Positions 1-64,000 of a DNA stretch of 64,000 nucleotides are shown one piece after another. The stretch comes from Neovahlkampfia damariscottae (taxonomy: Eukaryota > Heterolobosea > Selenaionea > Neovahlkampfiida > Neovahlkampfiidae): positions 32,997 to 96,996 of the forward strand of contig JABLTG010000065.1 of NCBI GenBank assembly GCA_016618085.1. The letters run 5' to 3'. The notes under the pieces are model-generated. The model ran no database searches. It saw nothing but the letters and a program-made list of their open reading frames with translations, and was not told the origin of the DNA. The translations under genes and the position numbers were made by a program. Every line of letters starts with the position of its first letter. Position 1 is the first letter of the stretch.

Positions 1-2394
1 TGTTGTATTCAATAAATTTCCATCCAAATCAACAGGTTTACTGATGAAGACAAGTTCATTTGGATAATAAACAAATGTGTATGCATTTATTTTTTTCTTT
101 GGTGAATCCCATTCCCAAAGCATTTCCATTTCAACACAACAACATTCTCTTTGAATTCCTTCTTTTAATGAATATGAAATAAACTTTGATTTTGTAATAT
201 TTGTGTCAATTGTATTCATTTTGTTTAAATTCAAATATCCATTCGCAACTTGTTGAAGTTCAAATGGTAAAATGATTTCAAATTGATAAGAATTAACAGA
301 ATCTTTGATGAATGACAATTTTGAGAACCAATTGACTGAAGAAACTGAAATTTTCATTTCATCAGTTGTATGAATAGAATCCCATGAATTTGAGTTATCT
401 GATATTGCTTGAGCAAAATTCAAATCTTTTGAATCAAGTATTGAATTTTTGAAATCATCATTATTATAAGAAGACAAGAGACCTAAAATTGGAGACATAA
501 CAATGACATCATGTTGGTATTTTGCTAAAATTTCTTGAACTTCATCTATTTGAACGAATCGCTTAAATGAATCCAATTGATGTTCCAACTTTACATCTTG
601 ATAAATTTTGTTGAAATATTTGAATGTTGGATAATTTTTAATTCTATTTGATAAACAATCTTTCAAATCTTCAATTTTATCTTTTGAAAGACAAAGATCT
701 TTTGATGATTTTGGTTCAATATATGTTTTCAAAATTTCTTCAACTTTTTTATTTTCCTTTTCGAATTGTGATTTTTCGTTCAATTTCTTTAAGACTAAAT
801 ATTCAGAAATGAAATCCCAAGAATCAGTATTATGTTGAGATTTCAAAAATTTGATGTATGCATCTTTAATCTCTTTCTTTTTTAATGAAGAAAAATGAAC
901 AACATAATTTGAAAGTTGAAATACTTTTTTTCTTTTTTCCATTTTTTGTTGATATTGTTCATCTAATCCATCAATATCCAAGTCCCAAATTAACTTTCCA
1001 AATGGTTGTACAGGAAGACCTTCCCATAACTCATTGAATTCAAATTTCATATCAGCAATTCTTCTTGGAGTTTTTGAATATTCTTTTGAAATTGAATTAT
1101 GCAGTCCATTGACAATAATGTCTAAAGCCCAATATTTAGTTTTTCTTTTGATATCATAAGTGATACACATATCAAACATGGTTGTATTTTTATCAATATA
1201 AGTCAGTTTTGTTGTTCCAATATAGAACATTGGGATTGCTTTCAATTTCTTTTCAGTTTTATCTTTTTGTCTCAATGGAACTTGTTGAGTTTTGAGGAAC
1301 TCACATCCTGGAAAATTTGAACATTTGGTATAAAGTGTTAATTGTTTCTTTTCTGGGTCATAAATGAATTTAATTAGATTTCTAGCGACTCTTCTTTGAT
1401 AAAGTGGATATGGTAATTTTGATTGGCCTTGAGCAAACAAAAAGTCTCCAAATTTGAAATCTAAGGTGATAAATTCATTGTAAGCCGTATTATGATGATT
1501 TTGAAAAACAGCAATACAAGCTTCTTGAAATGGTTGATTCAATTTGATTTGATATTTTACATTCAGAGTATCTGACGTTAAAAAAGTTAAATTTGGAAAA
1601 TAATTCATTTTAGAGACAAATATTTTGGATTGTTTTTTCTTGTGTTCTGAGATTAATTTCCAATTTGGGTTGTCATTGAAGAATTCGTCCATGAAATGAA
1701 AATCTTTTTCTTCAAAATTTAACTTTTCAAAATCTTCATCTTTGTAATTATAAAGAGCAGTAAGTCTAGGAAGTAGAACATCTCTGTTGTGTTGATGTTT
1801 TTCAAGCAACTATTTCGGAAAATTAATGGAGAGTCCAGGTGTTTTTACCTTTAAACATTCTTCTGTTCTTGTGTATCGTTTGTATGAATCATTTTTATAT
1901 TCTACAAGTACAGCTTTGTAAAAAGGTGCCAAAATATCTGTTGGTGATTCTTCAAGTGTCCACTCATCTTGGTTTAGGTTTTTTATTTTTTCCAAAAAAT
2001 GCTGTTTTTCTTCAGTCAAGATTCCAAGTTCATTTGGTGATTTTGGGGCGAGATAAGTGTTTACAATATTGTTGAATTCTTTTTTCAACTGTTTTTGATC
2101 CTTTTTTTTGATGAGTTGTTCTAAATTCTTCACACTTAAGACAAATAAAAAGTTTTCAAGATTGTGCTCTTTTTTGAGGAATTCTATGAAGCTGTTTGTG
2201 ATTTCAGGCACTTCTAGTATACTTTGAAACTGAATGATTGAATCACCAACGTGAAAAACTTTTTCTTCAGACATGTCCGTTAACCAAAGATCCGTTGTGA
2301 TTTGACAATAATAGCCAATGAAAATCAATTCACTGCCAAATTTAGAAATATGAAAAATTTCTGAAATTCGAGAAAAATGTACCTCCTTATTCAT
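1..2394 (-). CDS. Tandem RGS / START-like domain protein (3' end beyond window)
   Basis: Two exons joined by a 39-nt GT-AG intron at 1810-1848 (reading through it gives a false stop). Exon 2 is open to base 1, so the protein is at least 784 residues and incomplete at its C-terminus. Residues about 50-180 and 486-599 look like RGS (regulator of G-protein signalling) helices, for example 'IEFLKKEHNLENFLFVLSV' and 'IKFLKSQHNTDSWDFISEY'. Each is followed by a beta-rich stretch (about 231-431 and 659-784) resembling START-type lipid-binding folds. The RGS call follows known family patterns; the START-like call is inference. A decayed copy of this gene lies at 54752-55315. No CCAAT box is visible just upstream of the ATG at 2394. 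Confidence 0.7.
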
Positions 2395-2923
2395 GTCTGA
2401 CTTTTTATAAGACAGAAACTTCTTTCTTCTGTTGAACGTTATTTTCTAAAAATGGAAATTCCATTGTATCAAATGGGACGGTTTTGAAACTAGTTTTCAG
2501 ATTCTGAATACCTTCAGCATTAAGAGATTAATTATGATAGAATCTATATAGTGATGGCCATCATTCTGTTTGCAACTGAATATTCAATTTTCTCTCATTT
2601 AATTTTTTTTTCTTTTCCTGACAGAAACTAGATATTTAGATATTTAGTGTGAGAAGATTGCTAATTTTTCAGTTTTATCTTTCAATTTTTTGAATATGCA
2701 TAGCCTTAATTCAACGTTTTCCAAATTAATGAATCAGTTATACTTGTTTCGATTGTCCAAGCAATAATGTGTTTGATTGTTTTAATATTCTACAATGGTT
2801 TAATACCCAAAAAGAAAATACATTTTTGTTTTTCTTTTTGGAATTGAAAAATGGTTTTAATTGGATATTTACCTTCCAAAATCCTTCAATCAAACAAAAC
2901 TCAATTTGAAAAAAGGACACAAC
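2395..2923. other. Intergenic, no gene seen
   Basis: About 530 bases between two divergent genes. Short open frames here lack coding character and conserved motifs. No tRNA-like arms or repeat were noticed. It presumably holds the promoters of the flanking genes. Confidence 0.5.
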
Positions 2924-3383
2924 ATGGGCTTATGTTTAGATATTTGTTTAGGTTTGATATTTATAAAACTCATTTTTAAGGAGGTGGAGCTCATTATCAT
3001 CACGATTATGATGACCATCATCATCATCACCACCATAACCATCACAACCATATGAATAGAGGTGGATATAACCGTGGTTATGGAAAACAACATAATTATT
3101 CATCTGGAGGAAATACATATTCAGGTATTCTCAAACAAATAATTCTAATTTTTTTCAACACAGGAACCATTGGAGGTGGCTCATCAAGTGGCTATGGAAA
3201 TAGTGGAGGATATAACTCAGGTTATGGAAGTTCTTCTAATGGAGGAAATTCGTATTCAGGTAAATAAAAAACAAACATTTATCCACAGGAACGATTGGAG
3301 GAGGTTCTTCAGGAGGATACAACTCAGGATATGGTGGATCATCAGGAGGAAATACATACTCTGGAACTATCGGTGGATATTAA
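2924..3383 (+). CDS. Small His-rich, Gly/Tyr/Ser-rich low-complexity protein with acylation-type N-terminus
   Basis: Four exons: 2924-2951, 2981-3124, 3164-3259, 3289-3383, with introns of 29, 39 and 29 nt. The start was chosen because splicing 2952-2980 joins MGLCLDICL to the His-rich stretch in frame. MGxCxxxC at the N-terminus looks like a myristoylation/palmitoylation signal (inference). Next come a run of His with Asp/Asn, then Gly/Tyr/Ser-rich repeats. Exons 3 and 4 both begin with 'GTIGGGSS' and exons 2 and 3 both end with 'YSG' at phase-1 introns, so the repeat has grown by exon duplication. No enzymatic domain is visible. It could be a membrane-attached low-complexity or metal-binding protein; the function is unknown. 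Confidence 0.75.
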
Positions 3384-3591
3384 AAATAAAATGTAAAAAA
3401 ATATTTTTTCATTTGTGAAAAAGTGCCCACAATTTTTTTTCCGTCTTGTGAGGTGTTGATTTGATGAAAAAAATTTCAATCGGAAATTGAATGATGACTT
3501 GTAGGGTAATCTCAACAGAAAATGTGGACACCTTAAAAATACCAACTCGTACTAAGTTTACTGACAAAAAAATTTGCATTTTTTGTTAATG

Positions 3592-5491
3592 TCACCAGAA
3601 GAAAGATGTGATGGATTTTTTTTCTTCTTCTTTTTCATTGTCTTGCTTTTGAAATCCAAACAATGATAAACTATCTGAAATGATGTTTGAACTTTTGGAT
3701 TCTTCATTTTCATCATTTTGAATTCCCAACAATGACAATCCATCATTTAACATATTTTTTGAAGTCATTTTGACATCTCTTGTTATATTTGATATTCTAT
3801 TTAATTGAACTAATTCTTTTGATTTTTCTATTACATTTGTGATGCTAGATTTCCGATTGGAAAATTCTGAAGTTTTTCTTCCTTCAATCATGTCCAATAA
3901 ATCATTGATATCAGGTCGATCAGAAGGATTTTTTTGTAGAGTATGCAAAATTATATTTAGAATCAAGTTTGATTTGAAATCTCTTGAATAAATTTCAGAC
4001 ACTATCCATTCAACAAAAGCGAATTCCCCACTTTTAAACAGTTCAATGTACATTGGGTTTTTCAATTCAAGAGTACATAACTCGAAGAATATACATCCTA
4101 AAGACCAAATATCACCTTCTTTACCAAATATTTTTCCTTCTCCATCTTCAAACTGACCAATAAAAATTAAGAAATATCTTACATATTCACAAGCCATGTA
4201 ATTTTGTGTTCCAGCAAATGTTTTGGCAACAGAGTGTGTGGTATCTTTCATTAAACCAAAATCACCAATTTTCAATAATTTACAATTTTTTGTCATGAAA
4301 ATATTTCCAGGTTTCAAATCTCTCTAAAAAATTAATTATACATCAATTCTTACATGAACTAAATTTTTCTGATGCAAACATTGCACTCCTTTAATCATTT
4401 GCGTCATGAAATCTTTAATTAACTCTTCATTTAATATTTCTTTCTTTTTTTGAGCTTTTGAAAGATATTGAGACAAATCTCCATTCTTATAAAATTCCAT
4501 GACAAATGACAATTTTTTCAAATCTCCACTCACAAAATAGTCTTTGAATTCTACTAAATTTTCGTGATGAATTCTCTAAAATGTAAAAAAAACATAAATT
4601 TTACCTGCATCAGAACAACTTCTTTTAATGAATCATTTAATGAATTTCCATCATCAATTTGAACTTTTTTAAGAGCAATTTCTTCATTATTTCTTTTATC
4701 AGTAGCTAAAAAAACAGTACCCATTCCTCCTTTTCCAATTTTTTTAATGATTTCATACCGATTTTCTTTTGATTGATTTTTTTTTTCATTTAAATCTTCT
4801 TCAGGATTATAATCATCTTCAATTGTTTTTTTATCAGATTCTATGTGAAATATATCATCTTCAATTTCTCCTAAAGATTTTCTGGTTGATTTTACAATAG
4901 GTTTTTCTTGGATTTCCATGCTTTGTCTTTTTCTCATTTGAATAGTTGGATTTTCATTCAATAATTTGTTTCCATCTTTTCTATCACCAATATTAAAAGT
5001 AGTGACAGAGAAATAAATTGTTCCTTTTGGTACTCTTTGAAGTTCTAATTCAAATTCTTTTAACTCGTTCAAATACAACTTGGAAAGGTTAATCTTTTGT
5101 TGAAAAGTGAGATTTTTTAGAATATTTATCTTACTTTCGTACATCCAAAAAACTGTGAAGATTTGAATAAACCAGCTTTGGAGTAAATTTCAACATACAA
5201 AAAGTTGTCCAGATTTTCAAGCTTTAAAAAATATAAAATTGGAATTAAAAATTTACTGGAATCCATATAACTTCTTCAAACTCTGGATTAATTCCTTTTG
5301 CAGTTGAACTTTCTTTTTTTATTTTAATTTTTGATTCATCTTTGAAAATTTTGAAAATAACACAAGAAGACAAAGAGGAAGAATTTGAAGCTAAATTCAT
5401 TATTTTATGTAATTTAATCGCAATTCCTATTATATGAATCACTTTTTTATTTTTTACCTGCATCTTCACTCTTCTTTCGAGAGTAGGACAT
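3592..5491 (-). CDS. C2 domain-Ser/Thr protein kinase
   Basis: Seven exons with introns of about 30-41 nt (for example 5427-5457, 5222-5256, 5094-5134). The start ATG at 5491 gives MSYSRKKSEDAG and reads in frame into a C2 domain through the first intron; a CCAAT box lies at 5496-5500. The C2 domain spans about residues 12-110 and a charged linker follows. The kinase domain shows the Gly loop 'IGKGGMGTVFLA', the VAIK-type Lys in 'EEIALKKV', 'HRDLKPGN' and 'DFG', so it should be active. The activation-segment motif reads 'YMACEY' where most kinases have 'YMAPE', an oddity. The Ser/Asp-rich tail ends SFFW. The C2 domain suggests calcium- or lipid-dependent membrane recruitment (inference). Confidence 0.85.
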
Positions 5492-5609
5492 TTGGCCAAT
5501 GGAATTTTCCCAATACATGATTCAACAAAAAGAAAATGGAAAAGATGATCCAAACATAATTCAAAAATCTATTCCTAAAAGGAAATCAAATAAAAACAAA
5601 GAAGAACTT

Positions 5610-6464
5610 TTATTTTTTTTCAGTCTTTTGTTCTTCTGTCTTCTTTTCATCAGTTTTATTTTCATTTGTATTTTGTTCACCATTCTTATTCGCAGCAATT
5701 CTTTGAAGAAACACAACATCTTTACATTTCATGTCTCCCTCACCTTCTTTCAAAACAGCAGGGAAAGTTGCAAGAGCACGATGAAGAAGGAATTTCTTAC
5801 CATCAACATCTCTGATTGTTTGACCTCCAATATAAACACCATCTCCAAGTTCATCATGTTGTAATTCAAATACCAAAGGAAGAATTCCAGTTTCAGTTTC
5901 AGCCAATGGTAATTTGTTCCAGAAAATGATTTTTGGAAAAACTTCTTGTCCTTGTTCATCAACGTAATCCATTTCACCGTATCCAATGAGTTGATTTTGC
6001 ATTATTTTTTTTCCAGCCATATTTGGAATATCAACACCTGCTTCATTCAAAACTTTGATGACCCATAAATCAGTTTTGACTTCAACATTTGAGCTTGGAA
6101 ATGCAGATTCTTTTATTTTATCTGAATAAGCTCCAGCAAGAATATGTCTATAAGCAGGGTTAAATTGAACTCCAACTAATTCAAGACCTTCTATTGGTTG
6201 AGTGAAATCCCATCCATAAACTTCTTTGATTTTTTCAATAGCTCGTTGTTTATATTCATCAGTCATTCTTTCTTTATCCATTTCGATTAATACAGGATTA
6301 GCTTCAGTGATTTCACCTCCAAGGAGATGATCAAAAGCAGCTTTGAAAGCAAGGCATTTTTTGAGTTGATCTACAGGTTTATCAGTTGGTTGTTGTCCAT
6401 TTGGTTCTTGTGATTGAATTGTGAGAACGAAAAAAATTGCTAAACAGAGGAGTAATAACTTCAT
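5610..6464 (-). CDS. Secreted or ER-lumen protein of unknown function
   Basis: Single exon of 284 codons from the ATG at 6464 (MKLLLLCLAIFFVLT...). The first 20 residues form a clear signal peptide with likely cleavage near 'TIQSQE'. The mature part has few cysteines (in 'KKCLAF' and 'DMKCKDV') and a repetitive Lys/Glu/Thr-rich tail. No catalytic motif or known domain was recognised. The open frame can be read a few residues further upstream only from a non-ATG codon. Confidence 0.8.
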   Translation of the reverse strand: MKLLLLCLAIFFVLTIQSQEPNGQQPTDKPVDQLKKCLAFKAAFDHLLGGEITEANPVLIEMDKERMTDEYKQRAIEKIKEVYGWDFTQPIEGLELVGVQFNPAYRHILAGAYSDKIKESAFPSSNVEVKTDLWVIKVLNEAGVDIPNMAGKKIMQNQLIGYGEMDYVDEQGQEVFPKIIFWNKLPLAETETGILPLVFELQHDELGDGVYIGGQTIRDVDGKKFLLHRALATFPAVLKEGEGDMKCKDVVFLQRIAANKNGEQNTNENKTDEKKTEEQKTEKK

Positions 6465-6645
6465 TTTTTTTTTGTTTTGCAAACTGAAATGTTAGTGGAA
6501 TATCTACATCTATTTATAGAAGCCAGTGATCAAGATCAGTTAAGATCTGAGGATCACATGTTTTTCATTTGTTCTTTTTTGTATTCATCCAGAGCCCATT
6601 TTTGTTTGTGGAATCAGACCAATCAGATAAATTTGTATTGTTTTA

Positions 6646-7178
6646 ATGGGTTTTGTGTTGAGAAGAAGTTTGGATTTTGTTAAAAAATACAGAAATTATG
6701 TAATAGCATCCGCAGTTGGAATTTCGATTTATAAAAGAGAAGGTTTTGGAAATATATTTTATTTCTATTATCATTCTGCCAAAGCTAATAATTTTGCAAA
6801 AAAAAAAATGTACTCAGAAGCAATACACGAATATGATTTAATCATAGAAAAAAATCCAGCAACTCGGTTTGAAAAAGGTTCTTAAAAAAGAAAGTGTTAA
6901 ATTTTTTTTTTGAAGCTGAATATTTGAAGTCAATTGGAAGACTGGACGAAGCAATTTTGGAGATGGAAAAAATGATAATTGAATCAAAATATGAAATAAT
7001 AGCATCATTGGCGTATGGAAATAAAGCCAATTATTTGATAGAAAAGAAGGAATATTCAGAAGCATTGGATGTTTATCGTGAGATGATTAACAATTTTCCA
7101 GAAATTAACAAAGATGACATTATGAAAAAAATGGATTATTTAGAGTATTTAATTGATTCAAATAAACGAAAAAGTTAA
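6646..7178 (+). CDS. TPR repeat protein with N-terminal membrane segment
   Basis: Two exons split by an intron at 6878-6915 (38 nt); splicing restores 'EKAEYLKSIGRLDEAI'. The N-terminus (MGFVLRRSLDFV...) is basic and followed by a short hydrophobic stretch, so it may be a mitochondrial or membrane anchor. Then come tetratricopeptide-like helices: 'NNFAKKKMYSEAIHEYDLI', 'YLKSIGRLDEAILEMEKMI' and 'YLIEKKEYSEALDVYREMI'. A CCAAT box lies at 6619-6623, 22 bases upstream of the ATG. The stop codon overlaps the stop of the convergent transporter gene by 3 bases (7176-7177 shared). Partner unknown; TPRs usually mediate protein-protein binding. Confidence 0.75.
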
Positions 7179-8396
7179 ATTTGTTCAATCATTTCGTCAG
7201 AAATCAAATTTTCAGTTGGATTTGATTCTTCATGTTGTACATCCGTTTCTGGAACAGAATCATCATTCAGTTCATTTACAGTTTCTTCATCAATTTTATT
7301 TTCCATTTCCTGAGGTTTTTCTTCAAAATTTTCATCAATTGCGTTGTAAACTAAAATTCCAATCACTGTCACACAAAATGAAAGAAAGTAATACCATTTA
7401 GGCTTGAAAAATTACAAATTTCAAAAAGTTACCACGAAAGCAAATATTATTATACTTGTAATTAATGAATATACATTCACTGTTAACAATGAAATATTCA
7501 AAAAAGTTGCAGAACTCAATGTTATCAACACTGGAATTGAAGTATAAAGCAAAAACATAACAGATGTAAATGCGCATAAATAGGCGACTATACTCCAACT
7601 CCAATTAATTTGAATGATTTCTTGATGCTCAAATAAAATTCTAAAGTCAAAAATAAATGTTGAAGTACCCTTGAAAAATACTGATCCAGAAACCAAAAAA
7701 ACCAACCATCGACAAAACTTCAACTGAATCTAATAAAGAACTTTCTTTCTGTTTCATCAAATATTCAACTGCTACATTGCCTGAAAAAATTAGAATTTCA
7801 TTTTTTTGTAACTTGATGCATAGAATATTGTGGCAACAATCACACATATATTTCCAAACAAAATCATCTTTGCGCTACTCGAATTTGTTTCACTTGTAAC
7901 AAAATAATCAGCCAATATCAATCCAAAAATTCCAGTTAAACAAATTATCACTCCAATAAAATGATTCCATTTATATTTTCTCCTCAGAATGAATATCGAC
8001 AGAATCATCGCAGAAGGAGTTGAAAATGATAATAATAATGACGCATTTGTTATAGTAATATATCTATATGCCAAAATTGCAAGAAAATTTGCTTCAACAT
8101 CCACAAATCCAACAATTGAATATTTCCAAAATGAAATAATTCTCTTCTGCTTCCATGGCAGAATAGTTTTTGATTTGATACAAAATAAAGTGTAATAAAC
8201 AACAAATAAGGTCAAATATAAAATTGAACTTTGAGTTGTTGGAATATCAACACCATTTTTATTCAACAAAGTTGATAACACCTTTTTTGTTTAGTTTTTT
8301 TTTTGGGTATAATCCTACTCCTGTGGATGAATTCAACATGGCTACAAATTGTCCAAATACAAAAATACCAAAAAACTTCAGAATTTTTTGTATCAT
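7175..8396 (-). CDS. SLC35F-type (DUF914/EamA) solute transporter, copy 1
   Basis: Multi-exon gene. Exon 1 (MIQKILKFFGIFVFGQ...) is joined through an intron in 8281-8320; further introns lie near 7770-7800, 7650-7680 and 7405-7435. The protein has about ten hydrophobic helices and family hallmarks such as 'VDVEANFLAILAYRY', 'FSTPSAMILSIFILRRKY' and 'FLLYTSIPVLITLSSATF', which match the SLC35F1/F2 (DUF914) branch of the drug/metabolite transporter superfamily. The C-terminus is an acidic cytosolic tail. Substrate unknown. It lies head-to-tail with a paralogue (8497-9740) in the same orientation, so this is a tandem duplication that has diverged. Confidence 0.85.
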
Positions 8397-8496
8397 TTTC
8401 TGTTGAGGTGCCTTTCCAAACTGATATTTTTATCCAATAAAATTGGTTTATCTTTCAATTATAAAATTGAACACAAAAAAAGGTTTTAGTATTTTT

Positions 8497-9740
8497 TTAT
8501 TCAGAATAATTTATATTTACTGTTTGTTGTGATTCTACATTCGAATTGTTTTCAATTTCTATTGTTGAAAATTCTTCATCAATTTCTTCAAGAAATTCTT
8601 TCTTTTCCTCGTCTTGTTGAGGCTGTTCTGACTTTTCATTACTTTCAGGTAATAAACTATAACTTGATATTCCAAGTATTGTAACTCCTAATGAAGCAAA
8701 ATAAAACCAACGACTCTAAAAAGAAACATAAAAATTAATTTGTTGTTTTTTACATTGAAACCGAAAAGCAAAATTGAACCGAAGAATGCATAAATATTTG
8801 ATGTCAAAAATGATAAATTCATGAAACTTGCTGAACTCATGTGTACTAAAATTGGTATAAAAGAGTATAATAAAAATTGAGATAAATCATATGATAAAAT
8901 CAACAAGACAATCTCAAAATCCCATTTGATTTTGACCAACGTAGCATGTTCTAACAGTAAACTATTGTAATATATTTTTAAAAAATCAATTAAAATTCAA
9001 ACGTCTGCAAAACACTGAAACAGAAACCAAAGAAACCCATTGTTGATAAAATTTCAAAAGGATCCAAATTGGATTCTTTCATGGTGTATTCAACGCCAAC
9101 ATTTTGTGCTGAAAAACAAAATGCACTTGCTAAACACAATCCATTGCCTATAAGTATTTTTAAAGCTGTTAACTCTTCATTTGAATTTTCACTCAATGTT
9201 AAATAGTCAGCAACAACCAAACCAAACAATGCAAACAGACATATCCCGACACCCAAATAGTGATTTACTTTATATTTCTTTTTTAATAGAATCTTTGACA
9301 AAATCATTGAACAAGGAGTAGTAAATGATGCTATCAATGTTACATAAGTTACACTTGTATATTTCAACGAGGTGACAACTATTCAAAGGTTAATGTTCAT
9401 TATTCAATAAATACCTAAAAAATTTGCTTCTACATCAAATAATGCAATTATTAAATATTTCCAAGCAGGTACACTTCGGTTTTGATTCCATGGCAAAAAA
9501 GTTTTTTTTTTAATTGAGTAAAGTGGATAAAAAACGAGAAATAAACTTGCATATAGCAGAATAGTTTGAGCAGTTGGAATAGGAGCTATTTTTTGATAAA
9601 GTAATGAAATTAAAATCTTGAAGAGAATTAATGTGAAATTGAAATTCTTACTGCGTTGAGTGCATTAAATCCTGACATGAGTTGACTTAAAGCAATAGTT
9701 CCGACCAGTTTTAGTGATCTAAGGACAACCAACTTTCTCA
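8497..9740 (-). CDS. SLC35F-type (DUF914/EamA) solute transporter, copy 2
   Basis: Five exons. The ATG at 9740 gives MRKLVVLRSLKLV; introns lie near 9610-9650, 9368-9412, 8960-9000 and 8712-8750. 'FDVEANFL', 'SFTTPCSMILSKILLKKKY' and 'FIPILVHMSSASFMNLSFL' align with copy 1 and with SLC35F1/F2 transporters. The acidic C-terminal tail rich in Glu and Gln ends at 8497. A CCAAT box at 9772-9776 (31 bases upstream) supports this start. Probably located in Golgi, endosome or plasma membrane by family analogy; substrate unknown. Confidence 0.85.
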
Positions 9741-9898
9741 TTTTCACTTAATCTAAATTTATCCTTGTTGGGCCAATGAAAACGTTGCTGAACTGATAAA
9801 AAAGGATCAAGAAGGAGAATTGTGAATTGTAAAAAATAATTTGAATTTGAATATGTTAGAATGTCATGGAAAATTCAACCAATTAACTATTTTGGAAG

Positions 9899-11792
9899 AT
9901 GAAAAATTTTTGTTTATTCGTTTTCCTTGTTCTTGTGACACTTTCAACAAGTCAAGAGAACTGGATTGTTGGAACATCAAGTAATTCTATATTACCACCA
10001 ATAAATGGTAGAACTGATTACGTCAGTAAGACAAAAAACTAAAAAAAAAGTTTAAAATTTATAAAGAACAAATGCCTGAAGATGATTCAGATTCTCCAGG
10101 TACATTTACACCAAAATTTGATACTGGTCCTTCCTATGTAGCTAATGGTAAAGGATTTGCTTACTGGGTTAGAAATGAACTCAATTGTACTGCTGTAACT
10201 TTAAAAACCTCTGCAAAACAAACTTTGATTATTATCAGTGTGAATGTTTATATGATATTCAAGTAAGGAAAAACTGAATGAAAAAACTAAAATTCTGCAG
10301 GAATGATTTTCAATTTTATGAACAATTAGTTAGAAGAAAAGTTGGTCTTAAATTTGGTGATTTGAAATTCATTAACCATGCAACACACAATCATCATGGT
10401 CCAGATAGTGCTGGTTTAAACCCAATTTATTTGATGAATAGAAAATATTTTGCTTATATGCTTGATATTATGGTTCAAACAACTGTTGAAGCATTGGAAT
10501 CTGCAGAACCTGCAATTTTAAGAATTTCATCAAGTAAATGGCTTTTTGGTATGTCAGATGGAAGAGATCCAAGAATTAGAGATGATGATTTGAGAATTAT
10601 TCAAGCAGTGTCAGTTAGAAATAGACGAATCATAACTCATATTGTTCAATGGTCCAATCATCCAGAAGTTACACTTGGATTCAGTCCAAAAGTTGATCCA
10701 AAACATTGTGAACAATTAAGAAAACCAGGATGTTCCGCAAATGGTCAATATTTATCTGGAGATTTTGTTGGAGTAGCTGAAAGGCTTTTAAAGAAAAAGT
10801 TCGGTTCAACTTTATGCTATTTGAATGGACCAATTTGTGGTATTAATCCATTAAGAGCTGAAGTTTGGGAAGTCTCAGATAAATTTCCAATCATTGGTGA
10901 TGGTGGAAAAATGCCAGATGGAGCCACTAATATTCCAAGAAATTTCAGAAGAGAATTTGTGATTGGAAGAGAATTAGCAAACAAAATTGAAAAAACTGTA
11001 CAAGAATCAACTATTCTCAGACCAGTTGAATTCAAACACACATCACAACATTTCTATTCAAGAAATACAAATATTAGATTTCGTTTAGCAATGGCTATCG
11101 TATCTCCAGCAGCCAATAGAAGTGCTGCTGGATATACACCAAGAAAAAGTTACATTTGTTCTGATCCATTAAATCCTACAGATGAGACATGCAAAGAAGA
11201 TGGTTATAAAAACACTTTCAATTCAGATTTTCCAATGATTCTAAGAAAAGGAGAATTTTTAAAATCTGTAATTCATTTAATTGATTTGGGTCCTTTGAGA
11301 ATCATCACTGGACCAGCTGAAGTCACACCAGAATTATTCATTGGATTACCAGCTGATTTTGGAATCAAATATTATCAAAATCCAAATTACCATGCTGTTG
11401 GTGAAAATTACACAATGCCAGGTCATGTTTTACAATATATGAAATGTAAATTTTGTTGGTTTGTTGGTTTAGGTGATGACGAATTAGGATACATGATTCC
11501 TATTTCGGATCACAGAATTAAATGTCCATTTTCAAAAATTCAATGTTCAAAACTTGGATTGACTTATCATGATTCAATGTCTGGAGTTGAATGTAAATGG
11601 GTGATTGAAAATGAACAAAAAGCAAAAGAAAAATATGGTAAAGTCTATCCTGAAGTTTTGTTCTTGTGCAGATATGGATTAATTGATCAAGCACGACATC
11701 ATTATGAAGAAGTCAATGGATTAGGTTGGGATTTAGCAAAAGATTACATGAATGGTGTCAGAAAATTGTTCTCAAATAAAAATAGAAAATAA
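9899..11792 (+). CDS. Secreted neutral ceramidase-like amidohydrolase
   Basis: Three exons: 9899-10025, 10067-10263 and 10302-11792 (introns 41 and 38 nt). The signal peptide MKNFCLFVFLVLVTLSTSQ is encoded by exon 1, with CCAAT at 9879-9883, 15 bases before the ATG. The core contains 'ATHNHHGPDSAG', resembling the zinc/active-site 'THTHSGP' of neutral/alkaline ceramidases. Later come 'WSNHPEVTLG', 'YLSGDFVGVAERLLKKKFG' and 'LNGPICGINP', which match the family order (Hx-rich strand, GDFxG, NGxxGxxNP). Substitution of the usual Ser in the THSGP-type motif makes the exact substrate uncertain. Likely secreted or lysosomal. The 3' end lies 3 bases from the stop of the convergent receptor gene. Confidence 0.7.
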
Positions 11793-11795
11793 ATT

Positions 11796-13640
11796 TTATT
11801 TGATCAATTCATCTTTTGATCTTGTTTTGTAATTTAAATATTCCAATGTTGTGTTGAATCTGGAAAATGTATCTGCCAGATTTATTGATACCTCTTTTTT
11901 AAGCATGGCAAATAGTTCAGGATCCATCAATTGTTCCTCAGATATATGTAATTTTTTAGTGAACACTCCTGATACATTCACTTGGAATTTTGATTCATCA
12001 AGTAAATATTGATCAACTAATTGTTTCGCTTTTTCTTTCTTCTTTTCTTCATTTTGAAATTTTTCTAATTTTTGAAGGTCAAGGTAACACAAAGGATTTT
12101 CAATTGAAAATTCATTTTCAGCAAATTCGATAAATATTGTTCGAAAATCATCATCTTCAATGAACTCCTTCAAAAAAGTATGTTCTTTGTCTTGTTGTTG
12201 AATACATTCATTGATAATATATTGAATGACGGTTAAAATCAATAGAATATCCGCATAGGTAGCCATTATTATTGTGATCCACAAACTCCAAATGTATTCT
12301 TTTCTTGGGAATGTTGGAAAAATCATATTTAAATAAACCAATTGAATAATAACTACTGGAACTAATATCACAATTCCAATGAAATAATACTGAAATCTGG
12401 AATAAAATACATCTCTTTTTATGAGCTTTTTAAATTTACATTTGACAATTAAATCTAAACTCATCACAATATCAACGATTCCTAAAATGATACAAAACAC
12501 TCCTACCAATAGCAACAGAACTGAATTTATATTTCCACTAATCTGAAAGAATACAAACGCAGAACATTTCCCTAAAGTGACCACATAAGGTATTGTGAAA
12601 ACAAAACACATCAACAAATAGAATAGCCCAATAACAATCACATTGATAAACGGACGACTTAGAAACCTTAAAATTGCATAAAACCTCTTAAATTTGACTA
12701 TAGTTTGACCATTTTCATTCCTTGTTTCATATATTATTCTCTTTCTTTTATTCATATGAACAATAATCAAGTATCTTCCCAAGTTGATCGGTAGCAAAAA
12801 AACCAATGACAAAGTTGCTGGATATCTGATGTAATAAAAATACCCGCATGCCTCACTCTGATATTCTTTGGTTGTAAAGAACTGATACACAAAAAATATC
12901 AACTTTAAAATCATCAGGAACATCGCAACAAGTGGTACAATCCATGTGATTTTAAAGGTTGTCTATTCCTGAAAGCAATCAAAAAAATGAAAATGACAAT
13001 ATAAAACAATAAAAAATACGCATAAATACCTGGATGAAAGGTGTCAAGTCTTTGTTGAAAATCGTTGTATACCCATTTATCATAGTAGAAAGTCCAATCA
13101 ACTTCCAGATGAGCCAAATTTGTTAATTTCGTGATATCTTGTGATATTAATAGCTTTTTTTCGGAATTTGCAGCAAAATAAACATGAGTGTTTTGAAATT
13201 GACTCTTTGCTTGAATCGTGTCAAATTCAAAGTCACTACTAATTCATACTCGTTTTTATAAATTTATTTTGAAATTCTTTTTTACCTGGAGCTAATAAAA
13301 TTGTTCCGATGTATTTTTCTAAAATAATACTTTCACTTGGAGTTATGGTGTTTGTTGGAATGATTGTTAAATTGTTTTCACCTTTGATTTGGTTAATAGT
13401 TGTTGATACACCGTCAGATTGTGCAAACACCGAAATAGAATCTTTTAAGTTTGTGGTACTATTCGAAAACGTGAGTAATTTATATCCAGTGTCATATTTT
13501 GAAGTGAAAATAAAGTAAATCGTTTCCTTTGTTGCTCTGTAAACAAGAGTAAAATCTTTGGCTATCAACATTCTCTGACTTGATTGTGAATCAACAATTA
13601 CAATAAGAAAAATCAATATAAAAGTCAATCCTTTCATCAT
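11796..13640 (-). CDS. Seven-transmembrane receptor fused to RGS domain (reading frame interrupted)
   Basis: The signal peptide (MMKGLTFILIFLIVIVDSQ) starts at 13640, with CCAAT at 13668-13672. An ectodomain is followed by seven hydrophobic helices. The C-terminal about 125 residues form an RGS domain ('FLKEFIEDDDFRTIFIEFA', 'KQLVDQYLLDESKFQ', 'ADTFSRFNTTLEYL'). This is the architecture of plant AtRGS1-like and protist RGS-GPCRs, which both sense and shut off a G-alpha. Two junctions are imperfect. The intron near 13210-13285 needs about 76 nt, longer than others here. Around 12930-12956 the frame must shift by one base after 'RNRQPLK' to enter helix 2. This could be a sequencing indel, a frameshift allele or a missed splice. 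Confidence 0.7.
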
Positions 13641-13687
13641 CCAGTTTTCGAACAAAAAAGTAGTTGACCAATGAAACTGCTCATTTT

Positions 13688-14203
13688 TTATTTTATTTTT
13701 TCTTCAAAAGTGATCAAACTTTTTTTAAACATTTCATTTGGATGTATAACACTTCGAATAGATTTCAATTTTCTCCATGTTTCAAGAAAATTCGTTTTTT
13801 CTTCTTTCATAACATAACCAATACAAATAGAACCACTTCTAGAGATTCCTAACATACAATGAACTAATACCTTTTCGTTTTTTTCTCTAATTTTATCAAT
13901 AATTTCAAAACAATTTGGAAACACTTTAGATATATCAAAATTATGTGCGTCATGTATTAATTCTTCATAGTAAGTTATTCCTTCTGATTTTATCGGTAAT
14001 TCTTCAAAACACATGGTTAATATATGAGTGATGTTTTGTTTTTTTAATTCCTCATGGTTGTTTGCGCAGTGAATGGATCCAATAAAAAGATTTGGATAAA
14101 CTTCATGAGGTTGGTCATCAATTTCTGAAAAGGATTCCACTATATGAATATCTTTTTCATCTACTTTCTTTAATTTTTTTTTTGCTTCTTCGAATTCTGA
14201 CAT
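13688..14203 (-). CDS. Dual-specificity protein phosphatase
   Basis: Single exon. The start ATG at 14203 (MSEFEEAKKK...) is preferred over an in-frame ATG at 14272 because a pair of ATTGG/CCAAT boxes lies between the two. The catalytic loop 'HCMLGISRSGS' carries the C-x5-R signature followed by Ser, and the general-acid Asp is plausibly in 'ELIHDAHNFDI'. At about 172 residues the protein is a minimal DUSP catalytic domain without a targeting module, apart from a short Lys/Glu-rich N-terminus. It would act on phospho-Tyr/Ser/Thr, for example MAP kinases; the real substrate is unknown. Confidence 0.9.
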   Translation of the reverse strand: MSEFEEAKKKLKKVDEKDIHIVESFSEIDDQPHEVYPNLFIGSIHCANNHEELKKQNITHILTMCFEELPIKSEGITYYEELIHDAHNFDISKVFPNCFEIIDKIREKNEKVLVHCMLGISRSGSICIGYVMKEEKTNFLETWRKLKSIRSVIHPNEMFKKSLITFEEKIK

Positions 14204-14446
14204 GAGGAAATTCGACTTTGCGAAAAAAAATGGTACCAGGTGATTGGATAGAAATATTCCCCCAATCAGCATATTTGAAAATAGAAAACCTGAAAAATGG
14301 AAAAACTAAAATCATTTCAAATTAAGATTTGATGAAGAATGATTGCTTGGAATTTAAAAAAACAATTGAAACGTTTTGTCAGTGGAGATCGAATATATCT
14401 TGTCGATGAACAACAAAAATGAATTTTGTATTGAAAATTTATTCTT

Positions 14447-15008
14447 TTAGGCAAGAGTAGCACAAGTTGGTCCATATTGTAAATTTCCCAATACCATTCC
14501 TACAATAACTCCATACAAAGCCAAAGCTTGTTGAAAGCATTGAATCAATATCAAAGTAGTATAGATTTTCGGTGATTTAGCGAATACTCTTGTATGTGCA
14601 TCTCCTACAATACCCATTGACATTCCTGCAGCCATACAAGAAAGACCACATGTCAACCCAGCAGCAAGATGAGCGTATCCTTTATAGAGAGAGTATCCAG
14701 CTTTAGGATTCATTGTTCCTGCTATAATAATCGAAACAATCAATCCATAAATACCTAAAACTGCAGACATCACACATGGAATGATGGACTTGAATGCTTT
14801 AGCTGGTGACAAGACAGTACAATATGCAACTCCTAAAAATCCTTTTGCAACACCATAAGCTGAACCAAAGTCTTTGAAAAATGATTAGTTTGAGCTATTG
14901 GTTACTTGCAAAAACTATTGAAGTTGCAACACCCATTGCACCAAAAAATGCTCCTGTTGGAGCGCAGTATGGATTTATTGGATCATAAGTTACTAAAAGT
15001 GCGTTCAT
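14447..15008 (-). CDS. V-ATPase V0 subunit c-like proteolipid lacking the essential Glu
   Basis: Two exons (intron from 14905 to about 14872) encode about 175 residues with four helices. Family signatures are present: 'GAFFGAMGVATSIVFA', 'AGLTCGLSCMAAGMSMGIVG' and 'ALALYGVIVGMVLG'. In helix 4 canonical c subunits carry 'FAE' before 'xLxLYG', where the Glu binds the proton. Here the codons are TTT CAA CAA, giving 'FQQALALYG', so the carboxylate is replaced by Gln. Helix 2 ('MSAVLGIYG') has no acidic residue either, so it is not a c''-type subunit. It may be an inactive or structural ring member, or one of several c genes. The start ATG is at 15008. Confidence 0.85.
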
Positions 15009-15421
15009 TTTGCTTTTGTTTTTTGGTTTTTTCTTCTGAAAACTGATGATTGGTTGTTGGTATGGTTTTTTATTGGTTTGTTTTTCCTTTAAATGACCCG
15101 TTGTGGCAAATTAAAATTCCAAATGGAAAAAGATAGCAGAAAAGAGTAACAAAATATTCCAATTGTAGCTGTATAGTCTTCAATTCATTCTTACAACTAA
15201 ACATTGTAAGTTTGAGAGATTCTTCGGCAACAAATATTACTTATTAGGAACATTCAAAATTCGACTGTGATTGGAAGGTTCATTCGAATGAAATCCGAAT
15301 TTGTCTCACAACTACAAAATGGGACGAAACTGCTCTGACAGTCTTGAAGAAAATAGTGATTCTAACAGTTGAATAACTTCACTAAAAGACACCAAACTTG
15401 CATTACCAAACAAAAACAAGT
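15009..15421. other. Intergenic, no gene seen
   Basis: About 410 bases upstream of the V-ATPase c gene. It holds CCAAT/ATTGG boxes close to the ATG (around 15050-15080). The rest shows no coding frame, no strong hairpin with a T-run and no repeat. Confidence 0.45.
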
Positions 15422-16766
15422 TTATTTTGTGAAATGTTCAATAAATTCTAAACTTCCAAAGTAGTTTTCAATACATGTTGGTAAAATTAAACTTGGTGGT
15501 AAAGCAAATCCATAACGACCTCTATCTCTTAATTCAACTGTATAACCAAAGATTTTTTTATCACCATAAAAGAAATCAACCATAGCTCCTGAATGAACAT
15601 AAAGTTGACTTCCTCTAATATTTCTATATGAATCTCCATTATCTTGAATTGCTTTTGCCATTTTAGCACCTAAAGCCATTAAAGCAGGTTCATCAGGTGA
15701 TGAATCTCTTGTCCATTGCCATGGTCTTAATAATAATTGTGAATATGAATGAAAATCTAAAGCACCATCAATTTTTGTTTTGTTAAAAAATTTGATAACG
15801 TTTTGTGTTTCAATTTCACTTGCTGGTTTTGTACCCATATAAGTATCAGAACCAGGACTTCTTGAACCACCTGGTCCACCCCATTTATAAGGCCAGTTTC
15901 TATTGAGATCAACTCCGAATGTTCTTCCATCTTCATTTTTTTTTCTATTTTTACGCCACATACGACTATTGGTATGAGAGTATTCATAACCATCTATAAA
16001 TATATTAATTTTTCTTCTTGTTTTTAGTACCTGGGTTGAGATTTGTAACAAAATAAAAATTTGTCTTTTTAAAAATGTCTACTACTCTTTTTGTACCTTT
16101 TTTATATTCAGCTAACAAACGTGACATAATATATAAAGGAACCATACTTGAAACCCACTAATAAAGTTTTTTAACACATTTTTTTTTTTTTACTTCTCTT
16201 GCATGTTGGTGGGAAGACATCCAAATTTTTTTCTTTTTTTCTTTTGATTTTGGTTGTGAGATTTTAATACCTTTCATATCACGTCCTTCATATGATTTTC
16301 CAATTGAAAATAACTTAACTTGGTCTGGATAATCTTTTTTCATTTTTTCCAAGAAGGTTGTGATTTCAGCCAAACGATGATATTTTTTGAAAAATTCTTC
16401 TGTTGGTGTATCAACTGTGAATGGTTTAATTGAGTTAGCAACAGCTTCTTCTTCATTAATTAATGATTGGAGGTTTGAAATTTTGATGTTGTACTTTGGG
16501 AAGATTTTTTGAATCATTTCAAATTCAACTGGTGATACAAGAACGTCATTATTACCAACTTTTTAAGATTAAAAATTGAATTTTAATAAAATACCAACAA
16601 GAACTCCTTCATTTGACCAAACATCAATGTTATCATTAAAAAGTGTTTCAATGAGGTGTTTTTGAGCTTCTGAATTGATTTCAACAGAAACTACTTTGTG
16701 ATTTTCATAAGTCTGTTTGGATAAACAAAGGGCAAACAAGCACAATAAGAAACCAAAAATCTTCAT
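15422..16766 (-). CDS. Secreted M14 zinc carboxypeptidase (carboxypeptidase A/B-like)
   Basis: Four exons. The signal peptide MKIFGFLLCLFALCLSK is followed by a propeptide and the catalytic domain; CCAAT lies at 16775-16779. Zinc ligands are visible as 'HQHAREW' (HxxE) and the His in 'DFHSYSQLLL'. The substrate-binding 'NPDGYEYS' and 'DLNRNWPYKW' are present, and the catalytic Glu lies in 'GYTVELRDRGRYGF'. All key residues are intact. Introns interrupt right after 'HQHARE' and after 'NLNP'. Expected to trim C-terminal residues of peptides in a digestive vacuole or outside the cell (family knowledge). Confidence 0.93.
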
Positions 16767-16897
16767 TTAGTTAACCAATGAAAAGAAAACACCAATCAAA
16801 CGAAGAGAATTTTATTTTATTTTTCAATTTCTGTTGTCATTTTTCTATTTCATTTTTTGCTATATTTTAGTCAAATTCTCATTTTCCCTTGCAAATA

Positions 16898-17789
16898 TTA
16901 CAGAGTCCGATTTCTAAAATAAAATTTAACATCAAATTCTGGAATGGAACGAATTGGTTTAAAATGACCTCTTGAAATCCACACCAACTCTTGGTCAGAT
17001 TTTAATAAATCAGAAGCAAATTCAATTGATGATGGATCTTGAAGAATTGCTGTCAAAACATATTTTGCATTATTTCTAAATTTGTATGGTGCAAATTGAA
17101 GTGATCTTCCATTCCTATGAATTGCCGTTAATACAATTTCTTCATCATCTCTAAATCTTCCAGTTAACGTGCATAAAATATATCCATTCAATGAAGCTGC
17201 TTTTAAAACAAAAGATCTGTCAGATCGAATAGTTGGTGTTGCATAGCCTAAAGCCGAACCATTCTCATATATGGCCTCTAAAACTATATGATGATCTTTC
17301 TTTAAATTATATGAAGCATATTTCAACGCTTTTCCGTTTTGTTTGACGGCTTCCAAGACCATTGATTTATCACTTGTAATTTTACCAGGACAAAATTGAA
17401 GTGCCAGACCATTTTGACGTAAAGCCACGATAATTAATTCTTTATCTGCTTTTAAATCGAAAGAAGCAAATTCTAAAGCTAACCCATCATTTTTTAAGGC
17501 TACAAAAAAATAAATTCCAAAAAATTGAACCTTCCAAGACAACTGATTTATTGACTTTGATGAATCCTGAAGCATATTGTAATGTAATTCCTTTTTTTCG
17601 GACAGCTTCAAGTACTATTTTTTCATCACTTTGTAAAATTGAAGAAGCAAATTTTAATGCTTCAGGATCCGCTTTCACAGCTTCAAAAACTATATCTCTG
17701 TTGTTAATAGCAGCTCTTGAAGAATATTGTAAATTTAAACCATTTTCTTTGATGGATTCTAATTCATTCCTTCTAAAAAAACCTTCCAT
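16898..17789 (-). CDS. DUF4116 repeat protein
   Basis: Two exons split by a 30-nt intron near 17500-17532. The start at 17789 (MEGFFRRNELESIKENG) is chosen because the CCAAT box at 17823-17827 would lie inside a longer frame. The protein is almost wholly built of about ten 25-residue units of the type 'D..IVLEAVKQNGKALKYAS', the DUF4116 pattern common in Naegleria and some giant viruses. The function of the family is unknown; the helical repeats probably form a superhelical binding surface. Divergent neighbour 17847-18435 shares the promoter. Confidence 0.85.
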
Positions 17790-17822
17790 TGAAGAAACCA
17801 ATAAGTTTCTCTCATTTCTTGT

Positions 17823-17827
17823 CCAAT
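17823..17827. promoter_or_regulatory. CCAAT box shared by divergent genes
   Basis: A single CCAAT (ATTGG on the minus strand) sits 19 bases upstream of the plus-strand ATG at 17847 and 33 bases upstream of the minus-strand ATG at 17789. Only 57 bases separate the two start codons. The same motif recurs before most genes in the window. Confidence 0.6.
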
Positions 17828-17846
17828 CACAAAGCGTAACGGACAA

Positions 17847-18435
17847 ATGAGTCAACAATTCTTACAACAACCGTTAAGTCAAAAAATGAATCAGCTAAAA
17901 GAAATCAAACAACAAAAAGTCAATTGTGATGATATACAACAACAGTTTTTATTGAATTTCCACTTTTTCTCCATAATTAACACAACACAATATGAAACTC
18001 AATTAATTCATTTATCAGATTGGTCACAATTCTATTTCATTGAAGATAATCCAAGGTAAAAATAATCATTTTTAAAGCAATCAAAACAGATTATTATTTT
18101 CAATGAAACCATCAAAAGAGGTATTACTAACAAAAATGGAGAGTTTAAATTTTGAATTTAAAATAATTCCAAATGGTAAGTTATCAAGTACTAACGATTT
18201 TTTTCTTTTTAAAAAATTAATTTCAATACAAGAATCAACTTTAGGAACTAAAAAATATTTTAATGAAGGAGAAAAGTTTATAGAGAAGAGTTTTGGATCT
18301 GAAAAGCAATTTGTAGTTTTGTATAGAAAGAAAGAGTCAAATTTGTATCGTTTAGAAGAAGTTAGATTTCATTTTAGTTTATGGGAAATTTATTATGATT
18401 GTTTGTCAAAGAAATTGACAAAGAGATGTCAATAG
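17847..18435 (+). CDS. Conserved-looking hypothetical protein
   Basis: Two exons. The first (MSQQFLQQPLSQKMNQL...) ends 'EDNPR' at about 18055. A 34-nt intron follows and splicing continues in frame as 'LLFSMKPSKEVLLTKMESL'. Total about 185 residues. The N-terminus is Gln-rich and the rest is a mixed alpha/beta pattern ending 'SLWEIYYDCLSKKLTKRCQ'. No signal peptide, membrane helix or known motif was recognised. Size and style would suit a subunit of a nuclear complex such as Mediator, but nothing in the sequence proves it. Confidence 0.6.
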
Positions 18436-18648
18436 TACAAGAAATAAAAACAGATAAATGTAAATACTAAAAAATAAAGCTATTATTGCACTTTGTCAAA
18501 AATTAGTTTCATTGGTCCATTTGATTACTTGACAGCGCTTATCAAGGAGATCCAAATGACAATATATTTGGGAAGAGGGTGTTGAAAGTGAATAGAATAT
18601 TTTAACCTATGTTGAGCAAGGATTTGAAAGTATGTGCAAATGATGGCT

Positions 18649-19448
18649 TTATTGAAAAAGATCAAATGAATATCCTTCATTCAAAGGATTTGATTTTCTT
18701 TTTGTTGGAAAATTTGGTAATCTTGAATCTGTTTCTTTTTCATTGGGCAAAAGTGCATCCAATGAACTTGCTGATCGTCTCTTAAATGAAAAAGATTTTG
18801 AGAACATTTTTCCGACCATGCTTGAAATAGAACTGCCTTTTGATGTCCCGCTGGTATTAGTGTATTCCTCTGATTCCACCAATATGGTGATAGAATTTCC
18901 TGATATTATATTTTCACATTTTACAAATTTGGAATCAAGTTTAAACCTTAAAAATGAATCATTCATGTTTTGTTTGATTGTTGTCAATATTGAATCAAAC
19001 ATTGAATCTAATATTTGGTTCATCCGCTCTTCTGAGTTTGATTTTAACTTTTGAAATCTGTTGTTTTCTTCAACACATTCTATTTCTGAATTTACAAACA
19101 CTTCTGTGTCTTTTAGCAGCTTTTGGAGATTATATTTAGATTGTAATTCAGATATTTCATCCCTTATAGATGCCAACTCGTTGGATGAAAAATTCATTTG
19201 TACCTCACTTTGTGAGTAAAGAAACTTTTTTGAAATTTCTTTTGACTTTTTGAACTTTCCTTCTGGTGTAGTTTGTTTTTTAAAGTCCATTATCATCTCA
19301 TAAAACTCTATGTTCTCTGAGTTGCTGAATTTGTCAAAAAAGATGTTTTTGCTTACAATTGCTCTTGACAAAATGATTTGAATAAGTTTAGTGTTTTTTG
19401 GTTGCTAAGGACATCTTCAAGGGTTAGTTTGGACTGTTCGTTGGTCAT
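18649..19448 (-). CDS. RGS domain protein, copy 1 of tandem pair
   Basis: Two exons (19448-19357 and 19324-18649; intron 32 nt). Splicing joins 'LFKSFCQEQF' to 'NSENIEFYEMIMDFKK', a classical RGS helix pair, with the rest of the domain to 'MNDSFLRFKLDSKFVK'. An insertion of about 40 residues precedes the terminal helix. The C-terminal tail is Ser/Arg/Lys-rich. The protein should accelerate GTP hydrolysis on a G-alpha subunit. The adjacent gene 19641-20481 has the same exon structure, the same intron position and similar sequence, so the two arose by local duplication. Confidence 0.85.
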
Positions 19449-19640
19449 GAGAGGAGATGTTACTCACTCTTCACAATTTTCTTGCAAAATAATGCCGGAT
19501 TTAATCTATACTAATCAGGAAAATATACATCCCGAATTCAGAACAGCGACCCAAAAAAGGAATATTTCCTACTGGAATTGAAAAAATTAACGATTACGTT
19601 TTTTCCAATAATTCCCTTTTCATCCGAAAATTTCTCATAT

Positions 19641-20481
19641 TCAGTTTTGTCTCAAATCATTGTCCGAATCTAGTTTGAAATATCTCAATGATTGAGTTTC
19701 AAATGACGAATTTCTTGGACTTGTTGGAAGACTTTTGGTATTTCCTCTTGACCTTTTGTCTTCAATTGATTTACTTGATCTCTTCCAAGATTTTCTTTTC
19801 AAACCTGAAACAACTCTTTCCAAAAAACCATTTGACTTTGTTTCTGATTTATTTGACTTTGAATCATCATCATCAATAACATCGTCAACTTCTTCAATTA
19901 AATCATCTGTATTCAATAAATCTTTAAATTTTTCAGCGTTCAGTATTCTACGACAAGTTTCAAATCTACAATCATTCTTGAATCGAATAAATGAATCATT
20001 CATGTTTTCTTTGATGGAATATAAAACATTATCAAACATAGAATCAAGTATCTCTTTCATTCTTTCTTCTGAATTTGATGTCAATTGTTGAACTCGACTA
20101 TTTTCTTCAGTTGACTTTATTTCTGATTTAACAAATTCTTCATTTTCTTTTAAAAGTTTCTGTAAGTTATATTTTGACTGCATTTCTGTTATCAAATCTT
20201 TTATATTGGCTAAATCTGTAGATGAGATGTTCAAAGAACTATAACTTTGTTGATATAAAAATTTTTTGAGAATTTCTTTTGAAAGTGTGAATTTTTCTTC
20301 TGGTTTTTGTTTTTTCTTGAATTTCATAATACAATGGTAAAAGTCTAAATTCTCTTCATTGCTGAAGTTCAGTGTTTTAATTTGTTTTTTTTTGTTACTA
20401 TTGCTCGTGACAGAATTGACGAAAAAATTTAAGACATTTTTTATTTTCAAGAACACTCTGCAGTGCAACTTCTGTTGACAT
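19641..20481 (-). CDS. RGS domain protein, copy 2 of tandem pair
   Basis: Start at 20481 (MSTEVALQSVLENKK); an in-frame ATG 15 bases further upstream is possible. A 35-nt intron joins 'FFRQFCHEQ' to 'YNEENLDFYHCIMKFK'. The RGS core continues through 'KEILKKFLYQQSY' and 'MNDSFIRFKNDCRF'. The tail has an acidic patch ('VDDVIDDDDSKS') and a basic Ser-rich region. Shared features with the neighbouring RGS gene include the sequence 'MQSKYNLQKLLK', corresponding to 'LQSKYNLQKLLK' there, and an identical intron phase. Confidence 0.85.
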
Positions 20482-20721
20482 GTCAGAAACGTTCATCCTT
20501 TTTTTGTTTTCAAAGTAACCGTCAAAATGAATTCATTGGTGTATTTTATTTTGGAAAAAAAAAACATTCTTGCCAGCACATCTATTTAATTTCTTCAAAA
20601 TCTGAAATCTGAAAGAAAATCAATTTGATTCTTGACTTGTCCAATTAAACTATTTCGAAAGTTAAAAATAATCAACCAATAAAAAACAAACTTAATTCTT
20701 CAACAAAAAAAACATAAAACG

Positions 20722-21466
20722 ATGTCTTGGTTATTTGGTGGAAAAAAAAAAGAATCAACTGAGGAATCCATGCAAAAAATGAACGATACAGTGGATTTAC
20801 TCAGAAAGCGTGAAGCCCTTTTATTAAAAAAAATGGAAAAAGAACAAGAACAAGCAAAAGTTCATATGAAAAAAGGTATTCATTAAAAAATAAAAATTAA
20901 CCAATTTTTAAAAAGGAAATAAAACAGCTGCTCTTCTCTGTTTAAAACGTAAAAAACAATACGAAGATGAAGTTATGAAATTGAATGGACAAATTTCGAA
21001 TTTAGATTCTATGCAAATTAAACTTGATAGAGCTGTTCTTGATATGGAAACTTTAAAAGCACAACAAACAGCAGCTAATGCTATGCAAGATATTTTCAAA
21101 AAAACGTAACTTTTTTTTTTGTATTGACCAAAACATTTTAGCAACGTAGATAAAGTAGATAATATTATGGACAAAATTCGAGATACAATGGATGATGCTG
21201 ATGATATTTCAAATGCTATTTCTCAACCTCTTGGAATGGATTTAGTTGATGAAGGTGCTCTTGAAGATGAATTAGAAGCTTTAGAAAATGAAATGCTCAA
21301 AGATGAACATGAAGTCAATATTCCAAAAACTGAACTTCCTAAAGTTTCTACATCAACAACAACAACAAATGATAGAGTTATGGTTGGTGTTGGTGGTGGA
21401 GGTGGAGGTTCAAATAAAAATGAAGATGATGAACTGGCAAGACTTCAAGCTGAACTTGGTTTATAA
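20722..21466 (+). CDS. SNF7: ESCRT-III core subunit Snf7/Vps32/CHMP4, copy 1
   Basis: Three exons with introns of 41 and 37 nt. MSWLFGGKKK... leads into basic helix 1 ('DLLRKREALLLKKMEKEQ') and 'GNKTAALLCLKRKKQYE', hallmarks of CHMP4. The acidic C-terminal part has 'LDELEALENEML'-like sequence (here 'EDELEALENEMLKDE') and the final helix 'DELARLQAELGL' (MIM-type). A poly-Gly linker is encoded near 21400. Acts in membrane scission at endosomes, the plasma membrane and the nuclear envelope. CCAAT at 20676-20680. A second, very similar gene follows immediately. Confidence 0.95.
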
Positions 21467-21607
21467 AAAATAAATCTAAATAATAATTTTGTGATATACC
21501 AAAGTGTAAAAAAAAAATAATTTTTTTCTGTGTGAATTTAATCGTTAAATTTTTTGTCCAATGATATTGTAATAGTGCTCAAGTAGAGAAAAGTGAACCA
21601 AGGAGTG

Positions 21608-22337
21608 ATGAGTTGGTTTAAAAAGAAAGAATCACCAGATCAATCCATTCAGAAAATGAATGATACAAGTGATTTATTGAGAAAACGTCAAGATTTGTTA
21701 ATCAAAAAAATGGACAGAGAACAAGAACAAGCAAAAGTTCACATGAAAAAAGGTATTATTTTTATTTTTCAATTTATAAAAAATAAAGGGAATAAAACAG
21801 CTGCTCTTCTTTGTTTAAAACGTAAAAAACAATATGAAGATGAAATAACAAAATTGAATGGTCAAATTTCGAATTTAGATTCTATGCAAATTAAACTTGA
21901 TAGAGCTGTTCTTGATATGGAAACTTTAAAAGCACAACAAACAGCAGCTAATGCTATGAAAGATCTTTTTAAAAAAACGTAAAAAATTTTTTATTTTTTT
22001 TGAGTCTTTTCAAAGGAATGTTGATAAAGTAGATGACATTATGGATAATATTCGAGATACAATGGATGATGCTGAAGTTATTTCTGAAGCTATTTCTCAA
22101 CCTCTTGGAATGGATTTAGTTGATGAAGGTGCTCTTGAAGATGAATTAGAAGCTTTAGAAAATGAAATGCTTGAAGATTCAAATTTAGTTGATATTCCAA
22201 AAAATCAACTTCCTACTTCCAAAGAATCAATTTCAAATTCAAATCAAAAAGTTTTAGTTGGAGCAGGAGGTGGTTCTTCAAAAAATTCTGAAAAAGATGA
22301 TGAAATGGCTAGATTAGAAGCAGAACTTGGATTATAA
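21608..22337 (+). CDS. SNF7: ESCRT-III core subunit Snf7/Vps32/CHMP4, copy 2
   Basis: The start is the ATG at 21608 (MSWFKKKESPDQS). Intron positions are identical to copy 1. The first intron happens to be in frame and free of stops, so read-through would add 12 residues inside 'KKG|NKTAA'. Exon 2 is almost identical to copy 1 at the DNA level, for example the stretch encoding 'LDSMQIKLDRAVLDMETLKA'. The C-terminal tails have diverged. A recent tandem duplication or gene conversion is likely. CCAAT at 21558-21562. Confidence 0.95.
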
Positions 22338-22564
22338 TATATTAAAAATGAATTTTATTTTTCTTCAATTCCCACCAATAAAAAAACAATCAAACAACTC
22401 AATGAAGAATTTTGCACAAGAAAAATACCGAGTGATGAAACCGAGGTAACATGAAGAAATTTTGACAAAAAAATTAAACAAGTTGAAGAAGCAAAAGCTT
22501 TGTTAAGAGAAAAGTAATTTGATTTTGTTGTCCAATAAAACTATTAAATTGTAATTGAAGTTTG
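22338..22564 (+). other. Intergenic with possible gene debris
   Basis: A CCAAT box near 22372 is followed by a short frame broken by stops. A final stretch reads 'KKIKQVEEAKALLREK' before a stop near 22517. It looks like the remains of a small coiled-coil gene, but too little is left to identify it. Confidence 0.25.
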
Positions 22565-24010
22565 TTATTCCATTTTGAATTTGATATCCTTTAATTTAGG
22601 AGAGAAATCACAAGAAAAATGTTCCTTTCGAATTCTGAATGCTAAGTTTGAATTTACGTAACTATTGATCAATTTTATACAATAATAATCACTCAATTCT
22701 TCATCAGCATAAAAACCAAAGGTTTCAATTGTTTTTTGATATTTCATCATTTCAATTAATAACTCTATATTGACAATCATAAGATCTGGAAATGAGAAAT
22801 TCAATAAAAATACCATAAATGTAGAGGGATGTTAAACTTTGATTTATTGATAATCCATCAATCAAATATTTAATTCCATCCTCAATATTCGAACATCCTA
22901 AATATATTAAATATATGTATTACAACTAACTGTATAAATACATTGTCTTCATTGTTTTATTCAATTTCAGAAATTCTGATAAATACTTGTAACCTTCAAT
23001 ATCGAAAACATTTCCTGAGCAATGAGTAAATGAAAATATAGTACCTGAAAGGGATAAAACAACAACTGATTGTTTGATGTTGATTGCATTCAATAAAATT
23101 TTGAGCCCATCAGTAGTAATACCGACGCCTGAAGATTTCACAAAAAAAAAAAAAGAAAATTACCTGATAAGCTTAATTCTTCCAAAGTTTCATTTTCTTT
23201 TAGACCTATTGATAATAATTCAACTCCTTTAGATCCAATTGTACAAACTTTAATTGTTAAAATCAAATGATAAAATTACGGTCTAAATTTAATGTTTTCA
23301 ACTTTGATGATTTTTTCAACAAATCTGCAAGATATTGACAAGACTTAGAAGTTAACAAATTATCTAAAACATTTTCATGTTGATAATGATTTACCTTGAA
23401 ATGACAAATACTCCAGAAATCGATGTGATTGTAACGCCTCTGTGATGTATTGACATCCATAATTCTTAATTTTATTTGCTAATTTGTTAATTTACTTTTT
23501 ATTTTACATGATAAATCTAATGAAACTAAATTTTTCTTTTTTTTTAACAATTCTGATAAGTATTCACAATCTTGGTCATTAAATTTATCTTCTTCTTTTG
23601 AATAATTGGTTTCTATGAAAATAAGGATAAAATATAATGCTAACGTGATAGATTTACATATTTCAATTTGAACTCTCTGGTAATTCGGTTTTTTTTAAGT
23701 GTTGAAATGGATGATGATTTTTTTTGAATCTCTTGTTTTTTTACATGAACAAAACGACATCTAATGATTAAAATGAATTAATTTTAATACGTTTCACCAA
23801 AACGACATCCTTTTTTTTTTCTTTAATTTTTGTTGTCAAATTACCTTTTGGAGTGAGAAAATGTTTACAAATTTTTTCTTCATTGATATGTTCAAAAGGA
23901 CATAAATTTCCTTTTGAACATCCTTTTTTACTTACAAAAAATTTGCATGGTTGTTTTGTTGACATCAAACTTTTCTTGAGAGATTTTATCTCTGTTGTTT
24001 CTTCAACCAT
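22565..24010 (-). CDS. CCCH zinc finger-leucine-rich repeat protein
   Basis: Intron-dense gene with about ten introns of 28-45 nt. The start at 24010 (MVEETTEIKSLK) has CCAAT 13 bases upstream. Two CCCH fingers follow. The first is 'CKFFVSKKGCSKGNLCPFEH'. The second appears only after splicing two introns: CKHFLTPKG|CRFGET|CRFVH, with perfect C-x8-C-x5-C-x3-H spacing. The rest consists of RNI-type leucine-rich repeats, for example 'CEYLSELLKKKKNLVSLDLS', 'CQYLADLLKKSSKLKTLNL' and 'GLKENETLEELSLS'. One segment near 23600-23690 has uncertain splicing. CCCH pairs usually bind RNA; fusion to LRRs is unusual. Probably an RNA-binding adaptor (inference). Confidence 0.75.
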
Positions 24011-24883
24011 AAAATCTAGACGACCAATGAAATTAGATCTTCATTTCAACCTCAAACATAATGTTACTTGCCAAAGCCAAAACTCCAATTCAAAAGCTTT
24101 AATTGCTCAAAACAATTGATGATCTCTTCTGTCATGATGGTATAAATTTGCAAAGAAAGAGATAATTTGGCCAGATAATTTCAAACCTACAATTGAATGT
24201 TCAAAAATCGCACTGACATGTATTAGTGCTTTTCAAAAGTCATTTACAACTGAAAACATTGAACACTCATTTCAGCATACCGGATTGTGGCGAGTTTTAG
24301 AAGATAAAATGATAAACAATCCACCAATTTAAAATTGGGTTGGTTTAAAATTAGAGAAGGCACTAAAAAGAATATGAAAAATAAAATTGCAACTGTGGAA
24401 GCTATGAATGAAGATGAACCAAAAAAAAAAAAAAAAAGACAGTAAATATTATTTTTTTAAAAAAATTTAGGATATCTGACAATAATGGTTTAAGAACTGA
24501 ACAAGTTAAATTTCGTCTTACATGTATAAAAAAGTTGGTGGTCATCAAAAAACAATTTTGGAATAAATCAAGTTTAAATTTTCAACTCTATGTTAATTGT
24601 ATCAGATGAATTTGGACAATCTGTAAATCCTTGTCCTTGAATGTTAATAAATTTTTCTTAGATTTTTATTTAATTTCTCCATCAATATAAAAAAAACTCA
24701 ATAATAAAATGATATTTGCTTGTTGAAAGTCAAGTTTGGCGTGATATTTGTATTCAAAACGCGTTCAATTACCAAGAATGTAATGTACAATCAAATACTT
24801 TTTATGAAAGTTGTGACTGCAGGATTTTTAATTAATTATTTATCAGGGATCAACTGACCAATCAAAGAACTTTTACTTTTAAA
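24011..24883. other. Degenerate region between genes
   Basis: About 870 bases with no intact gene. It includes the promoter of the CCCH-LRR gene (CCAAT at 24024-24028), a transposase relic (separate entry) and Lys-rich coding debris around 24370-24610, where frames such as 'GLRTEQVKFRLTCIKKL' are broken by stops. The metallophosphoesterase promoter with CCAAT at 24858-24862 closes the region. Confidence 0.5.
24162..24331 (+). mobile_element. Relic of a DDE (pogo/Tigger-like) transposase C-terminus
   Basis: One frame reads 'IIWPDNFKPTIECSKIALT', then 'ISAFQKSFTTENIEHSFQHT' and 'GLWRVLEDKMINNPPI' before a stop. The pattern 'SF..(T/A)NI..SF..TGLxP' is typical of the end of pogo/Tc5-type DDE transposases. 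There is no start, no catalytic DDE core and no flanking terminal repeats, so this is a short fossil fragment. The assignment rests on pattern resemblance only. Confidence 0.4.
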
Positions 24884-25921
24884 ATGTCCGCACCACCTCC
24901 ACCATCAGGTCCTGGTCCAAAATTAAAAGAACCAAGATCTATCAATAATACAGGCCCCTCTTTGGAAGATATTTTAAAACAAAAAAAAAAAGAACCTGAA
25001 ATTATTCTTGACCGAACAGTAAAGAAACTAAATTTCTTGTAATGTTTTTGAAGCCTGTAAAACTTGATACTTTTAGTAATGGTTCTAAAAAATTGGATAT
25101 TGTATTCATTTCTGATACACATAACCATATTCACACACTTGAATTACCAAAAGCTGATTTACTCATCCATTGTAAGTTTTTTTGAAAAGAAAAAAATTAA
25201 AATCAATTATTTGATTAAAGGTGGCGATATTACAGAAAATGGAACTGAAAAAGAAATTCAAATCTTCAATGTAAAAATAAAACAAAAAATTTCGTTTGAC
25301 AGTTTTTTGATAGGAATTTCTTGGTGAGTTAAATCAATACAAACATGTTGTAGTAATTGCTGGTAATCATGATAAATTCTTGTCATCTTTATCTCCAAAT
25401 GAAATTCAAAAAAAATATTTGACCAACTGTATTTATCTTCAAGATTCATCAACAATAATTCAAGATTTAAAGATATACGGAACTCCTTGGACAATTAACC
25501 CTGGTTATAGAGTTGAAGCAATGCTAAATGATCCAAAATATTCAAGAGTCAAACCAGAAATGGAAATTAGATATGCAAAAGAACATGACAATAATTTCTT
25601 TTATCAAAACATGGAAAATTTACATAAATCATTCAAAAATATCCCTGATGATGCTGATTTATTGATTACTCATATGCCACCTGCTCATTTAGGTTCATAA
25701 AAAAATTTTTTTTGACTGTTCAAGTTGGAGCAAATGAGCTGAAAGGAGATAAGTATTTAACTGAAAAAGTAAAGAAAATGAAAAATTTAAAAATTCATAC
25801 TTTTGGTCATGTGCATTACCTCAAAGGATTTGAAGTTTCTGAAGGAAAACTTTTCATCAATGCAGCCAATGACATCAAAGATTCTCAATTACCACCTTAT
25901 TTATTAACTTTGAAATATTAA
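24884..25921 (+). CDS. Metallophosphoesterase (MPPED1/2, 239AB-like)
   Basis: Five exons with introns of about 32-50 nt. The N-terminus is Pro-rich (MSAPPPPSGPGPK). Metal-binding motifs are complete once spliced: 'FISDTHNH', 'IHCGDITENG' (the Cys codon is split by an intron), 'IAGNHDKF', 'THMPPAHL' and 'FGHVHYLKG'. This order matches the MPPED family of calcineurin-like phosphoesterases, which act on cyclic nucleotides or phosphoesters. The fourth exon begins after 'GATAG', giving 'FNEFLGELNQYKHVVVIAGN'. CCAAT at 24858-24862, 21 bases before the ATG. Confidence 0.9.
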
Positions 25922-26096
25922 TAAATCATACCCATTTTGATATATTCGAAGGTCTCAGGTGTTATTTCATTGGTTCTTTCTACGTGGATCCAAAATATGT
26001 CAAACATTGTAAGTAGTGCAGTACAATCAATACAAAGTAATATACCTCCACAAATCATACTAAAACCTTCAAAAAGCAATGTTTTTGTTTGAAGAT

Positions 26097-29087
26097 ATGG
26101 CAACAAAAGGTTAGAGCAAAAAAAAAAAAAGTTAAATACTTAGACAATACGCCACCTGAGTATCCAACAGTTGGAGAAGTGTTAGGTCCTGAAGAATGGG
26201 ATGGATTTATTGCTAGTTTCAACAGTCAAATACCTGTACTTGACCAAAGAGTAAAGTACGTACTTTTCGTCTTTTTTTTGCCACTTCTCATTGCTATAGC
26301 TACAGCTTTGCCTTTTAAAAGTGGTACGAATCCATTTCAATTTGTTTTACCCATTAAAAAAAAGGTATCGTTCAAACGTGGTATATCGTTTTGATCATTA
26401 CATTAGGAATGTTTTTTTCATCGGTTTCTGTGATTGTTTATGCATCTGCTTCAAATAGTTTGGGAACAGAGGTATCTGTTGCTTTTGTTTTTTTAGTTTT
26501 TTCACTCATCTTGCTTGTCGGTTTTTCAATTTGGACAATTTTTGTGATTGTCACGACAGTCATCAAATTTATCCATGGAAGAACAAAAAATGATAAAAAA
26601 GATATAAAAACAGAAACTAATACATTCACTTTAGAAGGTTTAGAAAATAAAGAAAATAAAGAACCCCAAGAAAACACAGAAAAAGTGAAAGAAAAACAAG
26701 AACCTCAAATACAATTCTATGTTGAAGAAGAAAGGTCTGTTGAAGAACCAAAAGCACAAAAATCCAAAACTGATGAGGAATCTGCTGCAAAACCTCAAGA
26801 AGTTGAAAAGAAATCAGAAAAATCGATTGTTGAAAAATACGAAGAAGAAAAAGAAAAATCAATGGAAGTCGATAAAACAGCAATCATTTTCAAAGTAGTT
26901 TGTCATTCAGGTTTTTGCTTAGGATTCATTTTACTTTTATTTTCATTTTTTATTTCTTTAATAGTAATTATGGCAATCATTGATGATTTACCAAATCCAT
27001 TTTTAGTTTTACTTTTTATATTGATGCTTATACCATGTATTGTGATACCAGTATCATTCTTTATTTCACTTACACCACTTATTTCACGTGTTCGGAAGAT
27101 ATCATATTATGTTTGGGAATTCTTTTTGGCTTATGGTTTAAAAATTGCTATTTTACTTCTTGGTTTCATTTATATCCCAATTTCAAAACAATTGTATGGA
27201 GCATTCATGTGTCAACAACACAGTTGTGATCCAGGTTATTATCCATTTGGTTTGATACCATTTGTATTTGATAGAAGAAGTTTAGGCTATGGAAAAGAGA
27301 ATCCAACTTGTGTACCTTGTGGTTTGACACCTTTCTCAGATTCTTTACGACAAAATATTTCAACAGGATTTGATCAAACTATTTATAACTCATTTTGTAC
27401 TGGAAGATATTCATTTAGATTACAAGCTGATACTTTAGTTCAATGTACTTTCCCATATATGATTACATTCTTTACAACTTCAGCAATATTTGCTCTTGTC
27501 TTCATTGTTGGATTTCCAATTGTCATTTGTTTGACAGTTCGAAAAGCTTCAAGTGAAATTAGAAAAGTTGAAATTCAACACATAATAGATGAAAATGTAA
27601 TTTATCAAAAAGAAGAAAAGATAAAATCTGATCAAAAGAAAAGAGAATATGCTTCTGATTGGAGAGTGAAATATCCAATATTTGCAAAAGTTGAACCTAT
27701 TTTGATAAAGTTAAAATTATTTCCAGAAATAGAAAATTCAACTCAAAGTAATGATTTGACGACTTCAAGAGACAATCCAAATGAAAATATGGTGGAAGAA
27801 GATTTGAAAGTTCAAGAAACAAATGATTCAATGATGAGTCCAAGAGATGATTCATTGACAACTCCTAGACCAAATGATTCAATGATGTCTCCAAGAGATG
27901 TCCCAATGACTGATGAATTAGTCAAAGAAACTAAAGAAGAACCAAAAAAAGAAGAAGAAAACAAAGAAATGACAAATTCACAAAAATCTGAATTAGAATG
28001 GAAGTTCCAATTAGCTGCAATTAGTCTTCCAACTGCTGGATTCTTTGATTATATTCAATACAGATATCGTTATTTCCATGTTTTTAAAACCTTTGAAAAA
28101 GTACTTATTGTTGCTGTTTTGACATTTCCACTTGTTCTACCACCTCCATTTAGATTATTTGCAACTGCTGCTGCTATTCTTTATTACATTGGCATGATTG
28201 TGATGATCATCATTTTAAGACCTTATATATCAAAATTACAAACAATATTTGAAGTTGCAATTACAGTATTCGTAATTATCAATACATTTTTAATGACAAT
28301 TACTTCATTTCTTTCAAAAACATCAATTGCATTTGTTGTATTTCAATATATTATTTATTGTGTTCAAATTCCACTTGCAATTATTGGAATTGGTTTAATG
28401 GTTTATCAAATCATTGGAAGTATGAGATTTGGTAAATTAGTAAAGACTTTGGAAAAAAGATTAGCTGAAAAAGATAAAGAAGGCATCAAAGCATTACAAG
28501 TTGAAAGAAAAATTCGTGCTAAACTCATTAACAAAACAACAATCAATTACTTTGTCAACTTTTTATTGATTGTTGGATTTTTATGCATTTTCTTTGGATC
28601 TCTTGCTATTTCTATTACTCTTGGTGAATCACAAGCTGCAGCATCAGAAGACACTTTTGATAATTCATTCTTTGGACAAACTACAGTTTATGAAACAAGA
28701 TCATTTCCAACATGTAGTCAAGCAATTTCCAATGAGTTTGTTGGATACAAAAATTGGGAAACATTCACTTCAAACTGTTGTTGTACAAGAAAGAATCATA
28801 CAAAGTCCAAATCAGAGCCAACAACAATGTATCTTTATGATGAACTTTGGTTATGCAATAACAAAGCAACAAAATCAAGAATGAGAAGTGTTGATTCAAT
28901 TAATAATGTTAGGGGATTTTGTGCAAAAGATTTTAAGACAACATCTTATAATCAAACATGTGTTTATCTCACAACATTTGGAAGATCACCTTCTATTTCT
29001 CCTATTCCACTACAACCTTTAAATATTAGATCAATTCATTATCACAATCCAAATTCAATTGTTTTCAAATTTGACCCATTTTGGTGA
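26097..29087 (+). CDS. Large multi-pass membrane protein with Cys-rich loop
   Basis: The start MATK at 26097 is joined by a 33-nt intron to 'DNTPPEYPTVGEVLG'. About 960 residues with roughly a dozen hydrophobic helices in three groups. Between them lie a long charged cytosolic loop (Glu/Lys-rich, about 26590-26880), a Cys-rich luminal loop ('CQQHSCDPGYYPFGLIPF', later 'TCVPCG'), a second cytosolic loop with a repeated 'NDSMMSPRD' motif, and a terminal Cys-rich region ('NCCCTRKNH'). The frame needs one extra base in the A8 run at 26356-26363 to join helix 1 to helix 2. It resembles channel- or receptor-like proteins of amoeboflagellates; no known family was identified. Confidence 0.7.
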
Positions 29088-29199
29088 TGATTTAATCACA
29101 AATAAATTTTTCTATGTTTATCTGAACGACTAGTAAATAGTTTTGGCAACTATTTTAATTTTACAATGAACCAATTATGAATTCAATAAACGAAACTTT

Positions 29200-31160
29200 T
29201 TATTTTTTGAGTTGATCCAAAATATAAAATAAAGTATGTCCTGTGTATTCAGGAGTATAGACTACTTCTGATGTGATGTCAAATAATCCTTCAAATGGTG
29301 GATCTTCATCAAATGCTTCAACAGTATCAAATTGAAGAAGAGCAACTCCATCATCTTTCATGATTTTTTGCATTTTTTCAAAATAATCTCTTTGAAATAA
29401 TGATAAAGAAACTGATACAGAAGGATCTGTTGAGTCCATAATAATCAAATCATATTTATCATCTTCTTTATGTTCCATAACAAATTTATTTCCATCTCCA
29501 ACAATAATTTCAACTTTTTCTTTATCATTGATTGCATCATTCATATGTGTTAAAAAGTATTTTCTTGCATATTCAATAACATCTCCGTCAATATCAACCA
29601 AGGTAATTTTTTCAATATCTTTCCAATGAGATAATTTTGACATGTACTTCAAAATTATCAAATCACCACCTCCAATAATCAAAATTCTTTTTGGTTTATA
29701 AAAATCAACTTTTGAAACAAAAAAATTTGTGTAATTTTCCATTGATTCATAGTATTGAATTAAACCTGTCAAAATGTCAGTTAATTAACCAATAAAATTC
29801 ATACCATCTAAAACTAAACCATTTCCCATATCTGGAGTTTGAATGATCAACATTTTTTGAAATGGTGTTTGTTTCCAGTCAAGCAATTTTGTATCATGAA
29901 TCACAACTTTATATTCATGATCTCTTGTCATTAAATCATGCTTTTGAAAATGATAAAAATTTTCATTTGCTTCATCATGAATAATTTGTTTAACTTGATA
30001 ATCTTCTGAACCAAAATAATTTGTCAACATTGATAAAATATTATAAGCATTAATCTCAATGTCTGAAACTTTGATGCAAATGGACACTTTTTTGTCATTT
30101 TGTTCAATAGAAATGAACGCATTTTCCATTAAAATTAAACATAAAAATGAATTATTTTTTGTTTCAATTTTTGAATATTGATATGATAAGAATTTTGCAA
30201 AGTTGAAATCAATGATTTTTTTAATGTCTTCAATAAAAATTTTTTCATTCATTTCAATTTTTGTGACATTTGATACATCAACCAAAAAATAAAAATTTTG
30301 AGGAACGTTTTCATTTTTATGTAAAGTGAAATATTTTGAATAAATATTTTGATTCAAATCAAAGTAGTTATCTCTATTAAAGATTTCAGTTTTTTCAATT
30401 TTTAAGTCAAAATTGTTCAATGAAATTTCACCTGATAATTGTAATGATCTATTCAACGTTGCTTGAATTAATAAATTTTTTTCAACTAAAACTTGATAAT
30501 TTTTCAAGTATTTCTTGATAATTTCATCATGTTCTTTAATTTCTTTTTCTAAATTTTCATCAGCAACCAAAATCTTTTCAACATGAACTTGTGAAATTTT
30601 GTTCATTTTTTCCAAATTTTGTTTGAAGTTTTCTGAAGACAATGTTTCAAAGTTTAAAATTTCATAAGCAAAATCAATTAATTTCAATTCATTTGAATCT
30701 TTTTCAACTGAAAACAATGAAAATTCTAAAATAGATTGATCTCTATTGATGAAAATAAAATTTTTTTCATCTTTAACTGAAACACTTGAAAAAACTGCAG
30801 CTTTTGAAATATCTAAAAGTTCAATCATTTGTAATTTTGAATTCATTCCTAATTGTTTAATTGAATTTCTTTCTGATTCATTCAAAAAAGAAGGTACAGT
30901 ACAAGTGGAATGATAAACAGTTTGATTTAACATTTTTTCACTTTTTTCTTTTAAATTTGCTAAAACTGAAAATAAATCTTTTTTAACTTGTAAATTTTCA
31001 TCAAAGATAGATACATCTTCTAAAACTTCAACTTTTTTGTTGTCATTTTGAAAAATACATTTTGTTAATTTTGAACCAAAGTTAAAACTAATGAATGGAT
31101 GACCTGATTTCGAATTGGATTTCACTTTTGAAAAGTTAAAAAGTAATTTGTTGTTCTACT
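29200..31160 (-). CDS. Hsp70-like ATPase-fold / spermidine synthase fusion
   Basis: Exon 1 ends at 31160 with the A of the start codon. After a 35-nt intron (31125-31159) exon 2 starts TG, giving MKSNSKSGHPFISFNFGSK. About 380 residues follow the Hsp70 nucleotide-binding pattern in degenerate form ('TCTVPSFLNESERNSIKQLG', 'ELLDISKAAVFSSV'). The last about 225 residues are a spermidine-synthase-type aminopropyltransferase: 'GNGLVLDG', 'RILIIGGGDL', 'VDIDGDVIEYARKYF', 'GDGNKFV' and 'DLIIMDSTDPSVS'. The catalytic Asp of 'DSTDP' is present, but the usual HlPL...HPxPK stretch is altered. An intron splits 'LDG|LIQYYE'. The fusion is not one I know from other organisms. The Hsp70-like call is weaker than the synthase call. 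Confidence 0.75.
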
Positions 31161-31242
31161 TTTTTGAGCTTTTAATTCTGTTTGAGTTTTAGGTTTGTCA
31201 AATTGGAAGAAACGACGAATTTGATTGGTGCGGAAAATCGAT

Positions 31243-33066
31243 TTATTTTTTTTGTTTTTTTTTCTTGATTGGTTGTTCATCATTATTTTCTTGTTTTTTC
31301 TTTTCTTTAATCATTTCTCTTTTTCTTTTTAAATTATCAGCAATATCTTGTTTCTTTTTATCAGATTTCATTTTTCCTGTATACAAATTTCTAGCTCTGT
31401 TTGACATCATTGTTAATTTTAATTTTTTTTCTTCATCTTCTTTTTCTTGTTTCTTTGACATTTTTTTTGGATTTCTAACTTTTTCTTTAATTTTTTCAAT
31501 TTTTTCTTCTTTCAATTCTTCTTGAAATTCTTCTGCTTTTTTTCCTTTCTTTTCGGCTTCTAATTCTCTTTGATAAATTTCTTCCATTTCTTCTTCATCA
31601 GTTTCTTCTTCAATTCCTTCTTCAACTTCTTTTAATGCAGCTGTTTCTTTTTTTAAAATTGAAAGTTCTTCTTGATATTCTGGAACATATTGATTTTCAT
31701 CTTCATAATCAACAAATGGTGATAAATGAGGTGGTAATGTTGATCCAGGTTCATATTTATGAACAGGTAATAAAATTTGATTATTTACACAATCATAAAC
31801 CCATTGTGGTTGTATATACTCTCTTAAGAGTTTATTTTTAATTGTAGGTCTATCTAAAACATGATGTGTAATCTTTTCATCTTTTTCGTCAAATGAAACG
31901 TGACCTCCTTGTGATTTGATAACAAATTCTAATGACGCTTTTGGACATTCACGTGATATAAAAAATGTTAAACTTTTGAATATATCTTTTTTATCAGTTT
32001 GTTTAAATGGTTCAATAGTAGTTTCTTTAACTTTTTCATCTTCTTCATCTGACTCTTCAACAATTGGTTCATTTTCTTCTTCTTTTTCATTGGTTTCTTT
32101 TTGATTTTTAACAATTTTTGTAATTTTTGAATTTAAAGATTCAATTCTTTTTTCACTTTCTTTTTGAATTTCTTTTTGTTTTTCAGTTAATTCTTCTTTT
32201 TCTCTTTCAGGTTCAGGTAAATTTAAAATATAAGATTCAATAGTTGTTTCATGTTTTTCTTGATGTTTTGGTGGATATTTTTGACCCATCATATGAAAAA
32301 GTTTAAAGTTAACAAATGTTAATAAAGTATCATATAATGATAAAAATGTCTTAAATACTTTAAAATCAACTTGCATTGGAACAATTTGAGGAAAATCATA
32401 TGGAACTAACCAAGTAATTTTTACACCTAAAATCATAGCTTGATAATAAATTCCTTTGACTGTTAAAAATACTAAAAAATAAAAATGTTTAGTTTTTTTT
32501 TATCATTATCCTATACCTTTAGTTAAACACTTTTCTTTTGTAACATAAGTTGTAAATTCTTTACATAATCTTGATGCATTTTCAATTTCAATTCTTTGTA
32601 AATCATCTTGTGGTGGTAATTTTGAAAGCATGAATAATAAAGTTAAACAATCATCTAAATCTTCTAAAGCTGAAAAGAAAGTTGGATATCTTTCTTTAAT
32701 TAAATGATCATAAGTTAAATTTGGTTTAACATATTTCATTAAAGCATTTTCATGTTGTTTTTCATCTTTTTCTCTTGCACTTTTTAATCTTTTAATGAAG
32801 CTTTTTAATTCACGGAATTTTTCTAAAACTGGTTCATGCATCAAAAATTTGATATCTTTTGAAAAGAAATACATTTTTCCAGATTGAAGTCCTTTAACAT
32901 TTTCTGGTAATTGTGGATAAATTCCTTTGAGAACACAAAGTCTTCTAAAATCGGTTTGTGTAACTTGGAGTCTATGAAGACATTGAGCTTTTGAAAGATA
33001 CACTGATTCTTTTGGTTTTTTTGAACCATGATTATGTTTTCCTTTTTTTTGTGGAGCTTTACCCAT
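31243..33066 (-). CDS. PES1: Pescadillo homologue, ribosome biogenesis
   Basis: Two exons (introns about 46 nt near 32460-32515). The N-terminal pescadillo domain runs from MGKAPQKKGKHNHG through 'ALEDLDDCLTLLFMLSKLP' and, after the splice, 'FLTVKGIYYQAMILGVKITW'. A BRCT domain follows ('FKSLTFFISRECPKASLEFV', 'PQWVYDCVNNQILLP'). The long Lys/Glu-rich C-terminus ends in a basic nuclear-type tail 'KKKKQKK'. Length (about 590 residues) and order match yeast Nop7 and human PES1, the large-subunit (60S) maturation factor of the PeBoW complex. Confidence 0.97.
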
Positions 33067-33158
33067 TTGTTGTTGGTTCTTGAAAAATTGGTTTTAATTG
33101 AGCAGCTGATTGGTGGAAAATTATTCATCCAATTAAATCATTTTAGAAGAAGTGGAAA

Positions 33159-33380
33159 ATGTCAAACAAGTATTTTGGACCAAAACAAATATCAACAGCA
33201 GATTTCATCTTACACTATGTTACAAGTATAAAATTTAATCATATTCATAGAATTTTAATTATTGAGCTGGTATCCATAATTTTGCTCACTTTATTGGTTT
33301 TGTTTGTTTGGAAACATTTTAGAAGAGTCATTGATGAAGTCACAAAAAAAAAGAAAAAAAATTTAAAAAAGGGTGGTTAA
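33159..33380 (+). CDS. Small single-pass membrane protein
   Basis: 73 codons without intron. MSNKYFGPKQIST... leads to a hydrophobic helix 'ILIIELVSIILLTLLVLFVW' and a Lys-rich end. It is divergent from pescadillo with 92 bases between the start codons. The A-rich 3' end of this frame lies antisense to the poly-T terminator of the small RNA at 33371-33481. No homologue recognised; it res­embles tail-type or SMIM-like small membrane proteins only in size. Confidence 0.5.
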   Translation: MSNKYFGPKQISTADFILHYVTSIKFNHIHRILIIELVSIILLTLLVLFVWKHFRRVIDEVTKKKKKNLKKGG

Positions 33381-33481
33381 GAAACCTAAGGAAACATCAC
33401 AGAGTCTAGAACTACCGAAGTAGAACCAGACCCCATAATCATATAATCAATGGAAAGAAGGAAGGTTTCTTGAAAGCCCTT
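33371..33481 (-). ncRNA. Structured small RNA, copy 1 (two-member family)
   Basis: About 110 nt on the minus strand, homologous to 55447-55550. The 5' end is AAGGGCTTTC and the 3' end is CCACCC followed by T6 (33365-33370), a typical RNA polymerase III stop. The ends pair (AAGAAACCT with AGGTTTCTT). A central hairpin is capped by a cUUCGg tetraloop (CTACTTCGGTAG). Upstream, TTCCAAAATT at 33536-33545 lies at about -64 to -55 and an AT-rich TAAAATAA box at about -30; both positions are shared with copy 2. It is not a tRNA, 5S, U6 or other RNA that I recognise. Confidence 0.65.
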
Positions 33482-33535
33482 GAAAACCAAATAACCAACG
33501 AACTTATTTTACTTCAAATAAACTAAAAAAAAAAT

Positions 33536-33545
33536 AATTTTGGAA
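33536..33545 (-). promoter_or_regulatory. Upstream promoter element of small RNA copy 1
   Basis: TTCCAAAATT on the minus strand, 55-64 bases before the presumed RNA start. The identical decamer occurs at the same distance before copy 2 (55382-55391). With the TATA-like box at about -30, the layout resembles type 3 (U6-like) polymerase III promoters. Confidence 0.5.
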
Positions 33546-33588
33546 ATTTGAAGTTTCAAAAAGGTGTCAAAAAAAAGATTTAATAAAA

Positions 33589-34311
33589 TTATTTAACTTG
33601 TTCAATTTTCCAAACAATCATCATTCTATACATGTAATAGATTATATTTGACATTGCAATCCACCAAAAAACTCTTTTTAAAAATGAAAAATTAATCAAA
33701 TAAAATATTTGATATAACAATCTGGATGATAAAAAAACAAAACAAAATCTCATTGCCATTAATTCTTCAACTTCAAATGCTATATAACCTATTAAAATAA
33801 GAATTGTAAAAAGTGGTAAAATATCCATAGTATCTTCATGAGCAGCTATAGCCCTTGCTCCAAATGAACCTTTTTTAAATTTTTTATAATGTTCTTTTCC
33901 GCTCTAAAAAAATAATTGAAAAATCAATAAATATTACATCAACATCTAAATCATGAAATGTTAAAGCATAAATAACCTTTAAAAGAAAATTAATTATTCT
34001 AAAAGAGATACTGGTATTTTTGAAATGAAATAAGCCATTATATAAAATACAAGACAAGAAAAAATTGGATAATGTTGTATACGTATGATTATAGAGACAT
34101 CTTGACTAAAAATTCCAAACTTTGGTAAAGTCGTTCCAAAAATACCTTGGATGATTTGAACTGAAAAAATATGAGAGTCAATACAATCAAATATGATGTA
34201 TTTATTCAACCAAAATGAAAAGGAAACAATTAAACCTCCTATTATAAATAAATCCAAAAATTGAAGGAATTTGTTTGGTTTTGATTGTTGGGTTTGTTCT
34301 GTGCTCTTCAT
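33589..34311 (-). CDS. MAPEG-like membrane protein
   Basis: Three exons. Start MKSTEQTQQSKPNKF at 34311. Splicing near 33975-34010 and 33905-33940 joins 'AYFISKIP' to 'VIYALTFHDLDVD' and then to 'SGKEHYKKFKKGSFG'. The stretch 'ARAIAAHEDTMDILPLFTIL' fits the MAPEG pattern (RAxxAHxNxxExxPxF) of microsomal glutathione transferase/eicosanoid enzymes, with Asp in place of the usual Asn. Several further helices follow ('FCFVFLSSRLLYQIFYLI', 'WWIAMSNIIYYMYRM'). The N-terminal third is membrane-spanning and not obviously MAPEG. The substrate is unknown and the family call moderate. It shares a 34-base bidirectional promoter with the gene at 34346. Confidence 0.6.
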
Positions 34312-34345
34312 TGGATTAAAATTATTCCGCCAATCAAACAGCAAA
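34312..34345. promoter_or_regulatory. Minimal 34-bp bidirectional promoter
   Basis: Only 34 bases separate divergent start codons at 34311 (minus) and 34346 (plus). The only recognisable element is CCAAT at 34330-34334, 11 bases from the plus ATG and 18 from the minus ATG. Both 5' UTRs must therefore be tiny or overlap the opposite gene. Confidence 0.6.
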
Positions 34346-35167
34346 ATGGATGAATTGAGTTTAAAGGAGGTTGTTGAAGTAACAGTGAATAATTCGATTG
34401 AAGCATTGGATCAAACAGGTTTATATTTGTTACTTCAAAGTGATCCGTATTTGTATCTTGAAAAATATGGCTCATTACTCACTCAAAAAGAATTCAATTG
34501 TTTTGAAAAAAATTATAAAGAAAATTATGAAGTTAATTGGTATTTAAACAAAAAAATTGGTTTAAATAATAATAAAAAAATTAAGAATCGAAGATTTAAT
34601 GCTATTGATTCATTGAAAGAGTATTTTAGTTTAGAAGAAATGAAACAAAGAAGACCAGAATTGTATTCTCAAATTTTAGGAAATTATTACAAAGAAAGAG
34701 GTGAAACATTTGATAAAAACATGAAAGTTTATGAAAGGATTTTAAAAAATTATGATTATTCAAACTTTACCAATAGAATTTTAGAAGATCGAAAAAATGA
34801 TGAAATTCACAATGAGAAAGATGAAATTCATGAAAAATCAGATGAAGAAAATGAAAATTTTGAATATTTCATTGAGAAAAATCAAAAAATTAAAGAAAAA
34901 AAATTACAAACAAAAGAGGAAAATCAAAAAGAAATTTACAATCTAAAAATAGATGATAAAGAAATTGTTTTGAAATTTGAAAAGAGTGATGTAAAATTAG
35001 ATAATGAAGATGATTACTTGATCCAATACTTTATAAGTGAAATGAAAAGAAAATTCATTGAGGGAGACGATAAAGATTTTGATTATTCAAAAGTTGATAA
35101 TGATGAATCTTTAGATGATATAAATCAAATGACAATTGATTTTGAAGAAAAATATTTTGAAGAATAA
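34346..35167 (+). CDS. CCDC97: CCDC97-like (DUF2052) protein
   Basis: Single exon, 274 residues from the ATG at 34346 (MDELSLKEVVEVTV). The family core is clear: 'KIKNRRFNAIDSLKEYFSLE' followed by 'EMKQRRPELYSQILGNYYKE', matching the NRRYxAL...YFSxExMxxRxPxLYxxYxG signature of CCDC97. The rest is Glu/Lys-rich coiled coil with an acidic C-terminus. CCDC97 associates with the SF3b splicing complex in animals; a splicing role fits an intron-rich genome but is inferred. Confidence 0.85.
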   Translation: MDELSLKEVVEVTVNNSIEALDQTGLYLLLQSDPYLYLEKYGSLLTQKEFNCFEKNYKENYEVNWYLNKKIGLNNNKKIKNRRFNAIDSLKEYFSLEEMKQRRPELYSQILGNYYKERGETFDKNMKVYERILKNYDYSNFTNRILEDRKNDEIHNEKDEIHEKSDEENENFEYFIEKNQKIKEKKLQTKEENQKEIYNLKIDDKEIVLKFEKSDVKLDNEDDYLIQYFISEMKRKFIEGDDKDFDYSKVDNDESLDDINQMTIDFEEKYFEE

Positions 35168-35201
35168 ATTTTATTCAATTTCCGCCAATAGATTTCTTCT
35201 A

Positions 35202-36947
35202 ATGTCTCATTCATTAAAAATAGTTGAGGAGAAAAAGATGAAAACTGAAAAACAAAATCCTCTTGAAAAAATTAAGAAAACCAAAAAGACTGAAGAAATA
35301 TTCAGCTTTGAAGAAAAAAAAGAAGAGTTTGATGAAAAATCAGAAAAAAAGTTTTTGTCTTTTTCTTCAGGTTTGAAAAACAAAACTTTTTTTATATTAA
35401 AATAGGTAATCCTGATGTTGAAGAAATCACAGGAAAATTACATTTGTATAAAAATCAAGGAAAGTTTGAAAATTTACCTTTGAAGATTGATCAACTTCCT
35501 GTAAAAAAACAAAATTCATTTTTATTATAAATTAGGAAAAAACAAGTTTATTAGTTGTTGTTTTAGCAGTTCCTTCATTTATGTCGGTTGTTGATTTCTT
35601 TAATTTTCTTGCAAGTTATTTAGATGATATAACAAAAATTAGAATTGTTAAAGATGATTCACCTAATCGATATATGGGTGTTCTCAAATTCAAAAAACAA
35701 GAAGATGCAAATATGTTTTATCAGGAATACAATGGAAGACCATTCAATTCATTAGACCCAGAAGAATGTAAATTACTTTTTTTATCACATATAACAATTG
35801 ATTCTGAATTTGATAATATAACATTTCAAGATATAGGAATTCCAAGTCCTAAAAATTTAGATGGTAAATTAGTTTTAAAGGAGAATTCAAAATTTGAAAT
35901 TCCAAGTTGTCCAATTTGTTTGGAAATTTTGGATTCAGAAACATCTGGAATTGTAACAACAATGTGTAATCATACATTTCATTGTCAATGTTTAAATAAG
36001 TGGGCTAAACCTACTTGTCCTTGTTGTAGATATGATCATGAATTATCGGAATCTGTTTGCTTTGAATGTGGTGAAAAAAAAAATCTATGGGTATTTTGAA
36101 AAATTGTTAATTAAATTTTTTAAAGGTTTGTCTTATTTGTGGATATATTGGATGTTCTAGATATTTAAAAGCTCATTCCGCAGATCATTTTGAAAAAACA
36201 AATCATAATTATTCTTTAGAGCTTGAAACAAGGTAGGAAAAAGAATATCATTAAAATTAGACGTGTTTGGGATTATTTAGGTGATGGATATGTTCATAGA
36301 TTGATTGCTTCAAAAGGTGGTATTACAGAAATACCAAGACCTAAAACAATGAACTCAGAATCAAGTGAAGTTTTTTCTGATGAAATTGTTGAAGTTGAAT
36401 TTGCCAATAAAATGGATTTCATCTGTCAAGAATACAATCAATTATTATCATCACAATTAGATTCTCAACGAATTTACTTTGAAAGAAAACTAAGAGATGC
36501 AACAAAAGACCTGGAATTAAAATTAAAAGATTTTGAAAAAATCAATTTAGAATTAGAAAATGAGAATAAGAAAAATATCAAAAGAGTAGAAGTAACTAAT
36601 AGTAAATTGAAGAAATTGAATGAAGAAAAAGATTTATTGAAAAATGTATTCTTTTAAAATTCTTATTTGTTTAATAGTTGAATGAAAATTTGATAAAGAA
36701 TCAACAGGAATTTAAGAAACAATTTGAATTAAAAACTAAACAACATGTTTTACAAATTGAATCAAAAGATGAATTAATACATGATTTAGAGTCTCAAGTC
36801 AAAGATTTAATGTTCTATTTAGATACACAGAAACAAGTTGAAGATTGTGATGATAAAGAATCAATTCAATCAGGTCAATTAATTGTAACAAAACCAAATG
36901 TTGAAACAACATCAACAAAAAAGAAAAAATCAAAAAAATCAAAATAA
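35202..36947 (+). CDS. BRAP: BRAP2/IMP-type E3 ubiquitin ligase
   Basis: Six exons with 30-45 nt introns; CCAAT at 35185-35189. In order: a BRAP2 RRM-like domain ('KIRIVKDDSPNRYMGVLKF', 'FYQEYNGRPFNSL'), a RING finger ('CPICLEILDSETSG', 'CNHTFHCQCLNKW', 'CPCCRY'), a UBP-type zinc finger ('CFECGEKKNLW|VCLICGY', 'HSADHFEKTNHNYSLEL') and a C-terminal coiled coil ending in a Lys/Ser-rich tail. An intron falls inside the UBP finger. The human counterpart (BRCA1-associated protein/IMP) restrains Ras-MAPK signalling and binds nuclear localisation signals. Confidence 0.95.
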
Positions 36948-36963
36948 ATTACAAAAGACCATA

Positions 36964-38530
36964 TTATTCTTTCAAAGTAGTTCCAAATTTTTGATTGGCT
37001 CTTTTTATAATATCCTGAACAAGATCTTCATAATCATCATCATTATCTTGAATCTTTTCAACTTGATCTAATTGAGTTTCATGTTTTTCTAAAATCTTGT
37101 TCTTTATGATAAGATGATGACCTAATTTTTGTGAATGATTTAAACCATTTCTTGGTGAAATTGTTGTTTCAGAATCACATGGACTATCAACATAACAATC
37201 AACATCTGTTGGAATATCAGTTGAAGTAGTTCTTGAATGTCCAGAAGATTTTCTTGATCTTTTTGAATGTTTTTTTGAACCAACTGGAATTGGTGATCTT
37301 TCAAATGCTTCATGAAGCATAATACCATCAGGTTGAATAATATGAAAGTTTTGATTAAAATCATTTGAGTCTTTAGAATTCCATCTATTGATTTCTGATT
37401 CATCCATATTTGATATGACTTCTCTTGGTTTTACAAAACTTGTTTGAACTGGTTTCTTCTGTGGTTTATTCGATAAATCTTGAAATAAGTTATTTTGACT
37501 TAACATTAATTTTATATTCTCTAAATTCCTTTCTGATTCTTCCGTTGTTGTTTCAGTTTCTTTTATTTCTCTAACCAATCCAGAGTCATCATCATGATTG
37601 ATTTTTTTATTTTGTTCTTCTTCTATTATTTGTTGTTCTGACTCTAATAATAACTCAGGTTGAAATTGAATTCCTTCTTCATCATCACTAAAAGTATTAC
37701 TACCAAAACTTTCATTTCTTTGTTCATTTTGTATTTTTTGTTGTAATTCTGATATTTGATGAACTTGTTCTTCATTTGTTTGTGTATCAAATCCTTCTAA
37801 TGTTGAAATTGTATAAGTCAAATTTTCTTTTTTAAAATTTTCTTCTTTGTCTTTACCAGAAACTCCTAAAAATATTTCTTCAAAATATTTCAAAAATAAA
37901 ACATAAATAGGTGTAACAGGTCTTCCTCCAACAACACAAATGACTATATTTGTCTCTGTCATGTGATTTTCTTCGGAATGTTCTGTAACTCTTTTTAAAT
38001 GATCAAAATATAATTTAGCTGTTTGTCTATTCACTAAAGGTAATTGTTGTATCAAATTTTGAATTTCTTTAATTTTTTTTGAGTCATCTAAATTTGTATC
38101 TTTTGCCACTTCGATAAATTTACTTTCCAACTCAAAAGTTAGTAAAGGTTCAGGAAGTGCTTTGAAATAATCCATCAATAAAGAAGCTATATTTTGACAA
38201 CTAATTGGTGTTTTTTTATGCATTTTTATAAAATCCAATAATTCACCTTTTTTGTTTGACAAATGTCAATTTTTTTTTTTTTTTACCTTTATTTGTTCTT
38301 TCTATATACTCTCGAACTCTTTTTTTACTTCCTGGTATTCTATACAAACCTTCTTCGTTTAAACCTAAATTGTTAATTTTTTTTTTTTTGTTACCGTATT
38401 TATTTAAGAAGGCTACTGATGATTTTACAATGAAAGGTATAAGTTTATATGGGTCAGTTTTGTTTGCGGCTTCTTCTAGTGTTTCACCAAATACTTTTGT
38501 TGACTTCTTTTTCTTCTGGAAAAAATTCAT
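36964..38530 (-). CDS. RhoGAP domain protein
   Basis: Three exons. Start ATG at 38530 (MNFFQKKKKSTKVFG). Introns of about 30 and 41 nt lie near 38365-38395 and 38244-38286. Spliced, 'FLNKYG|LNEEGLYRIPGSKKRV' contains the arginine finger (GLYRIPG), and 'IASLLMDYFKALPEPLLTF' and 'NRQTAKLYFDHLKRV' complete a standard RhoGAP fold. The C-terminal half is Gln/Ser/Glu-rich and disordered, with a basic patch 'KKHSKRSRKSSGHSRT'. It stimulates GTPase activity of Rho/Rac proteins to control actin. The 3' end is 17 bases from that of the convergent BRAP2 gene. Confidence 0.93.
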
Positions 38531-38803
38531 CAAGGTTTTACAATTCAATTGGTTGAAAATTCAACGATATTTTTCAGAGACTAAAATTATTGAATTTCGA
38601 TTATTTCAGAAGCAAATCATTTATGGGTCAAAATAAGTAAGTTGATTAGATTTAAATCTTTTGGGAAAGTTGAAAAAAGAACTTGGTAATTGAAAACAAT
38701 ATCTTCTTTACAATCCAACATTAATTTTCTCATTTCGAAATCATACCTGAGTCATATAAAAATTAATTAAAGAAACAGTTAAACGTCATCCTAAATAAGA
38801 AAT

Positions 38804-41698
38804 TTATTTTTTTAATAATGGATTGACATCATCTTCATCTGAATCAGATTCATCTCTTCTTTCAAAGCATGAAAACCATGATTTTCCATTCAATTTCTTA
38901 ATTTCTTTCTTTTGTCTTTTGATATGATCTTCCAATGATTGAATTTTCGCTTGAAATTCACCACCTTCATCTTTTAAACTAACTTCTTTCATACTGCCAT
39001 CAACAGAAACTTCTTGTGTAACTTTAGATTCCTTCAATTCATTTTCTAATTCATCAATCTTTTTTGAAAGAATATCATTGGTCAATATTAAATCTGAATT
39101 CTTTTTTGATTCATCTTCAAATTGTTTTTGAACTTGTTTCAAATTTTCATTTTCATTTTGTAAATCTTTGATCATTTGTTTGAATGAATTAATTTCAATA
39201 TTTTTGACTTCCATTTCTTTCTTTAAACTTTCTTCGCCTGAGTTTGAACTTTGTTTTACTGATTCAATTTGTTGTTTAAATGATTCAATTTCTTTTTCAT
39301 GAGTTGATTTCAAAGTTGCAATTGATTGGTTCAATGAATCAATTTGTTTAACTTGTTTTGATAATGATTTAATTTCTTTGTTTTTTGATTTGATTTCAGT
39401 ATCAAATTGTTGTTTATTTGAATCTAATTCTTGTTTTAATTTTTCAATTTTTTCATTCCCTTCTTGTTGATTTGATTTTTCTTTTTCTTCAATTTTTGTT
39501 TTTAAATCTTCAATTTCTTTTTGTTTTTCTTCCATTTTTCCATTAAATTCTTCAAGTTTTGTCTTTAAATTATTTGTTTCATTTGATTCTTTATCTTTTA
39601 ATTCATTCAAATTTCCTTCTAAAGATTCAATTTCTTTTTTTTTTGATTCAACTTCTTGTTGTAAATTTTTGATTTGTTGTTTCGATGATTCAGTTTCTTG
39701 TTTTAAATTTTCTTCTTTTTCTGTCATTTCTTGTTTCAATTTTTGTATTTTTTCATCTGCTTGTTGTTGTGTTGATGTTTCATTTTCTTTGATTTGATTT
39801 TTTAAATCTTCAACTTCTTTTTGTTTAGATTCAATTTTTTCATTGAATTCTTTCTCAATTGATAATTTTAATTCACCAATTTGTTTTTCAAATTCTTGTT
39901 GTTTTGTTGATAATTCAACTTTTAATTGGTCAATAATTTCATTGGTTTCTTTTTTTGAGTTTTTAACATTTTCCATTTGAACTTTTAAATCATCTATTTC
40001 TGCTTGTTTTACTTCTACTTGTGACGCAGCTTTTGATTTTTCTGTTTCAATTTCAACTTTGAATTCATCTTTTAACTTTTCAATTTCTCCTTTTGAAGTT
40101 TCCAACTCAGATGTAGCTGAAAGAACATTTTCTTTTGTTTCTTTTAATTCAGTTTCTATTAATTTCAATGAATCAATTTCTTGTTGTTTTTGTTCAACTT
40201 CTTTTTCTTTTTCTGTTAATTTTGAAGACAAATTTGAAACTTGAGCAGATTCATTTTCTTGTAAATCTTTTAACTTTTGTTCAGTTTCTTTTTGTAACTC
40301 TTCAAATGATCTATTTTTTTCTTCAAGATTTTTTGTTAACATTTCAAGTTGTTCTTGTGTTTGTGAAACATCATTTTTCAATTTTGAATTTTCTTCATTT
40401 AAACTATTAATTTGTTCAATTTTAGTATTTAAATCATCTCCAATTTGTTTTAATTCTTCAATTTTTTTTGTTTTTAAATCTTCAATTTCTTTTTGTTTTT
40501 CTTCCATTTTTCCATTAAATTCTTCAAGTTTTGTCTTTAAATTATTTGTTTCATTTGATTCTTTATCTTTTAATTCATTCAAATTTCCTTCTAAAGATTC
40601 AATTTCTTTTTTTTTTGATTCAACTTCTTGTTGTAAATTTTTGATTTGTTCNNNNNNNNNNNNNNNNNNNNNNNNNNNNNNNNNNNNNNNNNNNNNNNNN
40701 NNNNNNNNNNNNNNNNNNNNNNNNNNNNNNNNNNNNNNNNNNNNNNNNCTTCAAGTTTTGTCTTTAAATTATTTGTTTCATTTGATTCTTTATCTTTTAA
40801 TTCATTCAAATTTCCTTCTAAAGATTCAATTTCTTTTTTTTTTGATTCAACTTCTTGTTGTAAATTTTTGATTTGTTCAATTTTAGAATTTTCAAATTCT
40901 TTTTTTTCTTCATTCTGTTTATCTAAAGTATCTTGTTTTTGTTTTAATTCATTTTTTGATGATTCAATTTGTTTTTTTAAGTCTTCTTGTTCTTTAATTA
41001 ATTTTTCATTTTCTTCTGCTAATTCATCATTTTCTTTAATTTCGTCATCCAATTCTTGTTTTAATGATTCAAATTCTTTTAATTTTTCTGTTTTTTCATC
41101 AATTTCTTTTTTTTTTGTTTCAATTTCTTTTTCTAAATTTTCTACTTTTTCATTGACAGATGTCAAACTCTCTGCTGTTTTTTTATGTTCAGAAATTTCA
41201 TTTTTTAAAATTTCAATTTCTTCATGTTTTACTTTTAAAACTTCTTCAGATTTAGTTTTTAATTCATCTTCTTTTGTTTGAAACTCTTTTTTTAATTTTT
41301 CTAATTCTTCTGTTTTTGTTGATAATTTGGAATTTAAACCATCAGTTTTTTCTTTTAATTCAGATTCTAATAAAGTAAATGATTCAATTTTTTCTTTTAA
41401 ATCTTCTTCAATTTGTTTGATTTTTTCATCTTTTTCCTTTACTTCATTTTCTAAAACATGTTCGTGTTGTTTTTGTAAATTTTCTTTTTCTTGTCTTAAT
41501 AAATTGATTTCTTCTGATTTTTTTTCATGCTCTTTTTCAAAGTTATCATTTTTTTCTTCTTTCTCTTTTATGATTTTATTTAAATTTTCAATTTCAGTTT
41601 CAAGTTTCGCAATTTGTTCAGCGTCTTGATTTGTTTCAACCTTTTAAAAAAGTATTAGAGTTTAAAAAAAACCTCACTTTGCTTTCTTCTTCACTCAT
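38804..41698 (-). CDS. Long repetitive coiled-coil protein (contains assembly gap)
   Basis: Exon 1 (MSEEESK) starts at 41698 with CCAAT at 41716-41720. A 34-nt intron beginning GTGAGG leads to VETNQDAEQIAKLETEIENL and then about 920 residues of uninterrupted heptad-type Glu/Lys/Gln/Leu coiled coil. It ends in a Trp/Cys- and Asp-rich tail ('SWFSCFERRDESDSDEDD'). A 60-residue module (starting 'KNLQQEVESKKKEIESLEG') occurs at least three times at near-identical DNA level. An N-gap (40652-40748) falls in the repeat. The gap length as written breaks the frame; its true length must be 2 modulo 3. Probably a golgin/tether or cytoskeletal linker by architecture only. Confidence 0.8.
39498..39678 (-). 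repeat. Coiled-coil DNA repeat, copy 1
   Basis: A 181-bp stretch that recurs 972 bp away at 40470-40650 with, as far as can be seen by eye, no or almost no differences. It encodes the module that includes 'NLNELKDKESNETNNLKTKL'. Confidence 0.85.
40470..40650 (-). repeat. Coiled-coil DNA repeat, copy 2
   Basis: Second copy of the 181-bp module, abutting the N-gap at 40652. Confidence 0.85.
40652..40748. other. Assembly gap (97 N)
   Basis: A run of N between repeat copies 2 and 3. The assembler most likely failed on near-identical repeats, so more copies may be missing. Confidence 0.99.
40749..40877 (-). repeat. Coiled-coil DNA repeat, copy 3 (partial, cut by gap)
   Basis: 129 bp matching 40522-40650, i.e. 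the part of the module left visible beyond the gap. The offset from copy 2 is 227 bp if the gap size were right. Confidence 0.8.
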
Positions 41699-41790
41699 TC
41701 TATAATAAAAATTGTCCAATCAACAATGTCCGGTATTATAGCGTTGACAAATCAAAAAAAAAAAAAAAAAATACAAAAAATACAAAGTTT

Positions 41791-42687
41791 TTAATTCAAC
41801 AACAAACAAGTCTTTTCATCTTTTGAACGATTCATTTCGATACAAGGAAACCAATTTTCAGAATTTGAAAATTCAATATTCTCCAAAACTACGTTATTTT
41901 TTTTAACAGTGAATTTCAGTTCTTTAGTGTTAAAAGTACATGTATAAGAATCTCCTTTTGATGCTTTTGTAATACGAAATTTTGGTACAGGTTGTAAAGA
42001 AAGAGCAGTTCCTATTTTCTCAGTTTCTGTTAATCCAACAAAAACAGAGACTTCTTTTCCTAATGGTACTTGTAGGAATTGAAAAGTTAATTCATATGTT
42101 TTTTCGTTCATTGGCAAATTGTCTGAAGCGAAGATATAACCTTCTTTTCCTTTTTGTTTTGTCAAAGTTGAATCTGCTTCATTAAAATCCAAACCGGAAG
42201 TTGGAGTGTCTAATATAATCAAATTATCAATTTCTTCTTGTTGTATACAGTAAAAGTCTAATTCGTATTGAAAATCTACTTTTTGTCTTTTATCTTTTAA
42301 GTGACTTGATAAGAGGTTCAAATCTTTAGTTGGGTTTCTTAGATAATCCAAAATTAAAGGAAAGTATTCTGGAGACCTATCAATGAAATAAGCTCCATCT
42401 AAATCTGGTTTGAAGTTTCCACTTTGAAGCATTGATTTTAAAGAATTATCTACATTAAATAGTGTTGATTTTGTGGTGATAAATAATTTCCCACCAACAT
42501 TTAGTTTTACAATGTCATCATCTTCAGCTGGTACAGTTGATGCTGATACAAAGCGAGAAAATTTATCAGAAAAAAGTTGAAGAAAAACTTGCTGTTGTTC
42601 TATGGTGGCAAATCCAGCAAATTTTGAGTTTTTGAGAGCACTAAGATAATCAGTATTTTCATTGTGATGTGATTGTGAGCAGTTCAT
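41791..42687 (-). CDS. KCTD-like BTB/POZ (T1) domain protein
   Basis: Single exon, 298 residues. After about 58 residues the BTB/T1 domain reads 'IVKLNVGGKLFITTKSTLF', 'SLKSMLQSGNF', 'GAYFIDRSPEYFPLILDYLR' and 'ELDFYCIQQEEIDNL', a close match to potassium-channel tetramerisation-type BTB domains. The C-terminal about 130 residues are a beta-rich module of B30.2/discoidin-like character ('KTYELTFQFLQVPLGKEVSV'), not firmly identified. KCTD proteins oligomerise and often act as cullin-3 adaptors. No transmembrane channel is present. Confidence 0.88.
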   Translation of the reverse strand: MNCSQSHHNENTDYLSALKNSKFAGFATIEQQQVFLQLFSDKFSRFVSASTVPAEDDDIVKLNVGGKLFITTKSTLFNVDNSLKSMLQSGNFKPDLDGAYFIDRSPEYFPLILDYLRNPTKDLNLLSSHLKDKRQKVDFQYELDFYCIQQEEIDNLIILDTPTSGLDFNEADSTLTKQKGKEGYIFASDNLPMNEKTYELTFQFLQVPLGKEVSVFVGLTETEKIGTALSLQPVPKFRITKASKGDSYTCTFNTKELKFTVKKNNVVLENIEFSNSENWFPCIEMNRSKDEKTCLLLN

Positions 42688-42894
42688 CTTTTTATAGTTT
42701 TATTGAAGTCAGAAAAAATGAAGAAGAACTTGATTGGTTTACTCATTAGATTTTTTCACATTACCTAATTCTGGTGAATTGAATCAAATCCAGACATTCG
42801 AATGGACAAATTTGGACTTTTGGATACTCCAAAAATGCAGAACAATATTATCGTTTTTGGAAAAGAAGCATAAAGGGTATATGTTCACAAAGAT

Positions 42895-45800
42895 TTATTC
42901 TTCATATTCAGATTCTTCATCTTCAACGAAACTTTCTTCAAAATCTTCTTCAATCTCATCATCTTCAGAATCAACAAGTTCAACAACATTTTTGATCGGT
43001 TTTCTTGTTCTTGTTCTTGTAGAACGAGTATTATCGATGACAGTTTCTTGTTCTTCTGATTCAACTTCAAAAACATCTTTTTTTGGAGAAGGAGCAGGTG
43101 ATTTTTTCTTTTCATCAGAAATGATCAATTTTGGTTTTGCAAATGAAGTAATTTTTGTTTGCTCTTTCTTTGATTGCAACACTCTTTTTTTTGGTGCTGC
43201 TTTTTTTGGTTTCTCTTCTTCAACATCAGATCCAGAAAGTGAATGAAAACTATCATCTTTGAATTCCATTTTTTGTTTTTTGGAATCAGGAAGATCATCA
43301 TCTTCAATTCCCATTTTTGCTTGCAGCATTCCCAATAAACCACCAGTTTCTTTTTCAACTCTTCCTCTTTTCTTTGCTGGTTCTTTTTTTACAGCTGGTT
43401 CTTTTTTTACAGCTGGTTCTTTTTTCTTTGGTTCTTTTTTGACTACTGGTTCTTTCTTTGTTTTAGCTGTGGTTTTCTTTGTAGTTTGAGCAACTGGTGA
43501 TTTATTTGCTTCAGCTTTTTCCATCTCTGCATCTTTCTTTCCAATTTTTTTCTTGATTGCTTTTGAAACAACAGGTTTTTTCACAGTTTTTTTACCTGAT
43601 TTGAATTCTTTCTCAAATGCATTTTCGAAGGATTCATATTGTTTTTCTAAATCATCAAGATCTTTTAACCATAATTCATCTTCAGTTGTATCTTCCAAAA
43701 TTTTTAATTCTTTTGATTTTTCTTCTTTTTTCTTTTTCAATTGTTCAACTTTTTCAAGTGTAAGTGACCATAAAGGCATTTTTAACAAATAATTATAAGC
43801 AGATTGATCAGTATCTTCATCTTCATTCTCTTCTTCTTCATCCTCTTCTGATTTTTTCTTTGTAGCAGTTGGAAATGCATCATATTCTAAAAAATATTAA
43901 TATTTCAATTTCAAATACTCTTTTCTTTCAATTCTTTCAAGAGATCTGTTTTTTTTCTCTTTTTAATGACTAATGTGTTGTTGACAACTTCAAGAATAAA
44001 TCTAACTTTGTTATCAAGAATATCGAAATCCTTTTGGAGAAGTTTCAATAAATGTTTCTTTCTTTTAACATATGTTTCTTTTCTAATTGTATAGAAATCT
44101 TTCATTATTTCTTGAGGTGTTTGATATGTCTTGATGACATCATCATGATTGAACAAAGTCATATTTGAAAAATGAATGTATGAAAATAATTTCAATTCTT
44201 TTTCAATTCCACCTTTTTCTACTTTTTTCATTTGACTTTCTGTGAAATAAAGAGTGAAACTAACATCAGTATCAGTGTGATGTTCTTTGAAATCTTCAAG
44301 AGTTCCAGCAACTAACATCTTTTCCAATTTAATTTTATAATCATGTGTCCATTCACCAATTGGAAGTTCTGTTATCCATAATGTTGTGTCATCTATTTTT
44401 TCATAAACACCAACTGACTTATAAGTTCCTGATTTGAAAAATTCAAGTTCACCTTTAAATCCACGATACCAAGGAATCATTTCAATAGGATCCTCTCCTT
44501 TGATCATAGTTCTAACATTATCAATGACATCTTTTGGATTATAGCATGGAATTGATGTAGACCAACCAGTTCCAATACCTTCTGCACCACTTGATAGAAT
44601 TTTAATTGAAATATTCATTTTCTTACTTGATTAATACCATTGGAATTACAGGAACATAATGTTTAGGTTCAATGCTCAATCCATCTTCGTCCATATAATC
44701 AAGAACAGCATCGTCTTCTGAATGAAATAATGATCTTGTTATTTGAGATAATGTTGTGAAAATATATCTGGCTGACGCTGCATCTTTACCTCCTTCAAGT
44801 CTTGTCCCGAATTGACCACTTGGATAAAGAACATTGATATTATTTGAACCAACATAATTTTGAGCCATTTTTACAATTGTTCCACATAAAGATTGTTCAC
44901 CATGATGATATGCTGAATGTTCAGATACATAACCTGCTAATTGTGAAACTTTAATTTCAGCTTTGAGTTTTCTTTTAAAACAACCAAATAAGATTTTTCT
45001 TTGTCCAATTTTCATTCCATCAATTAAACTTGGGATTGATCTGGCATTATCATATCTTGAGAATAAAATTAATTCTTTGTTGACAAAATCTGAAATCTTA
45101 ATATTTCCACCTCCTTTTGTATCCAAAAATGTACCATTAACGTATGAATTTAACCAATCTTTTCTATTTTCAATTTTCTTTTTACTAAATGCTAACTCAA
45201 TACAATCATCAGATGATTCTTCCCATTTAAATTTAAGTTGATGAGTTCTCAAATCACCAAAATATTCCTTTGCTTCTGCAGCAGTACTTGTACCCAAACC
45301 TTTGTAATATTTCACATTATAATGTTTGATTTCATCTCCAATTTCATCTTGCCATGTTTGATATTCTGGCATGTTGAAGAAAATTTCTTTTTTATTTTTG
45401 TTTCTTTTGTGAATTGCTTTTACAATTGGCGTAATAAATTCCTTTAAAAATCCAGGAATTTTGAGTAATGAAGGCCAAAATTTGTGAATGAAATTGATAA
45501 CAAGTCCTTTGATGTGAGATCCATCTTGATCTTGATCTGCCATGATTAAAATTGAACCATATCTTAATTCTTTAATATTTTCTGTGTCATATTCTTTTCC
45601 ATGTTTTAATCCAATAATTTTTGTTATTGCATCAACTTCTGCATTTTTCATAATCATCTGTGCTGATGCATCACGAACATTTAACATTTTACCCCTTAAA
45701 GGGAAAACACCATATTTATCTCTGCCAATTACAGATAATCCTGAAATTGCCAATGCTTTCGCTGAATCACCTTCTGTTAAAATCAAAGAACATTGTGAAG

Positions 45801-47334
45801 ATTTTGGGCCACCTGCATCATTTGCATCATCAAGTTTATCAATTCCAGTTAAACGTTTTTTTTTTGTTCCACTTTTCTTTTTCAAAGCATCATCCGTTTT
45901 ATTAGCAGCTTGAAGTAAAATAGCTTCACCAATCCCAACTTTATTGATTTCTTTCATAAATTCATCTGTTATTTTGCATTTGCTTCCAAATTTTGCCATT
46001 TGTGTTGTCAATGTATCTTTAGTTTGACTATCAAAAGCAGGATTGATAATCAATGCATTAACGAACACCATAATATGGTTTTTTACCAATTGAGGTTTCA
46101 AAGCAACACCTCCTTTATTTTTATTTTTCAATTTTTCCATTAAATGTTTTGCAATTGGATCAACAACATGAGCAACATGCTTTCCACCTCTAGTTGTGCA
46201 AATTGAATTAACGAAACTAACTTGTTGTGCTGTTCCATCAGAAACACAAACACCAACTTTCCATCTTTCATTTACATCAGAATAAGCAACTTTCTTTCCT
46301 TCAGTGTATAATTTGACATAATCTTTGAAAGTTTTAACTGGAATTTTCTTTCCATTTAAAAATACTTTAACATCTTCTGGTGTTGTCCCTGATAAATCAT
46401 AAACTCTTTTTGATAATAAATCAACAATATCATCATCCAAATTTTGCATTCCAAATCTTTTAAAATCTGGTTTGAATGTAATTTGAGTGTAATCTTCTTT
46501 TGGTTTCTTCGATAAATTTTGAACTTTTGGTTCTCCTGCTTTTGACATGTTATCAGTCCATGTTTGAGTAAATTTCTTCTTTGATTCTGCATTTACAGTT
46601 TCCAATGTGAATTTTTCTGAAAAGATATTACAAAGTTTTGCACCATATCCATTTCTACCACCTTAAATCAAATATTAAAATATATCTTTCGTCTACCTGT
46701 GACTTTTTTGATGTTATCATCAAAATTTGAACCAGTAAGTAAATGTCCAAAAATCATTGTTGGAATTAAAATATTTTCTTCTTTATGAGTTTCAATTGGA
46801 ATTCCTTTTCCATTATTCCAAACTGTGACTTCATTATTTATTCTATCAATTGTAACCTTAATTGTATTCATTGACTAAAAAAATTTAATATAAAAAAAAG
46901 CTTCAAACTTCATCTCTAATTTTGTTGTCTGCAGCATTAACAATAATTTCATCAAATATTTTATACAGAGCAGGTACATAAGTGATCTTTTTTTGTTTAA
47001 AGTGGTTTAAGTCGCTCTAAAAATGATATTAATAAATTATTTTCTTTACATCGAAAACCCATGATTCTGTTTCTGTGGCTTCAATAGAGCCAACATAAGT
47101 ATCAGGTCTCAACAAAACATGTTCAAGGGGTGTTTTTTTCTGGATATTTTAGTGATTTTTTTTTACTTGATAAATTTTTTCCAAAGAACGTTTTTCGTCT
47201 TCTTTGTATTCAATCATTTCGTCATCACTATCATGTTGAGAGATGTTGAAACCTTCTTCGTCTTCATCTTCAAAATCATCTTCTTCTATGGAGTCATTAC
47301 TGATGAGCGACAAATCCTTCTTCTTCTTTGTCAT
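42895..47334 (-). CDS. TOP2: DNA topoisomerase II
   Basis: Seven exons, about 1,400 residues. Start MTKKKKDLSLISND at 47334 followed by an acidic N-terminus. ATPase domain: 'KKTPLEHVLLRPDTYVGSIE', 'VWNNGKGIPI', and 'GGRNGYGAKLCNIFS' restored by splicing. TOPRIM: 'ILTEGDSAKALA' and 'MADQDQDGSHI'. Cleavage domain with the catalytic Tyr in 'AASARYIFTTLS'. A 37-nt intron at about 44586-44622 splits 'PMVLIN|GAEGIGTGWST'; without splicing there is a false stop. The Lys/Glu-rich C-terminal tail contains tandem 'AVKKEP' repeats. Full set of key residues present. Divergent from 47401; CCAAT at 47382-47386 lies between them. Confidence 0.98.
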
Positions 47335-47400
47335 ACCTTCGTCTTTTTGTGCGCGAACTGCTGTGATAGGTTCAATCACAACCAATCATTTTTATCTCAA

Positions 47401-47991
47401 ATGTTGAAGCAATTACAAAGGCTTCAAAAAAAAAATTTACTGATTAAAAATGTAAAATTAAATAAAATTGTACTGAGAAATTATAATACAGAAAAAATTA
47501 AACCAGAAGAAAAAATGGATGAAGCAACAGAAAGAAAAATGTTAGAAGAAAAAATAAAAAAATTTGAAGAAAGAAAGAAAAATAATAAAATTGATTTAGG
47601 TGAAGAAAGTGATGAAGATTGGTTTGGACAACAAGATTCAGAAACAAAAAGAAAATTAATTGCTTTAGCTTATAAGGCATTTCTCTATGCCACTTTGATC
47701 AACATATTTGTTGCAATACTTTTTGTTTTATGGGTTAGATATTACTTAGGACATAAAACAATTCCTGATTTTAAAGATAAATTTTTAGAACCAAAAGTCA
47801 AAAAATTCAAAGAGAAAACTGGTATTATAAAAGTTCATGACAAAGTATTTGGGTCACTAGAATCTTATTCACCAAATACAAAACCTGAAGGTCAATTAAC
47901 TATTGAAGAAAAAAAAGAAAAAATTCAAAAATTTAAAAATATGTTTTCACGAACAGAAGAAAAAAAAGAAAATTCAGAAGAAAAAAAATAA
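47401..47991 (+). CDS. Mitochondrial membrane protein, TMEM242-like
   Basis: Single exon, 196 residues; CCAAT 14 bases before the ATG. The N-terminus (MLKQLQRLQKKNLLIKNVKL...) is basic, amphipathic and ends 'RNYNTE', typical of a mitochondrial presequence. One membrane helix 'ATLINIFVAILFVLWVRYYL' precedes 'GHKTIPDFKDKFLEP'. The arrangement AYKAFLYATL-helix-LG-xxDF resembles human TMEM242, an assembly factor for ATP synthase. The TMEM242 relation is tentative. A presequence implies a protein-importing mitochondrion or mitochondrion-derived organelle. The stop is 4 bases from that of the convergent RGS gene. Confidence 0.65.
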   Translation: MLKQLQRLQKKNLLIKNVKLNKIVLRNYNTEKIKPEEKMDEATERKMLEEKIKKFEERKKNNKIDLGEESDEDWFGQQDSETKRKLIALAYKAFLYATLINIFVAILFVLWVRYYLGHKTIPDFKDKFLEPKVKKFKEKTGIIKVHDKVFGSLESYSPNTKPEGQLTIEEKKEKIQKFKNMFSRTEEKKENSEEKK

Positions 47992-47995
47992 ATAT

Positions 47996-50006
47996 TTATT
48001 CAGTATTCAATAACAGAGAAATCAACCCAGAAATTGAATTTGTTGATTTTCTTTTCGCTTTTGAGTATAACATTTTGAAATCTTCTGTTGATTTAAATCT
48101 GGCATAAGAATCAGACAAACAACAAATAATAACTTCATTAACGATTCCATCAAATAAATTTACCGGGCAATTGGTTTCATCAAATTGTTCTAATTCACTT
48201 TTTAAAACAATTCGAATACTTGAAGAGATATTTAACTCATATTTTGAATTCAATTCCAAGAAAAGGTGATATAATTCATTTGATCGTTTATATCTTTGTT
48301 CTGATGATTTCAATGTTTTAAAGTTCTCAACTTCTTCAATGAAATTTATATTCTCGATTGCATATTCCATTTCTAAGAATTTCTTGAAAAGAACTCGATA
48401 TTTTTTGTTTTTCATGAAACGATGGATTTGAAATGAGTCTTCAATTGTCTGTAACCTTTCTTCTTCCAATCGTTTTTCTTTGTTTTCTTTCGCAAGTAAC
48501 ATTGATAATTCATCTTCTTGTTTGATCATTTGGGTCTCCAATTTTTTTAATTTCTCTAGTAACTTTGAGGTAGTTGGTCGATTAGATCCATAATAGTTCA
48601 ATGTATCCAATATCAACTTTTTAAAGCCTTCATTAATTTCCTGTTAAATTATTTTAAAGAAATTTGTTTCTTGCCTTGTCTTGAAGTAACATTTGGCAAT
48701 CAGTATAATATTGTGGAATTCCAGGACCAATGTTTTGATCTGTTCCAAATTCATTGTCTGTCGAAATTGAACGAAACAATGAAAATCTCTTTTTTTGTTT
48801 TTTGTGTTCATCAATTTTAACCAGAACTGGTTGATTCAAATCCAAAAACATATCTAAAAGATCATTGTGAGACTAATCAAATAGAATGAGAAAAAGATAT
48901 TTTTTACAATTCCTGTTGTCAATCTCAGCAAAATAATGCCTAATGAAAAAATGTCATCTTTTTCTTGATGGATTTCGTCATGATTTGGTGGATAAATTTC
49001 AACTTCATCCAAATCAAAAGTGTTTAATATACCAGGGTCAATCAATAATTCAGTACATGTTTCATTGAAATATATTCTTGAAGCTGTAAGTTTCCCAGGA
49101 GGGAATGAAAATTTTTGGTTGTGCAAATAACATAACCCAGAAGTAATTTGGCATGCGTATTGAATAATTTCCTTAAAAATTAGTAAAAATAACCATATAA
49201 ATTACAGATTCTGATACTGTTGAATTATCACTGTTATCAATATAGGATTTCAATGTTGAATTCAATTCTTCAACTACAAGAAATAACTCCCTTTCTGTTA
49301 TTTTTCTTTCACTTATTTCATCATAAATATCAATAATATTCAAAACATTTTCATGTACTTCTTGAAAATACTTCTTTTCATTTTCAGATATTTTTGTTCG
49401 AAGGTTTGAAATCATCTTTTCTTTTGAAACAATTTTTTTCACACAAAAATATTTTTGTGTTTCAACTTTCTTCACCTTTAATAATTGAACATCTGAGAAT
49501 AAATTAAGTTGTTTTTTAGTCACAACTTCTTTAAAATCTTCTTCAAACAAACTTTTTTTATCCAAAGTATAAGTTGATGTTGTGTAATCAATCCAATCTT
49601 TTGTTTCAATTAATCTGCTAAAAAGAAATCTTAGGGTACTTTTAATTTCAGTTTCAATCATATCTATAACTGTATCATGTTCCAAACCGATTTGATTTGA
49701 TAAACGTTGTTCACTTGTTGGTTCTGTCAAATTCAAAGAAATGAAATTATCTGAATTTTCTACAATATATTTTTCTCTAATTTCTTTATATAATTTATGT
49801 TTTTGATTGTCATTTGTCATCCTTTTGTATTCAAGTATTTTCAAAAAACATAAAAAATAATTTGTCATCTTCTTGGAGTCCAAAAAACTCTTAAATACAT
49901 CAACATCATTCTCTCTAGTTAATAATTCTTCTATAGAGATTGGTGGTTTTGTTGGTTTTTTATGAGTATTTTTAAAAGAGACAAATTTTTCATGAACAAA
50001 AGACAT
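47996..50006 (-). CDS. RGS-pseudokinase-RGS protein
   Basis: Four exons. Start MSFVHEKFVSFKNTHKKP at 50006 with CCAAT at 50024-50028. The first RGS-like domain covers residues about 24-150 ('FKSFLDSKKMTNYFLCFL', 'TLRFLFSRLIETKDWIDY'). The kinase-like region has the ATP-site Lys ('FCVKKI') but no HRD: the loop reads 'CYLHNQKFSFPPGKLTASRI', and DFG is 'DPG', so catalysis is unlikely. The second RGS domain is 'VLFKKFLEMEYAIENINFIE' to 'LSDSYARFKSTEDFKML'. The last intron begins GC (AAG|GCAAGA) instead of GT. The layout echoes GPCR kinases, which carry an RGS-homology domain, but the doubled RGS flanking is unusual. Confidence 0.8.
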
Positions 50007-50155
50007 GCAGGAAAATAAATTGACCAATTGAAACAATAGAGCTCAAAAATATAGTTTCAATCTTATCTCAGTGAAATTTTTTTTCTTTTTGAATTAGTGA
50101 ATTATACTCAATAAAATATTTCAATATCTTTCATTTGAAGTTTTGATTCACAATT

Positions 50156-50570
50156 TTATTTTTCCAAAATTACAATGGCTGTAACATATTCATCTTCATG
50201 AGACAAAGAACAATGAACATGAATTTCATCTGAATTTCCAATTGTCTTCGCTCTTTCAATTGCATCTTTTTCTAATTTCAATATTGGTTCTTTGGTTATT
50301 TCATGATTTGTTAATTGTATATTTCTTGAGTCAACTCGGTATTTTAAAGCTTTCCAAGTTGCTTCTTTAATCGCCCATCTTTTTTCATTTTAAATTTTAT
50401 TTTTTTTAAAACCTTGAAGCAAAATATTGAATCTCTTTTTCTTTATTTATTGGCCGGTTTTTTATTTCATTTTTATGATAAATTCTGTTTATAAATCTAT
50501 CTCCTTTTCTCAATAATAATTCTTTAAATCTTGCTATCTTTACTAAATCTATTCCAATTCCAATAATCAT
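50156..50570 (-). CDS. acpS: Holo-[acyl-carrier-protein] synthase (AcpS-type phosphopantetheinyl transferase)
   Basis: Two exons with a 34-nt intron near 50381-50416. Exon 1: MIIGIGIDLVKIARFKELL, carrying the metal-binding Asp of 'GIGIDLVKI'. Exon 2, after splicing: 'FASR|WAIKEATWKALKYRV', the second signature (KEAxxKA) with its Glu. The end 'VHCSLSHEDEYVTAVIVI' matches the family's C-terminal strand. About 125 residues, the size of bacterial AcpS. It transfers 4'-phosphopantetheine to ACP, pointing to a type II fatty-acid/lipoate system, presumably mitochondrial. Only 39 bases separate its ATG from that of the divergent gene. Confidence 0.9.
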
Positions 50571-50609
50571 TTTGTTTGTCTATTGTATTTTTGGTTGTTT
50601 TTGGTAAAA

Positions 50610-52352
50610 ATGGATTTGATTGGCCATTTGAATTTGATGAAGATTTATGAAACAGAAGTGGTCACAAAAAAGAAAAAACTATCTTCAAAGAAAAAAGAAA
50701 AATCAAAAGTGAATGAGGATGACTTTAAAGACCTCCCAGAATCAACAAAAATGGAAGAAAAAAAAATAATTCAAATTAGTGATTCTGCATCTTCTTCATT
50801 TGAAAAAATTGCAATTTCCATAAAAAACAATGAAAATAAATTTGTTGGCACATCAGAAATTGAACAACTGGTCAAAAAAAATTTTCCTAAAAATTCCTTG
50901 GCCAAAAATTCAATAGCAACAATTCTATCAAAATACAAAGAATATCTCGAACATAAATATACTAAATTTAGACTCAAGACTGAATTTTTTCAATTCAATT
51001 TTGAAAACTCTAAAAATACAATCAATCTAAAACACTTTGAAAAGAAAAAAGAAAAATCAGATGTTATCATTGAAATTCCATCAAAGTCTGATTCTGAAAG
51101 TATTTCATCACTTATTGAAATTCCAATTGACCCAAAATCACTTTTTGAAAAAATAGTTTATTCAATGATGAAAAATGGAAATGAATTTGTATCTATTTCA
51201 AGAATCAAAAAATTAATTGAAAAATGTTTTGGGAATGATAGAATACCCACTGAAAGTTCAATCAATACATCTATATCAAGAAAAAAAATATATTTTGAAT
51301 CATCAGGATATAATCGAAGAGTCAAAACAAAATACTTTGATTTTAGAAATTTGAAAGAATCAAGAAATTTTGAATCTAAGAGTGTTCTGTCAACTTCAGA
51401 TGAAGAAAAAGATTCGAATTCAGAAACTGACAAACCAAAATTTGAAGAATTAAAATCACTCTCAGATATAACAAATTCAGTTGATAAAATGATTTATATT
51501 CTATTGAAGGAAGGAAATCAAATAATTCGAACAAATGAATTTAGTAAATTATCACTAAAGTATTTTGGATCTGAAATTAATCATGGTACAATTCTATCAA
51601 ATTTATCAACCAATAAGAAAATATTTTCAAAAAATGGAAAGGATATCTGTTTGAGAGTTTCATTTATTGAAAGAAATTTTGAAAAAGACAAAAATGGAAA
51701 TTATAAAAAGAAGGAGAAAATATCAAAAACATTGAAAGATAAAGTGAATAAAATTAGATCAAAAGAAATGGATAATGATGTAATTGAAATCGAAGATGAA
51801 AGTCCAAGACAGAGAACTTCAAAGAAGAAAAGAAAATTTGAAGAAATTTCTCCAACTCCAATTAGATCTAGAAAAAAAGAAAAGAAAATTGAAGTGAATG
51901 AAGATATTCCATTGGATGAAAGTGTTGAATCTGAAGAAATTAAAGAGATTGAAGAAACTGAAAATGCACCTGAGGATAGAGTTATGAATTTCTTTGTTTA
52001 TTGCAATGATTTATTTGATATTCATAATTTTGGAAAAACTGAAAACTTGTGTGTCACTTGTAAAAAAGCAGGAGACAATTTGTACATTTGCAAATATCCA
52101 AATTGTCAAAAAGTGGTTCACAAAGAATGTGACTCAAAATTTTTAAGCAGAAATTCACAATGCAATCTTCATTTTTGTGATGAACCAAATTGTAAAAATC
52201 CACCAACCATTTTTTGTAAAACATGCACAATTTCATTCTGCGATAGACATAAAGTTGATGATGACTTCTATTTGGAAAATGAAAAAGATCATCATGTTTT
52301 TTGTGCAGATTGTATTGATTTGATTTATGACATAAGAAATCTTGGATTTTAA
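50610..52352 (+). CDS. Nuclear protein with three winged-helix-like repeats and PHD/ADD-type zinc fingers
   Basis: Single exon, 580 residues from MDLIGHLNLMKIYE. Three homologous 65-residue units start 'FEKIAISIKNNENKFVGTSE', 'FEKIVYSMMKNGNEFVSISR' and 'VDKMIYILLKEGNQIIRTNE' and each ends in a beta hairpin; they resemble small winged-helix or histone-H1-like modules. A basic NLS-rich linker ('SKKKRKFEE', 'RSRKKEKK') leads to a Cys/His cluster 'CVTCKKAGDNLYICKYPNCQ', 'FCDEPNCKNP', 'FCKTCTISFCDRH' and 'FCADC', of extended PHD/ADD type. Likely a chromatin reader or DNA-binding regulator. Family assignments are from pattern only. Confidence 0.75.
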   Translation: MDLIGHLNLMKIYETEVVTKKKKLSSKKKEKSKVNEDDFKDLPESTKMEEKKIIQISDSASSSFEKIAISIKNNENKFVGTSEIEQLVKKNFPKNSLAKNSIATILSKYKEYLEHKYTKFRLKTEFFQFNFENSKNTINLKHFEKKKEKSDVIIEIPSKSDSESISSLIEIPIDPKSLFEKIVYSMMKNGNEFVSISRIKKLIEKCFGNDRIPTESSINTSISRKKIYFESSGYNRRVKTKYFDFRNLKESRNFESKSVLSTSDEEKDSNSETDKPKFEELKSLSDITNSVDKMIYILLKEGNQIIRTNEFSKLSLKYFGSEINHGTILSNLSTNKKIFSKNGKDICLRVSFIERNFEKDKNGNYKKKEKISKTLKDKVNKIRSKEMDNDVIEIEDESPRQRTSKKKRKFEEISPTPIRSRKKEKKIEVNEDIPLDESVESEEIKEIEETENAPEDRVMNFFVYCNDLFDIHNFGKTENLCVTCKKAGDNLYICKYPNCQKVVHKECDSKFLSRNSQCNLHFCDEPNCKNPPTIFCKTCTISFCDRHKVDDDFYLENEKDHHVFCADCIDLIYDIRNLGF

Positions 52353-52375
52353 AAGAATCATTTTATTTGTCAAAA

Positions 52376-52788
52376 TCAAAATCTTTCAATAAAAGCTTCT
52401 TTTCCAACTTGTCAAAATTGAATTGGAAGATTTTTACCTTTAACTGATGAAAAGTTAACACATCTAAAGTAAATGATTTCAAGATTTGGAAATTCTGTTT
52501 CAGAAATTTCCTCATCAATAGAATCAACTTGAATTAATGGAAAATAAGTATTCTTTTCAAGATATAATAAAAATACATTTGTATTAAATGTACATTCATT
52601 CTTTCCAAGTAATTTGTATAATTTTTAGTCATTCTTATTTTCTTCATTGAGGAATGAAAAAATTGAAAATGGAGGATAAAGCATACTGATAATCCCTTTG
52701 TAACAATTTCAGTTGGATTTGATTAAAGATTTCTTTAAAAATACCATCTTTTAAAAATTAGTTTGTCAAATGGAGCAGGTTTCACCAT
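52376..52788 (-). pseudogene. Probable gene remnant
   Basis: On the minus strand a frame reads 'LYKLLGKNECTFNTNVFLLY', 'VDSIDEEISETEFPNLEIIY' and 'FRCVNFSSVK', then a plausible 30-nt intron and 'VGKEAFIERF' before a stop near 52376. Upstream (MVKPAPFDKLIFKRW at 52788) the frame is broken by stops and shifts. The text looks protein-like but no intact gene can be built. Identity unknown. It fills the otherwise empty interval 52353-52871. Confidence 0.4.
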
Positions 52789-52871
52789 TTTCAATGGTGG
52801 ATGAAAAAATTTAACCTATAACATTTAAGTTCAAATTTTAATGAAAAAAAACAGTTGGAAATCAAAAATAT

Positions 52872-53951
52872 TTAATAACTTTCTTCAGAGTCATAATTTG
52901 ATTCTGAGTAATCACTCGATTCTGAAGATTCTGCTTCCCAATCTTCCAATAGTATTTTTGCATCTTCATATCCAAGATCAGATGCACTATGCAACCATTT
53001 TTTTGCTGTTTCCATATTTTGTTCACAACCAGTTCCGTCTTCATATTGTAACGCAATATTGTATTGAGCCAATGCAAGTCCTGCTCTCGCTGCTTTTTCA
53101 TAATATTCATGAGAAGCAAAATAATCAATATTACAACTATCTCCATTTTCCAAAGAAACACCAAGATTATAAATACTTCTAATATTACCTTTTGATGCTG
53201 ATAATTTAAACAATTGGTATCCCTTATCCTTGTCTTCTTCACAACCAAGTCCATTATCATAAGAAAATCCCAAGTTTAATTCGCCAATTGAATTTCCCAA
53301 TTTTGCTGATTTTTCAAACCATTTAAATGCTGATGATTCATCTCCAATAAATGTAAATGCTTTACCAATTCCAACCATCCAATAAGGATCATCAGTTTCT
53401 TCAATATTCGTTAATTCTTTGCAAAGGGTTTTATAACTATTATCACCAAGTTCTTTTAATGCTTCTGCCTTATATGCCTTCAATAATAAATCATCATATT
53501 CTTCATATTTTTCGCATAATAATTTTACAGCCTTCCAGTTACAATGTCTGAGCAAATCAATTTGAGTATAAACGTCTTCCGGAATTTTATCTTTATCAAC
53601 CAATTTAATTGAGTTTTTAAGTTTTTTTTCAAAGTTTTCATTTGTCATTTTTAATTTAAAAGGTTTCTGTTTTTCTTCATAAATCCATTCAACTTGTTTG
53701 CCAACTTGAAGAATTTCTTCTAAAGAATTAGCATCTTTTGTTTGAAGTATATCAATATTTGATGTTAGGGTATTCAATTGGGATTCCAAAATGGACTCTA
53801 AATTATTAAAATGTGTTTCAATAAGTTTCAAATAATTTTCTTTTTGTATTTTTAATTTTTCCAAACTTTCTTTAGTTTGGTTTATTGCTTCTTTTGTGGA
53901 ATTAATTTTGTTTTTATTTTCTTCTTCAATCTTGTCCAAGTTATCAAACAT
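52872..53951 (-). CDS. Sel1-like repeat protein
   Basis: Start MFDNLDKIEEENKNK at 53951, chosen because CCAAT boxes lie at 53974-53979 (inverted) and 53991-53995; a longer frame reaches 54071 with a hydrophobic N-terminus but would overlap these elements. An N-terminal coiled coil (about 100 residues) is followed by Sel1/TPR-like repeats: 'AFKWFEKSAKLGNSIGELNL', 'GYQLFKLSASKGNIRSIYNL', 'YYEKAARAGLALAQYNIAL' and 'AKKWLHSASDLGYEDAKILL'. The tail is Ser/Glu/Tyr-rich. Sel1 repeats serve as scaffolds in ERAD and signalling; the partner is unknown. Confidence 0.85.
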   Translation of the reverse strand: MFDNLDKIEEENKNKINSTKEAINQTKESLEKLKIQKENYLKLIETHFNNLESILESQLNTLTSNIDILQTKDANSLEEILQVGKQVEWIYEEKQKPFKLKMTNENFEKKLKNSIKLVDKDKIPEDVYTQIDLLRHCNWKAVKLLCEKYEEYDDLLLKAYKAEALKELGDNSYKTLCKELTNIEETDDPYWMVGIGKAFTFIGDESSAFKWFEKSAKLGNSIGELNLGFSYDNGLGCEEDKDKGYQLFKLSASKGNIRSIYNLGVSLENGDSCNIDYFASHEYYEKAARAGLALAQYNIALQYEDGTGCEQNMETAKKWLHSASDLGYEDAKILLEDWEAESSESSDYSESNYDSEESY

Positions 53952-54054
53952 TGTTATTTCCTTTGGTTTCTTTGATTGGATAATAATTGACCAATAAAAC
54001 AAAACTGTACAAAAAATAAAAAAAAAAAATGAATAAATAATTGAAATAAAAAAT

Positions 54055-54671
54055 TTAATAATTTTTAACATCTGAAGTTAAAGATTTGATTTTACTTTGT
54101 GAGTAAACATATGCAAAATAAGGAAGACCAACTGGTACCATTGATAAAGCAACAAAAATACCCCATTCATCCTAATTTTAAAATTAATTTTCTTTTAAAA
54201 CTTACATAATGTTTGTCGTGTTTTTTTTCATAATCAGCAGCGTCCAAAATTGAGATTACTGGAAAGAATGTTGATTTCATAATTTTACTTTCTTTGTCAT
54301 CAGCTTTTAATTTATAAGTAACTTTTGCTGCAGATAAATATAATGAACCAATTTCAGTTGGAACGAATGAATATTCAAATGTTTTGTTTGAACCAGGTTC
54401 AATTTGTTCAAGAGTGTATTCTTTTGGTTCTGCATTTGGTACTTCATCTTTGATATCTAAATTATAAGCTGCTGCTTTTCCATAATTATGAACAACAATT
54501 TTAACTTTAAATTCTTGATTTACAACTCCGTCAACTTCTGTTTGTTTTTCAACCATGATTGATGCTGTATTTTCTTCTTCTGCTCTAACAAGCATAATAG
54601 CAAAGAGAATTACAAAAATTGTCAAAAGAAATTGTTTCTATTGATGTTAGTGATGAATAAACTCAAACCAT
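54055..54671 (-). CDS. SSR2: Translocon-associated protein subunit beta (TRAP-beta/SSR2)
   Basis: Three exons. Exon 1 is only the ATG (54671-54669); a 31-nt intron (54638-54668) follows. Exon 2 continues 'KQFLLTIFVILFAIMLVRA', giving a proper signal peptide that is missing if the intron is ignored. The luminal domain contains 'VHNYGKAAAYNLDIKDEVP' and 'YSFVPTEIGSLYLSAAKVTY', and exon 3 has the single helix 'WGIFVALSMVPVGLPYFAYV' with a short cytosolic end. Size (about 190 residues) and order match TRAP-beta, an ER Sec61-associated protein. CCAAT at 54678-54682. Confidence 0.93.
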
Positions 54672-54751
54672 TTTCGACCAATAATACGAGAATGAGTTAA
54701 TTGACCAATAGTATTTATCCACGCGTCAAGCTAAAATTTTTCAACAACAAA

Positions 54752-55315
54752 ATGAATCGAAATATCATAGCAATTTTAAATTTTTATTCATCAGAAGTAT
54801 CTTTCCAACAAAAAATCAATTTGTTTATCCATCATCTCTCGACATTTAGTGATGTTTCTAAGAATTCACTTTACATTTTTTAAATATGCAAATGAATATT
54901 TTTTACATATTTGTGAAGAATTTAGAACGAATCATCAAAAAGATAATCAAAAACAGTTAATCAAAGAATTAAACAATATTCTAAACACTTATTGCCCCAA
55001 AATCACCAAAAGAACTTGAAATCTTGACTGAAGAAAAACAGTATTTTTTGAAAAAATAAAAAACCAAAAACAAGATGAGTGAAGAATCACCAACAGATAT
55101 TTTGGCCTTTTTACAAAGCTGTACTTGGAGAATATAAAAATGATTCATACAAACGTTACACAAGAACAGAAGATTGTTTAAGGTGGACTCCATTAATTTT
55201 CCGAAATAGTTGACTTACACCAAGTTGTGAGTTCATCAAATCTCAACAAGTTCCATTGAGACAAAAAGATAAAACTGAAAAGAAATTGAAAGCAATCCCA
55301 ATGTTCTGGAAACAA
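54752..55315 (+). pseudogene. Decayed RGS/START-like gene (relative of the gene at 1-2394)
   Basis: Starts with its own ATG and CCAAT-bearing upstream region and can be followed in shifting frames: 'LIKELNNILNTY' (gene 1: 'LKKEFNNIVNTY'), 'ILTEEKQYFLEKIKN' (gene 1: 'ILTEEKQHFLEKIKN') and 'EESPTDILA'. Several frameshifts and stops interrupt it. Near 55180-55210 it retains most of the intron of gene 1 (CTCCATTAATTTTCCGAAAT is almost unchanged). It then jumps over about 500 bp to the stretch matching 'QQVPLRQKDKTEKKLKAIPM'. A DNA-level duplication followed by deletion, not a retrocopy. Confidence 0.85.
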
Positions 55316-55381
55316 ACAATGTGTGTTTGTTCATTTTTTATAACTTCAATAAAAATGATTGGCAGTTTCTTCCCTTCAACA

Positions 55382-55423
55382 TTCCAAAATTTTTTTTTTT
55401 TTTTTTTGATGTGAAGTATAAAG
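55382..55423 (+). promoter_or_regulatory. U6-like promoter of small RNA copy 2
   Basis: TTCCAAAATT at 55382-55391 (about -65 to -56) is followed by a T-tract and TATAAAG at 55417-55423 (about -30). Both are spaced as in copy 1 at 33504-33545. The arrangement is that of a distal/proximal element plus TATA box, as in polymerase III type 3 genes. Confidence 0.5.
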
Positions 55424-55446
55424 AGAAAGTTGTTTGTTCATCTTTC

Positions 55447-55550
55447 AAGGGCTTTCGAGACACCTTCCTTGTTACATTGTTTATGGGGGCTGGATCTACT
55501 TCGGTAGTTCCAGCCTCTGTGAGGTTTCTCCCTAGGTTTCTCATCCACCC
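55447..55550 (+). ncRNA. Structured small RNA, copy 2 (two-member family)
   Basis: About 104 nt, AAGGGCTTTC to CCACCC, followed by T8 (55551-55558). The central hairpin GGCTGGATCTAC-TTCG-GTAGTTCCAGCC has 11 pairs and one U-U mismatch under a cUUCGg loop. Compared with copy 1, a G-C pair in this stem becomes U-A, and the first pair of the closing helix (GAGACACCT with AGGTTTCTC) changes from G-C to A-U. Such paired changes indicate selection on RNA structure. The loop sequence and T-run fix the transcribed strand. Not recognised as any standard RNA. Confidence 0.7.
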
Positions 55551-55558
55551 TTTTTTTT
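55551..55558 (+). terminator. Poly-T RNA polymerase III terminator
   Basis: Eight T directly after the CCACCC end of the small RNA; the other copy has the same arrangement with six T. Confidence 0.55.
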
Positions 55559-55583
55559 AATCAAGGAAGAGCAAATATTTTAT

Positions 55584-56348
55584 TCATTTTGGTTGAAAAT
55601 GTTTCAGACAAATTTCCCTAAATAAAAATCGATCATTATGTATTTGATTTGCATTTTCAGTTGACAACCAAACTGTCATTGTGTATCTTTTCTGTTGCAA
55701 TTTTTTGGTTGTCTTCATAACTTCATGAACCATATAATCTGAATAGAACAAAACCAATCGATTTGCAATTGGTAGATAATCCACAAATTCAGATGTACTC
55801 TTTGAATAAGGATATAATCTTAAAATACCACCATATTCTTCTTTCCATTCTTCATTAAAATACAGGATTGCAGTCAATTTTCGGTAATCATCTGGATCAT
55901 ACCCTGTTAAACTAATTTAACCAATCACATGTCAATTACCTCCATTATCAAAGTGCTTTGGTAATTTTACGCCTTCTCCACAACAACATGCTATCTTATT
56001 GAAATCCAATTCTTTTTTTGCTGGTGTCAATTTTAATTTTGGTAAAAATTCATTTAACCCTTTTGACAATTCAGTTGATAAATTTTGGATGTAATTTTTA
56101 CAAGTATTGGCATCTTCATCTGTTATTTTAATTTTTCTTGCTAATATTGGGTTTTTATCAATTAAAATTGTTTCGCCGGTTTTTGTGTTAGTCTCTGTTG
56201 ATGGTTCTTCTTTCATTGTTTTTTCTAAATCAATGATCTCTTTTTTTAAGTTTGTAAAACAATCTTCTTTTAAAAAGTTGTCTATTTTTGAATAACCTTT
56301 TATCAACAAGTCATCTGAAGTTTGTTTGAAGTCTGATTTGTTGATCAT
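55584..56348 (-). CDS. 2-oxoglutarate/Fe(II)-dependent dioxygenase (prolyl hydroxylase-like)
   Basis: Two exons with a 41-nt intron (about 55893-55937). MINKSDFKQTSDDLLIKGYS leads to the iron-binding 'LPKHFDNGG' (HxD). After splicing come 'YDPDDYRKLTAILYFNEEW', 'YGGILRLYP', the distal His in 'LVLFYSDYMVHEVM' and the 2OG-binding Arg in 'KRYTMTVWLS'. All ligands are present. Oxygenases of this form (2OG-FeII_Oxy_3) hydroxylate prolines or other residues of proteins; the substrate is unknown. No signal peptide, so cytosolic or nuclear. Confidence 0.88.
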
Positions 56349-56692
56349 TTTTCATTGGTTAATGAATTGGTCTGAACTGTTTTTGTTGACGTGGTTTCAA
56401 ATTCACAACTCCTTTAAAGGAGTAAATTTTAAACCACAATGATTTCTTTTGAATCTCAAGAACAACAGATTGTTTAATTTTCCAGTTGTTGGAAAAAATA
56501 TTTCCACCATTGAATTGAAAATACACAAGAGAAAAGGTTAGTATGACAATTCAAATGAAAAATATCACACAATCTTTCATGACGAAATGGATGATCAGTT
56601 TCCTTCAACATAATTTATAAACGTGAAAATGTAATTGTCAGAATATTTTGGCAATTGAATCGGAAGGTATTTATTTAGAGAAGTGAAAACAT
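56349..56692. other. Intergenic with a 16-bp palindrome
   Basis: No coding frame. ATTGG boxes lie just upstream of the oxygenase ATG (56354-56375). A perfect palindrome ACTCCTTTAAAGGAGT is at 56408-56423; its role is unknown. Confidence 0.45.
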
Positions 56693-57514
56693 ATGAATTT
56701 TCCAATGGAAATTTCCAGTTTAACCATAAAAGCTGATTGGATGACTTTAGATTTTTTCGCACTTAATCCAAAAATCATCAACAAAAACATTAACGTAATG
56801 AGTTTTAATTCAAACACAATTGATATCCAAACCATCAACTCAGGAAAAAAAACAACTCGAGAATGTAAATTCAGAACAAATGAAACAAACAGCATTTCTG
56901 TTTCAATTCGTCAAAAGAAACTTCAAACCGACACTGAGTTTGACAACACTCTCTTGATGGAATTAACCAACAGATCTCCAGGATGTTTACATTTTGATTT
57001 GACCAATTACAAAGAAACCAAACTATTATTCGTCAAAGTGGAAATGTATTTGAAAGAAAAGAGTGAATCAGCAGAAGAAGTAAAACATGAATGGAAATCA
57101 TACATCAACATTAAAGAAAAAAGTAAAGATGGAAAAGAAATGACTGATGATTTCGAACTTCAAACAACCAAAGAACATGATTTCAATGTCCAATGGAAAA
57201 CATCAAATAAAGCCAATAACAAATCTCTATTCAAAATGAAAGTCAAGTTTTCTCAAAATTTAGTTCAACAAGAACCTGATTACATTTTTGTTTCACCATT
57301 TTTTTCTGTTCATTCAAGAATTGACAACAAAAAAAGAAAATTAGAATTTGAAGATAATTACAAACAGAATGCCATTATTTCAATCGGAAAAATAGATTCT
57401 TTAGATGATCTTGAAGAAATAAGAGTAAAATTGAATGAAAGAGAAACTGATTTGAAAGTTGATTTTAATTCTCAAGAAGATGATTCAGATATTGAAGAAA
57501 GTTTCGAAAAATGA
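56693..57514 (+). CDS. Hypothetical protein, possible transcription-associated factor
   Basis: Single exon, 273 residues starting MNFPMEISSLTIKADW; an in-frame Met at codon 5 is an alternative start. The protein is soluble and beta-rich, with many Thr/Asn/Lys. 'FVSPFFSVHSRIDNKKRKLE' carries a basic cluster that could be a nuclear localisation signal, and the C-terminus is acidic ('SQEDDSDIEESFEK'). No domain recognised. No CCAAT box stands out in the 40 bases upstream. Confidence 0.65.
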   Translation: MNFPMEISSLTIKADWMTLDFFALNPKIINKNINVMSFNSNTIDIQTINSGKKTTRECKFRTNETNSISVSIRQKKLQTDTEFDNTLLMELTNRSPGCLHFDLTNYKETKLLFVKVEMYLKEKSESAEEVKHEWKSYINIKEKSKDGKEMTDDFELQTTKEHDFNVQWKTSNKANNKSLFKMKVKFSQNLVQQEPDYIFVSPFFSVHSRIDNKKRKLEFEDNYKQNAIISIGKIDSLDDLEEIRVKLNERETDLKVDFNSQEDDSDIEESFEK

Positions 57515-57614
57515 AAAATTTAAAAATGAAAATACATGAAATCATGTATGTGATACAATTGATGAATGATTTCAATTTTGAATTTTTCAACTCTTTGCAG
57601 AGAATGAAAAAACT

Positions 57615-57886
57615 TTAAAATGTTGATGATTTAGGTTTAGGTGCCAAAAACCAAGTTCAAATATTCAGTTTTGATAACTCATAATGGAATCTTTGAACTT
57701 CTTTTGTGGTGATGAACTTTTATCTTTGATTGATAAATTCCAATGATACAAAATATTCTTCATATTTTTTTGGTCTAAATTTAACTTTTATTACAGTCAT
57801 CCTTTTTGACATTTTGTCAGGATTTTTTCCAGCAGTTCTCTACTAACTTCATCTTGATTTTTCTTTGATTTTGAAGATGAGGTCAT
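57615..57886 (-). pseudogene. Decayed small gene
   Basis: From an ATG at 57886 (MTSSSKSKKNQDEVSREL, with ATTGG about 20 bases upstream) the frame runs to 'LEKILTKCQK', then needs a shift to continue as 'MTVIKVKFRPKKYEEYFVSL'. It then meets in-frame TAA and TGA between protein-like pieces ('KFITTKEVQRFHYELSKLNI', 'TWFLAPKPKSSTF'). At least three disablements. It is surrounded by non-coding sequence from 57515 to 58226; a further basic, stop-ridden frame at about 58010-58210 (minus) may be more debris. Original function not recognised. Confidence 0.45.
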
Positions 57887-58226
57887 GGTTTTTTGTCAAT
57901 TTTTCCAATTTAGCAGTAATTTATGTTCAACTTTTCTAAATTTCAGATGACTTTGTGTTGGCATCATAACGGTTATTTTAATGCGAATCCTAAATAGTGT
58001 AGCATTTGAAAAAATACTCATGGGTCCCTTATCCCACGGTGTTTCAGTTCCATCTATTAAATTTTCATCAGTTGAATTTTGGCCTCTTCTTAATTCTTTT
58101 TATTCTTTTGTCTTTCTACAGATTCCTTTTCTGTTTATGGTTTCCAGGACTTCTTAAAGATGTCCGGTTTGGATTCTTTGCTTTTTGTGAAGCTCTAATT
58201 TCTCCTCACTGACCATTCAACAAATT

Positions 58227-58949
58227 TCATATTTTTTTTAATTCGTTAGTCATTTTATTGTAAACTGATTTGTGTTCTTTTTGAAATTCTTTCCAAATTT
58301 TTGAACATTCCTCTTGAGTATACTCTCTCTGTATATTCTCTTCGCTCTTCACAATTTCATCATAAAATTTTTTTCCAACTGTAAAATCTTTAACATACCC
58401 ACACTCCAAAACTTGTTTTCCAAATTCTAAAATTCGAAAAGAATGATAAAAAGATTTAATACCCACATAACCATTTGCTTCCAATTCTAACTTCTTTTTT
58501 GCTTTTACAAAAGAAATTCTTGATCTGTCTCCAATTGCTTTCCTAACTTCATTTTTTAATTCTTTATCGTTTAAAAAGACAGGTATTTTCAAATTTGAGT
58601 CATCACAAATAATAAACTTTTTAGTTTCTTCATTTTTTGACAGAGAAAAGCATTCAAATGCGTCTATTTGAAATTTCTTTAACTTTTTGTGGTATTCTGA
58701 TTTTGTAAAGATTTGAGCATCAATTTTAAACTTTTTTGATTTCTTTTTGAAGGTTTCTTTGTTTTTCTTTTCGTCTTCCTTTTTGAAAGGTATGTCTGTC
58801 TTGTCTTTGACAATGACAACATAATCAAAATCTGAATCTTTGTGTTCACAACCGTAAAGTCTTGAACCGAACAAGAAAATGGATAAAATATTATCTATAT
58901 TAATTTCCAGCAAGTTTGAAATGTGTTCTTTGATAAAATCTTTGTCCAT
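58227..58949 (-). CDS. Nucleotidyltransferase-fold protein (GSRxYG type)
   Basis: Start MDKDFIKEHISNLLEI at 58949, with CCAAT at 58979-58983. About 240 residues, intronless. 'FLFGSRLYGCEHKDSDFDYV' carries the GS...DxD metal motif of polymerase-beta-like nucleotidyltransferases. A Lys-rich insert follows, then 'KIDAQIFTKSEYHKKLKKF' and helical 'KAIGDRSRISFVKAKKKLEL' with 'HSFRILEFGKQVLECGYV'. The layout resembles bacterial/phage predicted nucleotidyltransferases (RlaP-like, RNA-repair associated). A bacterial or viral origin is possible; base composition does not differ visibly from neighbours. Confidence 0.75.
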   Translation of the reverse strand: MDKDFIKEHISNLLEINIDNILSIFLFGSRLYGCEHKDSDFDYVVIVKDKTDIPFKKEDEKKNKETFKKKSKKFKIDAQIFTKSEYHKKLKKFQIDAFECFSLSKNEETKKFIICDDSNLKIPVFLNDKELKNEVRKAIGDRSRISFVKAKKKLELEANGYVGIKSFYHSFRILEFGKQVLECGYVKDFTVGKKFYDEIVKSEENIQREYTQEECSKIWKEFQKEHKSVYNKMTNELKKI

Positions 58950-59205
58950 GTTTTCTATGTACCTTCGTGATAGGTTGTCCAATGAAATAAGTGGTTGTTG
59001 ACAACAAATTAACAAGTTCAAGTTCACAACTGCATCTCCTCTTTTGAACCTTTTTTTCTTTCAAACCCAAATGAAGCTCCAAATTGAAATTGAACCTCTT
59101 TTTTCCACCAATGGAATTTTTCGGTTGTGGCTATAAATAGAAATCAGTTACGAATTTGATTTTTCAACTTGAAAGGAGAAGAAGTCAACGAAGAAAAGAA
59201 ACCAA

Positions 59206-59580
59206 ATGAACAAAGCAACAAAAATCGCCAAGGTTTACCTTCCAAATAATGAAATACGTAAATTCTCTACCCAAGACAAAACATTTGACGAATTTAAGAC
59301 AACAGTACTAGAAGGAGGGCTTGAAACTTTTGAAATGTCATCAATTACTCTTCAATATCAAGATGATGAAGATGAATGGGTCACATTCAGTTCTGAGTTA
59401 GAATGGATTCATGCCTTATCACATCAACTTTCAACCATTTTAAGAATTAGAGTTGTCTTACCAAAAAATGGAAAATTTCCGAGAGTTATCCCTGTACAAC
59501 GTTCTTTAAAGTGCTGCTCAATGAGTTATGCACAATATACCCAAAATTTGCCAGCGGATCTCTTTGAATTCCAGGTTTAA
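59206..59580 (+). CDS. PB1 domain protein
   Basis: Single exon, 124 residues: MNKATKIAKVYLPNNEIRKF. An N-terminal PB1 domain has the basic Lys in the first strand and the acidic OPCA-type motif 'LQYQDDEDEWVTFSSELEW'. It ends 'LPADLFEFQV' without another domain. PB1 domains pair front-to-back; carrying both faces, this one could form heteromers or short polymers. CCAAT at about 59107-59111 lies nearly 100 bases upstream, so the 5' UTR may be longer here. Confidence 0.85.
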   Translation: MNKATKIAKVYLPNNEIRKFSTQDKTFDEFKTTVLEGGLETFEMSSITLQYQDDEDEWVTFSSELEWIHALSHQLSTILRIRVVLPKNGKFPRVIPVQRSLKCCSMSYAQYTQNLPADLFEFQV

Positions 59581-59957
59581 AATAAATGTTTCCTAAACCG
59601 AAATTTGTAAATAGAATACAATTAAAATTTCAACATTTATTCATATTCTTGTTGTTTTAATGTTCTTTTTAATAAAATTTATTTTTTTTTTTTCATTTTA
59701 CCTCCACTTTGTGAATTACATTTATTTTTTTTTTGTTTTTTTCTACAAAAAATAAATTCAAAGGAAAGTACTATTCAAATATTTTTGTATTTATTTGTGA
59801 CTTTTTTCTTCAAAGACAAACAGTTTCAGTTATTTTTCTTCATGAAAATGAAGACATTTATTGGTGTATTTTTCTCCGAACCTATAGAAATGGTCGTTAT
59901 AAGTATCTCAAAAACTGACCTACAACCAATCAAATTAATTCTTAATTTTTGAAAGAG
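59581..59957. other. Intergenic, T-rich
   Basis: About 375 bases of T-rich sequence without a credible gene. A CCAAT box at about 59926-59930 stands 28 bases before the next ATG. Confidence 0.5.
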
Positions 59958-62942
59958 ATGAAGTTTTTGGTGTTACTCCTCTGCTTGTTCTCTCTCACAT
60001 TCGCTTTAAAATGTGAAAGACCATTACCAGAAGCTGGGAAATGTAAATGCCCAGCAACTGTTAAACAAGTTTGCACTCAAAGTGGAAAAACTTACATTAA
60101 TGCTTGTGTTGCTAAATGTTTCAAAGAAACTGTTCTCTATCAAGGATCATGTAATAACGCTTGCACTTTTAAACACTCACGTTCAAGAAAATGTAATTTC
60201 CAAAAATATGGAAAATACGGAATCAGAAAATATTGTTGTACTCATGACAAAGTTTGCTCTGGAAAACAATGTGAAAGAACAAATTACAAATGTGCATTTA
60301 GTGGTTTAATTATTAGAAAATTCCCAAAAATGCATTGTAAATGGGTGAAAACAGGAACAAACGAAGAAATTAGAAAATGTTGTGGATGGAAGAAAGTTTG
60401 TAAAGGAAAATTTTGCAAAAATACAAAAACTTTCTGTAAAACACTTGGAAAACCAGTACAAATTAAATCAACAATTGGTTGTCATTTTGCAAGAGCACCT
60501 GGTTGTTCAAATGGTGTAAGACAAAAATGTTGTACAAGAAAACATCGTTGTCATGGAAAGAAATGTAAAGTTGTTCATAAACATTGTCATTATCAAGGAC
60601 CTGTTATCAGATACAAAAAAAGATATACTTGTAGATGGTTAAAAATGGGTAGAAGAGGTAAAAGACAAAGATGTTGTGCAAGTACATATAAATGTCAAAA
60701 TCACAATTGTAAACTTATTAAAAGAAATTGTAACTGGAGTGGATGGACTGTAATTAGAAAAACAATTCGTAGATGTTCATACAGAAAATACGGAAAAGGT
60801 TCAAGAAAAAGATGTTGTGTCTGGAAAATTAAATGTTTCAATGGAAAATGTACAACTGTTTCAAAGAAATGTAAATGGGGTGGACATGTTCATTATGTTA
60901 AAACAAGAGTTAAATGTTTTTTCAAAAAAGTATCAAAAGGTAAAAGACAAAGACATTGTTGTACTTCAACATTCAAATGTTCAAATGGTTGTAGACAAAT
61001 TTCAAGAGTTTGTAAACCATCTGGTCCAATTGTTACAGTTCAAAGAAAAACTAAATGTAAACTTGTTCCATCAAGAAGAAATAATGGATATCGTAAAAAA
61101 TGTTGTTCATGGAAAAATATTTGTAATGGATTAAAATGTAAAAAAAAACATAAAAAATGCAGATATGTTGGTGGTTTAATTACAAAGAAAACAATTGTTC
61201 ATTGTAGAAGAAAAGTTATTGCTCAAAACAAACTTAGAAAAATTATTTGCAAAAAATATTGTTGTTCATTTAAAATAACTTGTCATGGAAAGAAATGCAG
61301 AAAATCAAAAAGAAAATGTAAATGTGTTTCAGGTCATAAAACAATTTATAAAAAACATTATTGTCATATTAGACGTAAAAAGAATAAATCACAAAAATAT
61401 TGTTGTACTCATGATCAAGTTTGTTATAAAGGAAAATGCAAAAAACAAAAAAAGAAATGTCATCCAGTTGGATTTGTTACAACAATTAAACACTTCAAAA
61501 AATGTCATTGGATTAAAAAGAAAAATTATAAACAAAAAGTTTGTTGTACATGGACAAGAACATGTAATGGTTCAAAATGTCACAAATCAAAAAAAGTTTG
61601 TAAAAAAGTTGGAAAATATTCAGTTATTCTCAATAGACATAAATGTCAAATTTTGAAATATCCAGGACAAAAATATCCATCAAAAAGAAAACAATGTTGT
61701 TATTGGAAAGAACAATGCATTGGTTCAAAATGTCATCAAAAAGGATCAAAAATTTGTAAATGGTCAGGACCAATTTATCATAAACAATTTAAATTTATTA
61801 ATAAATATAAAAAATGTGGATCAGATAAAAAAGGAAGAAGATTATTTCAATGTAAACAAAAGACAATTTGTTTAAGACAACCAAAAGAATCAAAATGTGA
61901 TCCAAAAACTGAAGTTTGTCACATTTGTAGATCACAACCACTTTCATGTGTACCAAAAGGAGAATGTCTTTCAGTTTATAGAAAAGTTAAAATTACACTT
62001 AAACTTAAAAGACCAAATGTTCATCAAAAATGGAAATGTGTTTGGAAAAATATTTGTAAAGGACATATTTGCAAAAAATCAAATAAAAAATGTATGTGGT
62101 TTGGACCTGAAATTGAAAAAGTTACAAAGAAAAAATGTAAAACTTTATATTTCCAAGGTGGAGCTGAAAGAAAACAATGTTGTACAAGAGTTAAATTATG
62201 TAATCTTGAAACACTTTTCTGTAAAAAAGTTAGTAAAAAATGTCATTTTGTAGGACCAACAATCTTCCACAAAATTATCAAAGTTTGTAAAATTGTTCAT
62301 GATCATGTTAGATCTTATGGAAATAGAGTTTTTAAAAAAAGAAAATGTTGTAGAATTCATAAAAGATGTGTTGAAGGAAATTGCGTTTTAATCTCAAAGA
62401 AATGTAGAACAAAAGGTTCAATTACAAAAGTAACTCATAACAAAAAATGTGAATGGAAATTTGTTAAAAAACCAAATTCAACTGCTACAACAAAACAAAG
62501 ATGTTGTACTTATTGGACAAATATTTGTAGTGGTAAAAGATGTCAACAACATGATAGAAAAACAAGATGTCATGGACCAAAAGTTAAAGTTACAAAAACA
62601 CAAAAATGTCACATGAAATTCTTTGGAGAATCATCAAAAAGAGAATATTGTTGTACAAGAAATACAGTTTGTAATGGAAAGAAATGTCATACATTCTTAT
62701 CTGGATGTGTTTGGAAAGGAAAACCAATTCCATGCGTCAAAGGCAATCTTATTTACAGATGGAGAAAAGTTTGTAGACCAGTCACAGTTGGACCAAATCA
62801 AATTAAAACAAAATGTTGTGATGTTCGTCAAAAATGTGAACAAATTACAAATTATTACATTTGTAGAAGAATTAAAACTGGAAAATGTTGGATTCAAGGT
62901 GAAAAATCAGAAGAACCTGCTCCAAGTCCAACAGTTCAATAA
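59958..62942 (+). CDS. Giant secreted Cys/Lys-rich repeat protein with N-terminal Kazal-like domain
   Basis: Single exon, about 994 residues from the ATG at 59958. Signal peptide MKFLVLLLCLFSLTFA. Residues about 17-60 fit a Kazal-type fold ('CKCPATVKQVCTQSGKTYIN', 'ACVAKC'). Then about 18 degenerate repeats of roughly 50 residues follow, each with a CC doublet and a near-invariant order: RKCC-x5-C-xGKxC-x4-KxC-xxxG-x10-C. Examples: 'KKCCSWKNICNGLKCKKKHK' and 'EYCCTRNTVCNGKKCHTFLS'. Two units have a single Cys in place of CC. The protein is strongly basic (Lys/Arg) and disulphide-rich. No catalytic motif. It could be a matrix, adhesion or antimicrobial-type secreted protein; only secretion and the repeat are certain. 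Confidence 0.9.
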   Translation: MKFLVLLLCLFSLTFALKCERPLPEAGKCKCPATVKQVCTQSGKTYINACVAKCFKETVLYQGSCNNACTFKHSRSRKCNFQKYGKYGIRKYCCTHDKVCSGKQCERTNYKCAFSGLIIRKFPKMHCKWVKTGTNEEIRKCCGWKKVCKGKFCKNTKTFCKTLGKPVQIKSTIGCHFARAPGCSNGVRQKCCTRKHRCHGKKCKVVHKHCHYQGPVIRYKKRYTCRWLKMGRRGKRQRCCASTYKCQNHNCKLIKRNCNWSGWTVIRKTIRRCSYRKYGKGSRKRCCVWKIKCFNGKCTTVSKKCKWGGHVHYVKTRVKCFFKKVSKGKRQRHCCTSTFKCSNGCRQISRVCKPSGPIVTVQRKTKCKLVPSRRNNGYRKKCCSWKNICNGLKCKKKHKKCRYVGGLITKKTIVHCRRKVIAQNKLRKIICKKYCCSFKITCHGKKCRKSKRKCKCVSGHKTIYKKHYCHIRRKKNKSQKYCCTHDQVCYKGKCKKQKKKCHPVGFVTTIKHFKKCHWIKKKNYKQKVCCTWTRTCNGSKCHKSKKVCKKVGKYSVILNRHKCQILKYPGQKYPSKRKQCCYWKEQCIGSKCHQKGSKICKWSGPIYHKQFKFINKYKKCGSDKKGRRLFQCKQKTICLRQPKESKCDPKTEVCHICRSQPLSCVPKGECLSVYRKVKITLKLKRPNVHQKWKCVWKNICKGHICKKSNKKCMWFGPEIEKVTKKKCKTLYFQGGAERKQCCTRVKLCNLETLFCKKVSKKCHFVGPTIFHKIIKVCKIVHDHVRSYGNRVFKKRKCCRIHKRCVEGNCVLISKKCRTKGSITKVTHNKKCEWKFVKKPNSTATTKQRCCTYWTNICSGKRCQQHDRKTRCHGPKVKVTKTQKCHMKFFGESSKREYCCTRNTVCNGKKCHTFLSGCVWKGKPIPCVKGNLIYRWRKVCRPVTVGPNQIKTKCCDVRQKCEQITNYYICRRIKTGKCWIQGEKSEEPAPSPTVQ

Positions 62943-62994
62943 AATTTATTTTACTTTTGAAAAAAAAACCGGAATTTATTTTTTATCCGCTATC

Positions 62995-64000
62995 TTAAAA
63001 CTGACTTTTCCGTTCATTCTGATTAATCAGACCAGACATTAAAATCAAGGTTTCTTTCGGGATAGGACCGCCAGCAGTACTGGCAGTTTTTGGATTTCCA
63101 ATAAAATTTTGTATATTCATCAGAAATATATTTCTTGCTCCATTATAATCTCTTGGAAGAGAAAAATTACAATATTTACAATTGAAATAATCTTTTTTTC
63201 CAAGTTTCCAATCTATTTTTCCACATGATCCACATGTACAACTGGTATAATGTTCTGAAACTTCATGTACTTGAACAGAATCTTTTTGAGCAAGATGTTT
63301 TAGTGTTTGACAAAATTGAAAATGAGACCAATGAAGCATTTTTCTCACTGTTGTACTATGAATTTTTCTTTCCCATTTTTTAATCATTCCTTTGACTGGA
63401 AATTTTGAAATCAAAATTTCATCATTATTTTCACAAAGATCTTTGGAAATACTTTTATGAAATGCTTCTTTCAATCCTTGAATTCGGTTTTGATATTTTT
63501 GATATTTTTTCTTCAATTTATATCTTTTTTTTTTTAATTTTTTTATTTCTTCTTTTGACATTTTATCATTAGACTTATTTTTATCAATCTCAGATTGAAT
63601 TTTATCACATTCCAACGCATTTTTAAATAATTTTGAAACATCACCTTTTCCATATTCCGCAAATTTTCCAAAGTTATCAAATCCTGTTTGAAATGTTCTC
63701 ACTCCAGGATCAAGTGCAATAATTTTTTTCTCTTTTTTATCTTTTTTCTTAATTTTTGCAACAAATGGAATAATCATATAATATCTTCCATATTGATATT
63801 TTAAAATACAAGTTCTATCACTTGATTCTTTACCAACTACATTAGATAATCTTTTAATTTCTCTTTTTTGAGAAGTTTTTAATGCTCCAAGTTTATAAGA
63901 TGGCCAAAAGAAAAATCCTTCTTCATTCCATTTAATACTTGGTTTACCACCATTGACTGGTATTCCAACACTTTGAGACATTTTTTCATTTCTTTTTTTC
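62995..64000 (-). CDS. Fanzor / eukaryotic TnpB-like RNA-guided nuclease (5' part beyond window)
   Basis: The frame is still open at the right edge; the first ATG seen is at 63981 but the N-terminal part expected for the family is missing, so the gene is 5'-partial. Numbered from that ATG: RuvC-I Asp91 in 'IIALDPGVRTFQTG'; Glu243 in 'SEHYTSCTC', at the position of the relocated Glu of many Fanzors; zinc finger Cys250/253 and Cys268/271; and RuvC-III Asp278 in 'PRDYNGARNI'. 'ILISKFPVKGM' and 'MLHWSHFQFCQTL' are also family-typical. The catalytic set is intact, so the protein may be active. The stop lies 52 bases from that of the Cys-rich gene. No terminal repeats are visible. Confidence 0.85.
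   Translation of the reverse strand, partial: KKRNEKMSQSVGIPVNGGKPSIKWNEEGFFFWPSYKLGALKTSQKREIKRLSNVVGKESSDRTCILKYQYGRYYMIIPFVAKIKKKDKKEKKIIALDPGVRTFQTGFDNFGKFAEYGKGDVSKLFKNALECDKIQSEIDKNKSNDKMSKEEIKKLKKKRYKLKKKYQKYQNRIQGLKEAFHKSISKDLCENNDEILISKFPVKGMIKKWERKIHSTTVRKMLHWSHFQFCQTLKHLAQKDSVQVHEVSEHYTSCTCGSCGKIDWKLGKKDYFNCKYCNFSLPRDYNGARNIFLMNIQNFIGNPKTASTAGGPIPKETLILMSGLINQNERKSQF

Follow-up and report, generated by a model that had tools for sequence, protein, structure and literature searches.

Among the kinds of RNA considered here, the dictyostelid Class I RNAs (Rfam family RF01414) share the whole plan of the genes described below and are their closest known kind. According to one report, Class I RNAs occur in Dictyostelia alone and may have contributed to the multicellularity of these organisms (PMC7919456). 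As that report describes them, they are abundant, developmentally regulated RNAs of 42-65 nt in D. discoideum, bound by Rnp1A, in which a stem of about 6 bp is accompanied by an 11-nt motif beside its 5' strand, with U3, C6, C9, A10 and A11 near-invariant, and in which the 3' end reads CUGU (PMC7919456). Their genes carry the DUSE element about 60 nt upstream, an element also present at spliceosomal RNA genes, and many of them are followed by a T-run, a suggested Pol III terminator (PMC7919456). The search range of that paper comprised other amoebae, representatives of Archaeplastida and Opisthokonta, and Myxococcus; its main text names neither Naegleria nor Acrasis, and Heterolobosea appear there in a reference title only. 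Is this plan, then, confined to the social amoebae? Among the literature matches listed in the present work none reports such RNAs in Heterolobosea, which is not proof of their absence in print.

The window analysed here, meaning the whole stretch of 64,000 nt (C269:32997-96996, in an assembly of 20,439,759 bases (20.4 Mb) and 307 contigs), comes from Neovahlkampfia damariscottae, a host that, unlike those of Class I RNAs, belongs to Heterolobosea and not to Amoebozoa. A single protein, thin evidence in itself, places it likewise: the cyclase-associated protein encoded on C282, identical (100%) to a EukProt entry, has Acrasis kona as its first named hit (41% identity), and in a tree of 30 from at least 120 listed proteins it groups with Acrasis, Naegleria and Willaertia (90/87 support, under the starred level of the tool) and apart from the amoebozoan Mayorella. 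Topoisomerase II, also searched, yielded no informative named relative. Judged by sequence comparison and by analogy, two loci in it are probably genes of a Pol III-type RNA family of at least 12 members, whose products would be regulatory RNPs of a Class I-like kind.

A first-pass annotation had picked out these two loci as look-alikes, and BLAST bears this out: the 55k and 33k copies (copies 1 and 2 in Table 1) are 80% identical, and a BLAST of the whole assembly at E<=0.001 returns these two alone. Their similarity spans -73 to +116 and then ends, and about 800 bases of flank on each side show no more of it (E<=1e-6). The decamer that the annotation had placed at about -65 to -55 starts at -65 (55382) and -64 (33545), and both the AT box that it reported at -30 and the T-run that it reported straight after CCACCC are in place, the latter with 8 T in the 55k copy and 6 T in the 33k copy. 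Both copies fold better than any of 200 dinucleotide shuffles (z -4.49 for the 55k copy and -4.27 for the 33k copy; 0/200 as good). Where at least two compensatory pairs between the copies had been claimed, 3 of 32 pairs prove to have changed on both sides, namely A-U/G-C at the outer end of the 9-bp helix and G-C/U-A plus A-U/U-G in the hairpin, and one pair is broken (C.U in the 55k copy). In this two-copy comparison 98% of cells are paired, against 37-58% in slid controls, and 56/500 shuffles score as high, a control that is weak because there are only two rows.

Table 1. Predicted features of the two RNA gene copies in the window (positions of the window; upstream distances relative to the RNA start)
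Feature	Position	Strand	Basis
Upstream promoter element TTCCAAAATT, PSE/USE-like, -65	55382..55391	+	motif scan
TATA-like box TATAAA, -30	55417..55422	+	read in sequence
RNA gene copy 1, 106 nt without the U tail	55447..55552	+	both ends inferred
Copy 1 helix P1, 5' strand AAGGG	55447..55451	+	pairs with 55548-55552
Copy 1 5x5 internal loop, 5' side CUUUC	55452..55456	+	same in 11/12 genes
Copy 1 helix P2, 5' strand, 9 bp, one C.U mismatch	55457..55465	+	family covariation
Copy 1 invariant motif CUUCCUU, first two bases within P2	55464..55470	+	alignments, 12/12
Copy 1 central hairpin with cUUCGg cap; UUCG 55500-55503	55480..55523	+	fold; 2 compensatory pairs versus copy 2
Copy 1 helix P2, 3' strand	55534..55542	+	family geometry
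Copy 1 5x5 internal loop, 3' side	55543..55547	+	family geometry
Copy 1 helix P1, 3' strand CCCUU	55548..55552	+	family geometry
Copy 1 T-run, presumed Pol III terminator	55551..55558	+	read in sequence
Upstream promoter element TTCCAAAATT, -64	33536..33545	-	motif scan
AT-rich box TAAAAT, -30	33506..33511	-	read in sequence
RNA gene copy 2, 113 nt without the U tail	33369..33481	-	both ends inferred
Copy 2 helix P1, 5' strand	33477..33481	-	family geometry
Copy 2 helix P2, 5' strand	33463..33471	-	family geometry
Copy 2 invariant motif CUUCCUU	33458..33464	-	alignments
Copy 2 central cUUCGg hairpin	33396..33439	-	fold; comparison with copy 1
Copy 2 helix P2, 3' strand	33379..33387	-	family geometry
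Copy 2 helix P1, 3' strand	33369..33373	-	family geometry
Copy 2 T-run, presumed Pol III terminator	33365..33370	-	read in sequence

Ten further genes elsewhere in the assembly are the decisive evidence for a family, and contradict the possibility, raised in the first pass, that no further conserved copies exist. Three sites match a 28-base pattern drawn from the 5' boxes when as many as 3 mismatches are tolerated, the two window copies and C282:8723 (reversed control 0), and an exact-box pattern, AAGGGCN{7,13}CCTTCC, composed once C282 was known, finds the same three (control 0). A covariance model built from the two window copies alone (R1) recovers the unseen C282 gene at 47.3 bits (E 7.7e-9 in 191,401 bases); this gene folds to the same figure (z -4.18), and BLAST with it as the query returns only itself. 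A looser pattern, which leaves P2 and everything 3' of the motif free, matches 23 sites (reversed control 10), and the complete geometry is present in 12 genes: the window pair, C282, C285:150528 and the eight genes of a GAAGG subfamily (C31, two on C44, C76, C241, two on C256, C295). They are dispersed in the assembly and 70-113 nt long; most of them are close paralogues, eight falling in the one subfamily, and their number is a lower bound because the whole-genome search used patterns and BLAST only.

A mechanical check of pairs separates the 21 sites outside the window into 10 with at least 12/14 pairs plus a T-run and 11 with at most 10/14, the window copies themselves having 13 and 14 of 14; the check is permissive, because G-U pairs count and because T-runs and T-rich flanks are common. 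For the C285 and C241 genes a second 3' site scores equal to the chosen one, which lies beside the conserved T-run. When R1 was run on 20 loci, 7/9 family genes were matched (28.7-35.7 bits; C31 and C241 are missed at E<=10) and 0/11 others. A second model, R2, built from all 12 genes, gives its members 56-91 bits, as expected for its own training set, and the next best place 19.9 bits (E 0.16, in 299,543 bases from 70 sources). Both window copies also draw a weak R1 match on their opposite strands (24.3 and 15.4 bits), as expected because the hairpin is near-palindromic. Sites on C293 and C302 were rejected as members, being without the geometry, and C293 has no model match. Searches with one exact pattern each in viral and prokaryotic genome contigs gave 0 matches.

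The alignments show one common predicted fold kept by compensatory changes. In all 12 genes a 5-bp helix P1, a 5x5 internal loop and the nine positions of helix P2 are followed by CUUCCUU, a variable middle of 25-68 nt, the 3' strand of P2, 5 nt, the 3' strand of P1 and a T-run, the last taking the form CTTTTT in C285. The 5' boxes (AAGGGC-like and CUUCCUU) owe part of their invariance to the search pattern, which held them with up to 3 mismatches, whereas the looser pattern picked out its members with no reference to 3' strands, T-run or promoter. In the core alignment of 47 columns and 10 distinct rows, 92.9% of 140 cells are paired, and 9/14 pairs are doubly changed, against a shuffle mean of 5.3 (0/500 as high) and against 39-64% paired cells and 1-4 doubly changed pairs in slid controls; P1 has A-U/G-C double changes at 2/5 pairs, and 7/9 pairs of P2 have changed on both sides. 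Given no structure as input, RNAalifold draws 13/14 of these pairs, 8 of them with double changes. Further pair types, one of five measures, do not exceed the shuffles (82/500 as high), P2 position 7 is unpaired in 6/10 distinct rows, and the independent changes are fewer than the counts because changes are inherited within subfamilies.

With 12 genes, one geometry and this degree of covariation, the structured RNA family with covarying stems that the first pass had proposed is strongly supported, in an amended shape. The pairing of its closing helix stands, but the single helix gives way to two, one of 5 bp and one of 9 bp, with a 5x5 internal loop between them; its central cUUCGg hairpin, which the two window copies share with C282, is missing from the remaining nine genes and so is not a family feature. 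A separate observation concerns the 5' strand of P1 (AAGG or GAAGG), which is complementary to part of the CUUCCUUC motif (55447-55471, 33457-33481), so that pairing in a switch or in a dimer would be possible.

The upstream element, generalised from the family genes themselves as WWCCHHWAWW, starts at -64 to -67 in 12/12 genes, whereas at 40,000 random positions the rate of a start is 0.9% in -70 to -63 and 2.2% in -75 to -56. The same element lies at -68/-69 in three of four U2 genes (two of them with common flanks), one being without the strict motif, and, ahead of the one SRP RNA match, at -64. A matrix made from four U2/SRP sites gives p 0.03-0.21 per family gene, values so modest that spacing and recurrence weigh more than any single site. 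From -90 to -50 the motif is absent in 7/7 5S genes, which in other eukaryotes use internal control regions. Because it is shared with U2 and SRP, the element suggests a PSE/USE-type upstream promoter. The plant USE is likewise a PSE element of the snRNA/SRP type, and the likeness to such promoters (Dictyostelium DUSE among them) lies in a WWCC(C/A)-like element about 64-69 nt upstream, whereas the variants seen here, AACCTTAATT and TTCCAAAATT, set the family apart, as does a -30 box that was read in the two window copies only. Together, upstream element and T-run suggest Pol III, and transcription would then run from an external type-3-like promoter and end in the T-run. The 'U6-like' promoter named in the first pass gains indirect support from the kindred element before U2 and SRP RNA genes and from its absence before 5S genes, but the U6 gene itself was not located, either by family (48/3700 candidates scored) or by pattern. 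The family also indicates that in this lineage U2, SRP and the RNAs described here make use of kindred upstream elements.

Three further points were noted around these promoters. A box, GAA.YTTCAA, was seen by eye near -80 in 9/12 family genes. Three U2 genes (L036, L037 and L038) share a downstream AATAATAAAATTC block, possibly an snRNA 3' box, which was not seen by eye after the family RNA genes. The fourth U2-like gene, on C10, is diverged (60 bits).

Could these genes encode a universal RNA, such as Y RNA, vault RNA, telomerase RNA or RNase MRP, that has diverged beyond the reach of the models? The predicted RNAs resemble Y and vault RNAs in size, in the pairing of their two ends and in the Pol III-type layout of their genes, and universal RNAs of this type diverge fast in protists. 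Y RNAs and nematode stem-bulge RNAs are about 100 nt long, with paired ends, an interrupted stem, a pyrimidine-rich loop and a Pol III type-3 promoter, features that the family RNAs parallel in their size, their interrupted paired-end stem, their pyrimidine-rich loop and their putative type-3-like promoter. Against this, Ro60/TROVE (PF05731) is unmatched in the genome at E<=0.001 (the control matched in 1/14 genomes), which makes a Y RNP unlikely, and no Rfam family matches the family RNAs at its cut-off. The weaker hits fall far below: at E<=10 the 55k copy draws two microRNA hits (E 0.47 and 3.6; 15-17 bits versus cut-offs of 72-74) and the 33k copy none. Vault RNA is a short Pol III RNA with internal A/B boxes, from which the external upstream element of the family RNAs differs. 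Within Discoba it is known from trypanosomes, according to one report (PMC12547018). Twelve genes with different middles are, moreover, a misfit for a single telomerase or MRP RNA, and on balance a diverged universal RNA is an unlikely identity.

Several other identities were tried and rejected. The window scan with Rfam gives nothing at gathering scores, neither Rfam nor ARAGORN matches a tRNA or snRNA family there, and the two copies, as the first pass had stated, match no tRNA, U6, 5S or SRP RNA in either program. A spliced leader RNA, considered because of the linkage to 5S genes described below, was dismissed on inspection by eye, which showed neither a donor nor an Sm-like site. A TnpB/Fanzor-like gene lies at 62995-63981 (-) of the window (Pfam Cas12f1-like_TNB and OrfB_IS605), and a 97% identical piece lies at the opposite end of this contig (L044:3-352). 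A role as its guide RNA was rejected: that protein is unmatched on C282, which has a family gene, and neither in the window nor in L044 does a family hit lie next to the TnpB-like pieces.

The surroundings of the genes bear on the possibility of a SINE/MITE-like or hitchhiking repeat, that is, a short Pol III unit without cellular function, carried along with 5S genes when DNA was copied. Near-identical subfamily units do occur in differing surroundings (C31 and C241 are 95% identical over 501 nt, from -408 to +90, 5S gene included), and 7/8 GAAGG genes have a 5S rRNA gene about 80-290 nt away on the same strand, upstream or downstream. Yet no 5S gene turned up in the scanned surroundings of the four AAGGG genes, and only 12 copies, a lower bound, were found in 20.4 Mb. 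The promoter, furthermore, lies outside the transcript, so that RNA-based copying would lose it, and is nevertheless present in every gene, while compensatory changes in most of the pairs point to selection on the RNA. The first pass had named the end of a known repeat transposon as the reading that would displace its own; with the promoter outside the transcript and compensatory changes in the helices, an origin in a mobile element is improbable.

The 5S genes beside the GAAGG RNA genes all score 102.4 bits (L082-L087), and 5S gene and small RNA give the appearance of a dispersed unit. A block conserved between C44a and C256a resembles a piece of a coding gene and has no Rfam hit. In the window the 55k copy lies 3' of a degenerate gene fragment, 54901-55307 (+), itself a degenerate inverted partial copy of 1224-2145 (-) (83-96% complementary in four blocks), which ends about 75 nt before the promoter of that copy. 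The 33k copy lies upstream of a Pescadillo gene on the same strand (domain match; gene start by eye), and the C282 gene starts about 65 nt past an open reading frame. Stop-to-stop frames of at least 80 codons overlap 5/8 GAAGG genes and the 55k copy, an overlap that we take as chance. Elsewhere the window holds a tandem duplication (20743-22215, period about 875 nt, 83-93% identical) and a gene for a long, cysteine-rich and internally repetitive protein of 994 aa (59958-62942, +).

How far, then, does the resemblance to Class I go? On the published description, both are multi-gene sets of short RNAs with a motif by the 5' strand, a variable middle, an AAG start and a T-run, and in both a helix joins the 5' and 3' ends and carries compensatory changes (here in 9/14 pairs among 10 distinct cores). 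The upstream elements are alike in position and layout. Unlike the Class I stem of about 6 bp, the stem here has two parts, 5 + 9 bp around a 5x5 loop, and the RNAs measure 70-113 nt versus 42-65 nt in D. discoideum. Set against the near-invariant Class I positions in the best register, the motif has U3 and C6 in 12/12 genes and C9 in 11/12, but A10 in 1/12 and A11 in 5/12, so that 11/12 genes agree at three of five positions and mostly not at the last two; the C282 motif, CCUUCCUUCAA, fits all five. In place of CUGU, 12/12 predicted ends read CCCUU or CCUUC plus the T-run. RF01414, assumed to be present in the library, is not among the cmscan hits at E<=10 for three genes and at E<=3 for the other nine. 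Since A10/A11 and the CUGU end fail and RF01414 is unhit, the family is not filed as Class I.

That these RNAs and Class I RNAs are nonetheless true homologues, descended from one ancient RNA class of an early eukaryote ancestor, would account for the shared plan and promoter spacing, the T-run, the AAG at the 5' end and the multi-gene organisation, and for the full fit of the C282 motif; with the mismatches at A10 and A11, the different predicted 3' ends, the two-part stem in place of a single one of 6 bp, and RF01414 missing even from the weak Rfam hits, common descent is unlikely. Chance resemblance in AT-rich DNA, for which one might cite the low-complexity surroundings, the unspecific promoter-only pattern (77 matches, reversed control 11) and the 11 non-members that also match the loose 5' pattern, can be set aside as extremely improbable given the 5'-box patterns (3 matches versus 0 in the control), the model E value for the unseen C282 copy and the covariation.

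The likeliest reading thus remains that of a family of Class I-like RNAs, which probably work as Class I RNAs do, as a multi-gene set of regulatory RNPs. On this reading, Pol III would transcribe the family genes from their external type-3-like promoter and stop at the T-run; the constant end of the product, consisting of the double helix and the pyrimidine motif, might bind a common protein partner, for which an RRM-type precedent exists, or might alternatively pair with purine-rich (AAGGAAG-like) targets, and the variable middle would lend each RNA its own specificity, the whole assembly being a regulatory RNP.

The family matches no catalogued RNA family, and its plan, as read from sequence, has so far been reported from social amoebae. 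In a heterolobosean protist a Class I-like plan would point to one of two histories, convergence on the combination of paired ends with an exposed motif, a variable middle and a PSE promoter, or an RNA class of far greater age, and the 12-member alignment and covariance model can now be used on other Discoba genomes. If common descent were true, Class I RNAs could no longer be seen as a novelty that came with multicellular life in social amoebae; they would represent an older RNP of amoeboid protists, missed because Discoba genomes had not been searched with a family-specific model.
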